Notes under the pieces: generated by a model
Told to the model about the DNA's origin: nothing
The model's input: the letters and a program-made list of their open reading frames with translations, nothing else
Databases searched by the model: none
DNA from: Candidatus Methylomirabilota bacterium
GTDB lineage: Bacteria; Methylomirabilota; Methylomirabilia; Rokubacteriales; CSP1-6
Length of the DNA stretch: 41,381 nucleotides
NCBI GenBank assembly: GCA_036001065.1
Contig: DASYUQ010000082.1
Location: forward strand, 1 to 41,381
Reading direction: 5' to 3'
Program-made: the position numbers and the translations under genes
Shown here: in pieces, positions 1-41,381 of the stretch
How positions within the stretch are numbered: the stretch's first letter is position 1
Layout of the letters: each line of letters starts with the position of its first letter

Positions 1-1015
1 GCTGGTACTTCCAGGAGCTCCGGTCGTAGCTCCGCTTGGCGTCGTCGAACCCGGTGAAGAGGCCCCCGAGGTCGGTCGGCGTCTTGAACGCGGGATCGAT
101 GAGGAACGACGCGTTCGTGTAGCTGACGACGTAATCCTTGAAGTAGAGGTTCGACTCGATCGCGTACCGGATCAGGCCGCCGAAGAAGACGATGTTCGTC
201 CCCGAGCGCAGCGGGACGTGCATGTCGGCGGCGGCGCTGGTCCGCGTGAAGCGCGGGTCGACGTGGATCAGCTTGGCGCCGCGCTCCTTGGCCTTCATCA
301 CCCACTGGAAGCCGACGGGGTGATTCTCGGCCATGTTCGACGTCGCCATGATGACATCCGCGTTCTGGATGTCGATCAGGTTCGTGGTCATCGCGCCCCG
401 CCCGAACGTGGTCCCCAAAGCTGGGACCGTGGCGGAGTGTCAGACCCTGGCCTGATGCTCGTGGTAGACGATGCCCAGGGAGCGGTTGAACTTCGTGAGG
501 AGGTACGCCTCCTCGTTGTCGATGCACGCCGAGCCGAGGGAGGCGATCGCCTCCAGACGATTGACGGTGATGTCGGCGCCGTCTTTCGTCTTCTCCTTCT
601 CGATGAAGTGCTTCTCGCGCGTCTCGTAGTAGCGCTTGGAGATCTCGGCGTACATCCAGTCGAGCGGCTTCTCTTCCCACTTGTCCGAGCCGGCCGCGCG
701 ATACAGCGCCTTCGTCGGGCGGAGCTTGTTGTTGGAGAGCTGGATGGTGGCCGCGCCCTTCGGGCAGAGCTTGCCGAGCGTGTGCGGCGTGTCCGGGTCG
801 CCCTCGATGTCGATGATCCGGTTGTCTTTCGAGTAGACGAGCTGCCCGCAGCCGACGGCGCAGTACGGACAGACGCTGCGCGACACTTTCGCGGTCTTGA
901 TCTTCAGATCCGTCGCCGCGGCCTCCACGGGCGCGAGGTCGAGCCGGCTGCCGGCCGCGACTCCCGCGGCGGTGGCGCCGCCGAACTTCAGCACGTCGCG
1001 TCGGGACAGACTCAT
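1..1015 (-). CDS. fdnG: Formate dehydrogenase catalytic (alpha) subunit, selenoprotein, 3' end outside window
   Basis: Molybdopterin formate dehydrogenase of the FdnG/FdoG type, oxidising formate to CO2, exported by Tat. The start at 1015 has a strong ribosome site (AAGGAGGT). Residues 1-30 are a twin-arginine signal (SRRDVLKFGG). A [4Fe-4S] site CPYCAVGCG at about residue 49 is completed by CPKG near residue 85. The frame reaches TGA at 442-440 after GIVYHEHQARV and continues unbroken as HSATVPALGTTFGRGAM, then NPVGF-like and DPRFTRT blocks, to the window edge. E. coli FdnG has QARV-Sec-HGPTVASL at the same place, so the UGA is selenocysteine 192, not a stop. The C-terminal part lies outside the window. 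No iron-sulfur or cytochrome partner subunit is visible here. Confidence 0.93.
398..435 (-). promoter_or_regulatory. SECIS-like hairpin after the fdnG UGA
   Basis: Minus strand: a perfect 6-bp stem GGTCCC/GGGACC (428-423 with 415-410) around loop AGCTTTG begins 11 nt after the UGA. An outer stem CCGCC (435-431) / GGCGG (402-398) encloses it. Position just 3' of UGA inside the coding region is typical of bacterial SECIS elements bound by SelB. Fine contacts (bulged U, loop GU) were not modelled. Confidence 0.7.
440..442 (-). other. In-frame UGA selenocysteine codon of formate dehydrogenase
   Basis: TGA on the minus strand between V191 and H193. Coding similarity to FdnG continues on both sides without frame change, and the position equals the known Sec of E. 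coli FdnG, which binds the molybdenum. Confidence 0.93.
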
Positions 1016-1082
1016 CGTGAACCTCCTTCGTGGGCGATTCCGTGACGCTGCCTGGCGCAGAGCGCGATCGCAGGGGGCCGCA

Positions 1083-1361
1083 TCAGAACTCCGGACTCGA
1101 CAGCTCGTCCCACACGCGCCGGACGACGACGATCTCGGGGGGGCGGCCCGGCGTCGACGTGACGCGGACGATGTCCCCGGCGTTCAGTGCCTTGAGATCG
1201 TCGCCGCGACCGTCCTCGGTCACGACGATCGTGCCGTCGCCGCATGACAGGTCGCGACAGACGTCAGCCGCCGATCGGAGACGAACGCGGCGCGTGTCGG
1301 GATCGGCGGAAACGACGATGAAGCGGTTCTGCTGCAGGGATTCCGTAAACCCAAGGGACAT
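1083..1361 (-). CDS. Small hypothetical protein, 92 aa, upstream of formate dehydrogenase
   Basis: Not recognised. The predicted protein starts MSLGFTESLQQ and is rich in beta-forming stretches (RFIVVSAD, GTIVVTED, GDIVRVTST, PEIVVVRRVWDEL), suggesting a small beta-barrel fold with no membrane segment. It has two cysteines close together (VCRDLSCGDG) in mid protein. It sits 67 bp upstream of fdnG on the same strand and 48 bp or more downstream of a recognisable promoter (1410-1439), so it is probably the first gene of the formate dehydrogenase transcript. A role tied to formate dehydrogenase is inference from position only. Confidence 0.6.
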   Translation of the reverse strand: MSLGFTESLQQNRFIVVSADPDTRRVRLRSAADVCRDLSCGDGTIVVTEDGRGDDLKALNAGDIVRVTSTPGRPPEIVVVRRVWDELSSPEF

Positions 1362-1370
1362 GGTCAGACC
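1362..1370. promoter_or_regulatory. Second GGTNNNACC palindrome, at the start of the 92-aa gene
   Basis: GGTCAGACC immediately next to the ATG (1361). On the minus strand it reads GGTCTGACC just before the start, where a bound repressor would also block ribosome access or elongation. Chance occurrence of an 8-base pattern in 41 kb is not negligible. Confidence 0.3.
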
Positions 1371-1409
1371 TCCCCGGAACTGGATGTAAGACCATTGAAA
1401 AGTTGGGAA

Positions 1410-1439
1410 ATGCTACAGCGGTCAGACCGTCACGGTCAA
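1410..1439 (-). promoter_or_regulatory. Promoter of the formate dehydrogenase operon
   Basis: Minus strand TTGACC (1439-1434), 18-nt spacer, TAGCAT (1415-1410), about 49 nt before the 92-aa gene. Good -35, moderate -10. Confidence 0.5.
1420..1428. promoter_or_regulatory. GGTNNNACC operator-like palindrome in the fdh promoter spacer
   Basis: GGTCAGACC, a palindrome around one base, lies between -35 and -10. A second copy is at 1362-1370 at the start codon of the 92-aa gene. The form matches GntR/FCD operators (TGGTNNNACCA) and resembles the site at 24474-24484. Confidence 0.4.
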
Positions 1440-1464
1440 GCCGCATCGAGGCCACCTAAAGAGG

Positions 1465-1770
1465 CTAGGAATCATCCTCCTGGACCTGGTAACGGCCCAG
1501 ACAGGCGTCGAGTAGTGCGGCGGCCTCCGCGGTCCGGCCGGCGCGGAGCGACTCCACGATCTGCCGCCGCTCTTCGAGCGACACGATCGGCTGATCGGCG
1601 ATGGCGTTATAGTACCGGCCGATATCTCGAAGGATCCGGTCCACCTGATCGGGGTCCTCGAGGTTCCCCCGCGCCCGCTGCAGCATGTCGACCGCATAGT
1701 CCTCGCGCTTCGACCGCTTGAAGCCGACGCGATAGGCCTTGTCTTGCGGGCTGTCGCCGGGCTCAGCCAT
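1465..1770 (-). CDS. Small hypothetical helical protein, 101 aa, coupled to fdhD
   Basis: Not recognised. Composition and spacing suggest an all-helical, charged, cytosolic protein; its N-terminal part is basic (VGFKRSKRED) and its C-terminal half has the pattern LEERRQIVESLRAGRTAEAAALL. No cysteine cluster is present apart from one Cys near the end. It overlaps the 3' end of fdhD by 8 bp, so translation is probably coupled and a role in formate dehydrogenase maturation or use is plausible but unproven. Confidence 0.6.
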   Translation of the reverse strand: MAEPGDSPQDKAYRVGFKRSKREDYAVDMLQRARGNLEDPDQVDRILRDIGRYYNAIADQPIVSLEERRQIVESLRAGRTAEAAALLDACLGRYQVQEDDS

Positions 1771-2593
1771 GACGGGAAACCGGCTCCACCGCCAGATCGA
1801 CGGCGTGGCCCGCGTAGAGGTTCAGGCCGTCCGGGCGTACGTAGCCGCAGACGGTGACGCCGAGCTGCTCCGCGAGCGCGACCGCCATCTCGGTCGGCGA
1901 CGTCCGCGATGCCACGACGGGCACCCCCATGCGCGCTGCCTTCAGGAGCATCTCGGACGAGATCCGGCCGGTCGACAGCAAGATCCGGTCGACCGTCGCG
2001 ATGTCCTGCTTCATCGCCTCGCCCTTCACCTTGTCGACGGCGTTGTGCCGGCCGACGTCCTCGGCGACGACGAGCAGACGCGCACCGTCGGACAGCGCGG
2101 CGCCGTGAATGCCGCGTGAGACCCGGTAGTGGACAGCGGCTGCGGCGAGCTCCTTCATCTGCGCCGCGAGCGCCGCCGGCGCCACGCGCAGCGAAGACTC
2201 GAGCCGCGGAAACAGCCGATGGTCGATGCGGAAGGTGATGCCGCCGCCGCACCCCGAGGTCAGGATGCGCTCGGTCGGCAGCGTCACGGGCTCGGTGAGG
2301 ACGACGTCGGCGCGGCCGTCGACCACCGAGATCTCCAGGGACCGGATCTCCTCGAGGCCACCGATGATCTTCTCCATCCAGAGGTAGCCGATCACGAGCG
2401 CGTCGAGCTGCATCGGCGAGCAGAGCAAGGTCAGAAAGCGCTCGCCGTTGACGTAGACCGTCAGCGGCTGCTCACGGACGACTTCCGCAGTGATTTCTTC
2501 GACGCGCTCGCCCTTGAGACGGAAAAACGTCCTCACGGGCTGATTGTACGCGGTTCGAGCGGCGGCTTTGCCGCCGCTGCCTGAGCCGACCAC
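1763..2593 (-). CDS. fdhD: FdhD, sulfur carrier/sulfurtransferase for formate dehydrogenase
   Basis: FdhD passes sulfur from a cysteine desulfurase (IscS) to the molybdenum cofactor of formate dehydrogenase. The 276-residue length equals that of E. coli FdhD. Typical blocks are present: EVVREQPLTVYVNG, the Cys loop TSGCGGGITF near residue 115, DVGRHNAVDK near 180, TGRISSEMLLKAARMG, and GVTVCGYVRPDGLNLY near the end. Only one cysteine (C115) is present where E. coli has a CxxC pair. The ATG at 2593 is followed by a strong hairpin (2558-2578), and a GTG about 19 codons in (PVRTFF) could be the real start. Encoded 0.75 kb upstream of fdnG, which is its natural client. Confidence 0.93.
   Translation of the reverse strand: MVGSGSGGKAAARTAYNQPVRTFFRLKGERVEEITAEVVREQPLTVYVNGERFLTLLCSPMQLDALVIGYLWMEKIIGGLEEIRSLEISVVDGRADVVLTEPVTLPTERILTSGCGGGITFRIDHRLFPRLESSLRVAPAALAAQMKELAAAAVHYRVSRGIHGAALSDGARLLVVAEDVGRHNAVDKVKGEAMKQDIATVDRILLSTGRISSEMLLKAARMGVPVVASRTSPTEMAVALAEQLGVTVCGYVRPDGLNLYAGHAVDLAVEPVSRHG
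2558..2578. repeat. 9-bp perfect hairpin at the 5' end of fdhD
   Basis: AGCGGCGGC, TTT, GCCGCCGCT. It lies inside the first codons if fdhD begins at 2593, or just upstream if it begins at the internal GTG. No T-run follows, so it is not a standard terminator; it could affect fdhD translation. Confidence 0.5.
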
Positions 2594-2652
2594 GCCGTAA
2601 GTGCGCTGCGACGGATCACATGACCGAGCGCCGCCGAGCGATGGGGGGTTCG

Positions 2653-2676
2653 GGGGGAGCAGCGCAGCGCTCCCCC
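2653..2676 (-). terminator. GC-rich hairpin just after truA
   Basis: GGGGGAGC / GCTCCCCC (8 bp) with an 8-nt loop starts 5 nt after the truA stop, at the end of the long biosynthetic operon. No T-run follows, so Rho-independent action is uncertain; it may only mark or protect the 3' end. Confidence 0.4.
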
Positions 2677-2681
2677 TGACC

Positions 2682-3424
<743 letters not shown>

Positions 3425-3428
<4 letters not shown>

Positions 3429-3748
3429 CGGCGGAGCGAGCGACCGGGTCGCTGCAACGTCGGCGCGACCGCCAGCCACGCGAGCCCGACGAAGATGAAC
3501 AGCGCGATCTTCAGGAGGTTCTCCCACGTCAGGTAGCCGAACGGATTCGGATCGCGCTTCGCGAGCCATTCCGCCCGCTCGCCGTCCTTGGGCTCGTACC
3601 CCGCCGGGTTGTAGCTGCCGATCGTCTCGACGAAGCGCGCGACGCCGGGCACGGCGATCCACGCGACCGCGATGATCGTCAGGAACACGGCGATGTGGAA
3701 CCGCTGGTGGGGCTTCACGTGATGGTAGTAGTAGCGACGGAGCCTCAT
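3425..3748 (-). CDS. Small membrane protein of unknown function, 107 aa
   Basis: Not recognised. A basic N-terminus (MRLRRYYYHHVKPHQRF) precedes a hydrophobic segment at about residues 18-38 (IAVFLTIIAVAWIAVPGVA), then a charged middle with Trp, Tyr and Pro (SYNPAGYEPKDGERAEW), and a second hydrophobic segment at about 78-96 (LLKIALFIFVGLAWLAVA). Two transmembrane helices with both ends inside is the likely topology. It lies between asd (36 bp) and truA (stop overlaps the truA start), so it is co-transcribed with housekeeping biosynthetic genes. No function is assigned. Confidence 0.7.
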
Positions 3749-3784
3749 CGGACCCCCTCGTCGCGCCGGGTCGGCGCTTCCCGC

Positions 3785-4789
3785 CTACCCGAGCAGCAGC
3801 TCGGCGATCTGGACGGCGTTGGTCGCCGCTCCCTTGCGCAGCTGGTCGCCCACGACCCAGAAGCTGAGACCGCGCGGGTGCGAGAGATCCTCGCGCACGC
3901 GGCCCACGTAGCAGTCGTCCTGGCCCTCGACCAGGACCGGCATCGGATACCGCTTCTCCGCCGGCTCGTCCCAGAGCGTGAGCCCGGGGAAGCGCTCGAA
4001 CAGCGTGCGCGCCTCGGCCACCTCGACCTTCCGCTCCGTCTCCGCGGTGACCGCGATCGAATGGCACGTGAACACCGGGACGCGCACCGTCGTCGGCATC
4101 ACGGGGAGGTCCGGCTCTTCGAGGATCTTCCGCGTCTCGTTGACGAGCTTCCACTCTTCGCCCGTGTAGCCGTCCGGCTGGAAGGCGTCGATCGCCGGGA
4201 TCAGGTTGAAGGCGATCGGGTGCGCGAAGTGCTTCGCCTCGAGCGACTCGCCGCGCGCCCACGCGAGCGTCTGCTCACGCAGGTCGGCGATGCCGTTCAC
4301 GCCGGCGCCGGAGACCGACTGGTAGCTCACCGCGATCACGCGCCGGAGACGCGCGGCATCGTGCAGCGGCTTGAGCGGCATCACCGTGATGATCGTCGTG
4401 CAGTTCGGGCACGCGAGGATGCCCTGGTGCCGCTTCGCCGCGTGCGGATTGATCTCCGGCACGACGAGCGGGACCGCGGGATCCATGCGGAACGCGTTCG
4501 ACTTGTCGACGACGACGGCGCCCGCGGAAACCAGCTGGGGCGACCATTCCTTCGACTGCGCGGTGCCCGCCGAGCAGAAGGCGATGTCGATGCCCGTGAA
4601 CGCCGACGGCTCGAGCCTCCGGATCGGCACCTCCTCGCCGGCGAAGGTCACGGTCTTGCCGACGGAGCGCTCGGAAGCGAAGCAGCGGAGCTCGCGGACC
4701 GGGAACTTCCGTTCTTCGAGGATGCGGAGCGTCGTCTGGCCGGCCGCGCCGGTCGCGCCGACGACGGCGACGGTCACACCCGGTGCCAC
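3785..4789 (-). CDS. asd: Aspartate-semialdehyde dehydrogenase
   Basis: Reduces aspartyl phosphate to aspartate semialdehyde with NADPH, the branch to Lys, Thr, Met and DAP. 334 aa, usual for the family. N-terminal Rossmann motif VGATGAAGQ (residues 10-18), SNAFRMDPAVPLVVPEIN, the nucleophile in ACPNCTT (C130), SGAGVNG, and the His region PVFTCHSIAV. Starts at GTG 4789, which overlaps the leuB stop (TAGTG), so translation is coupled. Confidence 0.96.
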   Translation of the reverse strand: MAPGVTVAVVGATGAAGQTTLRILEERKFPVRELRCFASERSVGKTVTFAGEEVPIRRLEPSAFTGIDIAFCSAGTAQSKEWSPQLVSAGAVVVDKSNAFRMDPAVPLVVPEINPHAAKRHQGILACPNCTTIITVMPLKPLHDAARLRRVIAVSYQSVSGAGVNGIADLREQTLAWARGESLEAKHFAHPIAFNLIPAIDAFQPDGYTGEEWKLVNETRKILEEPDLPVMPTTVRVPVFTCHSIAVTAETERKVEVAEARTLFERFPGLTLWDEPAEKRYPMPVLVEGQDDCYVGRVREDLSHPRGLSFWVVGDQLRKGAATNAVQIAELLLG

Positions 4790-5874
4790 TAGGACTGCGC
4801 CTCCACGGCGCGCACGACGAGGTCGCCCATCTCCTTCGTCCCGATCTTCTTCTCTCCGGACGAAGCGATGTCGGCCGTGCGATGCCCCGCGGCGAGCACG
4901 TCGAGCACGGCGCGCTCGATGCGATCGGCGTCCGAGCCCATGTTCAAAGAGTAGCGCAGCAGCATGGCCGCCGAAAGGATTGCGGCGATCGGGTTGGCGA
5001 GCCCCTTGCCCGCGATGTCGGGCGCGGTGCCGTGCACGGGCTCGTAGAGGCCGACGGTGCCGCCGATCGAGGCCGACGGCAGCATGCCCATCGACCCGGC
5101 GAGGATCGCCGCCTCGTCCGACAGGATGTCGCCGAACGTGTTCTCGGTCACGATGGTGTCGAACTGCGTCGGCTTGTGGACCAGGGCCATCGCGCAGTTG
5201 TCGACGAGCACGTGCTCGAGGCTCACGTCCGGATAGTCCTTCGCGAGGCGGTTCGCGATCTCGCGCCAGAGCTGCGAGACCACGAGCACGTTCGACTTGT
5301 CGACGGACGTCAGCTTCTTCCGCCGCTTGCGCGCGACCTCGAACCCCATGCGGACCACGCGCTCGATCTCGCGGGACGTGTAGGACATGGTGTTGATGGC
5401 GCGCGCGCCGCCGTCGGCGAAGCGCTCGACCCCGCGGGGCTCACCGTAGTAGAGACCGCCGGTCAGCTCGCGGATGACCATCAGGTCGGTGCCCTCGACG
5501 ACCGAGCGCTTGAGCGGCGAGGCGTCGACCAGCATCGGGAAGCACTTCGCCGGGCGCAGGTTCGCGTAGAGGTCGAGCTCCTTGCGGATGGCGAGCAGCC
5601 CGCGCTCGGGCCGCTTCTCGGTCGCGATATCGTCCCACTTCGGACCGCCTACCGCGCCGAACAGGATGGCATTCGCGCGCCGGCAGAGGTCGAGCGTGGC
5701 CGGCGGCAGCGGCTCGCCCGTCGCGTCGATCGCCGACCCGCCGACCAGCGCCTGCTCGAACTCGAACGAGGTTCCCGTGCGCTTGCCGACCGTCTCGAGG
5801 ACGCGCATCGCCTCGGGCGTCACCTCCTGCCCGATGCCGTCGCCCGGAAGGACCGCGATCCTGTAGCTCGCCAC
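4789..5874 (-). CDS. leuB: 3-isopropylmalate dehydrogenase
   Basis: NAD-dependent oxidative decarboxylation of 3-isopropylmalate in leucine synthesis. 361 aa. Motifs: [10 protein letters not shown] at the N-terminus, the substrate arginines in [26 protein letters not shown], the Lys/Asp region [16 protein letters not shown] and [11 protein letters not shown], and the NAD loop [18 protein letters not shown]. Lies 21 bp after leuA and overlaps asd by one base. leuC and leuD are not between leuA and leuB and are not in this window. Confidence 0.97.
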
Positions 5875-5895
5875 GTGAGGGTCCCCCTTGTCGTC

Positions 5896-7443
<1,548 letters not shown>

Positions 7444-7462
7444 GGGAAGACTCCTCTCGCGT

Positions 7463-8257
7463 TTACGGTCGCTCGGAATGCGCCGGCTCGGCCGGTGCCA
7501 CGACCGGCGCGCGCCCGACGATCAGCCGCCGGACGGGTCCGGACAGCGCATAGCCAAGGAAGATGAGGAACAGGAACAGCTCGTGGTTGGTGGCCACGAT
7601 CATCACGCCGAGGACGACGACCAGCAGCGCCTGGGCGGGGTGCCGGCGCGCGACGTCGACCTCCTTGAAGCTCCAGTACTTGAACGTCGACACCATCAGC
7701 AGCGCCACGCAATACGTCCCGACCGCGATCGCCGTCAGGTGCCAGCGCGGGAGGTCGGCCTTCTCGAGGAACATCACCGTCGACACCACCGCGCCTGCCG
7801 CCGCCGGCGTCGAGAGCCCGACGAAGTACCGCTTGTCGACGCTGCCGGTCTGCACGTTGAAGCGCGCGAGCCGGAGGGCCCCGCAGATCACGAACAGGAA
7901 GGCGCCGAACCACGCGGGCCGCCCGAGCTGTGAGAGCGCGAACGAGTAGACGAGGAAGCCGGGCGCGACGCAGAACGAGACGACGTCCGCGAGCGAGTCG
8001 AACTCGACGCCGAACTGGCTCGTCGCCTTCATCAGCCGCGCAACACGGCCGTCGAGCAGGTCCATGATCATGGCGACGTAGATCGCCAGCACCGCTTCGG
8101 TGTAGCGCCCCTGCACGGTCAGGATCATCGCGAAGAAGCCGCAGAAGAGGTTCCCGGTCGTGAGCAGGCTCGGCAGCAGGAAGATGCCCTGACTGCGCCG
8201 CTCGCGGAGCTCCTGCCACCGCCGCCGGCGCGCGGCTTTGGAATGCCGTCTGATCAT
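7463..8257 (-). CDS. pssA: CDP-diacylglycerol-serine O-phosphatidyltransferase
   Basis: Integral membrane enzyme making phosphatidylserine from CDP-diacylglycerol and serine. 264 aa from ATG 8257; the frame is open further upstream into psd but that part is not protein-like. The basic N-terminus (RRHSKAARRRRWQELRERR) is followed by about six to eight membrane helices. The CDP-alcohol phosphotransferase signature D-G-x2-A-R-x8-G-x3-D-x3-D is seen as DLLDGRVARL then FGVEFDSLADVV near residues 65-90. It follows psd, whose product decarboxylates phosphatidylserine to phosphatidylethanolamine, so the pair forms the whole route. Confidence 0.95.
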   Translation of the reverse strand: MIRRHSKAARRRRWQELRERRSQGIFLLPSLLTTGNLFCGFFAMILTVQGRYTEAVLAIYVAMIMDLLDGRVARLMKATSQFGVEFDSLADVVSFCVAPGFLVYSFALSQLGRPAWFGAFLFVICGALRLARFNVQTGSVDKRYFVGLSTPAAAGAVVSTVMFLEKADLPRWHLTAIAVGTYCVALLMVSTFKYWSFKEVDVARRHPAQALLVVVLGVMIVATNHELFLFLIFLGYALSGPVRRLIVGRAPVVAPAEPAHSERP

Positions 8258-8324
8258 TGGATCGGGGCCCGCCTGCCCGCGACCGCCGCAGGTGGCCTGC
8301 ATCGACCGTCGGGGTTCCGTGCAC

Positions 8325-9005
8325 TCACGGCAGGACTCCGAGGATGGTGACGCCGCCGACCACGCGGTCGCCCACCCGCACGCGCACGTCCGTGCCACGC
8401 GGCACGTAGCAGTCGGTCCGCGAGCCGAAACGGATCATGCCGAAGCGCTCGCCGGCCTCGATCTTGTCGCCCGCCGACACGCGACAGACGATCCGGCGCG
8501 CCGCAACCCCGGCGATCTGCACCACCGTCACCCGCGCCGACTCACCCTGGATGTGGATCGCGCACCGCTCGTTCGACTCCTCGATGCCCGGCCGGAACGC
8601 CGCAGCGAAATGTCCGGCCGTGTACTGCGCGCTGACCACGAGCCCCGAGATCGGCGCGCGGTTCACGTGCACGTCGAGCGGCGAGAGGAAGATCGCGATG
8701 CGCACGGATGGTCCGACGAACGGATCCACGGCGTCCGCGATCTCCATGACGCGGCCGTCCGCGGGGGACACGACCGCGTGCTGCAGGGTCGGCGTCTCGC
8801 GTTCGGGATCGCGGAAGAACCCGAGCGACGCGGCCGAGGCGGCCGCGAACGGCAGCGCCAGCTTGCGCCGCCCCGTGAGGGCGAGGCCCGCGGCGATGGC
8901 CGCGGGCACCAGGATGAACGGCCAGCCCTCGCTCGCGACCGGCAGCCGCGAGCGCTTCTTGCCGCCCTTGTCGCTCGGCTTGTCGGAGTCTCGACGTCCG
9001 GCCAT
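8325..9005 (-). CDS. psd: Phosphatidylserine decarboxylase proenzyme (short, PSD-A type)
   Basis: Pyruvoyl enzyme converting phosphatidylserine to phosphatidylethanolamine. 226 aa from ATG 9005, two bases after the ilvC stop. Basic N-terminus, then a hydrophobic segment (FILVPAAIAAGLALTG) and GFFRDPERETP. Pro-enzyme motifs: SPADGRVMEI, IAIFLSPLDVHVNRAP, and the cleavage site MIRFGSRTDCY, where the serine of Gly-Ser becomes the pyruvoyl group. The length matches the short archaeal-type family rather than the longer E. coli enzyme. Confidence 0.96.
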   Translation of the reverse strand: MAGRRDSDKPSDKGGKKRSRLPVASEGWPFILVPAAIAAGLALTGRRKLALPFAAASAASLGFFRDPERETPTLQHAVVSPADGRVMEIADAVDPFVGPSVRIAIFLSPLDVHVNRAPISGLVVSAQYTAGHFAAAFRPGIEESNERCAIHIQGESARVTVVQIAGVAARRIVCRVSAGDKIEAGERFGMIRFGSRTDCYVPRGTDVRVRVGDRVVGGVTILGVLP

Positions 9006-9007
9006 GG

Positions 9008-10012
9008 TTACATCCGCGGCGGCTTGATCCAGGCCATCATGCCGCGCAGGCGCTTGCCGACTTCCTCGATCGGGTGCTCCGCGTCGCGCCGGCGCATGGC
9101 GAGGAACCCGGCACGGTTCGCCTGGTTCTCGAGCACCCACTCCCGAGCGAACTGGCCGGACTGGATCTCGCCGAGGATCTTCTTCATCTCCGCCTTGGTC
9201 TGCTCGGACACGACCCGGGGGCCGCGCGTGTAGTCGCCGTACTCGGCCGTGTCGCTGACCGAGTAGCGCATGTACGCGAGGCCGCCCTGGTAGAACAGGT
9301 CGACGATCAGCTTCATCTCGTGCATGCACTCGAAGTACGCGACCTCGGGCTGGTAGCCCGCTTCGACCAGCGTCTCGTACGAGGCCTTGATGAGGTGCGA
9401 GATGCCGCCGCAGAGCGCGGCCTGCTCGCCGAAGAGATCGGTTTCGGTCTCTTCCTTGAACGTCGTCTCGAGCACGCCCGCGCGCGCGCAGCCGACGCCC
9501 TTGCCGTACGCGAGCGCCACGTCCTTCGCCTTGCCCGTGACGTCCTGGTAGACCGCGATGAGCGCGGGAACGCCCGGACCCTGCGTGAAGAGGTCGCGCA
9601 TGATGTGGCCCGGCGCCTTCGGCGCGATCATCGCGACGTCGACGTCGGCCGGCGGCACCACCTGGTTGAAGTGGATGTTGAAGCCGTGGGCGAACATGAG
9701 CATCTTGCCCTTGCTCAGCCCGCCTTTGATCTCCTTCTCGAACACCTCGCGTTGACTCTGGTCCGGAAGCAGGATCATGACGACGTCCGACATCGCCGTC
9801 GCTTCCGCCACGGTCGCGACGCGCAGGCCGTCCTTCTCCGCCTTCGCCCAGCTCTTCGAGCCCTTGTAGAGCCCGACCACGACGTCCTGGCCCGAGTCGT
9901 GGAGGTTCAGCGCGTGGGCATGGCCCTGGCTGCCGTACCCGATGATCGCGATCTTCTTGCCCTTGAGCAGGCCGAGATCGGCGTCCTGGTCGTAGTAGAT
10001 CTTCGCGGGCAT
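9008..10012 (-). CDS. ilvC: Ketol-acid reductoisomerase, class I
   Basis: NADPH and Mg-dependent isomeroreduction of acetolactate or acetohydroxybutyrate in Val, Leu and Ile synthesis. 334 aa, the class I size. Rossmann motif [13 protein letters not shown] near residue 25, APKAPGH, metal ligands in [12 protein letters not shown] and [13 protein letters not shown], and [18 protein letters not shown]. Lies 31 bp after ilvN and 2 bp before psd. Confidence 0.97.
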
Positions 10013-10043
10013 GTCAGTCGGCTTCCTTTCTGTCCATCATCGT

Positions 10044-10625
10044 TTAATCGGCGAACCCGACGACCCGGGGGTCGTCGGAGACGCGGGCGCGCTTGACGGG
10101 CTCGACCTTCTTCGCGCGCGCCTTCGGACCGCGGGCGATGGCCACCTTGCCCGTGCGCACGAGCTCCTGAATGCCCATCGGCTTCAGGAGCTCGATGAGC
10201 GCGTCGAGCTTGCCTTCCTCGCCCGTGACCTCCAGCACGAAGGTCGCGGCCGTGACGTCGACCACCTTGGCGCGGAAGATGTCCGCGGTGCGGAGGATCT
10301 CCGCGCGGTGCTGCGGCTCGGCGTTGACGCGGATCAGCACGAGCTCGCGCTCCACGTGGTTGTCGTCCGTCAGATCCGAGACCTTGATGACGTCGATCAG
10401 CTTGTGGAGCTGCTTCGTGACCTGCTCGATCACGAACTCGTCGCCGTGCACGACGATCGTCATGCGGGACACGGCCGGGTCCAGCGTCTCGCCGACCGAG
10501 AGGCTCTCGATGTTGTAGCCGCGCGCCGAGAAGAGCCCCGCGACGCGCGACAGGACGCCGAACTTGTTCTCGACGAGGATCGCGATCGTGTGCTTGCGCG
10601 GCTCGCTGCCGTTGCCGTTGCTCAT
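10044..10625 (-). CDS. ilvN: Acetolactate synthase small (regulatory) subunit
   Basis: Regulatory partner of IlvB, carrying valine feedback. 193 aa from ATG 10625, which shares its A with the ilvB stop (TGATG). ACT domain at about residues 12-85: [31 protein letters not shown], then [10 protein letters not shown]. The second domain, [20 protein letters not shown] onward, is typical of IlvH/IlvN. The C-terminal tail is basic ([14 protein letters not shown]). Confidence 0.96.
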
Positions 10626-12385
10626 CAAAACCCCGTCTGCGACTTGGCCGCCTTCTCGCGGACCTCGCGAGTCGGCGGCGTCAGGATCATGTCGGTGTTG
10701 GCGCCGCCGGCCGGCACCATCGGGAACACGCACTCGTCCTTGTCGACGCACACGTCGAGGATCACCGGCGCCGGCGTCGCGAGCATCTTCTCGATCGCCG
10801 GCGCGAGCTCGCTCGGCTTCGTGACCCGGAGGCCGACGCAGCCGTACGCCTCGGCGAGCTTCACCCAGTCCGGGATGCCCGGCAGGTCGATCGCGCAGTA
10901 GCGCTCCTTGTAGATGATCCGCTGCCATTGGCGCACCATCCCGTGCCCGCTATTGTTGATGATCACGGTCTTGACCGGGAGGTTCTCGGTGAAGCAGGTC
11001 GCCAGCTCCTGGCTGTTCATCGCGAAGGAGCCGTCGCCGTCGATGTTGACCACGAGCTTGCCGGGGTGCGCCGCCTGCACCCCCATCGCGGTGGGCAGCC
11101 CGTAGCCCATGGTGCCGAGGCCGCCCGAGGTGCACCACCGCCGCGGGTACTTGAACTTGTAGTACTGCGCCGCCCACATCTGGTGCTGGCCCACGCCGGT
11201 CACCACGTAAGCCTCGCCGCGGGTGAGATTGGAGATCTCCTGCATGACGTACTGGGGCTTGATGAGGGTGTCGTCCCACTCGTACCGGAGCGGCTGCTTC
11301 TCCCGCCACTGGGCGATCTGGGCCCGCCACTGCTGGCGCGCCTCCCCGGCCAGGGAGGGGACCCCGCCGCCCATCTCTTCCCGGACGGCGTCGATGAGGG
11401 CGCGCAGCACCCGACGGCAATCCCCCACGATCGGCACGTGGACCTGGATGTTCTTGGAGATCGACGAGGGATCGATGTCGATGTGGATGATCTCCGCCTC
11501 GGGGGCGAAGAACTCGACCTTGCCGGTCACCCGGTCGTCGAAGCGCGCGCCGATCGCGACGAGCACGTCCGAGGCGTGGACGGCCATGTTGGCGTAGTAG
11601 GTCCCGTGCATCCCCAGCATCTCGAGCGAGAGCGGGTGCTCGGACGGGAAGGCGCCCAGCCCCATGAGGGTGGTGGTCACCGGGATCTGGGTCAGCTCGG
11701 CCAGCTCCAGCAGCTCCGCGTGGGCATCGGATGAGATCACGCCGCCCCCCACGTAGAGGACCGGCCGGTGTGCCTGCACCATGAGGCGGGCGGCTTTCTT
11801 GATCTGCCCCGGATGGCCGTCGTAGTTCGGGTTGTAGGAGCGCAGCTGGACCTTGTCCGGCCAGACCAGCTCCGTCTCCTTCACCAGGATGTCCTTGGGT
11901 AGATCGATGTGCACCGGCCCGGGACGACCGGTGGAGGCGATGTGGAAAGCCTCGCGGATGATCGGCCCCAGGTCCTTGCCGTCCTTCACCAGGAAGTTGT
12001 GCTTCGTGCAGGGCCGGGTGATGCCGCAGTTGTCGGCCTCCTGGAACGCGTCGTTGCCGATGAGGTGCGTCGGCACCTGCCCGGTGAGGGCGACGATGGG
12101 GATGGAGTCCATGTAGGCGTCCTGTAGCGCGGTGACCAGGTTGGTGGCCGCCGGACCCGAGGTCACCAGGCACACGCCGACCTTGCCCGTGGTCCGCGCG
12201 TACCCCTCGGCGGCGTGGCCGGCCGCCGCCTCCTGCCGGACGAGGACGTGGCGGAGCCCCTCGAAGTCGTAGAGGGCGTCGTAGAGCGGGAGCACGGCAC
12301 CCCCCGGCAGGCCGAAGATGGTGTCCACGCCTTCACGCTTGAGGCACTCGAGCACGATGCGAGCTCCGGACGTTTTCACGGCCAT
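10625..12385 (-). CDS. ilvB: Acetolactate synthase large (catalytic) subunit
   Basis: TPP-, FAD- and Mg-dependent synthesis of acetolactate from pyruvate. About 586 aa. Motifs: [15 protein letters not shown], catalytic glutamate in [34 protein letters not shown], and the TPP/Mg motif [14 protein letters not shown] with [13 protein letters not shown]. Start choice: the ATG at 12385 is one base after AGGAGG, too close. A GTG at 12379 lies 7 nt after it and would give [17 protein letters not shown], the usual IlvB N-terminus, so GTG 12379 is probably the real start. It follows the aldolase gene by about 5 bp. Confidence 0.96.
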
Positions 12386-12390
12386 TCCTC

Positions 12391-13278
12391 CTAGAGCAGC
12401 CCCGCAGTCGCCAGCACTTCCTTGATGTCCTCGATCGCGTCCCCGTCGGGGGTGCCGAGGGGCGCCCGGCACGGCCCGCCGTAGAATCCCTGAAGGTCGA
12501 GCGCCGCCTTCAGCCCGCCGATGCCGTACTGCCCGGCGATGCCGCGGTCGGCCACCATCATCCGGGCCGCGACCTCCCGGGCCTCGTTCCAGCGGGCGGC
12601 CGTGGCCAGCGCGTAGACATCGCAGAACTCCCGGGCGGCGATCGTTCCCAGCGCCAGAATGCCGCCCGCAGCCCCGATCGCGAGCGCCGGCAGCAGCGCC
12701 GAGGCCGCGCCCACCAGGACGTCGAAGGTCTTGGGCGTCTGATCGATGATCTGGGCGCACTGGGGGATGTTGCCCGAGGAGTCCTTGATGCCGCACACGT
12801 TCGGGTGGGCCGCGATCTTCGCGACCGTCTCGGCTTCGAGGTTGATCCCGGTGTTCAAGGGGAAGTTGTAGATCATGATCGGGATCGGCGAGGCGTCGGC
12901 GACCGCCAGGTAGTGGCGGATCTGCGCCTCCCGCCGGCTGAACCCCTTGGTGAAGTAGTGGGGCGTGATGACGATGGCCGCGTCGGCGCCGATCTCCGCC
13001 GCCCGCTTGGTCTGCCGGACAGTGTGCAGGGTCGAGTTGGTCCCGGTGCCCGCGATGAAGCGCTTGCCGCGGGGGATCGCCGCGCGGGCGGCCGCGAGCA
13101 CGAGCTCCCGCTCGGCCTCGCTCAGCATGGGGAACTCGCCCGTCGAGCCGAGCACGACGTAGCCGGCCAACGCCGTCGCGTTCCAGCGCTCGAGGTTCGC
13201 CGCCAGCCGCTCGGGAGCGACATCGTCGCCGCGGAAGGGCGTCGTGACCGGGATGAACACGCCTTCGAAGCTAGCCAT
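12391..13278 (-). CDS. DapA/NanA-family aldolase, 4-hydroxy-2-oxoglutarate aldolase-like
   Basis: Class I (Schiff-base) aldolase of the dihydrodipicolinate synthase family, 295 aa. GSTGEFPML at residues 44-52, Tyr137 in IYNFPLNTG and Lys165 in CGIKDSSG. The end, YGIGGLKAALDLQGFYGGPCRAPL, strongly recalls human HOGA1 (FGIPGLKK, YYGGPCRAPL), so cleavage of 4-hydroxy-2-oxoglutarate to pyruvate and glyoxylate is likelier than lysine synthesis. Activity on another 2-oxo acid is possible. It overlaps ppdK by 8 bp and precedes ilvB closely, so it could supply pyruvate to the branched-chain pathway. Confidence 0.85.
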   Translation of the reverse strand: MASFEGVFIPVTTPFRGDDVAPERLAANLERWNATALAGYVVLGSTGEFPMLSEAERELVLAAARAAIPRGKRFIAGTGTNSTLHTVRQTKRAAEIGADAAIVITPHYFTKGFSRREAQIRHYLAVADASPIPIMIYNFPLNTGINLEAETVAKIAAHPNVCGIKDSSGNIPQCAQIIDQTPKTFDVLVGAASALLPALAIGAAGGILALGTIAAREFCDVYALATAARWNEAREVAARMMVADRGIAGQYGIGGLKAALDLQGFYGGPCRAPLGTPDGDAIEDIKEVLATAGLL

Positions 13279-15964
13279 GGAGGCCTCCTCCGGACGCCGC
13301 GCCCTCTCGGAGCCGCGCCTGGGCGGCCGCGAGGCGGGCGATAGGGATCATGAACGGCGAACAGGACACGTAGGTCATGCGGACGCGATGGCAGAACTCC
13401 ACGGACGACGGCTCGCCGCCGTGCTCGCCGCAGATGCCGACCTTCAGCTGCGGCCGGACGCGCCGGCCCCGCTCGATGCCGATCCGCACCAGCTCCCCGA
13501 CTCCCTCCTGGTCCAGGACCGAGAAGGGGTCGTGAGGGACGAGGCCTCGCTCCAGATAGAAGGGCAGGAACTTGCCGATATCATCGCGGCTGTAGCCGAA
13601 CGTCATTTGGGTGAGGTCGTTGGTGCCGAACGAGAAGAACTCCGCGTGCTGCGCGATCTGATCGGCGATCAGCGCGGCGCGCGGCACCTCGATCATCGTG
13701 CCGATCAGGTACTTCACCGCCACGCCGGTCTCGGCAAGGACCTCGTCGGCGACCGCCTTGGTCATCTCCCAGGTGAGCTTCATCTCGCCGACCGTTCCGG
13801 TCAGCGGGATCATGATCTCGGGCTCCACCGTGACGCCCTCGCGGGTCACCGCGCAGGCCGCCTCCACGATGGCCCGCACCTGCATTTCGTAGATCTCCGG
13901 GAACATGATCCCGAGCCGGCAGCCCCGGTGACCGAGCATCGGATTGGCTTCCTGCAACCCCCGGACCTTGGCCATGAGCTGCTCCAGCTCCTGGGCCCGG
14001 GCGGGATTGATGCCGAGCGCGTCGAGGCGGGTGTACTCCTCCAGCAGCTTCGTGTACTGGGGCAGGAATTCGTGCAGCGGCGGATCGAGCAGGCGGATCG
14101 TCACCGGCAGGCCGTCCATGGCCCGGAAGATCCCGATGAAGTCCTCCCGCTGCAGCGGCAGCAGCCGGTCCAGGGCCGCGCGCCGGGCCTTGCCGTCGGC
14201 GGCCATGATCATCTCGCGCACGGTCGGAATCCGCTCGGCCTGGAAGAACATGTGCTCGGTGCGCACGAGGCCGATGCCCTCGGCGCCGTATTCTCGGGCC
14301 TTGCGCGCGTCGTCGGGGGTGTCGGCATTGGCCCGCACCCCCAGGGCGCGGACCTCGTCCGCCCACTTGAGGAAGACCTGGAGCTCGCCGCTCACCCGCT
14401 GCGGGATCAGCCTGACTTCGTCGAGGATCACCTCGCCGGTGTGGCCGTCGAGCGTGATGATGTCACCTTCCCGGACGATGGCGCGGCCGGCCTGGAACGC
14501 ATGGCGCTCCTCGTCCACGAACACGTCGCCGGCCCCGACGATGCACGCCTTGCCCATCCCGCGAGCCACCACGGCGGCGTGGGACGTCAGCCCGCCGCGG
14601 GAGGTGAGGATGCCCTCGGCGGCGTGCATGCCGGCTACGTCCTCCGGCGACGTCTCCGCGCGTACCAGGATGACCTTGCGCCCCTCCTTGACCCATTCCA
14701 CTGCGCGGTCCGGCGTGAACACGACCTGGCCGACCGCCGCCCGCGGCCCCGCCGGCAGCCCCTTGGCGAGGAGCCGGGCCTTGTCGATGGCCCGCGCCTT
14801 GTCGGTCGGATCGCAGATCGGGTGCAGCAGCTCGTTCAGCCGGTCCGGCTCCACGCGGAGGAGCGCCGTGTCCTTGTCGATCAGCCCCTCGCGCACCATC
14901 TCGACGGCGACGCGCACGGCCGCCCGCGCGGTGCGCTTGCCCGAACGGCTCTGCAGGAGGTAGAGCGTGCCTTCCTGCACGGTGAACTCCAGGTCCTGCA
15001 CGTCCCGGTAGTGCTTCTCGAGGCGGTCCTTGATCGCCACCAGCTCGTCGTAGACGCGGGGCAGGCGATCGCGCAGCGCCGAGATGGGCTCGGGGGTGCG
15101 GATGCCCGCCACGACGTCCTCGCCCTGCGCGTTGACCAGGAACTCGCCGTAGAAGCGCCGCTCGCCGGTCGCCGGATCGCGGGTGAACGCCACGCCCGTG
15201 CCCGACGTGTCGCCGAGGTTGCCGAAGACCATCGCCATGACGGTCACCGCCGTGCCCCAGTCCTCGGGGATCCCCTGGATGCGGCGGTAGTCGACGGCCT
15301 TCTTGGCGAACCACGAGTCGAAGACGGCGTTGATCGCCAGCCGGAGCTGCTCTGCCGGGTCCTGCGGGAACGGGGCGCTCGTCCGCTCGGCCACGATGCC
15401 CTTGAAGGTCTGGACCAGGGCGCGGAGCTCGCCGGCGGGAATTTCGGGATCGGTGCGCACGCGAAGCCGCGTCTTGAGCCCCTCGAGGTGCTGGTCGAAG
15501 TGGCGGCGCTCGATGCCGAGCACGACGTCGGCGAACATGGTGACGAAGCGGCGATAGCAGTCCCAGGCGAAGCGCTCGTTGCCCGTCCCGGCGGCGAGGC
15601 CCTCGACGGTCGCGTCGTTCAGGCCGAGGTTGAGCACCGTCTCCATCATGCCGGGCATGGACACCCGCGCCCCCGAGCGGACGGAGACGAGCAGCGGGCG
15701 TTTGGCATCACCGAGGATGAGGCCGGAGACGGCTTCGAGCTTGCGGAGGCTGTCGAGCACTTCGGGCCAGAGGCCTGCGGGCGGGCGGCGCCCGTCCCGC
15801 CTGTACTCCGCCCACGTCTCCGTCGTGATCGTGAAGCCCGGCGGGACGGGGATGCCGAGGTTGGTCATCTCCGCGAGCTCGGAGCCCTTGCCGCCGAGCA
15901 GCTCGCGCAAACGCGAGGAACCTTCAGCCTTCCCGGAACCGAAGAAATACACGTATTTAGGCAT
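13271..15964 (-). CDS. ppdK: Pyruvate, phosphate dikinase
   Basis: Interconverts pyruvate, ATP and phosphate with PEP, AMP and PPi. 897 aa from ATG 15964, close to the usual 870-880. ATP-grasp N-terminus: YVYFFGSGKAEGS, LLGGKGSELAEM, PVPPGFTITT, SVRSGARVSMPGMMETVLNLG. Swivelling His domain: GILTSRGGLTSHAAVVARGMG, the His in TSHAA being phosphorylated. C-terminal PEP barrel: GIGLVRTEHMFF, GHRGCRLGI, SFGTNDLTQMTFG, and the catalytic cysteine in GICGEHGG. First gene of the long operon, with a clear promoter at 16006-16035. Confidence 0.97.
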   Translation of the reverse strand: MPKYVYFFGSGKAEGSSRLRELLGGKGSELAEMTNLGIPVPPGFTITTETWAEYRRDGRRPPAGLWPEVLDSLRKLEAVSGLILGDAKRPLLVSVRSGARVSMPGMMETVLNLGLNDATVEGLAAGTGNERFAWDCYRRFVTMFADVVLGIERRHFDQHLEGLKTRLRVRTDPEIPAGELRALVQTFKGIVAERTSAPFPQDPAEQLRLAINAVFDSWFAKKAVDYRRIQGIPEDWGTAVTVMAMVFGNLGDTSGTGVAFTRDPATGERRFYGEFLVNAQGEDVVAGIRTPEPISALRDRLPRVYDELVAIKDRLEKHYRDVQDLEFTVQEGTLYLLQSRSGKRTARAAVRVAVEMVREGLIDKDTALLRVEPDRLNELLHPICDPTDKARAIDKARLLAKGLPAGPRAAVGQVVFTPDRAVEWVKEGRKVILVRAETSPEDVAGMHAAEGILTSRGGLTSHAAVVARGMGKACIVGAGDVFVDEERHAFQAGRAIVREGDIITLDGHTGEVILDEVRLIPQRVSGELQVFLKWADEVRALGVRANADTPDDARKAREYGAEGIGLVRTEHMFFQAERIPTVREMIMAADGKARRAALDRLLPLQREDFIGIFRAMDGLPVTIRLLDPPLHEFLPQYTKLLEEYTRLDALGINPARAQELEQLMAKVRGLQEANPMLGHRGCRLGIMFPEIYEMQVRAIVEAACAVTREGVTVEPEIMIPLTGTVGEMKLTWEMTKAVADEVLAETGVAVKYLIGTMIEVPRAALIADQIAQHAEFFSFGTNDLTQMTFGYSRDDIGKFLPFYLERGLVPHDPFSVLDQEGVGELVRIGIERGRRVRPQLKVGICGEHGGEPSSVEFCHRVRMTYVSCSPFMIPIARLAAAQARLREGAASGGGLHG

Positions 15965-16005
15965 GGGCTCGAGTCTCCGTCCTGGACGGCTGAAAAAGCC
16001 TTCCA

Positions 16006-16035
16006 ACTCTAGCGGATACGCAGCACGGGTGTCAA
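16006..16035 (-). promoter_or_regulatory. Promoter of the ppdK-ilv-leu operon
   Basis: Minus strand TTGACA (16035-16030), 18-nt spacer, TAGAGT (16011-16006), then a leader of about 35 nt before the ppdK ATG. The perfect -35 makes this one of the clearest promoters here. Confidence 0.65.
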
Positions 16036-16094
16036 TCTTCCGTGACTCACGCCCCCGCGTCGTCGCGACGATCCTTCCCTCCCCCATTGCGCCC

Positions 16095-16132
16095 TAAAAA
16101 CTGAGGGCCACAGGTCGCTCAACCCGTGGCCC
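16095..16132 (-). terminator. Intrinsic terminator
   Basis: Minus strand stem GGGCCAC / GTGGCCC (7 bp, loop about 14 nt) followed after TCAG by TTTTT. It ends the short transcript and any read-through from gntR before the ppdK promoter. Confidence 0.6.
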
Positions 16133-16146
16133 CCGAACTTCAGCCG

Positions 16147-16172
16147 CCACGGGCCTCGCCTCCTGCCCGTGG
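16147..16172 (-). repeat. 8-bp hairpin inside the short transcript
   Basis: CCACGGGC / GCCCGTGG around a 10-nt loop AGGAGGCGAG (minus strand). No T-run. The loop could pair with, or mimic, a Shine-Dalgarno sequence. Confidence 0.45.
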
Positions 16173-16188
16173 CATCCAGCGCGTCTTG

Positions 16189-16272
16189 TTACTTCGCTGA
16201 TGCTCCGGGCAGGTCCGGCAGCGCCAGGAGAATCAGGCCCAGCGACAGCATGCGCGAAGTCCGTGACTCCAT
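16189..16272 (-). CDS. Micro-ORF, 27 aa, signal-peptide-like
   Basis: MESRTSRMLSLGLILL then ALPDLPGASAK: basic start, hydrophobic core, and an ASA-K end like a signal-peptidase site. Its ATG lies 9 nt after a TATACT -10 box, so it would be translated from a leaderless mRNA. A hairpin and a terminator follow. It may be a micropeptide, or only part of a small RNA. Confidence 0.4.
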   Translation of the reverse strand: MESRTSRMLSLGLILLALPDLPGASAK

Positions 16273-16281
16273 TGCCGGGTT

Positions 16282-16311
16282 AGTATACGCGGCCGTGGTG
16301 AGAGCCGTCAA
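16282..16311 (-). promoter_or_regulatory. Promoter of the short transcript
   Basis: Minus strand TTGACG (16311-16306), 18-nt spacer, TATACT (16287-16282). Strong match at both boxes, located just after the gntR stop. Confidence 0.6.
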
Positions 16312-16322
16312 GCTCGGGGCGC

Positions 16323-17090
16323 TCAGCGTGCGCCCTTCGGCTTGCCCCGGGCGCCCGGACCCAGCACCAGCGCCTCGACCGCCACCAGGTGATCGCGCAT
16401 CGCCTGGGCGGCCGCGGCGTCGTCGCGCCGGCTGATCGCCTCGAGGACGCGACGGTGATCCTGATGCGACCGCGTCGGGCGCCCCGGCGTATTGAGCGAT
16501 TCCTCGCGGATCTGCGCGAGCAGATCCATGATGGCGTGCACGATGCGGGTGATCGCCTGGTTGCGGGCGGCGGAGGCGATCGCCGCGTGGAACTGCCCGT
16601 CCTGCGTGAGCCCGGTGCGCCCGGCCGCGACCTCCTTGGCCTGCTCCGCGAGGATCCGCGCCATCTCCTGCAGCTCGTCGGGCGTCGCCCGGCGGGCCGC
16701 CAGGGCGGCGATCGAGGGCTCGAGCAGGCGCCGCGCCTCGAACAGCTCGCCGATGGCCTCGCGCTGCGACAGGATGACCAGGGCCAGGGGCGCGATGAGC
16801 GCCTCGACCGAGATCTTCTTGACGAAGGTGCCCTCGCCGGGTCGGACCTCGACCAGCCCCAGGCTCTCCAGCGCCCGCAGCGCCTCGCGCACGGACGTGC
16901 GGCTCACGACGAACTTTTCGGCCAGATCGCGTTCGGGCGGCAGCTGATCGCCGCTCTTGAGCCGGCCCTCGGCGATCATCGCCTTGATCTGTCGGACGAT
17001 CTCTTCGTAGATGCGGATCGACTTGATGGGTTCGATGCCCATCTCCCGCCCCGCCTTGACCGGCCCGCCCCGGCCCTCCGTGTTGGCCAT
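16323..17090 (-). CDS. GntR-family transcriptional regulator, FadR/FCD subfamily
   Basis: 255 aa from ATG 17090, which overlaps the terC stop (TGATG). N-terminal winged helix at about residues 25-95: YEEIVRQIKAMIAEGRLKSGDQLPPERDLAEKFVVSRTSVREALRAL, then GLVEVRPGEGTFV. C-terminal FCD ligand domain with metal residues in DGQFHAAIASAARN and SHQDHRRVLEAISRRD...MRDHL. Relatives such as PdhR, LldR and GlcC sense small carboxylic acids and bind TGGTNNNACCA sites; such a site lies at the promoter of this operon (24474-24484). The last operon position and that site suggest autoregulation with a 2-oxoacid or dicarboxylate as effector (inference). Confidence 0.93.
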   Translation of the reverse strand: MANTEGRGGPVKAGREMGIEPIKSIRIYEEIVRQIKAMIAEGRLKSGDQLPPERDLAEKFVVSRTSVREALRALESLGLVEVRPGEGTFVKKISVEALIAPLALVILSQREAIGELFEARRLLEPSIAALAARRATPDELQEMARILAEQAKEVAAGRTGLTQDGQFHAAIASAARNQAITRIVHAIMDLLAQIREESLNTPGRPTRSHQDHRRVLEAISRRDDAAAAQAMRDHLVAVEALVLGPGARGKPKGAR

Positions 17091-17794
17091 CAGATGTTCT
17101 CCGGAATTTTCTTCCTGGCCCGGTGCCCCTGGGCGAACCACCAGCCGAGGACGGTGATGCTGACGCCGAGCAGGATCGGAAGGGCATAGTGGAGGGTGTC
17201 GACGACCCCGTCACCGAGCCACTTGTGAACGAGCGGATCCTTGAGGACCATCTCCCCCGCCACGTAGCCGAGGATGCCGCCCCCCAGCCACACGATCCAG
17301 CCGTAGCGGTTCATCAGGCGGGCGAGGAGCCCGCTGCCCCAGATGACGATTGGAATCGAGAGCGCGATCCCGAAGATGACCAGGACGAGGTCGCCCCGGG
17401 CCGCGGCCGCCACCGCCAGCACGTTGTCCAGGCTCATCACCACGTCCGCAATGATGATGATCCAGATGGCCTCCCACAGCGTCGTGCCCTGGCGCACGTG
17501 TCCCTCGGCGCCGGTCTCCTGGCGGACGAGCTTCAGCGCGATCCAGACCAGGACCACCCCACCCAGGAACTGCAGGAGCGGGATCCGGAAGAGAAGCGTG
17601 ATGATGGTGATGAAGGCCAGGCGCAGGAGCACGGCGCCCAGCGTGCCCCAGATGCGCCCCCAGAACTGCTGGCGCTTGGGCAGCGTGCGGACGGCCAGGG
17701 CGATGACCAGGGCATTGTCGCCGGCCAGCGTGAGGTCGATGATCACGATGCTGAGCCAGCGCGCCCAGAATTCGGGATCGAGCAAGAATCCCAT
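17090..17794 (-). CDS. TerC-family integral membrane protein (YjbE type)
   Basis: 234 aa with about seven membrane helices. The two family motifs with Asp-Asn pairs are present: DLTLAGDNALVIALAVR (about residues 20-36) and ADVVMSLDNVLAVAAAA (about 110-126), and Gly-rich GILGYVAGEMVL further on. TerC/YjbE/Alx proteins are linked to metal (manganese) homeostasis or export; their role next to a carboxylate transporter is unclear. Gene is 34 bp after tctA and translationally coupled to gntR. Confidence 0.88.
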   Translation of the reverse strand: MGFLLDPEFWARWLSIVIIDLTLAGDNALVIALAVRTLPKRQQFWGRIWGTLGAVLLRLAFITIITLLFRIPLLQFLGGVVLVWIALKLVRQETGAEGHVRQGTTLWEAIWIIIIADVVMSLDNVLAVAAAARGDLVLVIFGIALSIPIVIWGSGLLARLMNRYGWIVWLGGGILGYVAGEMVLKDPLVHKWLGDGVVDTLHYALPILLGVSITVLGWWFAQGHRARKKIPENI

Positions 17795-17828
17795 TCAGGT
17801 GCCTCCGCTCATCGTCGCGCGACCGTGC

Positions 17829-19349
17829 TCAGGTCTCGCGCGGCGCCGGGGCGGCGGCGGGGAGCCCCCGCAGGCGCCGCCACCAGGGCGTGATGGCCGG
17901 CAGGAGGAAGAAGAAGATCGCCACGGCCGTGATCGCGCCCGCGATCGGCCGGGTCAGGAAGATGGTCAGCGAGCCCTGCGACATGATGAGGCTCTGGCGC
18001 AGCGCGTTTTCGGCGAGGTCGCCGAGGACGAGGGCCAGCACCAGCGGGGCCAGGGGGTAGTCCAGCTTCTTGAAGACGTAGCCCACCACGCCGAAGATCA
18101 GCATGTACCAGATGTCGATCATACTGTTGTGGACCGCGTAGGACCCGATCGCGCAGACGATGACGATCAGCGGGGTCAGGATCGCGAAGGGGATCCTGAG
18201 GATCGCGGCAAAGAAGGGCACGAACGCCAGCACCATGAGCACGCCGATCACGTTGCCGGTGTACATGCTGGCGATCAGGCCCCACACGAACTCCGGATTG
18301 TCGACGAACAACATCGGGCCCGGCTGCAGCCCCCAGATGATGAGTCCGCCCAGCATCACCGCCGCCGTCGGCGAGCCCGGGATGCCGAGCGTGATCATCG
18401 GCAGCATGGCCGCCACGCCGGCGGCGTGGGCGGCGGTCTCCGGGGCCACGATGCCCTCGATCTCGCCCTTGCCGAACCGCTCGGGGTTCTTGGAGAAGCG
18501 CTTGGCGAACGCGTAGCTCATGAACGAGGCGGGGGTGGCCCCGCCGGGCTTGAACCCCATCCAGAAGCCGATGACCGAGCCGCGGATGAACGTCCGGTAA
18601 TAGCGCGGTAGGATCTTCCAGGTGTCGAGCACCACCCGGAGGTTCATGGCCGTTCTGGCACCCTGGAACTTCAGCCCTTCCTCCACTGAGAGGAGGATCT
18701 CGCCGATCCCGAACAGGCCGATGACGGCCACGATGAAGTCGAACCCTTTCATGAGGTCGGTGAAGCCGAAGGTCAGCCGCAGCTGACCGGTCACGATGTC
18801 CAGGCCGACCGAGGCCAGGATGAACCCGATGAGAATCGAGGCCAGCGACTTCAGCGGGTTACCACCTCCCAGGCCCACGAAGCTCGAGAACGTGAGGAAC
18901 TGGATGGCGAAGAACTCCGGCGGACCGAACTTGAGGGCGATCTCGGCCAGGATGGGGGCGAAGAACGTGATCAGCACGATCGAGAAGAAGGCCCCCACGA
19001 ACGACGAGGTGAAGGCAGCCGTCAGGGCCTGCCCGCTGTGGCCCTGCCGGGCCAGGGGGTAGCCGTCAAACGTGGTGGCCACCGACCACGGCTCGCCGGG
19101 AATGTTGAAGAGCACCGAGGTGATGGCACCGCCGAAGAGGGCGCCCCAGTAGAGCGAGGTCAGCAGAATGATCGCGGAGGTGGGCGGCATCGTAAAGGTC
19201 AGGGGCAGCAGAATGGCGACGCCGTTGGCGCCGCCCAGTCCCGGGAGGACCCCAATGATGGTGCCGAGGGTGATCCCGACGACGGCGATGAAGAGGTTGG
19301 TCGGCGTGATGGCGACTTGGAAGCCGAGGAGAAGGTTCTCCAGACCCAC
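17829..19349 (-). CDS. tctA: Tripartite tricarboxylate transporter, large permease TctA
   Basis: Main membrane subunit of a TTT family transporter, 506 aa, about eleven or twelve helices. Characteristic N-terminal block GTIIGVLPGLGGANGVAILLP, then LYWGALFGGAITSVLFNIPGEPWSVATTFDGYPLARQGH, and the second repeat with GIPGSPTAAVMLGGLIIWGLQPGP. Works with TctB and the periplasmic TctC to import a carboxylate. The TctC partner is encoded with it, which is not always so in TTT-rich genomes. Confidence 0.96.
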   Translation of the reverse strand: MGLENLLLGFQVAITPTNLFIAVVGITLGTIIGVLPGLGGANGVAILLPLTFTMPPTSAIILLTSLYWGALFGGAITSVLFNIPGEPWSVATTFDGYPLARQGHSGQALTAAFTSSFVGAFFSIVLITFFAPILAEIALKFGPPEFFAIQFLTFSSFVGLGGGNPLKSLASILIGFILASVGLDIVTGQLRLTFGFTDLMKGFDFIVAVIGLFGIGEILLSVEEGLKFQGARTAMNLRVVLDTWKILPRYYRTFIRGSVIGFWMGFKPGGATPASFMSYAFAKRFSKNPERFGKGEIEGIVAPETAAHAAGVAAMLPMITLGIPGSPTAAVMLGGLIIWGLQPGPMLFVDNPEFVWGLIASMYTGNVIGVLMVLAFVPFFAAILRIPFAILTPLIVIVCAIGSYAVHNSMIDIWYMLIFGVVGYVFKKLDYPLAPLVLALVLGDLAENALRQSLIMSQGSLTIFLTRPIAGAITAVAIFFFLLPAITPWWRRLRGLPAAAPAPRET

Positions 19350-19352
19350 CGG

Positions 19353-19832
19353 TCAGTACCCGAACCAGTCCTCGACCGGTCCCTTAGGCATCGGGACCAG
19401 AAACCATTTCTCGAAGATGAAGAAGGTGATGACGGGGACGACGATGGAGAGCGCCACGACCGCCCGCCAGTCGTGGCGTCCCACCCACCGCATGTAGAAG
19501 CCCAGATAGAACGCCGCCGCCACGTACAGCCCGAGCCCGGTGAGCGGGCCGGGCGGATCGGTGAGCACGATGAAGCCGGCCACCGGCAGCAGCACCTTGA
19601 GCACCGGGCGGAGCCGCTCGCGGGTGACGAACGCCTTGGCCGGGCCCCGTACCAGCGCCTGGAGGAAGACCCCCAGCGAGACGCCGATCAGGGTCACCGC
19701 CAGCCAGAACGGGAAGAACCCGCTCTGCGGACCCTCGAGTCCCCACCCGACGCCCAGCCGGGCGGCGTCGTAGAGCACGACGCCGCCCAGCAGGGCCAGG
19801 ACGGCCGCGACGACCAAGTCGGCAAGCCGCAT
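19353..19832 (-). CDS. tctB: Tripartite tricarboxylate transporter, small membrane subunit TctB
   Basis: 159 aa with four predicted helices, the TctB pattern: LVVAAVLALLGGVVLYDA, FFPFWLAVTLIGVSLGVFLQ, LLPVAGFIVL and VALSIVVPVITFFIF, with the PQSGFFPFWL motif after the first helix. It follows tctC by one base and precedes tctA by 3 bp. Confidence 0.92.
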   Translation of the reverse strand: MRLADLVVAAVLALLGGVVLYDAARLGVGWGLEGPQSGFFPFWLAVTLIGVSLGVFLQALVRGPAKAFVTRERLRPVLKVLLPVAGFIVLTDPPGPLTGLGLYVAAAFYLGFYMRWVGRHDWRAVVALSIVVPVITFFIFEKWFLVPMPKGPVEDWFGY

Positions 19833-19833
19833 G

Positions 19834-20811
19834 CTACTTCTTGATTAGCCCGCCCTTCTCCATCAGCTCCTTGTGGAGCTGCTCGGCGCCCTCGACCCAC
19901 TTGACGTACTCGGCGCCGGTGGCGAACGCGCCCTTGAGCGCGCCCTTGTGCAGGTAGTCCTGGAAGTCCTTGGTGTCGTACACCTTCTTCAGGAAGCCGA
20001 CGTACCACTGGACGGCGTCCTTGGGCATGTCCGGCGGGCCGAAGATGCCGCGCAGCATGTTGTACTGGATGTCGAGCCCCAGGGCCTCCTTCACCGTCGG
20101 GATGTCCTTCCAGTCGGGATCGGGAATGCGCTCGGGGTCGAAGACGGCCAGCGGCCGGACCCGCCCGGCCCTCCAGTGGCTCACGCACTCGATGGGGTTG
20201 TTGACGGTCGAGTCCACGTGCTTGCCAACCAGGTTGACGCACACCTCACCGCCCCCCTTGAACGGCACGTAGGTGAACTTCAGCCCCAGCGCCTGCTCGA
20301 CCTGGACCGTGATGATCTGGTCCTCCTGCTTGGAGCCGGTGCCGCCCATCTTCATGCCCGGGCTCTGCTTCACCGCCGCGACGTACTCCTTGGCGCTCTT
20401 GTAGGGCGTCTCGGCATTGACCCATAGGATGAACCGGTCGAGCGCCAGACGGGCGATCGGCGTGTAGTCGCGCCAGCTGAAGGGCGTCCCGGTGGCCAGG
20501 GGTGTCGTGAACAGGTTCGACAGCGTGATGATGATGGTGTGGGCGTCGCCCTTCTTCTCCTTCACGTGCACGAAACCCTCGGCGCCTGCTCCTCCCGACT
20601 TGTTGACGACGATGAGCGGCCGCGGCGAGAGCTTGTGCTTCTCGGCCAAACCGGCGATGAGCCGGGCCATCTGGTCGGCGCCGCCGCCGGTCCCGGCGGG
20701 GATGACGAACTCGATGGGCTTGGTCGGCTCCCAGGCCTCGGCCGGCGGCGCGGCCACGAGCAGCACGAGGAGGGGGAGCCAATTCAGCGGGATGCGGGCG
20801 CTGTGTGTCAT
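19834..20811 (-). CDS. tctC: TTT transporter periplasmic substrate-binding protein (TctC/Bug family)
   Basis: 325 aa. Sec signal peptide at residues 1-26, ending PPAEA before WEPTKP. Bug-type fold with PIEFVIPAGTGGGADQMARL at the first ligand loop and IVVNKSGGAGAEGF, PFKGGGEV, and the C-terminal PKDAVQWYVGFLKKV. Such proteins bind carboxylates through water-bridged loops, and the ligand cannot be read from sequence. The neighbouring oxidoreductase suggests oxalate or another 2-oxoacid (inference). Strong ribosome site AGGAGGA before the ATG. Confidence 0.94.
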   Translation of the reverse strand: MTHSARIPLNWLPLLVLLVAAPPAEAWEPTKPIEFVIPAGTGGGADQMARLIAGLAEKHKLSPRPLIVVNKSGGAGAEGFVHVKEKKGDAHTIIITLSNLFTTPLATGTPFSWRDYTPIARLALDRFILWVNAETPYKSAKEYVAAVKQSPGMKMGGTGSKQEDQIITVQVEQALGLKFTYVPFKGGGEVCVNLVGKHVDSTVNNPIECVSHWRAGRVRPLAVFDPERIPDPDWKDIPTVKEALGLDIQYNMLRGIFGPPDMPKDAVQWYVGFLKKVYDTKDFQDYLHKGALKGAFATGAEYVKWVEGAEQLHKELMEKGGLIKK

Positions 20812-20845
20812 GACGGTCCTCCTAAGTAGTGCGACGAGTTACCGA

Positions 20846-20890
20846 TAAAACACGGCGGGACCGGACGCCGTTCCGCGCCCGGCCCCGCCG
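20846..20890 (-). terminator. Intrinsic terminator/attenuator between oxidoreductase beta and tctC
   Basis: Minus strand: CGGCGGG pairs with CCCGCCG (20890-20884 with 20859-20853), a C/A mismatch, then CCGG with CCGG, followed by TGTTTTAT. It sits in the operon between the oxidoreductase and transporter genes and probably lowers transporter transcription. Confidence 0.6.
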
Positions 20891-20920
20891 GTGACCGAAG
20901 CAACGACCACGCTCTCGAGG

Positions 20921-21949
20921 CTACTTGGCTACGAGGGCGGCCTTGGTGGCTTCCAGCCGCTTGAACGGCACCACGCCGGGAATCTCCCACTTGTCCCACA
21001 TCTCGTCGACCTTGGCCTGGAAGTAAGCGAGGTCCTCTTCCGTGAAGTGAGCGAACCGGCCCTGCTTGAGGAGGTACTCCCGGACGGGCTTGCGCTTGCG
21101 ACCCTCGATGATGGCCTTGGTCTTGCCGTAGTACCTGAGCACGCCGTCGTCGACCTCGTAGAGCGGGAAGATGCCGGTCTCGATCGCCAGCTCGCCCAGC
21201 TCGTGGGAGAGCATCGGATCGTAGTCCCAGCCCTTGGGGCAGGGGTCGAGGGAGTGGATGAAGGTCGGGCCGCCGATGGTCAGCGCCCGGCGCACCTTGT
21301 TCATCATCTCCACCGCGAACGAGGCGCAGACGGTGGCCACGTAGCGGCACTCGGTATGCCCCGCCGCCAGCATGCCGGCGACGTTCTTCTTCCAGCGCGT
21401 GTGGATGATGCGCTTGACCGAGCCGGGCGGGCTGAACGTCGTGTGGGCCCCGTAGGGCGTCATCCCCGACAGCTGGATGTCGGTGTTGGCGTAGGACTCG
21501 TTGTCGTACAGCAGAATCAGGCAGTTGTACTCCTTGTGAGTCAGCGTCGCCGAGATGCCGTTGAGGCCCATGTCGGCGCCGCCGCCGTCGCCGCAGAACG
21601 CGATCACGTTGATCGGCTCCGACTTCATCTTGCCCTTGTGCATGAGCGCCTTGAGGCCGGCGGCGGTCCCCAGGGCGGCGGCGCCGGAGGAGCCGAGCTG
21701 CGTGTGCATCCACGGCACCACCCAGGGCGTCGTGTAGTACGTCGTGTTGGCGACGTACATGCAGCCGGTGGAGCCGAGCACGATCGTGCGCGGGCCGGCC
21801 GCCTTGACCATCAGCTTCATGACCAGCGCGGACTCGCAGCCCTGGCAGGTCCGATGGCCCGACGTGAAGTATTCCTCGATCGTGACCTTCTTGATGCCCT
21901 TGAAGGCCTCGAGCACCTGTGTCGCGTTGGTGAACGTCGTCTCCGGCAT
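20921..21949 (-). CDS. 2-oxoacid:ferredoxin oxidoreductase beta subunit (oxalate oxidoreductase-like)
   Basis: TPP-binding subunit, 342 aa from ATG 21949. Cysteines for a [4Fe-4S] cluster: C35 and C38 in HRTCQGCES, C63 in STGCMY and C237 in DPCPKG. TPP/Mg motif GDGGGADMGLNG (120-131) with YDNESYANTDIQLSG. Together with alpha and the fused gamma-delta subunit it forms a complete PFOR-superfamily enzyme. The substrate-side loop GMTPYGAHTTFSPPG follows the common beta-subunit pattern. Pyruvate, oxalate and phenylglyoxylate enzymes share this architecture; the alpha subunit is the more informative one. Confidence 0.9.
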   Translation of the reverse strand: MPETTFTNATQVLEAFKGIKKVTIEEYFTSGHRTCQGCESALVMKLMVKAAGPRTIVLGSTGCMYVANTTYYTTPWVVPWMHTQLGSSGAAALGTAAGLKALMHKGKMKSEPINVIAFCGDGGGADMGLNGISATLTHKEYNCLILLYDNESYANTDIQLSGMTPYGAHTTFSPPGSVKRIIHTRWKKNVAGMLAAGHTECRYVATVCASFAVEMMNKVRRALTIGGPTFIHSLDPCPKGWDYDPMLSHELGELAIETGIFPLYEVDDGVLRYYGKTKAIIEGRKRKPVREYLLKQGRFAHFTEEDLAYFQAKVDEMWDKWEIPGVVPFKRLEATKAALVAK

Positions 21950-21959
21950 GTGCCTCTCC

Positions 21960-23189
21960 CTATTCTCGAACGCCGAGCCAGTGGGTCTTGGTGTCCGACT
22001 TGCCGGTCTTGGCGGCATTGTAACAGAGGTCCGTCACCTTATAGACGTCCTCCAGTGTCACCTCGCGGCCACCGAGACCGCAGATGAAGGAGAGCAGCGG
22101 CGGGCGCGTGGGCGCGTTGTACATCGCCGCGCGGATCTCGTTGGCCACCACGCCCGAGCCGAACGGCGAGCCGAACGAATAATCGCGGTCGATGACGCCG
22201 ATCGTGCTCGCCTTCGACAGCGCGGCGACCAGCCGGTCGGTCGGGAATGGTCTGAACCACCGCAGCCGAACCAACCCCACCTTCTTGCCCTGGGCGCGCA
22301 TGTTGCGGATCCCCACCTTGATGGGCAGGGAGATCGTGCCCATGCCGACCAGGATGATCTCGGCGTCGTCGGTCATGTACTCCTCGAACCACGGATTCTC
22401 GGGGCCGCGGCCGAACACCTTGCGGAAGTCGGCGTAGGCCTCCTCGATCACGGTGACTGCCCGCGCCATCGCCTCGTTGTTCTGCCGCCGGATTTCTATG
22501 ACCCAGTCCTCGTTGGCCTGCGGCGCCACCGTGATGGGGTTGTCCGGGTGCAGCAGGAGGTCACCGCGGTTGTAGGCCGGCAGGTACCGCTCGACCTTCG
22601 CCTTGGGCGGCACCAGCGTCAGCGCCTGCGAGTGCGTGAGGAAGGCGCCGTCGGCCGAGATGGCCAGGGGCAGGAACACGCGGCGGTCCTCGGCCACGCG
22701 GTAGCCGATCAGGGTGGTGTCGAGGGCCTCCTGGGAGCTGTCGATCCACACCAGCATCCAGCCCAGGTCGCGCACGAACAGGGCGTCGTTGTGCTCCACG
22801 CCGAAGGCGCCCGGATCATCGAGCGCCCGGTTGCCCACCATCGCCACCATCGGCACCCGCAGGGGCGGGGTCACCACCAGGCACTCCATCGCGTACGCCC
22901 AGCCCACGCCCGACGAGCCGCAGAACACGCGCGCGCCGACGGTGGAAGCGTGCTTGACCACCTCGAACTGGCTGTGCTCGCCCTCGGCCACGATGTACTC
23001 GGCCACCAGCTGACCGTTGGCGATCTTCTTGGCGATGGCCTGCATGACGGTGTCGTAGGGCCGGATCGGATAGGCCGTGACGACGTCGATGTCGGCGAGG
23101 GTCAGGGCCTCGGCGATCGCCTCGCTTCCCGAGATGAGGAGTTCCCTGTCTTCCGTTACGGCCGGAGCCGTCTTTGTCGCAACCGCCAT
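21960..23189 (-). CDS. 2-oxoacid:ferredoxin oxidoreductase alpha subunit with YPIRP motif (oxalate oxidoreductase-like)
   Basis: 409 aa. Domain I begins SGSEAIAEALTLADIDVVTAYPIRP; residues 40-44 are YPIRP where pyruvate enzymes have YPITP. The arginine replacing Thr is, as I recall it, the substrate-binding hallmark of Moorella oxalate oxidoreductase. The TPP-activating Glu is probably E71 (EGEHSQ), and R121 (GNRAL) matches the second substrate arginine. Domain II lies near residues 265-360 (ILVGMGTISLPIKVGIRNM, VRLRWFRPFP). Order gamma-delta, alpha, beta on one transcript. Phenylglyoxylate or another 2-oxoacid cannot be excluded. Confidence 0.88.
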   Translation of the reverse strand: MAVATKTAPAVTEDRELLISGSEAIAEALTLADIDVVTAYPIRPYDTVMQAIAKKIANGQLVAEYIVAEGEHSQFEVVKHASTVGARVFCGSSGVGWAYAMECLVVTPPLRVPMVAMVGNRALDDPGAFGVEHNDALFVRDLGWMLVWIDSSQEALDTTLIGYRVAEDRRVFLPLAISADGAFLTHSQALTLVPPKAKVERYLPAYNRGDLLLHPDNPITVAPQANEDWVIEIRRQNNEAMARAVTVIEEAYADFRKVFGRGPENPWFEEYMTDDAEIILVGMGTISLPIKVGIRNMRAQGKKVGLVRLRWFRPFPTDRLVAALSKASTIGVIDRDYSFGSPFGSGVVANEIRAAMYNAPTRPPLLSFICGLGGREVTLEDVYKVTDLCYNAAKTGKSDTKTHWLGVRE

Positions 23190-23216
23190 CGCTCGTTCGC
23201 CTCCTGTGTCGCGCCG

Positions 23217-24425
23217 CTAGATGGTCTTGTGCTTGGCGTTCTCGCCCGGAATCCCCGCGGTGATCTCCGCGCCGCCGGCGTCGAGGTCCGTCTTGACCTC
23301 CTCCTCGTACTGGCCACGGAACCGGAACCCGTGGGAGCGCACCGTCGCCTTCTTGTTCGTGATCTTGTCGGTGAGCCAGGTCTTGTAGGCGGTCTTGTCG
23401 TTCCGCCACATGTCCCACTGGCTGGCGTTGTCCTCGAAGACCGCTTCGTTGACCATGGTGATGCAGTTCTCCACCGGGCAGACGGCCTCACACACCCCAC
23501 AGCCGCAGCAGGCCTCCATGTTGGCGTCGAAGGTGCCGTCGGGCATGACGTCGAAGCACGAGTCCGGGCAGGCGATCCAGCAGAGGTTGCACTTCACGCA
23601 GGTGTCGAAGTCGACCACCGGGCGCATCGTGCGCGTGCTGAACTTCTTGAAGTAGGGGTTCCGCTCGGGGACGTAGCCCTTGCCGCCCTCCTTCGGCTTG
23701 CCGATGGGGATGGCTGGAATCGTGACGCCCTCGCGCATCTCCCACCAGCGCGGAAACTCGAACGCGTACGGGACCTCGGGGTTGCCCTCCCCGGGCTGAA
23801 CCCGGCGCGCCTCCAGACGCTCGTAGGCCTTGCGGACGGAGGCCACCTTGAGCTCGGAGCCCCACTCCATCTCCCCAATGGCCTGGCAGACCCCGTCGAG
23901 GGTGAGGAACGACGGCGCGATCTTGGCCAACGCGCCGAGGATCCGGACCTCAGTGTGGTCCTCCTTGTAGACCCAGAGCCCCGAGAACGACGCCCTGGCG
24001 CGGATCACGGCGAGCGTGTAGGGCTCGTCCTTTTTATGGATGTCCCGCAGGAGATCCTCGAAGGGCTGCAGCGACGTCATGAGGAGCGTGCCGTCGGGGA
24101 GCGTCAGCCGGTTGATCGGCTGCAGCCCGTACCACGCCCACGACTCGACGCCCTTGGCCAGCGTGTCGTCGACGCAGATCGTGACGTCCACGTGCTTGGG
24201 CTCGTAGCGAGCCATGTTCTGCTCGAGCTCTTCCTTGGTGTCGGCGACGATGGCGAAGTCCTTGGCGGGAACGCCGTTGCGCTGCGGACTGTCTCCGTAG
24301 CGGCCGAAGGCGATGCCCCAGCGCCCCGATTTGCGCGCCGACAGCACGATGCCGCGCGTGATGCGCGACGCCAGGTTCTTCTGGAAAATCCCGCGGTAGA
24401 CGACCTCGCAAATCAACGCCGACAT
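23217..24425 (-). CDS. Fused gamma-delta subunit of 2-oxoacid:ferredoxin oxidoreductase
   Basis: 402 aa from ATG 24425 (ribosome site GGAGGAG). The N-terminal half (about 1-190) is a gamma domain: YRGIFQKNLASRITRGIVLSA, then PQRNGVPAKDFAIVAD, NMARYEPKHVDVTICVDDTL, LAKIAPSFLTLDGVCQAI. The C-terminal part carries two [4Fe-4S] sites: C276, C279, C282, C286 (CVKCNLCWIACP) and C306, C309, C312, C316 (CCGCGVCEAVCP), the electron exit to ferredoxin. Fusion of gamma and delta is known from oxalate oxidoreductase. A tail of about 75 residues after the clusters is extra. First gene of the operon. Confidence 0.9.
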   Translation of the reverse strand: MSALICEVVYRGIFQKNLASRITRGIVLSARKSGRWGIAFGRYGDSPQRNGVPAKDFAIVADTKEELEQNMARYEPKHVDVTICVDDTLAKGVESWAWYGLQPINRLTLPDGTLLMTSLQPFEDLLRDIHKKDEPYTLAVIRARASFSGLWVYKEDHTEVRILGALAKIAPSFLTLDGVCQAIGEMEWGSELKVASVRKAYERLEARRVQPGEGNPEVPYAFEFPRWWEMREGVTIPAIPIGKPKEGGKGYVPERNPYFKKFSTRTMRPVVDFDTCVKCNLCWIACPDSCFDVMPDGTFDANMEACCGCGVCEAVCPVENCITMVNEAVFEDNASQWDMWRNDKTAYKTWLTDKITNKKATVRSHGFRFRGQYEEEVKTDLDAGGAEITAGIPGENAKHKTI

Positions 24426-24473
24426 GCGTGCTCCTCCTCGACCGACAGGCTTCCGGGGAAAGGACTGGTCCGC

Positions 24474-24484
24474 TGGTCTGACCA
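24474..24484. promoter_or_regulatory. GntR/FCD operator over the transcription start
   Basis: TGGTCTGACCA, a perfect palindrome around one base and an exact TGGTNNNACCA match, lies directly after the -10 box. A half-site TGGTCC follows at 24466-24471. The operon's own GntR/FCD protein is the obvious candidate binder. Confidence 0.6.
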
Positions 24485-24485
24485 A

Positions 24486-24514
24486 ACTATGCGGTGGGCC
24501 ACACCGCTTGTCAA
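24486..24514 (-). promoter_or_regulatory. Promoter of the oxidoreductase-TTT-gntR operon
   Basis: Minus strand TTGACA (24514-24509), 17-nt spacer, CATAGT (24491-24486); leader about 55 nt. It begins 12 nt after the stop of the upstream hydrolase gene. Confidence 0.65.
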
Positions 24515-24525
24515 GCGCTTTGTCT

Positions 24526-25317
24526 CTACTGAACCTTGCTCAAGAACCCGGTCACGGCCGCCGTGAAGGCCTCGGGCTGCTCGATGTTCGACAGATGCGC
24601 GGCCGCGGGGATGATCGTCAGCTCGGAGCCCTTGATCTGCCCGTGGATCGCGCGCGCGGCGGCCACGGGCGTTCCCTGGTCCTCTTCCCCCACGATCACC
24701 AGCGTCGGCAGCTTGATAGCGCCGAGGCGGTCGGTCAGATTGAGCGCGGCGATCGCATGGCAGCAGCCGGCGTAGCCGCGCGGGTTGGTCTTGCGGATCA
24801 TGGCGGCCACGCGCTCGACCACGTCGGGCCGGCGCTGCCGAAACGCCGGCGTGAACCAGCGGCCGAGGGTCGGCTCCACCAACGGCTCCATGCCTTTGGA
24901 CTCGGCGGTGCGGATGCGCTCCTCCCACATCGGCTTGGCTTCCGGCGGTACGCGGCTCGAGGTGTCGGCGAGAACGAGGCTCAGGAACCGGCCGGGCGCC
25001 TTCAGCGCGAGCGTCTGCCCGATCATCCCACCCATCGAGAGGCCGATCCAGTGCGTCTGCTGAATGCCGAGCGCATCGAGTAGTCCCCGCGCATCGTCGG
25101 CCAACTGCTCGAGCGAGTAGGCGCCGGCCGGGGCGTCGGTGGCGCCGTGGCCGCGCGTCTCGTACCGCAGCACGCGGAAGCGCGGCGTCAGCGCTGCCTG
25201 CTGCGGGTCCCACATCGTCAGATCCGTGGCGAGCGAGTGGCTGAGCGTGAGCACGGGCGCCGCCGCGGGGCCCTCCAGCGTGTAGTTGATGGCGATCCCG
25301 TTCGCGGTGATCTTCAT
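24526..25317 (-). CDS. Alpha/beta hydrolase, 3-oxoadipate enol-lactonase-like
   Basis: 263 aa from ATG 25317, with GGGAGGA 8 nt ahead. Oxyanion region LTLSHSLATDLTMWD, RYETRGHGATDAP, nucleophile S94 in GLSMGGMIG, acid Asp in GEEDQGTP and His in PAAAHLSNIEQP near residue 240. This set and the spacing resemble PcaD/CatD lactonases, but no other beta-ketoadipate gene is near, so the substrate is open. It may be co-transcribed with the pdx genes, 86 bp behind the peroxiredoxin. Confidence 0.85.
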   Translation of the reverse strand: MKITANGIAINYTLEGPAAAPVLTLSHSLATDLTMWDPQQAALTPRFRVLRYETRGHGATDAPAGAYSLEQLADDARGLLDALGIQQTHWIGLSMGGMIGQTLALKAPGRFLSLVLADTSSRVPPEAKPMWEERIRTAESKGMEPLVEPTLGRWFTPAFRQRRPDVVERVAAMIRKTNPRGYAGCCHAIAALNLTDRLGAIKLPTLVIVGEEDQGTPVAAARAIHGQIKGSELTIIPAAAHLSNIEQPEAFTAAVTGFLSKVQ

Positions 25318-25360
25318 GGGCTGTCCTCCCGGAAGAGGGTGGATTGATGCCGGCACGACC

Positions 25361-25377
25361 CCGGGATCTTATCCCGG
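25361..25377. repeat. 7-bp hairpin between peroxiredoxin and hydrolase genes
   Basis: CCGGGAT, CTT, ATCCCGG. No T-run on the minus strand. It may separate the pdx unit from the hydrolase or be a site for the hydrolase promoter. Confidence 0.4.
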
Positions 25378-25403
25378 CAGCCGTGGCGCGGGAAAGGCCC
25401 GAC

Positions 25404-25976
25404 TCAGCGCGGCGCGCGCGCGGTCAGCCACGCCACCACTTCCTCAGCATGCCGGTCGGGGGGAAACACCGGATAGAAGACCTCTTCGATGCGGCCATCC
25501 CGGAGGATGAGCGTCAGCCGCTTGATGAGTGTCATCCCGTCGACGTCGAACGTCGGCCAGCGCAGCGCGCGGGCGAGGCGCAGGTGAGCGTCGCTCAGGA
25601 GTGCGAAGGGCAGGCGTAACCGCTCGACGGCCTCGCGCTGGTAGTCCGTCTCCTGGGTGCTGAGGCCGAAGACCCGGGCCCCCACCGCCTGCAGTTCGGC
25701 GTGGTGGTCCCGGAAATTACACGATTCCGGCGTGCATCCTCTCGCGCCCGGGATCTCGTTCCACCCCCGCGGAGGCTCGCGGTCGGGACGACCGGTCCGC
25801 GGGTAGCAATACACCACCGTTGTCCCGGCCAGAGAGGCGAGGTCGACCGCGCGGCCGTCCGTCGAGGGCAGCAGAATCGAGGGTACCGGAAGCCCGGGAA
25901 GATGCGCGCAGGCAGCATCGTCGACGGGGACCGGCAAGTCCCTGGGCAGCTCGTACACGTTGTCGGACCTGGCCAT
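25404..25976 (-). CDS. Peroxiredoxin, PrxQ/BCP-like
   Basis: 190 aa thioredoxin-fold peroxidase. Strand LAGTTVVYCYPRTGRP is followed by the catalytic motif GCTPESCNFRD, with peroxidatic C81 and a resolving cysteine candidate C86 spaced as in PrxQ (CX4C). Then FGLSTQETDYQREAVERLRLPFALLSDAHLRLARAL, the usual PrxQ continuation. Its ATG overlaps the pdxT stop (TGATG). Longer N-terminal extension than most BCPs; no signal peptide. Confidence 0.88.
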   Translation of the reverse strand: MARSDNVYELPRDLPVPVDDAACAHLPGLPVPSILLPSTDGRAVDLASLAGTTVVYCYPRTGRPDREPPRGWNEIPGARGCTPESCNFRDHHAELQAVGARVFGLSTQETDYQREAVERLRLPFALLSDAHLRLARALRWPTFDVDGMTLIKRLTLILRDGRIEEVFYPVFPPDRHAEEVVAWLTARAPR

Positions 25977-26578
25977 CAGCGCTTCCGTGGAGCGCGACCG
26001 ACCGACGCCAGTCGGACCATCTCGCAGAAGTAGTGGTGGACGGCGGAGTCATCGGTCAGCTCGGGATGGAACGTCGCCACCAGCACCGTCCCCTGGCGCG
26101 CCATCACGGGGTCCTCGCCCTGGCGCGCCAGCGCCTCCACCTCCGGCCCCAGGCGCCGGATGCGCGGAGCACGGATGAAGACCATCTCGATGGGCGTGGG
26201 CTGCCCATCCAGCACTGCTGTCCCTGGGGCCTCGAACGATTCCCGCTGGCGGCCATAGGCGTTCCGTTCCACGCCCACGTCGATGAACCCGAGGGAAAAC
26301 TGCCGCGGGTTCGCGACGTCCCGCGCCAGCACGATCAGCCCGGCGCAGGTGCCGAAGATCGGCCGCCCCTCGGCATGGAACTTCTCGAGTGCGGGCACGA
26401 AGTTCCACTCCTCCATCAGATGCAGCAGCGTCGTCGATTCGCCGCCCGGGATGATCAGGCCATCCAGGTCATCCAGCTCCTCGGGCTTGCGCACCTCCAC
26501 TGCGGTGGCACCGCAGCGCTCGAGCGCCTGGCGGTGCCGCACGAAATCGCCCTGGAGCGCGAGCACTCCGATCTTCAT
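25976..26578 (-). CDS. pdxT: Pyridoxal 5'-phosphate synthase glutaminase subunit
   Basis: Releases ammonia from glutamine for PdxS. 200 aa, class I amidotransferase. GVLALQGDFVRHRQAL at the N-terminus, IIPGGESTT (42-50), nucleophile C78 in FGTCAGLIVLA, and the His/Glu pair in VATFHPELTDD. Lies downstream of pdxS after a 147-bp gap that holds a strong hairpin. Confidence 0.96.
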   Translation of the reverse strand: MKIGVLALQGDFVRHRQALERCGATAVEVRKPEELDDLDGLIIPGGESTTLLHLMEEWNFVPALEKFHAEGRPIFGTCAGLIVLARDVANPRQFSLGFIDVGVERNAYGRQRESFEAPGTAVLDGQPTPIEMVFIRAPRIRRLGPEVEALARQGEDPVMARQGTVLVATFHPELTDDSAVHHYFCEMVRLASVGRAPRKR

Positions 26579-26618
26579 GGCTCCGACCTACCCCCCGCCC
26601 CTTTCTTCGGCTCGCCTC

Positions 26619-26648
26619 GGGCGCAGGGGCCCCAGCCCCTGGGCGCCC
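26619..26648. repeat. Strong hairpin in the pdxS-pdxT gap
   Basis: GGGCGCAGGGGC pairs with GCCCCTGGGCGCCC, 12 bp with a 2-nt bulge and a 4-nt loop. The 147-bp gap (26579-26725) is otherwise empty and biased in composition. No T-run; possible processing or attenuation site. Confidence 0.45.
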
Positions 26649-26725
26649 TGCGGCTCGCACGCCCTCACTCAGGCTCGCCTCGCCGCGTGCGTCGCCGAGC
26701 CTCCGCATCCGCGTCTCGGCTCGCA

Positions 26726-27622
26726 CTACCATCCGCGCGTTTGCAGCAGCTCCTCTTTCGTCAGCTTGGAGGTCTCCAGCCCCACCATGGCCTCGCCCAG
26801 CTCCTCGCTGACCCGGGCCAGGACGTCCGGATCCTTGTAGTGCGTGGTGGCCTGGACGATGGCCTTGGCCCGCTTGGCGGGGTCGCTCGACTTGAAGATG
26901 CCCGAGCCGACGAAGACCGCCTCGGCGCCGAGTTGCATCATCAGTGCCGCGTCGGCGGGCGTGGCGATGCCCCCGGCCGAGAAGTTTGGGACGGGCAGCC
27001 GCCCGTGCTTGCCCACCGAGCCGATCAGCTCGTAGGGCGCGCCCAGGTTCTTGGCCTCCGTCATCAGCTCCTCGGGCCCGAGCGTGGTCAGCCGCCGGAT
27101 CCCGGTGGTCAGCGCGCGCATGTGGCGCACCGCCTCCACGATGTTGCCGGAGCCGGCCTCGCCCTTCGTGCGGATCATGGCCGCGCCCTCGCCGATGCGG
27201 CGGAGCGCCTCGCCCAGGTCGCGTGCCCCGCAGACGAACGGCACCCGGAACGCGAACTTGTCCACGTGGAAGTGCTCGTCGGCCGGCGTGAGGACCTCGG
27301 ACTCGTCGATGAAGTCCACCCCGAGCGATTCCAGAATTTGGGCCTCCACGAAGTGACCGATCCGGCACTTGGCCATCACGGGGATGGTGACGGCGCTCTG
27401 GATCTCCTTGATCTTCTTCACGGAGGCCATGCGCGCCACGCCGCCCTCCCGCCGGATATCGGCGGGCACGCGCTCGAGCGCCATCACGGCCGCCGCCCCC
27501 GCCTCCGCGGCGAGCTTGGCCTGCTCGGCATTCGTCACGTCCATGATGACCCCGCCCTTGAGCATCTCGGCGAGGCCGATGTGCTTGCGATCGGCGATGC
27601 GCAATCCGTTCAGCTCCGTCAT
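26726..27622 (-). CDS. pdxS: Pyridoxal 5'-phosphate synthase lyase subunit
   Basis: Makes PLP from ribose 5-phosphate, glyceraldehyde 3-phosphate and ammonia. 298 aa from ATG 27622 with AAGGAG ahead. Nearly invariant family blocks are present: [33 protein letters not shown], active-site lysine in [32 protein letters not shown], second lysine in [10 protein letters not shown], and [22 protein letters not shown]. Lies 46 bp after the MocR-type regulator. Confidence 0.97.
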
Positions 27623-27668
27623 ATCGTGTCTCCTTACGCCGTTGTGCGGCTGCGTTTCCCCGCTCACC

Positions 27669-29198
27669 TCAGACCAGCGGCACCGCCACGCCCTCCGCTC
27701 GCGGTCGCGACGCCGGGCGCTTCAAGCTGTCTTTGACCACCTCGGCCAGCCGCCGGATCCCCTCGTCGATCCGCGCGGCGGGCACCGACGAAAAGGACAG
27801 CCGGAGCGTGCGCTCGCCGCCGTCCACGAAGAAGGCGGCCCCCGGCGTGAACGCCACCCCGCGCTCGATGGCGCGCGAGAGCAGAGCCGCGGCGTCGAGC
27901 CCGGGCGGCAGAGTCACCAGCAGCGAGAACCCGCCCTGAGGCTCGGTCCAGGTCACGCCCTCCGGCAGGCGCCGCTGGAGCGCTCCCACCAGCAGCGAGC
28001 GCCGCCGGCCGTACTCGCGGGCGACGCGGGCGACGTGACGATCGAGCAGCCGCCGCTCGCAGAACCGGTGGACCGCCGCCTGGAGCAGCGCGCTCGTGTG
28101 CAGATCGGCGAGCTGCTTGGCGGCGGCGAGCCGCTCGATGACGAGCGGCGGCGCCAGCAGCCAGCCCAGGCGCAGCCCCGGGAAGAGGATCTTGGAGAAC
28201 GTCCCGATGTAGATCACGAGCCCGTCGTGGTCCTGCGCCTTGAGCGGGCCCGGCGGCCGGTCGCCGTAGTAGAGACTGGGATCGAAGCCGTCCTCCACGA
28301 TCGGCACCTGATGGCGCGCCGCCGCGGCCAGCAGCCGGCGCCCCGTCTCCGCGCCCATGGCCAGACCCGTGGGGTTGTGGGAGGTCGGCTGGCAGTAGAA
28401 GAGCTTCGGCGCCTGACGCTCGAGCAGCCGTTCGAACACGTCGGCCTGGGGCCCGTCCGCCTTCCAGGGCACGGTGAGGAGCTGGGCCCCGAACGCGCGA
28501 AAGACCTGCACGGCCCGCGGATAGGTCGGCTGCTCGATCGCGACGAAGTCGCCGGGATCGACGAGCGTGCGGGCGATCAGGTCGAAGCCCTGCTGCGAGC
28601 CGTTGACGATCAGGATCTCGTCCGATCGCGCCTCGAGCCCGAAACGCAAGAGATACGTGGACAGGTACCGGCGCAGAGGGGCATAGCCCGCCACCGGCGA
28701 GTACTGGAGCAGCGCCTCGCCCTCCTCCCGCACCACCTCGTTGAGGGCCCGCCGAAAGGCGTCGGTCGGGAAGAGGCCGCTGTCGGGCATGCCGCCGGCG
28801 AAGGAGATCACCGTCCCCGCCAGCCCGTTCGGCGGCACCAGCGCCCGGCGGCGATTGTCCTCGGTCTCGACGATCCGGGCGCTGCGCGAGAAGAGCCCCG
28901 ACCAGTCGATGGGGGGCCGCGCGGCGCTCTCGGGAGCGGCCGGCCGGCCGCGGTCACCGGCGCGCTCGGCGATGAAGGTGCCCTGCCCCACGTGGGACCG
29001 CGCGGCGCCCGAGGCCACCAGCTCCTCGTAGGCGAGCACCACGGTCGCGCGGTTGACGCCCAGGTCCCGGGCCATCTCCCGCGTGGCCGGCAGCTTGACC
29101 CCCGGGAGCAGAAGGCCGTCGCGGACGAGCCGCTCCAGGTGCGCCTGGATCTGGCGGGCCAGCGGGACCGGCTTGCTGCGGTCTAGCGCGATCTGCAT
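27669..29198 (-). CDS. pdxR: MocR/PdxR-type regulator (GntR DNA-binding domain plus aminotransferase-like domain)
   Basis: 509 aa from ATG 29198. Residues 1-75 are a GntR winged helix ([49 protein letters not shown]). From about 120 on it is a fold-type I aminotransferase domain: [47 protein letters not shown] and the PLP lysine in [15 protein letters not shown]. Placed directly before pdxS and pdxT, as PdxR is in Gram-positives, it probably controls PLP synthesis in response to PLP, and may also act on the divergent selenoprotein operon. A true aminotransferase is unlikely because of the DNA-binding domain. Confidence 0.92.
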
Positions 29199-29208
29199 AG
29201 GTCGCCTC

Positions 29209-29275
29209 GACCAACCATTTTCGGCCAAAAATCAACCCGGTCAAGCGCCAATTGGTCTACCTGGCGACCGACCAA
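29209..29275. promoter_or_regulatory. Three GACCAA/TTGGTC boxes in the pdxR-selenoprotein intergenic region
   Basis: GACCAA at 29209-29214, TTGGTC at 29252-29257 and GACCAA at 29270-29275; the last two form an inverted repeat with a 12-nt gap, and CCAATTGG overlaps at 29248-29255. A minus-strand promoter TTGACC (29244-29239), N17, AAAATG (29221-29216) fits pdxR. Repeated boxes suit a MocR-type dimer. Confidence 0.5.
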
Positions 29276-29286
29276 ATCGGGCACCG

Positions 29287-29292
29287 TATAAT
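29287..29292 (+). promoter_or_regulatory. -10 box of the selenoprotein operon
   Basis: Perfect TATAAT, 40 nt before the ATG of the CxxU gene, with a weak -35 position lying beside the GACCAA box at 29270. A poor -35 suggests activator control. Confidence 0.55.
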
Positions 29293-29332
29293 GGTCGCGC
29301 GTTAGAGATCCCCCCAGCCAGGAGGCGATTCG

Positions 29333-29629
29333 ATGGCAGAGATGAAGGAGTTCGCAGGTCTGTACTACCGCGAAGGCGCGCTCGACCCCAAGACGATGCA
29401 GCTGGTGGCGCTGGCGGCGATGGCGGCCGCCGGCTGCACCTCCTGAGTGCCGGGACGCTTCGCGGCTGCGAAGCAAGCCGGCGCCACCGAGGACGAGATC
29501 AGCGAGGCCCTCTACTACGCCATGCGCGGGGCGGCCCGGGCGACCTGGTCGACCATCAAGTACATCCCCGGCGTCGAGGACCTCAACAAGGAGTGGAAGA
29601 CGAAGTTCGAGCGCCATTCGAGCAAGTAG
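29333..29629 (+). CDS. AhpD/CMD-like selenoprotein with CxxU motif
   Basis: 98 residues with UGA at 29444-29446 read as selenocysteine. The N-terminal part, from ATG 29333 (AGGAGG 7 nt ahead), ends GCTS; the frame resumes VPGRFAAAKQAGATEDEISEALYYAMRGAARATWSTIKY. Together this is a short carboxymuconolactone decarboxylase/AhpD-type domain whose redox CxxC is C35-T-S-U38. The helix after it (KQAGATEDEISEAL) is the family hallmark. The likely role is thiol-disulfide or peroxide chemistry. The usual His three residues after the CxxC is not obvious. Reading UGA as a stop would leave two useless fragments. First gene of a three-gene operon. Confidence 0.85.
29444..29446 (+). other. In-frame UGA selenocysteine codon of the AhpD-like gene
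   Basis: TGA in the second cysteine position of the CxxC motif, with family-like sequence on both sides in the same frame and a hairpin directly downstream. Confidence 0.82.
29449..29482 (+). promoter_or_regulatory. SECIS-like hairpin of the AhpD-like gene
   Basis: Perfect 7-bp stem GCTTCGC (29457-29463) / GCGAAGC (29468-29474), loop GGCT, and an outer 5-bp stem GCCGG (29449-29453) / CCGGC (29478-29482) across a small internal loop. The loop begins 18 nt after the UGA, as in bacterial SECIS elements. Confidence 0.78.
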
Positions 29630-29741
29630 GCGCCTGACCTGGGGCGGCGCGGGGTCCTGGACGCGACGCTGACGGACCCTGCTCCGCCTCGGGCGCTCAT
29701 CAAGAAGGTCGCCACCAAGGCGCTCGAGGAAGGAGACCGCC

Positions 29742-29921
29742 ATGGCGGGTGAGGCCCCCATCCGGCAGGCCGTGAAGTGGATCGACGAGCATCTCCTCGA
29801 CAACCCCAAGGCGGATCGGGTGAAGCTCATCGACGAGGCATCGCGCCGCTTCGACCTGTCGCCGCTGGACCAGGACTTCCTCATGCGCCACCTCGCCGAG
29901 CGCGCCAGGGACAAGAAGTGA
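29742..29921 (+). CDS. Small hypothetical helical protein, 59 aa
   Basis: Not recognised. MAGEAPIRQAVKWIDEHL begins it, with LLDNPKADRVKLIDEASR and FDLSPLDQDFLMRHL later; charged, helical, no cysteine and no signal. Clear ribosome site AAGGAG. Its TGA overlaps the GTG start of the methyltransferase (GTGA), showing translational coupling. Position makes it a candidate partner of the selenoprotein or methyltransferase. Confidence 0.65.
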   Translation: MAGEAPIRQAVKWIDEHLLDNPKADRVKLIDEASRRFDLSPLDQDFLMRHLAERARDKK

Positions 29922-30694
29922 ACGGTCGGCACGGCCAGCGCGTCCGCGAGCAGTTCGGCCCCAGCGCCGAGGCCTATGTGGCGAGCGTCTCGCACGCGGC
30001 CGGCGCCGACCTCGAGCAGTTGCTGACCTGGGGCCGTGCCCGGCGGCCCGCGCGCGTGCTCGACGTCGCCACCGGCGGCGGCCACACCGCGCTGGCCTTC
30101 GCCGGCCTGGCCACGCGGGTCGTTGCCTTCGATCTCACCGAGCCGATGCTGCGAGCCGCGCGCGAGTTCATCCGGGGCCGGGGCGTGGGTAACCTCGCCT
30201 ACGTGGCCGGCGACGTGGAGGCCCTGCCCTTCCGGCCCGGCGCCTTCGCCGTGGTCACCTGCCGGATCGCCCTCCACCACGTCGCCAACCCCGCCGCCGC
30301 CATCCGCGAGGTCGCGCGCGTGCTGGCCCCCGGCGGCTCGTTCCTCGTCCAGGACATCCTGGGGCACGACGATCTAGAAATCGCCACCTTCATCACCGAG
30401 GTGGAGCGCCGGCGGGATCCCTCGCACGTGCGCGCCTACCGCGCGCGGGAGTGGAAGGCGTTCCTGCGGGGCGCCGGCCTGACGGTGATCGACGAGACGG
30501 TCCTGACGAAGGTCCGCCTCTGGGACGACTGGACGGGGCGCATGCGCATGACGCCAGATGCCCTCCGCGCTCTCGAGGGGTTCGTCCGCGCGGCCCCGGA
30601 GCGTTGCCGCGCCGCGTTCGACTTCAAGCTCACCGACACAAGCGTGGAGTCGTTCACCGACCGCATGCTCCTGCTGCGGGCAGATCGGGACTGA
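29918..30694 (+). CDS. Class I SAM-dependent methyltransferase (UbiE/Methyltransf_11 type)
   Basis: 258 aa from GTG 29918. SAM-binding motif I VLDVATGGGHTALAFA at about residues 45-60, acidic residue in VAFDLTEPMLRAA, AGDVEALPFRPGAFAVVTCRIALHHV and LAPGGSFLVQDI. The last third (WKAFLRGAGLTVIDETVLTKVRLWDDWTGRM) would bind the acceptor, which is unknown. The frame is open further upstream but not protein-like. Cysteines typical of arsenite methyltransferases are absent. Confidence 0.9.
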   Translation: MNGRHGQRVREQFGPSAEAYVASVSHAAGADLEQLLTWGRARRPARVLDVATGGGHTALAFAGLATRVVAFDLTEPMLRAAREFIRGRGVGNLAYVAGDVEALPFRPGAFAVVTCRIALHHVANPAAAIREVARVLAPGGSFLVQDILGHDDLEIATFITEVERRRDPSHVRAYRAREWKAFLRGAGLTVIDETVLTKVRLWDDWTGRMRMTPDALRALEGFVRAAPERCRAAFDFKLTDTSVESFTDRMLLLRADRD

Positions 30695-30750
30695 GTCGCC
30701 CCGGCGACCACACTTGCCGTCCGGCCGGACGACAGAGCACACTGGTGGTC

Positions 30751-31108
30751 GTGGGACAGTTCAAGGTCACTTTGAGGCTGTATCCGAGAAGTGACGGCGC
30801 CGCCAGGGATTTCGATGCTCTCGTAGATTCCGGCGCCGCCTACTCGGTGGCTCCCCGTCCCCCTCCTGGAGGCTCTGGGTTGCCGTCCGCTCCGGACCCA
30901 ACGCGTCGTGATGGCAGACGGGCGCATCGAAGAGTGGGGGCTGACACAGCTCGAGATCGAGTGTCAGGGGCGTCGAGCGACCACTCCGATACTGATGGGA
31001 CCGCCCGATAGCCCGGTGCTCCTCGGCGCGACGACGCTCGAGGAGCTCGGGCTTGGGATGGACCCGCTCAACCGCCGCCTGATCCCTGTCGACGTGTATC
31101 TGGCCTGA
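30751..31108 (+). pseudogene. Retropepsin-like (clan AA) aspartic protease, frameshifted
   Basis: Two frames together make one family member. The first reads GQFKVTLRLYPRSDGAARDFDALVDSGAAYSVAP, with the catalytic Asp-Ser-Gly. The second resumes PVPLLEALGCRPLRTQRVVMADGRIEEWGLTQLEIE, then GPPDSPVLLGATTLEELGLGMDP to the end. A loss of one base (or gain of two) near 30848-30860, in a C-rich run, would explain it. It may be a decayed gene, an assembly error, or a programmed shift. The 3' end overlaps the convergent Smr gene by 41 bp. Start taken at GTG 30751. Confidence 0.65.
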
Positions 31109-31385
31109 CGGGGGGGCGGAGGTGGACGAGGGTGGCGCCGCGGCCGCCGCGCTCGGGCGGAGCGTCAGCGTAGCTGGCCACCAGCGGATGCCGGGCCAGG
31201 AGGGATTGCACGATCGCGCGCTGCACGCCGATCCCCCGCCCGTGAATGAGTCGCACCTCGCTGAAGCCCCGGGCCCGGGCGGCTTCCAGGTACTCCTCCA
31301 CCACCGAGGCGATGTCGCGCGGCGCGAAGGCGTGCAGGTCGAGGGAATCCTCGATGGGAATCCGGACGGGCTCGTCCGGGGTCAC
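31068..31385 (-). CDS. Smr-domain protein (MutS2 C-terminal type)
   Basis: 105 aa from GTG 31385. Stand-alone Smr nuclease-type domain: LDLHAFAPRDIASVVEEYLEAAR, then VRLIHGRGIGVQRAIVQSLL with the His-Gly-Arg-Gly loop, and GGRGATLVHL. The LDLH and HGRG motifs are those of Smr domains that bind or nick nucleic acids, including collided ribosome mRNAs. The basic Gly-rich tail may be an overrun into the overlap with the convergent gene. Confidence 0.88.
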   Translation of the reverse strand: MTPDEPVRIPIEDSLDLHAFAPRDIASVVEEYLEAARARGFSEVRLIHGRGIGVQRAIVQSLLARHPLVASYADAPPERGGRGATLVHLRPPVRPDTRRQGSGGG

Positions 31386-31393
31386 GGCGAGGT

Positions 31394-31427
31394 TTCGGAG
31401 GGGGCCGTAACGTCCGCCCCCTCCGAA
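31394..31427. terminator. 12-bp perfect inverted repeat between the PCP_red-like and Smr genes
   Basis: TTCGGAGGGGGC and GCCCCCTCCGAA with a 10-nt loop, followed on the plus strand by TTTAAAT. The rest of the gap (31386-31506) holds nothing coding. It would separate the two minus-strand genes; no true T-run on the minus side. Confidence 0.45.
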
Positions 31428-31506
31428 TTTAAATCCGCACGCCCCCCGCCGCGTGCTGCTGCCAGTGCTGGAAGCTCGAGAGATCCTCTCCCGAGAGCCT
31501 GCACTG

Positions 31507-31884
31507 TCAGAACGTCGCCGCGCGCTCGAAGAAGGCCACGTCGACCATGCCGACCTGCTCCGCGCGAGCGGTCTCGGCGACCTTCTGGGTGACCATCTGG
31601 CGCACGAAGGGAATCGGGATCCGGCCCAGGCGGTGGATGACCTCCTCGGTGCAGCGGATGCGCGTGCCCGGGAGCACCGGCCCCCCGGACGCCGCCATCT
31701 CCCCGTCGGGAGCGTGCTCGCACGTCTCGGGCACGAGCTGCTGCAGGCGCAGCGACACGTACTCGGTCACCCATTGCTGGATGCTCGCCTTGGCCGCGTC
31801 GATGCTCACCGAGGCCAGCGACGCCTCCAGGCGCGCCAGCCGAGATTCCAGGGCCGCCAGCCGCTGAGCGAGGCTATCGTCCAT
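31507..31884 (-). CDS. Protein with PCP_red-like C-terminal domain, 125 aa
   Basis: N-terminal third is a coiled coil (LAQRLAALESRLARLEASLASV). The C-terminal third, EEVIHRLGRIPIPFVRQMVTQKVAETARAEQVGMVDVAFFERA, resembles the small helical domain found at the end of light-independent protochlorophyllide reductase proteins (PCP_red, PF08369) and as a stand-alone module in many non-photosynthetic bacteria. Function unknown. A TAGCAT box 8 nt before the ATG implies a leaderless transcript separate from the amidase gene. Confidence 0.7.
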   Translation of the reverse strand: MDDSLAQRLAALESRLARLEASLASVSIDAAKASIQQWVTEYVSLRLQQLVPETCEHAPDGEMAASGGPVLPGTRIRCTEEVIHRLGRIPIPFVRQMVTQKVAETARAEQVGMVDVAFFERAATF

Positions 31885-31890
31885 CGGCCG

Positions 31891-33306
31891 TCATGCTAAC
31901 ACGGGCCGCCGCGCGTGCCAGTCGGTGGCCCGCTGGTAGGCGTCGGCGACCCGAAGGACGGTCGCCTCGTCGAACGGCCGGCCCACGAACTGCATGCCGA
32001 TCGGCAGTCCCGCGGTCGAGAACCCGCAAGGCACCGAGCAGGCCGGATGGCCGGAGAAGTTGAAGGGCCGTGTGAGGCGGATGAGGGCCGAGCGCACGTC
32101 CGTCGTTCCGTCACCGAGGGTGGCCTCCGTCTGGCCCAGCACCGTCGCCGTGATCGGCGTGGTCGGGGCCAGGAGCACGTCGCGCCGGGCCAGCGCGCCG
32201 TCGACCTCGGCGCGGACGAGCGCGCGCATCTGCTGGCCGCGCACGTACTGCAGGCCGGTGACGAAGGCGCCCATCCGGAGGCGCTCGCGGACGTCGGGCT
32301 GGTAGTCGGCGGCACGCGTCCGCATCCACTCGGCGTGGTAGGCCAGCGCCTCCGAGGCGACGATGGCGAACGACGCCGGCGCCACGTGCGGCATCGACTC
32401 CAGATCGACCTCGTCCAGCGTGGCGCCGAGCTTCTCCAGCGCCTTGGCCGCGCGCTCCACTGCCTGCCTGACCTCGGGCGCGGCGCCGTCGAGAAAGAAC
32501 TTCTTCAACAGGCCCACGCGCAGCCCCTTGATCTCGCCCGTCAGCGCGCCGACGTAGTCGGGGACGGGCAGGACGCTGGTGGAGGTGTCGAGCGGGTCGT
32601 GCCCCGCCAGGCATCGCAGCATGAGGGCACAGTCCGCGGCCGTCCGCGCCATGGGACCGACGTGGTCCATCGACCACGCCAGCGGTAGCACGCCCGCGCG
32701 GCTGGCGCGCCCATAGGTCGGCTTGAGACCGGTGATGCCGCAGAGCGAGGCCGGGATGCGGATCGACCCGCCGGTGTCTGACCCCAGCGCAGCCGCCACG
32801 AGCCCGGCCGCCACGGCGACACCCGAGCCCGACGACGAGCCGCCGGGGATCCGGGCCTGCGCCGCGTCCCACGGATTGCGGGCCTGACCGTAGTGAGCGT
32901 TCAGCCCCTCGGGCCCGTAGGCGAACTCGTGCATGTTGAGCTTGCCCAGCACGATCGCCCCCGCCGCCCGCAGCCGGGCGACGACCGTGGCGTCCTCCCG
33001 GGGTACGAAGTCGGCCAGGATCTTGGAGCCGCCCGTCGTCCGCACGCCCGCCGTGTTGAACAAATCTTTCAATCCGATCGGCACGCCGTGAAGCGGCCCC
33101 GCCGGCCGCCCGGCGACGAGTTCCGCCTCGGCCTGCCGCGCCGCGCTCAGCGCCTCGTCGGCGCACACGGTGATGAAGGACCGCAGGGAGCGGTCGAGCG
33201 CGGTGATGCGGTCGAGGTGCGCCCGCACCGCCTCCACCGGCGAGACCGCCTTGGTGGCGATCATGCGGGCCAGGTCCGCCGCCGACGCCCAGCAGAGATC
33301 GGCCAT
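31891..33306 (-). CDS. Amidase-signature hydrolase (GatA/AtzE-like)
   Basis: 471 aa amidase-signature enzyme. The Ser-cisSer-Lys triad is seen in [14 protein letters not shown] (Lys near 79), [17 protein letters not shown] and [16 protein letters not shown]. The length and the GatC-like gene one base upstream allow two readings: GatA of Glu-tRNA(Gln) amidotransferase, or AtzE-type amidase with its AtzG-type partner. No gatB is adjacent, and the C-terminal part ([36 protein letters not shown]) fits both. I favour a catabolic amidase. Confidence 0.85.
31893..31898 (-). promoter_or_regulatory. -10 box for a leaderless PCP_red-like mRNA
   Basis: TAGCAT on the minus strand overlapping the amidase stop, 8 nt before the ATG at 31884. 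Confidence 0.35.
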
Positions 33307-33307
33307 C

Positions 33308-33490
33308 TCAGAGCACCCGGTACTGCGTGGTGGGCTCCACGTCGCCCAGCGGCAGCCGCTCCAGGCGCGCGAGGCTCTCCAGCGCGCGCTCGACGGCGCC
33401 CCGGATCGCCTCCAGCTCGGCGTCGCTCCAGTCGAACCCGGCCAGCTGGGCCGAGCGCCGGAGACTGTCGAGGGAAACCGGCGTCGTCAT
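33308..33490 (-). CDS. Small GatC/AtzG-like partner of the amidase, 60 aa
   Basis: SLDSLRRSAQLAGFDWSDAELEAIRGAVERALESLARLERLPLGDVEPTTQ follows the GatC pattern: two helices, then a linker ending VEPTTQYRVL that wraps around the amidase. Shorter than typical GatC (about 95 aa) and near AtzG size. Start at ATG 33490, six bases after a TATTCT box, so probably leaderless. Confidence 0.78.
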   Translation of the reverse strand: MTTPVSLDSLRRSAQLAGFDWSDAELEAIRGAVERALESLARLERLPLGDVEPTTQYRVL

Positions 33491-33496
33491 GCCGGG

Positions 33497-33502
33497 AGAA
33501 TA
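33497..33502 (-). promoter_or_regulatory. -10 box of the GatC-like/amidase operon
   Basis: TATTCT on the minus strand, 6 nt before ATG 33490. No ribosome site follows. Confidence 0.35.
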
Positions 33503-33550
33503 CCGGCAGGCGCGGCCGGAGGCAAGGCTCGAGCGCCGAGCCACGTGCGC

Positions 33551-33556
33551 TACAAT
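33551..33556 (+). promoter_or_regulatory. -10 box of the RACE operon
   Basis: TACAATCG-type box, 8 nt before GTG 33565, implying transcription starts at or next to the start codon. The -35 position has no clear match. Confidence 0.45.
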
Positions 33557-33564
33557 CGGGGCAC

Positions 33565-35430
33565 GTGGCCGTCTCGCTGACCATCCTCGTCGATCCCCGC
33601 GATCCCGCGGCGCGGCGCACTCTGACGGCGCCCGCCGGCACCACGGTGCTCAAGGCCGCCCACGCGGGCGGCGTGGACATCACCGCGACCTGCGGCGGAC
33701 GCGGCCGTTGCACCTCCTGCCGCGTGAAGTTCGTGACCGGCACCATCCCTCCGCCCAGCCTCGCCGACGAGGTGCAGCTCGGGGACGATCTCGTCCGCGA
33801 GGGTTATCGCCTCGCCTGCCAGTGCCGCCTGGAGGAGGCCGTGACGGTCCAGGTGGCGCCGCCGGTGGAGGAGCAATCGTTCCAGATCCTGGGGGCCGGT
33901 CCCGGCGTCACCCGCGCCAGCGGGATCACCATCGACGCGGGGATCGCCAAGCAGGTCGTCAAGGTGTCGCTGCCGCGCGAGGAGCACCACCAGACCTCGG
34001 ACGTCGAGGAACTCGTCGCCGCGGTCGGTCTCGAGCCGGGCGACGTCGGCCCGGGCGTGCTGGCCACCCTGCCGGCGGCGTTGAGGGACGACGGGGGCAC
34101 CGTCACGGTGACGACCTTCGGCCGGCGGGTCCTCGCCGTCGAGCGCGGCGACACGTCCGCGATGAAGTTCGGGCTGGCGATCGACATCGGCACCACCAGC
34201 GTCGTCACCACGCTGGTCGAGCTGGAGTCCGGCGAGCAGCTCGGCTCGGTCTCGAGCCTGAACCCCCAGGCCGTGTTCGGGGGCGACCTCATGTCCCGCA
34301 TCGCCTTCGTCCAGTTCAATCCCGGCAACCTGCGCAGGCTCACGACGCGGATCGTGGGTCTGCTGAACCAGCACATCGCCGAGGTGGGACGCGAGGCCGG
34401 CGTGCTGCCCAAGTGGATCTACAAGGCCGTGGTCGTGGGCAACACCTGCATGCACCACCTGCTACTCGGCATCGATCCTTCGTGGGTGGGGCTGGCCCCC
34501 TACGCCCCGGTCATGCGCCACGCGCTCGTCGTGCCCGCGCGCGAGCTCAACCTCAAGATCGCGCCGGAGGCCCGCGTGTGCCTGCTGCCGCTGGTGGCGG
34601 GCTTCGTCGGGGCCGACGCGGTCGGGGTGGCGCTGGCGACCCGGATCTACGCGAGCGCCGAGGTGCGGGTCGCCGTGGACATCGGCACCAACGGCGAGGT
34701 GATCCTCGGCTCGCGGGAGCGTCTGTGGGCGTGCTCGGCGCCCGCCGGCCCGGCGCTGGAGGGCGCGCAGATCCGTCACGGCATGCGCGGCGCGCTGGGC
34801 GCCATCGACCGCGTCGCGGTGGACGACGACATCCGCGTGCACACGATCGGGGAGGTCGACGCCCTGGGGATCTGCGGATCCGGTCTCATCGACCTCCTGG
34901 CCGGCCTGCTGGAGGCCGGCGTCATCGACGCGACCGGCCTCATCCGCGTGGAGGCGCGCGACGCGCTGCCTCCCGGGCTGCGCGACCGGGTGGTGATGCG
35001 GGGCGAGGAGCGCCAGGTGATCGTGCTGCGGCCGGGGGAGGCGGGCGCCGGGCGCGAGATCGTGCTCACCCAGGACGATGTCCGCCAGGTGCAGCTGGCC
35101 AAGGGCGCGATCGCCTCCGGGGTCGCCATGCTCCTGCACGTCGCCGGCGTCAGGCCCGACCGGCTGGTCGAGCTGATGCTGGCGGGCGGCTTCGGCAACT
35201 ACATCTCGATCTCGAGCGCGCTGCGCATCGGGCTCATCCCACCGCTGCCGCCCGAAAAGGTCCGCTACGTGGGCAACGCGGCCTCGCTCGGCGCCCAGCT
35301 CGCGCTGCTCAGCGAAGCCGAGCGGGCGCGGGCCGCGGAGATCGCCGGCCGCATCGAGCACGTCTCGCTGGCCGCCCATCCGGACTTCGAGCAGATCTTC
35401 GTGGAGTCCATGAACTTCCCGTCCCGATGA
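33565..35430 (+). CDS. Reductive activator of corrinoid enzymes (RACE, RamA-like)
   Basis: ATP-dependent reductase returning Co(II) corrinoid proteins to Co(I). 621 aa from GTG 33565; the open frame upstream is not protein-like. N-terminal [2Fe-2S] ferredoxin domain: C43, C49, C52 (TCGGRGRCTSC) and C85 (RLACQC). From about residue 205 it is an ASKHA fold (DUF4445 family): GLAIDIGTTSVV, LNPQAVFGGDLMSRI, VVGNTCMHHLLLG, VAVDIGTNGEVILG, GICGSGLIDLLAGLL and MLAGGFGNYISI. The UroD-type methyltransferase two genes on is a likely relation; no corrinoid protein is in the window. Confidence 0.92.
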   Translation: MAVSLTILVDPRDPAARRTLTAPAGTTVLKAAHAGGVDITATCGGRGRCTSCRVKFVTGTIPPPSLADEVQLGDDLVREGYRLACQCRLEEAVTVQVAPPVEEQSFQILGAGPGVTRASGITIDAGIAKQVVKVSLPREEHHQTSDVEELVAAVGLEPGDVGPGVLATLPAALRDDGGTVTVTTFGRRVLAVERGDTSAMKFGLAIDIGTTSVVTTLVELESGEQLGSVSSLNPQAVFGGDLMSRIAFVQFNPGNLRRLTTRIVGLLNQHIAEVGREAGVLPKWIYKAVVVGNTCMHHLLLGIDPSWVGLAPYAPVMRHALVVPARELNLKIAPEARVCLLPLVAGFVGADAVGVALATRIYASAEVRVAVDIGTNGEVILGSRERLWACSAPAGPALEGAQIRHGMRGALGAIDRVAVDDDIRVHTIGEVDALGICGSGLIDLLAGLLEAGVIDATGLIRVEARDALPPGLRDRVVMRGEERQVIVLRPGEAGAGREIVLTQDDVRQVQLAKGAIASGVAMLLHVAGVRPDRLVELMLAGGFGNYISISSALRIGLIPPLPPEKVRYVGNAASLGAQLALLSEAERARAAEIAGRIEHVSLAAHPDFEQIFVESMNFPSR

Positions 35431-36293
35431 CGACGCGCGCGACGACCCCCCGGCTGAGCGCGGCCATCGTGGGCGCCGTCGCGGGCCCGCTGACGCACGA
35501 GATCGACGCCCGCTGGCTCATGGCTTACGCGGCGGCCCTCGGCGAGGAGGGTCCGCGCTACTACGACACGGCGGCGCCCGGCGGTCCTCTGGCCCATCCG
35601 ATCTTCCCCGTCTGCTACGAGTGGCCGCTGGCCCAGGCCATCCGGGCCCGGACGATCGGCGAGGCGATTGCGCCCTTGGGCGTCCACGCGAGCCACCACC
35701 TGACGATTCATCGGCCGCCCCGCGCCGGCGACCGGCTCTCGACGACGGCGCGCGTGGTCGCGCTGAGCCGGCGCCGGGCGGGGGCCCTGGTCGTGGTGAG
35801 GTTCGAAACCGTGGACGACCGCGGCCGCCCCGTGACCACGACGCTCTACGGCAGCGTGTACCGTGGCGTCCACGCCGAGGCGGAAGGCGGCGAGCCGCTG
35901 CCCCCCATCGAGCCCGCGACGGAGAATCCTGACGCGGTCAGGTGGGGTTCGCCGGTCCAGGTCGCCGCCCAGGCGGCGCACGTCTACACCGAGAGCGCCC
36001 GCATCTGGAATCCGATCCACACCGACATCGCCGCCGCGCGGGCGGCGGGGCTGCCCGGGCTGATCCTGCACGGAACGGCCACGCTCGGACTCGCCGTGTC
36101 ACGCGTCATCGGCCGCGACCTGGGGGGCGACCCCGCCGTGGTGCGCGGGGTGGCGGCGCGCTTCACCGGCATGGTGCGCCTGCCGTCCACCTTCGTGGTC
36201 CACGGGCGCGACCGCCTTGCCGACCGCGTGGGGTTCGACGCCGTCGACGCCGGAGGGCGCGCCGTTCTCAGCGAGGGAGCCCTGTGGCTGTGA
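35427..36293 (+). CDS. MaoC-like double-hotdog protein
   Basis: 288 aa from ATG 35427 overlapping the RACE stop (ATGA). An N-terminal dehydratase-like half (about 15-150: ALGEEGPRYYD, HPIFPVCYEWPLA, HHLTIHRPPRAGDRLSTTARV) is joined to a C-terminal MaoC half with ARIWNPIHTDIAAARAAGLPGLILHGT near 205-230. In hydratase-2 enzymes this motif is G-D-x-N-P-x-H; here the Asp is not in place, so activity as an enoyl-CoA hydratase is doubtful. Position between a corrinoid activase and a methyltransferase is unexpected. Confidence 0.85.
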   Translation: MTTRATTPRLSAAIVGAVAGPLTHEIDARWLMAYAAALGEEGPRYYDTAAPGGPLAHPIFPVCYEWPLAQAIRARTIGEAIAPLGVHASHHLTIHRPPRAGDRLSTTARVVALSRRRAGALVVVRFETVDDRGRPVTTTLYGSVYRGVHAEAEGGEPLPPIEPATENPDAVRWGSPVQVAAQAAHVYTESARIWNPIHTDIAAARAAGLPGLILHGTATLGLAVSRVIGRDLGGDPAVVRGVAARFTGMVRLPSTFVVHGRDRLADRVGFDAVDAGGRAVLSEGALWL

Positions 36294-37312
36294 AGCCAAT
36301 GAGCCGCCGCGAGCGCGTCCAGGCCGCGATCACCCGGCAGCCCGTGGACCGCGTGCCGTACGCGGTGTGGCGGCACTTCCCCCAGGTCGACCGCAACCCG
36401 GCCGGTCTGGCCCAGGCCACGCTGCGCTTCCACGAGCGCTACGGCTCCGACTTCATCAAGATCACGCCGAGCGGCGGATACGCGGTGCAGGAATGGGGCT
36501 GCGTCGAGGCCGAGGAGGTGCTGCCCGACGGCCACCGGGCCTGCGCGAGCTGCGCCGTCCGGGGCCCGGAGGACTGGAAGAAGATCCGCCCGCTCGATCC
36601 CGCAACAGCGGCGGGGTACTCCCAGCAGATCGAGACGATCGTCCGCATGGGCTTCGATCGGAGAATCGGCGACGCCCCCGTCGTGCCCACGCTCTTCTCG
36701 CCGCTGTCGCTGGCCCGGAAGCTCTCGGGCGATCGCCTGAGCTCGGATCTGCGCGAGCACCCCGCGCTCGTGAAGGACGCGCTCGAAGCGATCACCGAGA
36801 CGCTGATCCGGTTCGCCGACCTGGCGCTGACCGAGGGCGTCTCCGGCATCTTCTACTCGATCCAGGCCGCCAGCCGGAGCCTTTACACCGAGGCGGAGTA
36901 CGCCGAGTTCGGCGAGCCCTACGACCGCCGCCTGCTCCAGTCGGTGCACGGCCGCTCGGCGCTCACGATCATCCACGCCCACGGCGATCAGCTCATGTTC
37001 GCGCCCCTGGCCCGCCTGCCCGGGCACGCGTGGAACTGGGACGACCGCGCGACACCCCCGTCGCTCGCCGAGGGCCGGGCGCTGGTGCCGGGGGCGGTGA
37101 TCGGCGGGCTCAATCAATGGAAGACCCTCTGCGACGGCACGCCCGAGCAAGCCGTGGCCGAGGCGCAGGACGCGATCGCTCAGACCGGCGGCGTCGGCCT
37201 TATCGTCGGGCCCGGCTGCGTGCTGCCCACGGGAACGCCCGACCCCAACGTCGCCGCCGTGGTGCGCGCGCTCGGCGGCCCGCTCAAGCGCGTGCCGGGC
37301 GCCACGGTGTGA
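36290..37312 (+). CDS. Uroporphyrinogen decarboxylase-like methyltransferase (MtaA/MtbA type)
   Basis: About 340 aa. Start uncertain: GTG 36290 overlaps the MaoC stop (GTGA), and ATG 36299 gives the usual SRRERVQAAI beginning. UroD fold: PVDRVPYAVW, ERYGSDFIKITPS, ISYSIQ-like segment FYSIQAASRS, LTIIHAHGDQLMF and GLIVGPGCVLPTGTPDPN. The His (HAHGD) and Cys (GPGC) fit the zinc site of corrinoid methyltransferases such as MtaA rather than haem synthesis. RACE in the same operon supports this. The methyl donor is unknown. Confidence 0.85.
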   Translation: MKPMSRRERVQAAITRQPVDRVPYAVWRHFPQVDRNPAGLAQATLRFHERYGSDFIKITPSGGYAVQEWGCVEAEEVLPDGHRACASCAVRGPEDWKKIRPLDPATAAGYSQQIETIVRMGFDRRIGDAPVVPTLFSPLSLARKLSGDRLSSDLREHPALVKDALEAITETLIRFADLALTEGVSGIFYSIQAASRSLYTEAEYAEFGEPYDRRLLQSVHGRSALTIIHAHGDQLMFAPLARLPGHAWNWDDRATPPSLAEGRALVPGAVIGGLNQWKTLCDGTPEQAVAEAQDAIAQTGGVGLIVGPGCVLPTGTPDPNVAAVVRALGGPLKRVPGATV

Positions 37313-37374
37313 ACCAGCGACCTTTGGGCACTCGGCATGATCCGACCGGTGCGCCAGGCGCCTCTAAGCGAGCC

Positions 37375-37791
37375 TCAAGCCATCAGGTCCGTGATCCTCA
37401 TAATTGCGACTACGTTCCCGTCATTGAACGCTTGCTCTTTTGTGCCCTTCCCGCAAGTCCAGACATGGTCCTTTTTGGCCGTAAAGGTCTTGCCGTCTTG
37501 CACGAGCCGAAGCTCTCCTTCGGTGATATGGCAGACCATGGCATCCTTCATCGGGTTACCGGCAGTCTTCGATCCCGGCTGCATGATGATGTCACGCATC
37601 GAGACACTCTTAAAGCCAGAGATGATGGCTGGTCCCTCGCCATAGACACGCTGCACGACACCGGGTGCCAACGTCGTGTCCTTGCCGACAGTCTTGTACA
37701 TGGTTTGCGAAGCTGCGGGCTTCACCACAGCGGCCGAAGCGGCTATGAATCCGAATAATGCCAAAGCTGATCTCCGATCAAGTTTGTCCAT
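37375..37791 (-). CDS. Tat-exported cupin-domain protein
   Basis: 138 aa from ATG 37791 (GGAGGAG ahead). Twin-arginine signal LDRRSALALFGFIAASAAV at residues 4-22, with cleavage probably after ASQ or AASQ. The mature part is a single cupin barrel (VSMRDIIMQPGSKT, CHITEGELRLVQDGKTFTAKKDHVWTCGKG) with few metal-type His residues. Base composition is clearly lower in GC than the neighbours, suggesting later acquisition. Convergent with the UroD-like gene. Ligand unknown. Confidence 0.8.
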   Translation of the reverse strand: MDKLDRRSALALFGFIAASAAVVKPAASQTMYKTVGKDTTLAPGVVQRVYGEGPAIISGFKSVSMRDIIMQPGSKTAGNPMKDAMVCHITEGELRLVQDGKTFTAKKDHVWTCGKGTKEQAFNDGNVVAIMRITDLMA

Positions 37792-37945
37792 CGAGCTCCT
37801 CCGCGGTTGGCGTTCGGAAACCACCGAACGGTGGCGATGCGCCTTTCTCCAGCCTACGCTGCGAACGTGAATTGGCTCCCCGTGCTTTTCGAAGACGCTA
37901 GCACACTTCGTCCTGGAGCTGAGACGTATTATTCAAGTTCTAGAC

Positions 37946-38338
37946 TTACGGGAAAACGAGGTGGGATGCGGTCGCGCAAAGGCCGGCGCAGGAAGAGGTG
38001 AGCCGAGACGAGCAACAACCGGCGACGGTGCCGGAACGATAACCTTCCTGCTTGGTCCTCGCTTTGGCACGGCCCTGCTCACCGTGCTCGCCCGCGACCT
38101 GATCCGCACGATCGAGCCCGCGCAGCTCCCCACCCTTGTTGCTGTGCTCGTTAGCGTTGCCGCTGTTGTCCGCGTCGCCCTTCTTCGCTGGCTTCCGGTC
38201 GCCTCGCTTGGCGTCCGACTTCTTCGCGTCAGAAGTAGCCTCGCTTTTGTCGTCCTTCGTGTCCTTGACGGCTTCGCCACCCCGGCCAGCAGGAGGACCT
38301 GCGAGTGTCGGTACAGTCGACGCCACGAAGAACGCCAC
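37946..38338 (-). CDS. Possible secreted lysine- and aspartate-rich protein
   Basis: 130 aa if GTG 38338 is the start. The upstream frame (ALALAVAVAFFVASTVPTLAG) looks like a signal peptide but lacks ATG, so a CTG start near 38350 is conceivable. The middle is low complexity and charged (TKDDKSEATSDAKKSDAKRG, DADNSGNANEHSNKGG). The last 30 residues look unlike a protein. It follows ychF by 33 bp. May be real or a chance frame. Confidence 0.35.
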   Translation of the reverse strand: MAFFVASTVPTLAGPPAGRGGEAVKDTKDDKSEATSDAKKSDAKRGDRKPAKKGDADNSGNANEHSNKGGELRGLDRADQVAGEHGEQGRAKARTKQEGYRSGTVAGCCSSRLTSSCAGLCATASHLVFP

Positions 38339-38371
38339 TGCGACTGCCAGCGCCAGTGCACAAGAGGAGGC

Positions 38372-39451
38372 CTACTTCCCGACGTTGAAGCGGATGTGGC
38401 AGATCTCGCCGTCGCCGACGATGTAGTCCTTGCCCTCGAGCCGGAGCTGGCCTCTGGCCCGCACCTCTGCGAACGACCCCTGGGCCGCGACCAGCTCGTC
38501 GTAGCCCGTGACCTCGGCCCGGATGAAGCCGCGGGCCATGTCGGAGTGCACGGTCCCCGCTGCGTCCTGCGCGCGCGTGCCCCGGGGGATCGCCCACGCC
38601 CTCACCTCGTCGTCGCCGACCGTGAAGAACGAGATCAGGCCCAGGAGCGCGTAACAGTCGCTCAGGAGGCGGCGGATGGCCGGCTCCGTGAGGCCCAGGT
38701 CGGCCAGAAAAGCCTGCTGCTCGTCGCCGGCGAGCCGGGCCACCTCGGCCTCGATCACCGCCGACACCCAGCCCACCCGGGTGTGCGGGCGTGAGGTGAG
38801 CCCGCCGAGCCCGAACCGCTCGACGACGCGCTCGCCCTCGCCGACAGCCTTCTCGTCCAGGTTCACGCAGTGCAGGATCGGCTTCTGCGAGAGGAAGGTG
38901 AAGCCCCGCACCACCCGGGCCTCGTCGGCCGACAGCTCGAGCGCGCGGAGCGGCGTCGCGGCCTCCAGGGCCGCCTGGAGCTTTTTCAGAATCTCCTGCT
39001 CCCGGACCTCGGCGTCGGTGCGGCGCTTCTTGATGGAGGACTCCAGCCGGACCAGGCGGCGCTCGACGACCTCGAGGTCGGCGAGGATCAGCTCGGTCTC
39101 GAGATCGTCGATGTCGCGCCGCGGATCGGGCGCGCCGAGCGCGGGGTCCGGGAAGGCCCGCACCACGTGCAGCAGCGCGTCCGCGTTCCGGAACTCCTTG
39201 GTCTCCAGCCCCGCCCGCTCCCCCTTGGCGATCCCGGCCAGGTCCACGACCTCGAAGCTCGCATACGTCGTCTTCCTGGGCTGGAACAGCGCGCTCAGCC
39301 CGTCCACGCGGGGGTCCGGCACCCGCGCGATGCCCGTGTGGAGCTCCCCGCGCCCCGTCTCGTAGCGCGAGGTGGGGACGGTGGAGCCGGTGAGGAGGTT
39401 GAACAGCGTCGTCTTGCCGCTCTTGGGCAGTCCGATCAGGCCGATCTTCAT
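38372..39451 (-). CDS. ychF: Obg-family ATPase YchF
   Basis: 359 aa ribosome-associated P-loop ATPase. Walker A GLPKSGKTTLFNLLTG (residues 7-22), switch region with VDLAGIAKGERAGL, DIDDLETELILADLEVVERRL (coiled-coil domain), CVNLDEK at the base-binding loop, and a C-terminal TGS/ubiquitin-like domain ending GEICHIRFNVGK. The family uses ATP because the NKxD motif is changed. Start at ATG 39451, 7 nt after GATAAT, probably leaderless. Confidence 0.95.
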   Translation of the reverse strand: MKIGLIGLPKSGKTTLFNLLTGSTVPTSRYETGRGELHTGIARVPDPRVDGLSALFQPRKTTYASFEVVDLAGIAKGERAGLETKEFRNADALLHVVRAFPDPALGAPDPRRDIDDLETELILADLEVVERRLVRLESSIKKRRTDAEVREQEILKKLQAALEAATPLRALELSADEARVVRGFTFLSQKPILHCVNLDEKAVGEGERVVERFGLGGLTSRPHTRVGWVSAVIEAEVARLAGDEQQAFLADLGLTEPAIRRLLSDCYALLGLISFFTVGDDEVRAWAIPRGTRAQDAAGTVHSDMARGFIRAEVTGYDELVAAQGSFAEVRARGQLRLEGKDYIVGDGEICHIRFNVGK

Positions 39452-39453
39452 GT

Positions 39454-39468
39454 GTGCGATTATCGCAC
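39454..39468. promoter_or_regulatory. 15-bp palindrome holding back-to-back -10 boxes of ychF and the EamA gene
   Basis: GTGCGATTATCGCAC, a near-perfect palindrome. It gives GATAAT for ychF (7 nt before ATG 39451) and GATTAT for the exporter (8 nt before GTG 39472). Two leaderless divergent starts or one operator. Confidence 0.5.
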
Positions 39469-39471
39469 CCG

Positions 39472-40344
39472 GTGAGCTACGTCCCGATAGACCTCCGCGG
39501 CGCCGCGCTGGCGCTGCTGGCTTCCCTGTTCTGGGGCGTCAACCCCATCGCGATCAAGATCGGGCTCGAGGACGCCCCGCCGCTCCGCCTGGCCGCGATA
39601 CGCTTCCTCGTCGGGGGCATCATCATCCTCGGATGGGCGTGGATCACCGGCCGCCTGGCCGGCTTGCGGATCGCGCGCGAGGAGTGGCGGCCGCTGAGCG
39701 TCCTCGGGGTGATGCTCACCGCCCAGATCGCCTCGATGAACATCGCCACCGGGCTGACCAGCGCCGCCCACGTCGCCATCATCCTGAACCTCTACGCGGT
39801 CCACTTCGTCGTTCTCGCCCACTTCCTCATTCCCGGCGATCGGCTGTCCCTGCGGCGGCTGGCCGGCGTGCTGATCGCCTACGCGGGCATCGCCCTGCTC
39901 TTCGGCCGCGAGGCGGGCGGCGCCCCCACCCTGCTGGGCGACGGGATCATGTTCCTGAGCGCGCTCCTGCTCGCCGAACGCACCGTCTACATGGCGCGGG
40001 CCGTACAGACGTTCGACCCGGTCAAGATCCTGCTGGCCCAGGCGGTCATCGGCGTGGTGCTCCTTTTTCTTATGTCGCTCCTGTTCGAGCCCGGGGCCAC
40101 GCGGTGGACCACCCGGCTGGCCGGCTCGATCGCCTTCCAGGGCGCGATCGTGTCCGGCTTCAACTTCGTCGTGAACCTCTGGCTGCTCAAGCGCTACCGG
40201 CCGAGCGCGCTGGCGGCCTTCTTCCTGACCCAGCCGCTCTTCGGCGTCGTCGCCGCCGCGCTCTTCGCCGGCGACGCCCTCACCCTCGATCTGCTCGTCG
40301 CCAGCGCCGCCGTCGCCGCCGGCATCGGGCTCACGAGCCGGTGA
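39472..40344 (+). CDS. EamA/DMT-family transporter
   Basis: 290 aa from GTG 39472 (alternative GTG 39454). Ten predicted helices in two repeats. EamA signatures: LLASLFWGVNPIAIKIGLE, PLRLAAIRFLVGGIIILG and, in the second half, LRRLAGVLIAYAGIALLF, MFLSALLLAERTVYMARAV, FFLTQPLFGVVAAALFAGD. Exporter of metabolites or amino acids; substrate unknown. Confidence 0.92.
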   Translation: MSYVPIDLRGAALALLASLFWGVNPIAIKIGLEDAPPLRLAAIRFLVGGIIILGWAWITGRLAGLRIAREEWRPLSVLGVMLTAQIASMNIATGLTSAAHVAIILNLYAVHFVVLAHFLIPGDRLSLRRLAGVLIAYAGIALLFGREAGGAPTLLGDGIMFLSALLLAERTVYMARAVQTFDPVKILLAQAVIGVVLLFLMSLLFEPGATRWTTRLAGSIAFQGAIVSGFNFVVNLWLLKRYRPSALAAFFLTQPLFGVVAAALFAGDALTLDLLVASAAVAAGIGLTSR

Positions 40345-40626
40345 ACGCCAGCCGTTTCCCGTCTCAGGGCAACCCTCAGTATCTATGACCCTCACCGATC
40401 TGTGCTTGCAGGAGCCCGCACCCCCGTCTCCGGGCGTCCGAGCTACCAGCGTCCGCCAGACTTTGCCGGCGCCGCACTCCCGGGCGACTACCGGGCTCCA
40501 TGCCTCCAGTGCGGCGGATCGGTAACAGTACTCGCCCAGACGTTCGTTGACAGGGTGTGGACCTTGCAAGCCGGCCTCGCCCCTGAGGTAGGGGCGGACC
40601 TCAATAGCCGTGAGGACCCTCTGGAG
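40345..40626. other. Intergenic stretch without a recognisable gene
   Basis: About 280 bp between the exporter and the toxin-antitoxin pair. No open frame with protein-like composition, tRNA or clear repeat was seen. A TTGACA at 40547-40552 has no -10 at usual distance. Confidence 0.6.
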
Positions 40627-40632
40627 TAGAAT
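40627..40632 (+). promoter_or_regulatory. -10 box of the toxin-antitoxin operon
   Basis: TAGAATCG-type box, 6 nt before the ATG at 40639. No ribosome site in the gap. Confidence 0.45.
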
Positions 40633-40638
40633 CGGCAC

Positions 40639-40863
40639 ATGAAGCCAGACCCTGCAAAGCTCTTGGAGGAAGCTCTGAAGTTGTCGCCCGAGGCACGGGC
40701 TGCGCTCGCGGCCTCGCTGTTGGAAAGTCTGGAGGAGGGCGTCGACGAGGGCGCAGAGGCTGCGTGGGCGGCGGAGATAGCTAAGCGCATCCGAGAACTA
40801 GACTCCGGGGCAGTTACGCCAGTCCCGTGGCCTGAAGCTCGCCGCATGATCCTAGGCCGGTAG
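40639..40863 (+). CDS. Antitoxin of the addiction-module component family
   Basis: 74 aa. LLEEALKLSPEARAALAASLLESLEEG then AWAAEIAKRIRELDSGAVTPVPWPEARRMIL matches short antitoxins of the TIGR02574 type: two helices, then the acidic residue cluster that caps a RelE/ParE toxin. Its stop overlaps the toxin start (TAGTG). Confidence 0.9.
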   Translation: MKPDPAKLLEEALKLSPEARAALAASLLESLEEGVDEGAEAAWAAEIAKRIRELDSGAVTPVPWPEARRMILGR

Positions 40864-41159
40864 TGCCGGGCGGGCACCCCTGGGTTCATCCCGAGGCGAT
40901 CGGGGACGCCCGCGCTGCACGCGAGTGGTATTACGCTCGGAACGCCGAGACGGCTGAGGCGTTTATGGCGGAACTTGATCTGGCGATCGAACGAATCGAG
41001 GATGCGCCACGCCGGTGGCCACCCTACCTCGGCGATACGCGTCGATACCTGCTCCGCCGATTTCCTTTCTTCGTTGTGTTCCGCGAGGTCGAGAACCGCG
41101 TCCAGATTCTGGCCGTCGCTCACGCGCGACGCCGGCCCGGATATTGGCTTGGGCGGTAG
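40863..41159 (+). CDS. RelE/ParE-family toxin
   Basis: 98 aa from GTG 40863. PEAIGDARAAREWYYARNAETAEAFMAELDLAIERIEDAPRRWPPY, then TRRYLLRRFPFFVVFREVENRVQILAVAHARRRPGYW follows the ParE/RelE fold, with the conserved Arg-rich strand and AHARR end. ParE-like more than ribosomal RelE. Coupled to its antitoxin. Confidence 0.9.
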   Translation: MPGGHPWVHPEAIGDARAAREWYYARNAETAEAFMAELDLAIERIEDAPRRWPPYLGDTRRYLLRRFPFFVVFREVENRVQILAVAHARRRPGYWLGR

Positions 41160-41209
41160 CGGGTACACGCTCAATCTAACGCCGCTTCAGCGGACCGAGA
41201 ACCTCCCGG

Positions 41210-41215
41210 TATAAT
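41210..41215 (+). promoter_or_regulatory. -10 box of queF
   Basis: Perfect TATAAT followed by CG, 8 nt before ATG 41224. Leaves no room for a 5' leader or a preQ1 riboswitch. Confidence 0.55.
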
Positions 41216-41223
41216 CGCTCGAG

Positions 41224-41381
41224 ATGCCGACCAAGCCCTCGAAGACGCTGGAGGTCGTGCCGAACCCGCACCCGGACCGGGACTACGAGGTCAGCATGAC
41301 CGCGCCCGAGTTCACGTGCCTGTGCCCGATGACCGGCCAGCCCGACTTCGCGACCATCAGGATCCGCTACGTCCCCGACCA
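41224..41381 (+). CDS. queF: NADPH-dependent 7-cyano-7-deazaguanine reductase QueF, 5' part
   Basis: First 52 codons, then the window ends. QueF reduces preQ0 to preQ1 in queuosine synthesis. [24 protein letters not shown] contains the thioimide-forming cysteine (C34) and Asp (D41) of the CPxTGQPDF motif, and indicates the short, Bacillus-type enzyme. Confidence 0.94.

Follow-up and report, generated by a model that had tools for sequence, protein, structure and literature searches.

A UGA-containing CMD-fold gene in Candidatus Methylomirabilota that very probably encodes a lineage-specific CxxU selenoprotein

Does the in-frame UGA at positions 29444–29446 of a contig from a Candidatus Methylomirabilota bacterium end a short gene, or is it read as selenocysteine (Sec) within a longer one? 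The window, meaning the whole 41,381-nucleotide stretch that was analysed, corresponds to the full length of contig C82 in a bin (G000) of 239 contigs and 4.46 Mb. An earlier reading, made from the sequence alone, had divided the region under the standard code into a 37-residue stub and a 60-residue fragment, and the same split was obtained on translation. When TGA was translated as U, positions 29333–29629 on the forward strand gave a product of 98 residues with a single UGA, at residue 38, and a TAG stop. Because the standard code yields two fragments, ordinary annotation would be likely to miss the gene. The gene and the sequences around its start are as follows.

29333–29629, + strand: putative CMD-fold selenoprotein gene, 98 residues, ATG to TAG (translation through TGA; PF02627 match; orthologues in relatives)
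29435–29446, + strand: C-T-S-U putative redox motif, with the Cys35 codon at 29435–29437 and the UGA (predicted Sec38) at 29444–29446 (coordinates; conservation)
29287–29325, + strand: TATAAT −10-like hexamer (29287–29292) and AGGAGG ribosome-binding site (29320–29325), both found by eye

The Pfam CMD model (PF02627) matched residues 8–62 with 55.3 bits, above its gathering cutoff of 23, and the CMD domain therefore runs across the UGA. The product had been described as very short, but 98 residues is not unusual, as the solved CMD-fold chain 3bey has 96 residues and the GSU3128 model 84 positions. Were the UGA an ordinary stop, the locus would hold two short genes or a pseudogene, with the agreement of frame arising by chance. 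The stub and fragment of the standard reading are in keeping with this explanation, and it has to be weighed against the state of the codon in relatives.

A total of 148 genomes, 53 of them outside the class, were searched with the 98-residue protein, and 85 had some match. Orthologues were defined by 63–99% identity across the UGA site; 44 of the 148 genomes qualified, and in each of their matches a single TGA was the only stop codon. These genomes contributed one locus apiece, which together with a locus from a Nitrospinota MAG (L117) made up a set of 45 sequences. Left out of the set were L118 and L121 as duplicates, L139 as a diverged copy (which also has the UGA), paralogues, a homologue from outside the class (L140), two copies falling short of the UGA (L138 and L122) and a second copy in G068 (contig C135, one TGA). 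The UGA and Cys35 were both kept in 45/45 sequences. Homologues with stops at this position, which the sequence-only reading had named as grounds for abandoning it, were not seen, with TAA or TAG at the UGA site in 0/45. The alignment with Cys homologues that had also been proposed was borne out in part: Cys occupies the Sec position in distant CMD proteins (the solved chains described below), but there was none at position 38 among the 63–99% matches in the 148 genomes, so that the Cys-pair argument rests on the distant proteins.

Over the 990 pairs of the 45 sequences, mean pN/pS was 0.23 upstream of the UGA and 0.40 downstream of the hairpin that follows it; both parts are under purifying selection as protein. 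The corresponding mean pS values were 0.51 before the UGA and 0.436 after the hairpin, with 0.11 within the stem-loop. Some support for an ordinary stop comes from the truncated copies L138, in which only the hairpin and downstream part are kept (G094), and L122, in which the first 20 residues alone are kept and are followed by other sequence close to the end of a contig; both appear to be products of rearrangement or misassembly. Short N-terminal fragments only were found in G022 and G023. Against an ordinary stop stand the UGA in 45/45 sequences with TAA, TAG or Cys in none, the CMD match that crosses the codon and the purifying selection on both halves, and we regard this explanation as scarcely credible. 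The best-supported reading is a CMD/AhpD-like CxxU protein in which the UGA very probably encodes Sec.

When named genomes were scanned, 31 loci were recovered, and for 29 of these the source MAG bears the name Candidatus Rokubacteria, Rokuibacteriota or Methylomirabilota. The closest was MNEF01000101.1, 96% identical in the predicted selenoprotein. The remaining two were from one Nitrospinota MAG and one Actinomycetota MAG, the latter only 31% identical. The locus in the MAG labelled Nitrospinota (L117, RFHZ01000123.1) holds the same UGA gene, with 85% identity over residues 1–86, and was read as a case of transfer or misbinning.

The second question is whether the RNA next to the UGA has the form expected of a selenocysteine insertion signal. 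Two features were delineated here.

29447–29484, + strand: SECIS-like hairpin directly 3' of the UGA, with a lower stem, a 3×3 internal loop and a 7-bp upper stem (folding; bSECIS constraints of PMC13188914)
29457–29474, + strand: upper stem-loop, with an apical GGCT loop at 29464–29467, 17 nt from the UGA (folding; frozen codons; paralogue pairing)

A hairpin of 7 bp plus 5 bp with a GGCT loop had been noted directly after the UGA. The 7-bp upper stem, the loop and the placement were recovered, while the 5-bp stem proved to sit inside a 7-bp lower stem in the minimum free energy (MFE) structure. The bSECIS model, as set out in the part of PMC13188914 available to us, calls for a loop of 3–9 nt, an upper stem of 4–16 bp, a G in the first two loop positions, a distance of 16–37 nt from the UGA and an MFE of −7.5 or lower. 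With a 4-nt loop, 7 bp, GG, 17 nt and −26.6 kcal/mol, the hairpin agrees with the model on every point. An Rfam scan of the window returned no family at the gathering threshold. The hairpin was more stable than any of 200 dinucleotide shuffles (z = −4.21), whereas 181 of 2000 synonymous recodings were at least as stable (z = −1.48). Its stability alone is ordinary for GC-rich coding sequence and not exceptional.

Codons +4 to +9 read CGC TTC GCG GCN GCG AAG, and in the 45 orthologues they vary solely at the last base of the loop, where the codon is GCT in 26, GCC in 18 and GCA in one, counts that take the 45 related sequences as they stand with statistics that ignore kinship, as do the pairing counts below. 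Other Ala columns vary, with entropies of 0.80 to 1.38 bits. Synonymous variation is also absent outside the hairpin at Ile +18, Ile +37 and Tyr +23, and Ile and Tyr have few codons. The freezing of the stem-loop codons has no reason at the level of the protein, and would be expected of a site bound by SelB. Pairing within the orthologue set was rejected as evidence for RNA structure; 403 of 434 cells were paired, and 214 of 1000 synonymous-codon permutations did as well. Covariation inside the set gave no signal, as there is hardly any variation in the upper stem, and mismatches are frequent at one pair of the lower stem.

A paralogous, CMD-like putative selenoprotein gene with the motif N-T-H-U is present in the same bin (L091, positions 3292–3552 of contig C114), where the next ORF starts at 3540 and overlaps its end. 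We extracted 24 loci of this NTHU family, to which 41 matches at 43–48% identity from the search of the 148 genomes may belong. The UGA was found in 24/24, and the first position of the CxxU motif was Asn in 23/24 and Thr in 1/24; Table 1 of PMC13188914, so far as that source was available, lists no NxxU motif. Codons +4, +5, +8 and +9 are frozen in all 24 loci. The hairpin is in the same register, and 69/69 sequences of both families form six of the seven pairs in the upper stem. Two of these six have been changed on both sides between the families, one from T-A to C-G and the other, at two third-codon positions, from C-G to G-C. The remaining pair, which is the outermost, is present in 43/45 orthologues and 0/24 NTHU paralogues. 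The case for an RNA signal would thus rest on the frozen codons and on the NTHU paralogue, in which every compensated pair counts as a single event, rather than on stability.

If the UGA is decoded as Sec, the cell should possess the machinery for it, and the sequence-only reading had proposed a search for selA, selB, selC and selD, with absence to be counted against it. A selD gene with one in-frame TGA was found in the window's bin (positions 1501–2445 of L157, contig C202), and the SelD protein is probably itself a selenoprotein. The other components were not found in the bin. There was no match for selA. The five model matches for selB were all below the cutoff and were rejected, as they best fit IF-2, TypA, LepA, EF-G and EF-Tu. 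Eight of nine matches for tRNA-Sec were checked and were ordinary tRNAs (scores were computed for 150 of the 815 initial candidates). Taken formally, this is the outcome that was to count against the reading. It agrees with a true loss of selA, selB and selC from the source organism, which would leave the gene a relic or its UGA read by another tRNA, and the bin was rated 100% complete.

The genomes of relatives point in another direction. Matches over the cutoff to tRNA-Sec, selA and selB were found in 107, 108 and 110 of the 148 genomes, respectively. In a genome of the same genus (G001), a 4.8-kb stretch at positions 10457–15283 of contig C80 carries tRNA-Sec (UCA anticodon), selA and selB. 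Contig C80 of the window's bin (7824 bases) matches this contig at 93% from 3000, the start of the query, to 9569; the match stops 0.9 kb before selC of G001, with 138 bases left to the end of the bin's contig. It is picked up again 29.5 kb on, at 39080, which corresponds to base 120 of contig C37 of the bin. Between the two flanks, queries from G001 match the bin only by repeats and at approximately 70% identity. The last 160 bases of C80 and the first 160 of C37 had no other match among the loci compared except the resumed flank, which leaves room for an insertion or a rearrangement at this point. Between selA and selB of G001 lies a GC-rich hairpin-like repeat of approximately 75–100 bases (L089, positions 10253–10355), perhaps a REP-like element, of which there are some 40 copies across the window's bin.

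Within the source family, selA was without a match in 5/57 genomes, against 5.2 expected from incompleteness alone, and all five have a selD gene with TGA. A gap in assembly or binning is likelier to account for the missing selA, selB and tRNA-Sec than a true loss, because contig ends flank the site of the cluster, rather than a joined deletion, and the same-genus genome has the cluster. The reading frame and hairpin are also intact in the window's bin. Overall, we consider true loss to be very unlikely, and a UGA-encoded Sec is retained as the preferred reading.

The surroundings of the gene were compared across loci, and the neighbouring features are listed here.

27669–29228, − strand: pdxR, a divergent MocR-type regulator gene, with pdxS and pdxT behind it (NF052282, 326.1 bits, cutoff 320)
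29742–29921, + strand: 59-residue ORF, co-oriented downstream neighbour (no Pfam or NCBIfam match)
29918–30694, + strand: class I methyltransferase gene, overlapping the end of the 59-residue ORF (PF08241, E 2.8e-23)

An opposite-strand pdxR was found within up to about 1.5 kb upstream in 26/45 loci (the set with L139 replacing L117) and in 0/11 same-class loci within the sequence examined, and the link to pdxR and PLP synthesis was not adopted as a functional one. The intergenic region between pdxR and the UGA gene contains an inverted repeat seen by eye, TTGGTC-N12-GACCAA at window positions 29252–29275, which is a possible PdxR operator.

It is plausible, judging from gene order, that the UGA gene heads a new operon, and the 59-residue ORF is a possible partner in it. 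This ORF lies downstream in 18/27 named loci, and a co-oriented homologue is found within 113 bp in 15/44 orthologue genomes and within 4.3 kb in 27/44. Homologues of the 59-residue protein were present in 65/148 genomes, mostly in the source family of the phylum and including genomes that have no UGA gene, with one match per genome in nearly all 65 and two in G094. The methyltransferase gene, which fell below the cutoff in all of the best 25 NCBIfam matches listed, follows the 59-residue ORF in 10/27 named loci (within the sequence examined).

What the protein might do was approached through its fold. The AlphaFold model (built on a 15-row alignment) had a mean pLDDT of 88 and a pTM of 0.68, and shows two short strands followed by a helical core. 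In the PDB, the best Foldseek matches were CMD/AhpD-type chains, namely RclX (7y4r), O27018 (3bey) and TM1620 (1vke), with 0 of 91 matches having an E value below 0.001. Sec38 aligns with the second Cys of the CxxC motif in the four solved CMD chains that have a Cys pair in the alignment, and in the alignment to solved chains Gln23 falls on a conserved Glu and Arg42 on a conserved His. Across the orthologues, the place of the Glu is held by Gln in 42/43, the place before the Sec by Ser or Thr in 45/45 and the place of the last His by Arg in 45/45.

The AhpD proton relay consists of Glu118, Cys130, His132, Cys133 and His137 in the available part of PMC3141380. The protein resembles Mycobacterium tuberculosis AhpD in its match to the AhpD core domain (TIGR00778, 32 bits, cutoff 27.8) and in a weak structural match to 1knc (E 2.0). 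It differs from it in that, judging by motif position and alignment with the residues described in that source, Glu118, His132 and His137 are replaced by Gln23, Ser37 and Arg42, and Cys133 by the predicted Sec38. The earlier claim of one AhpD-like domain with C-T-S-U across the UGA consequently held for the fold and the core domain, but the Glu and His of the relay have been replaced, and the Glu, CxxC and His set of the AhpD peroxidase is not present. Although the CMD fold is present, the predicted protein cannot be filed as an AhpD, and as the relay residues are missing, peroxidase activity is not assured.

Other relatives were compared in the same way. AhpD-like CxxU selenoproteins had been said to be known from marine metagenomes, and CxxU selenoproteins of the AhpD-like, distant AhpD and CMD-like kinds are indeed catalogued in the portions available of PMC1088965, PMC2398784 and Table 1 of PMC13188914. 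The Sargasso Sea and GOS CMD-like proteins (PF02627) described in these sources share the CMD domain and the CxxU motif with the window protein; in contrast to these, which were compared by description only, the Rokubacterial family has Gln23 and Arg42 at the relay places. The best NCBIfam match, over residues 4–68, was to the GSU3128 family (NF041047, "distant AhpD homolog"), likewise a small single-domain CxxU protein, but at 51.6 bits against a curated cutoff of 110 the window protein falls outside that family. L140 (contig C64 of G118), the homologue from outside the class, scored 77.1 bits with the same model, also below the cutoff; unlike the window family, it keeps the Glu, CTHU and His together with the UGA. 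The L140 match contains one TAG in addition to one TGA. The AhpD-like parts of ArsM/AhpD (NF041537) and MduS (NF045649) match residues 3–65 and 3–71, respectively, but those families are methyltransferase fusions, whereas the window protein is a lone domain whose scores come nowhere near the respective cutoffs (510 and 380 bits). A literature search, which was not exhaustive, found no description of a Rokubacterial CMD selenoprotein. The CxxU selenoproteins of the CMD/AhpD-like type are known, and on sequence comparison the window gene would be a new, lineage-specific member with an unusual active site. A Methylomirabilota MAG with 63 selenoprotein genes has been reported (Deng et al. 2026, as given in the available part of a review), and that set may include the window family.

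The altered relay raises the alternative that the protein is a selenoprotein with a structural or regulatory role, without peroxide or disulfide chemistry. This would fit the replacement of the Glu and His, particularly as PMC3141380 (in the part available) describes the last His as invariant throughout its AhpD-like proteins and as one of the most essential residues. However, Cys35 and Sec38 are both invariant, which a structural role would not need, and we judge such a role unlikely.

The reading that we favour, and hold with good confidence, is that of a 98-residue CMD-fold protein in which the UGA would be decoded as Sec by SelB and tRNA-Sec, guided by the adjacent hairpin. Sec insertion, the redox cycle and a role as a peroxidase or thiol oxidoreductase are all predictions. 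Most likely, Sec38 would act as the attacking selenolate of the Cys35-x-x-Sec38 pair, passing through a selenenylsulfide cycle like that of the CxxC pair in AhpD. Less surely, because Sec is ionised at neutral pH, Sec38 may be able to do without the Glu/His proton relay, at the positions of which Gln23, Ser37 and Arg42 now stand. A bolder and more doubtful idea, which we put forward tentatively, is that selenium replaced the acid–base machinery of an AhpD-type enzyme, the relay having been lost and its places fixed as Gln and Arg, and that the NTHU paralogues do without even the partner Cys, with Sec acting alone or with an outside thiol.

The gene, which recurs across a lineage of uncultured soil and groundwater bacteria, would add a conserved selenoprotein family to the phylum Methylomirabilota. 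Taken together, the full relay with CTHU, the lost relay with CTSU and the lost partner Cys with NTHU form a natural series, in which one could test which features of a thiol enzyme are no longer needed once Sec is present.
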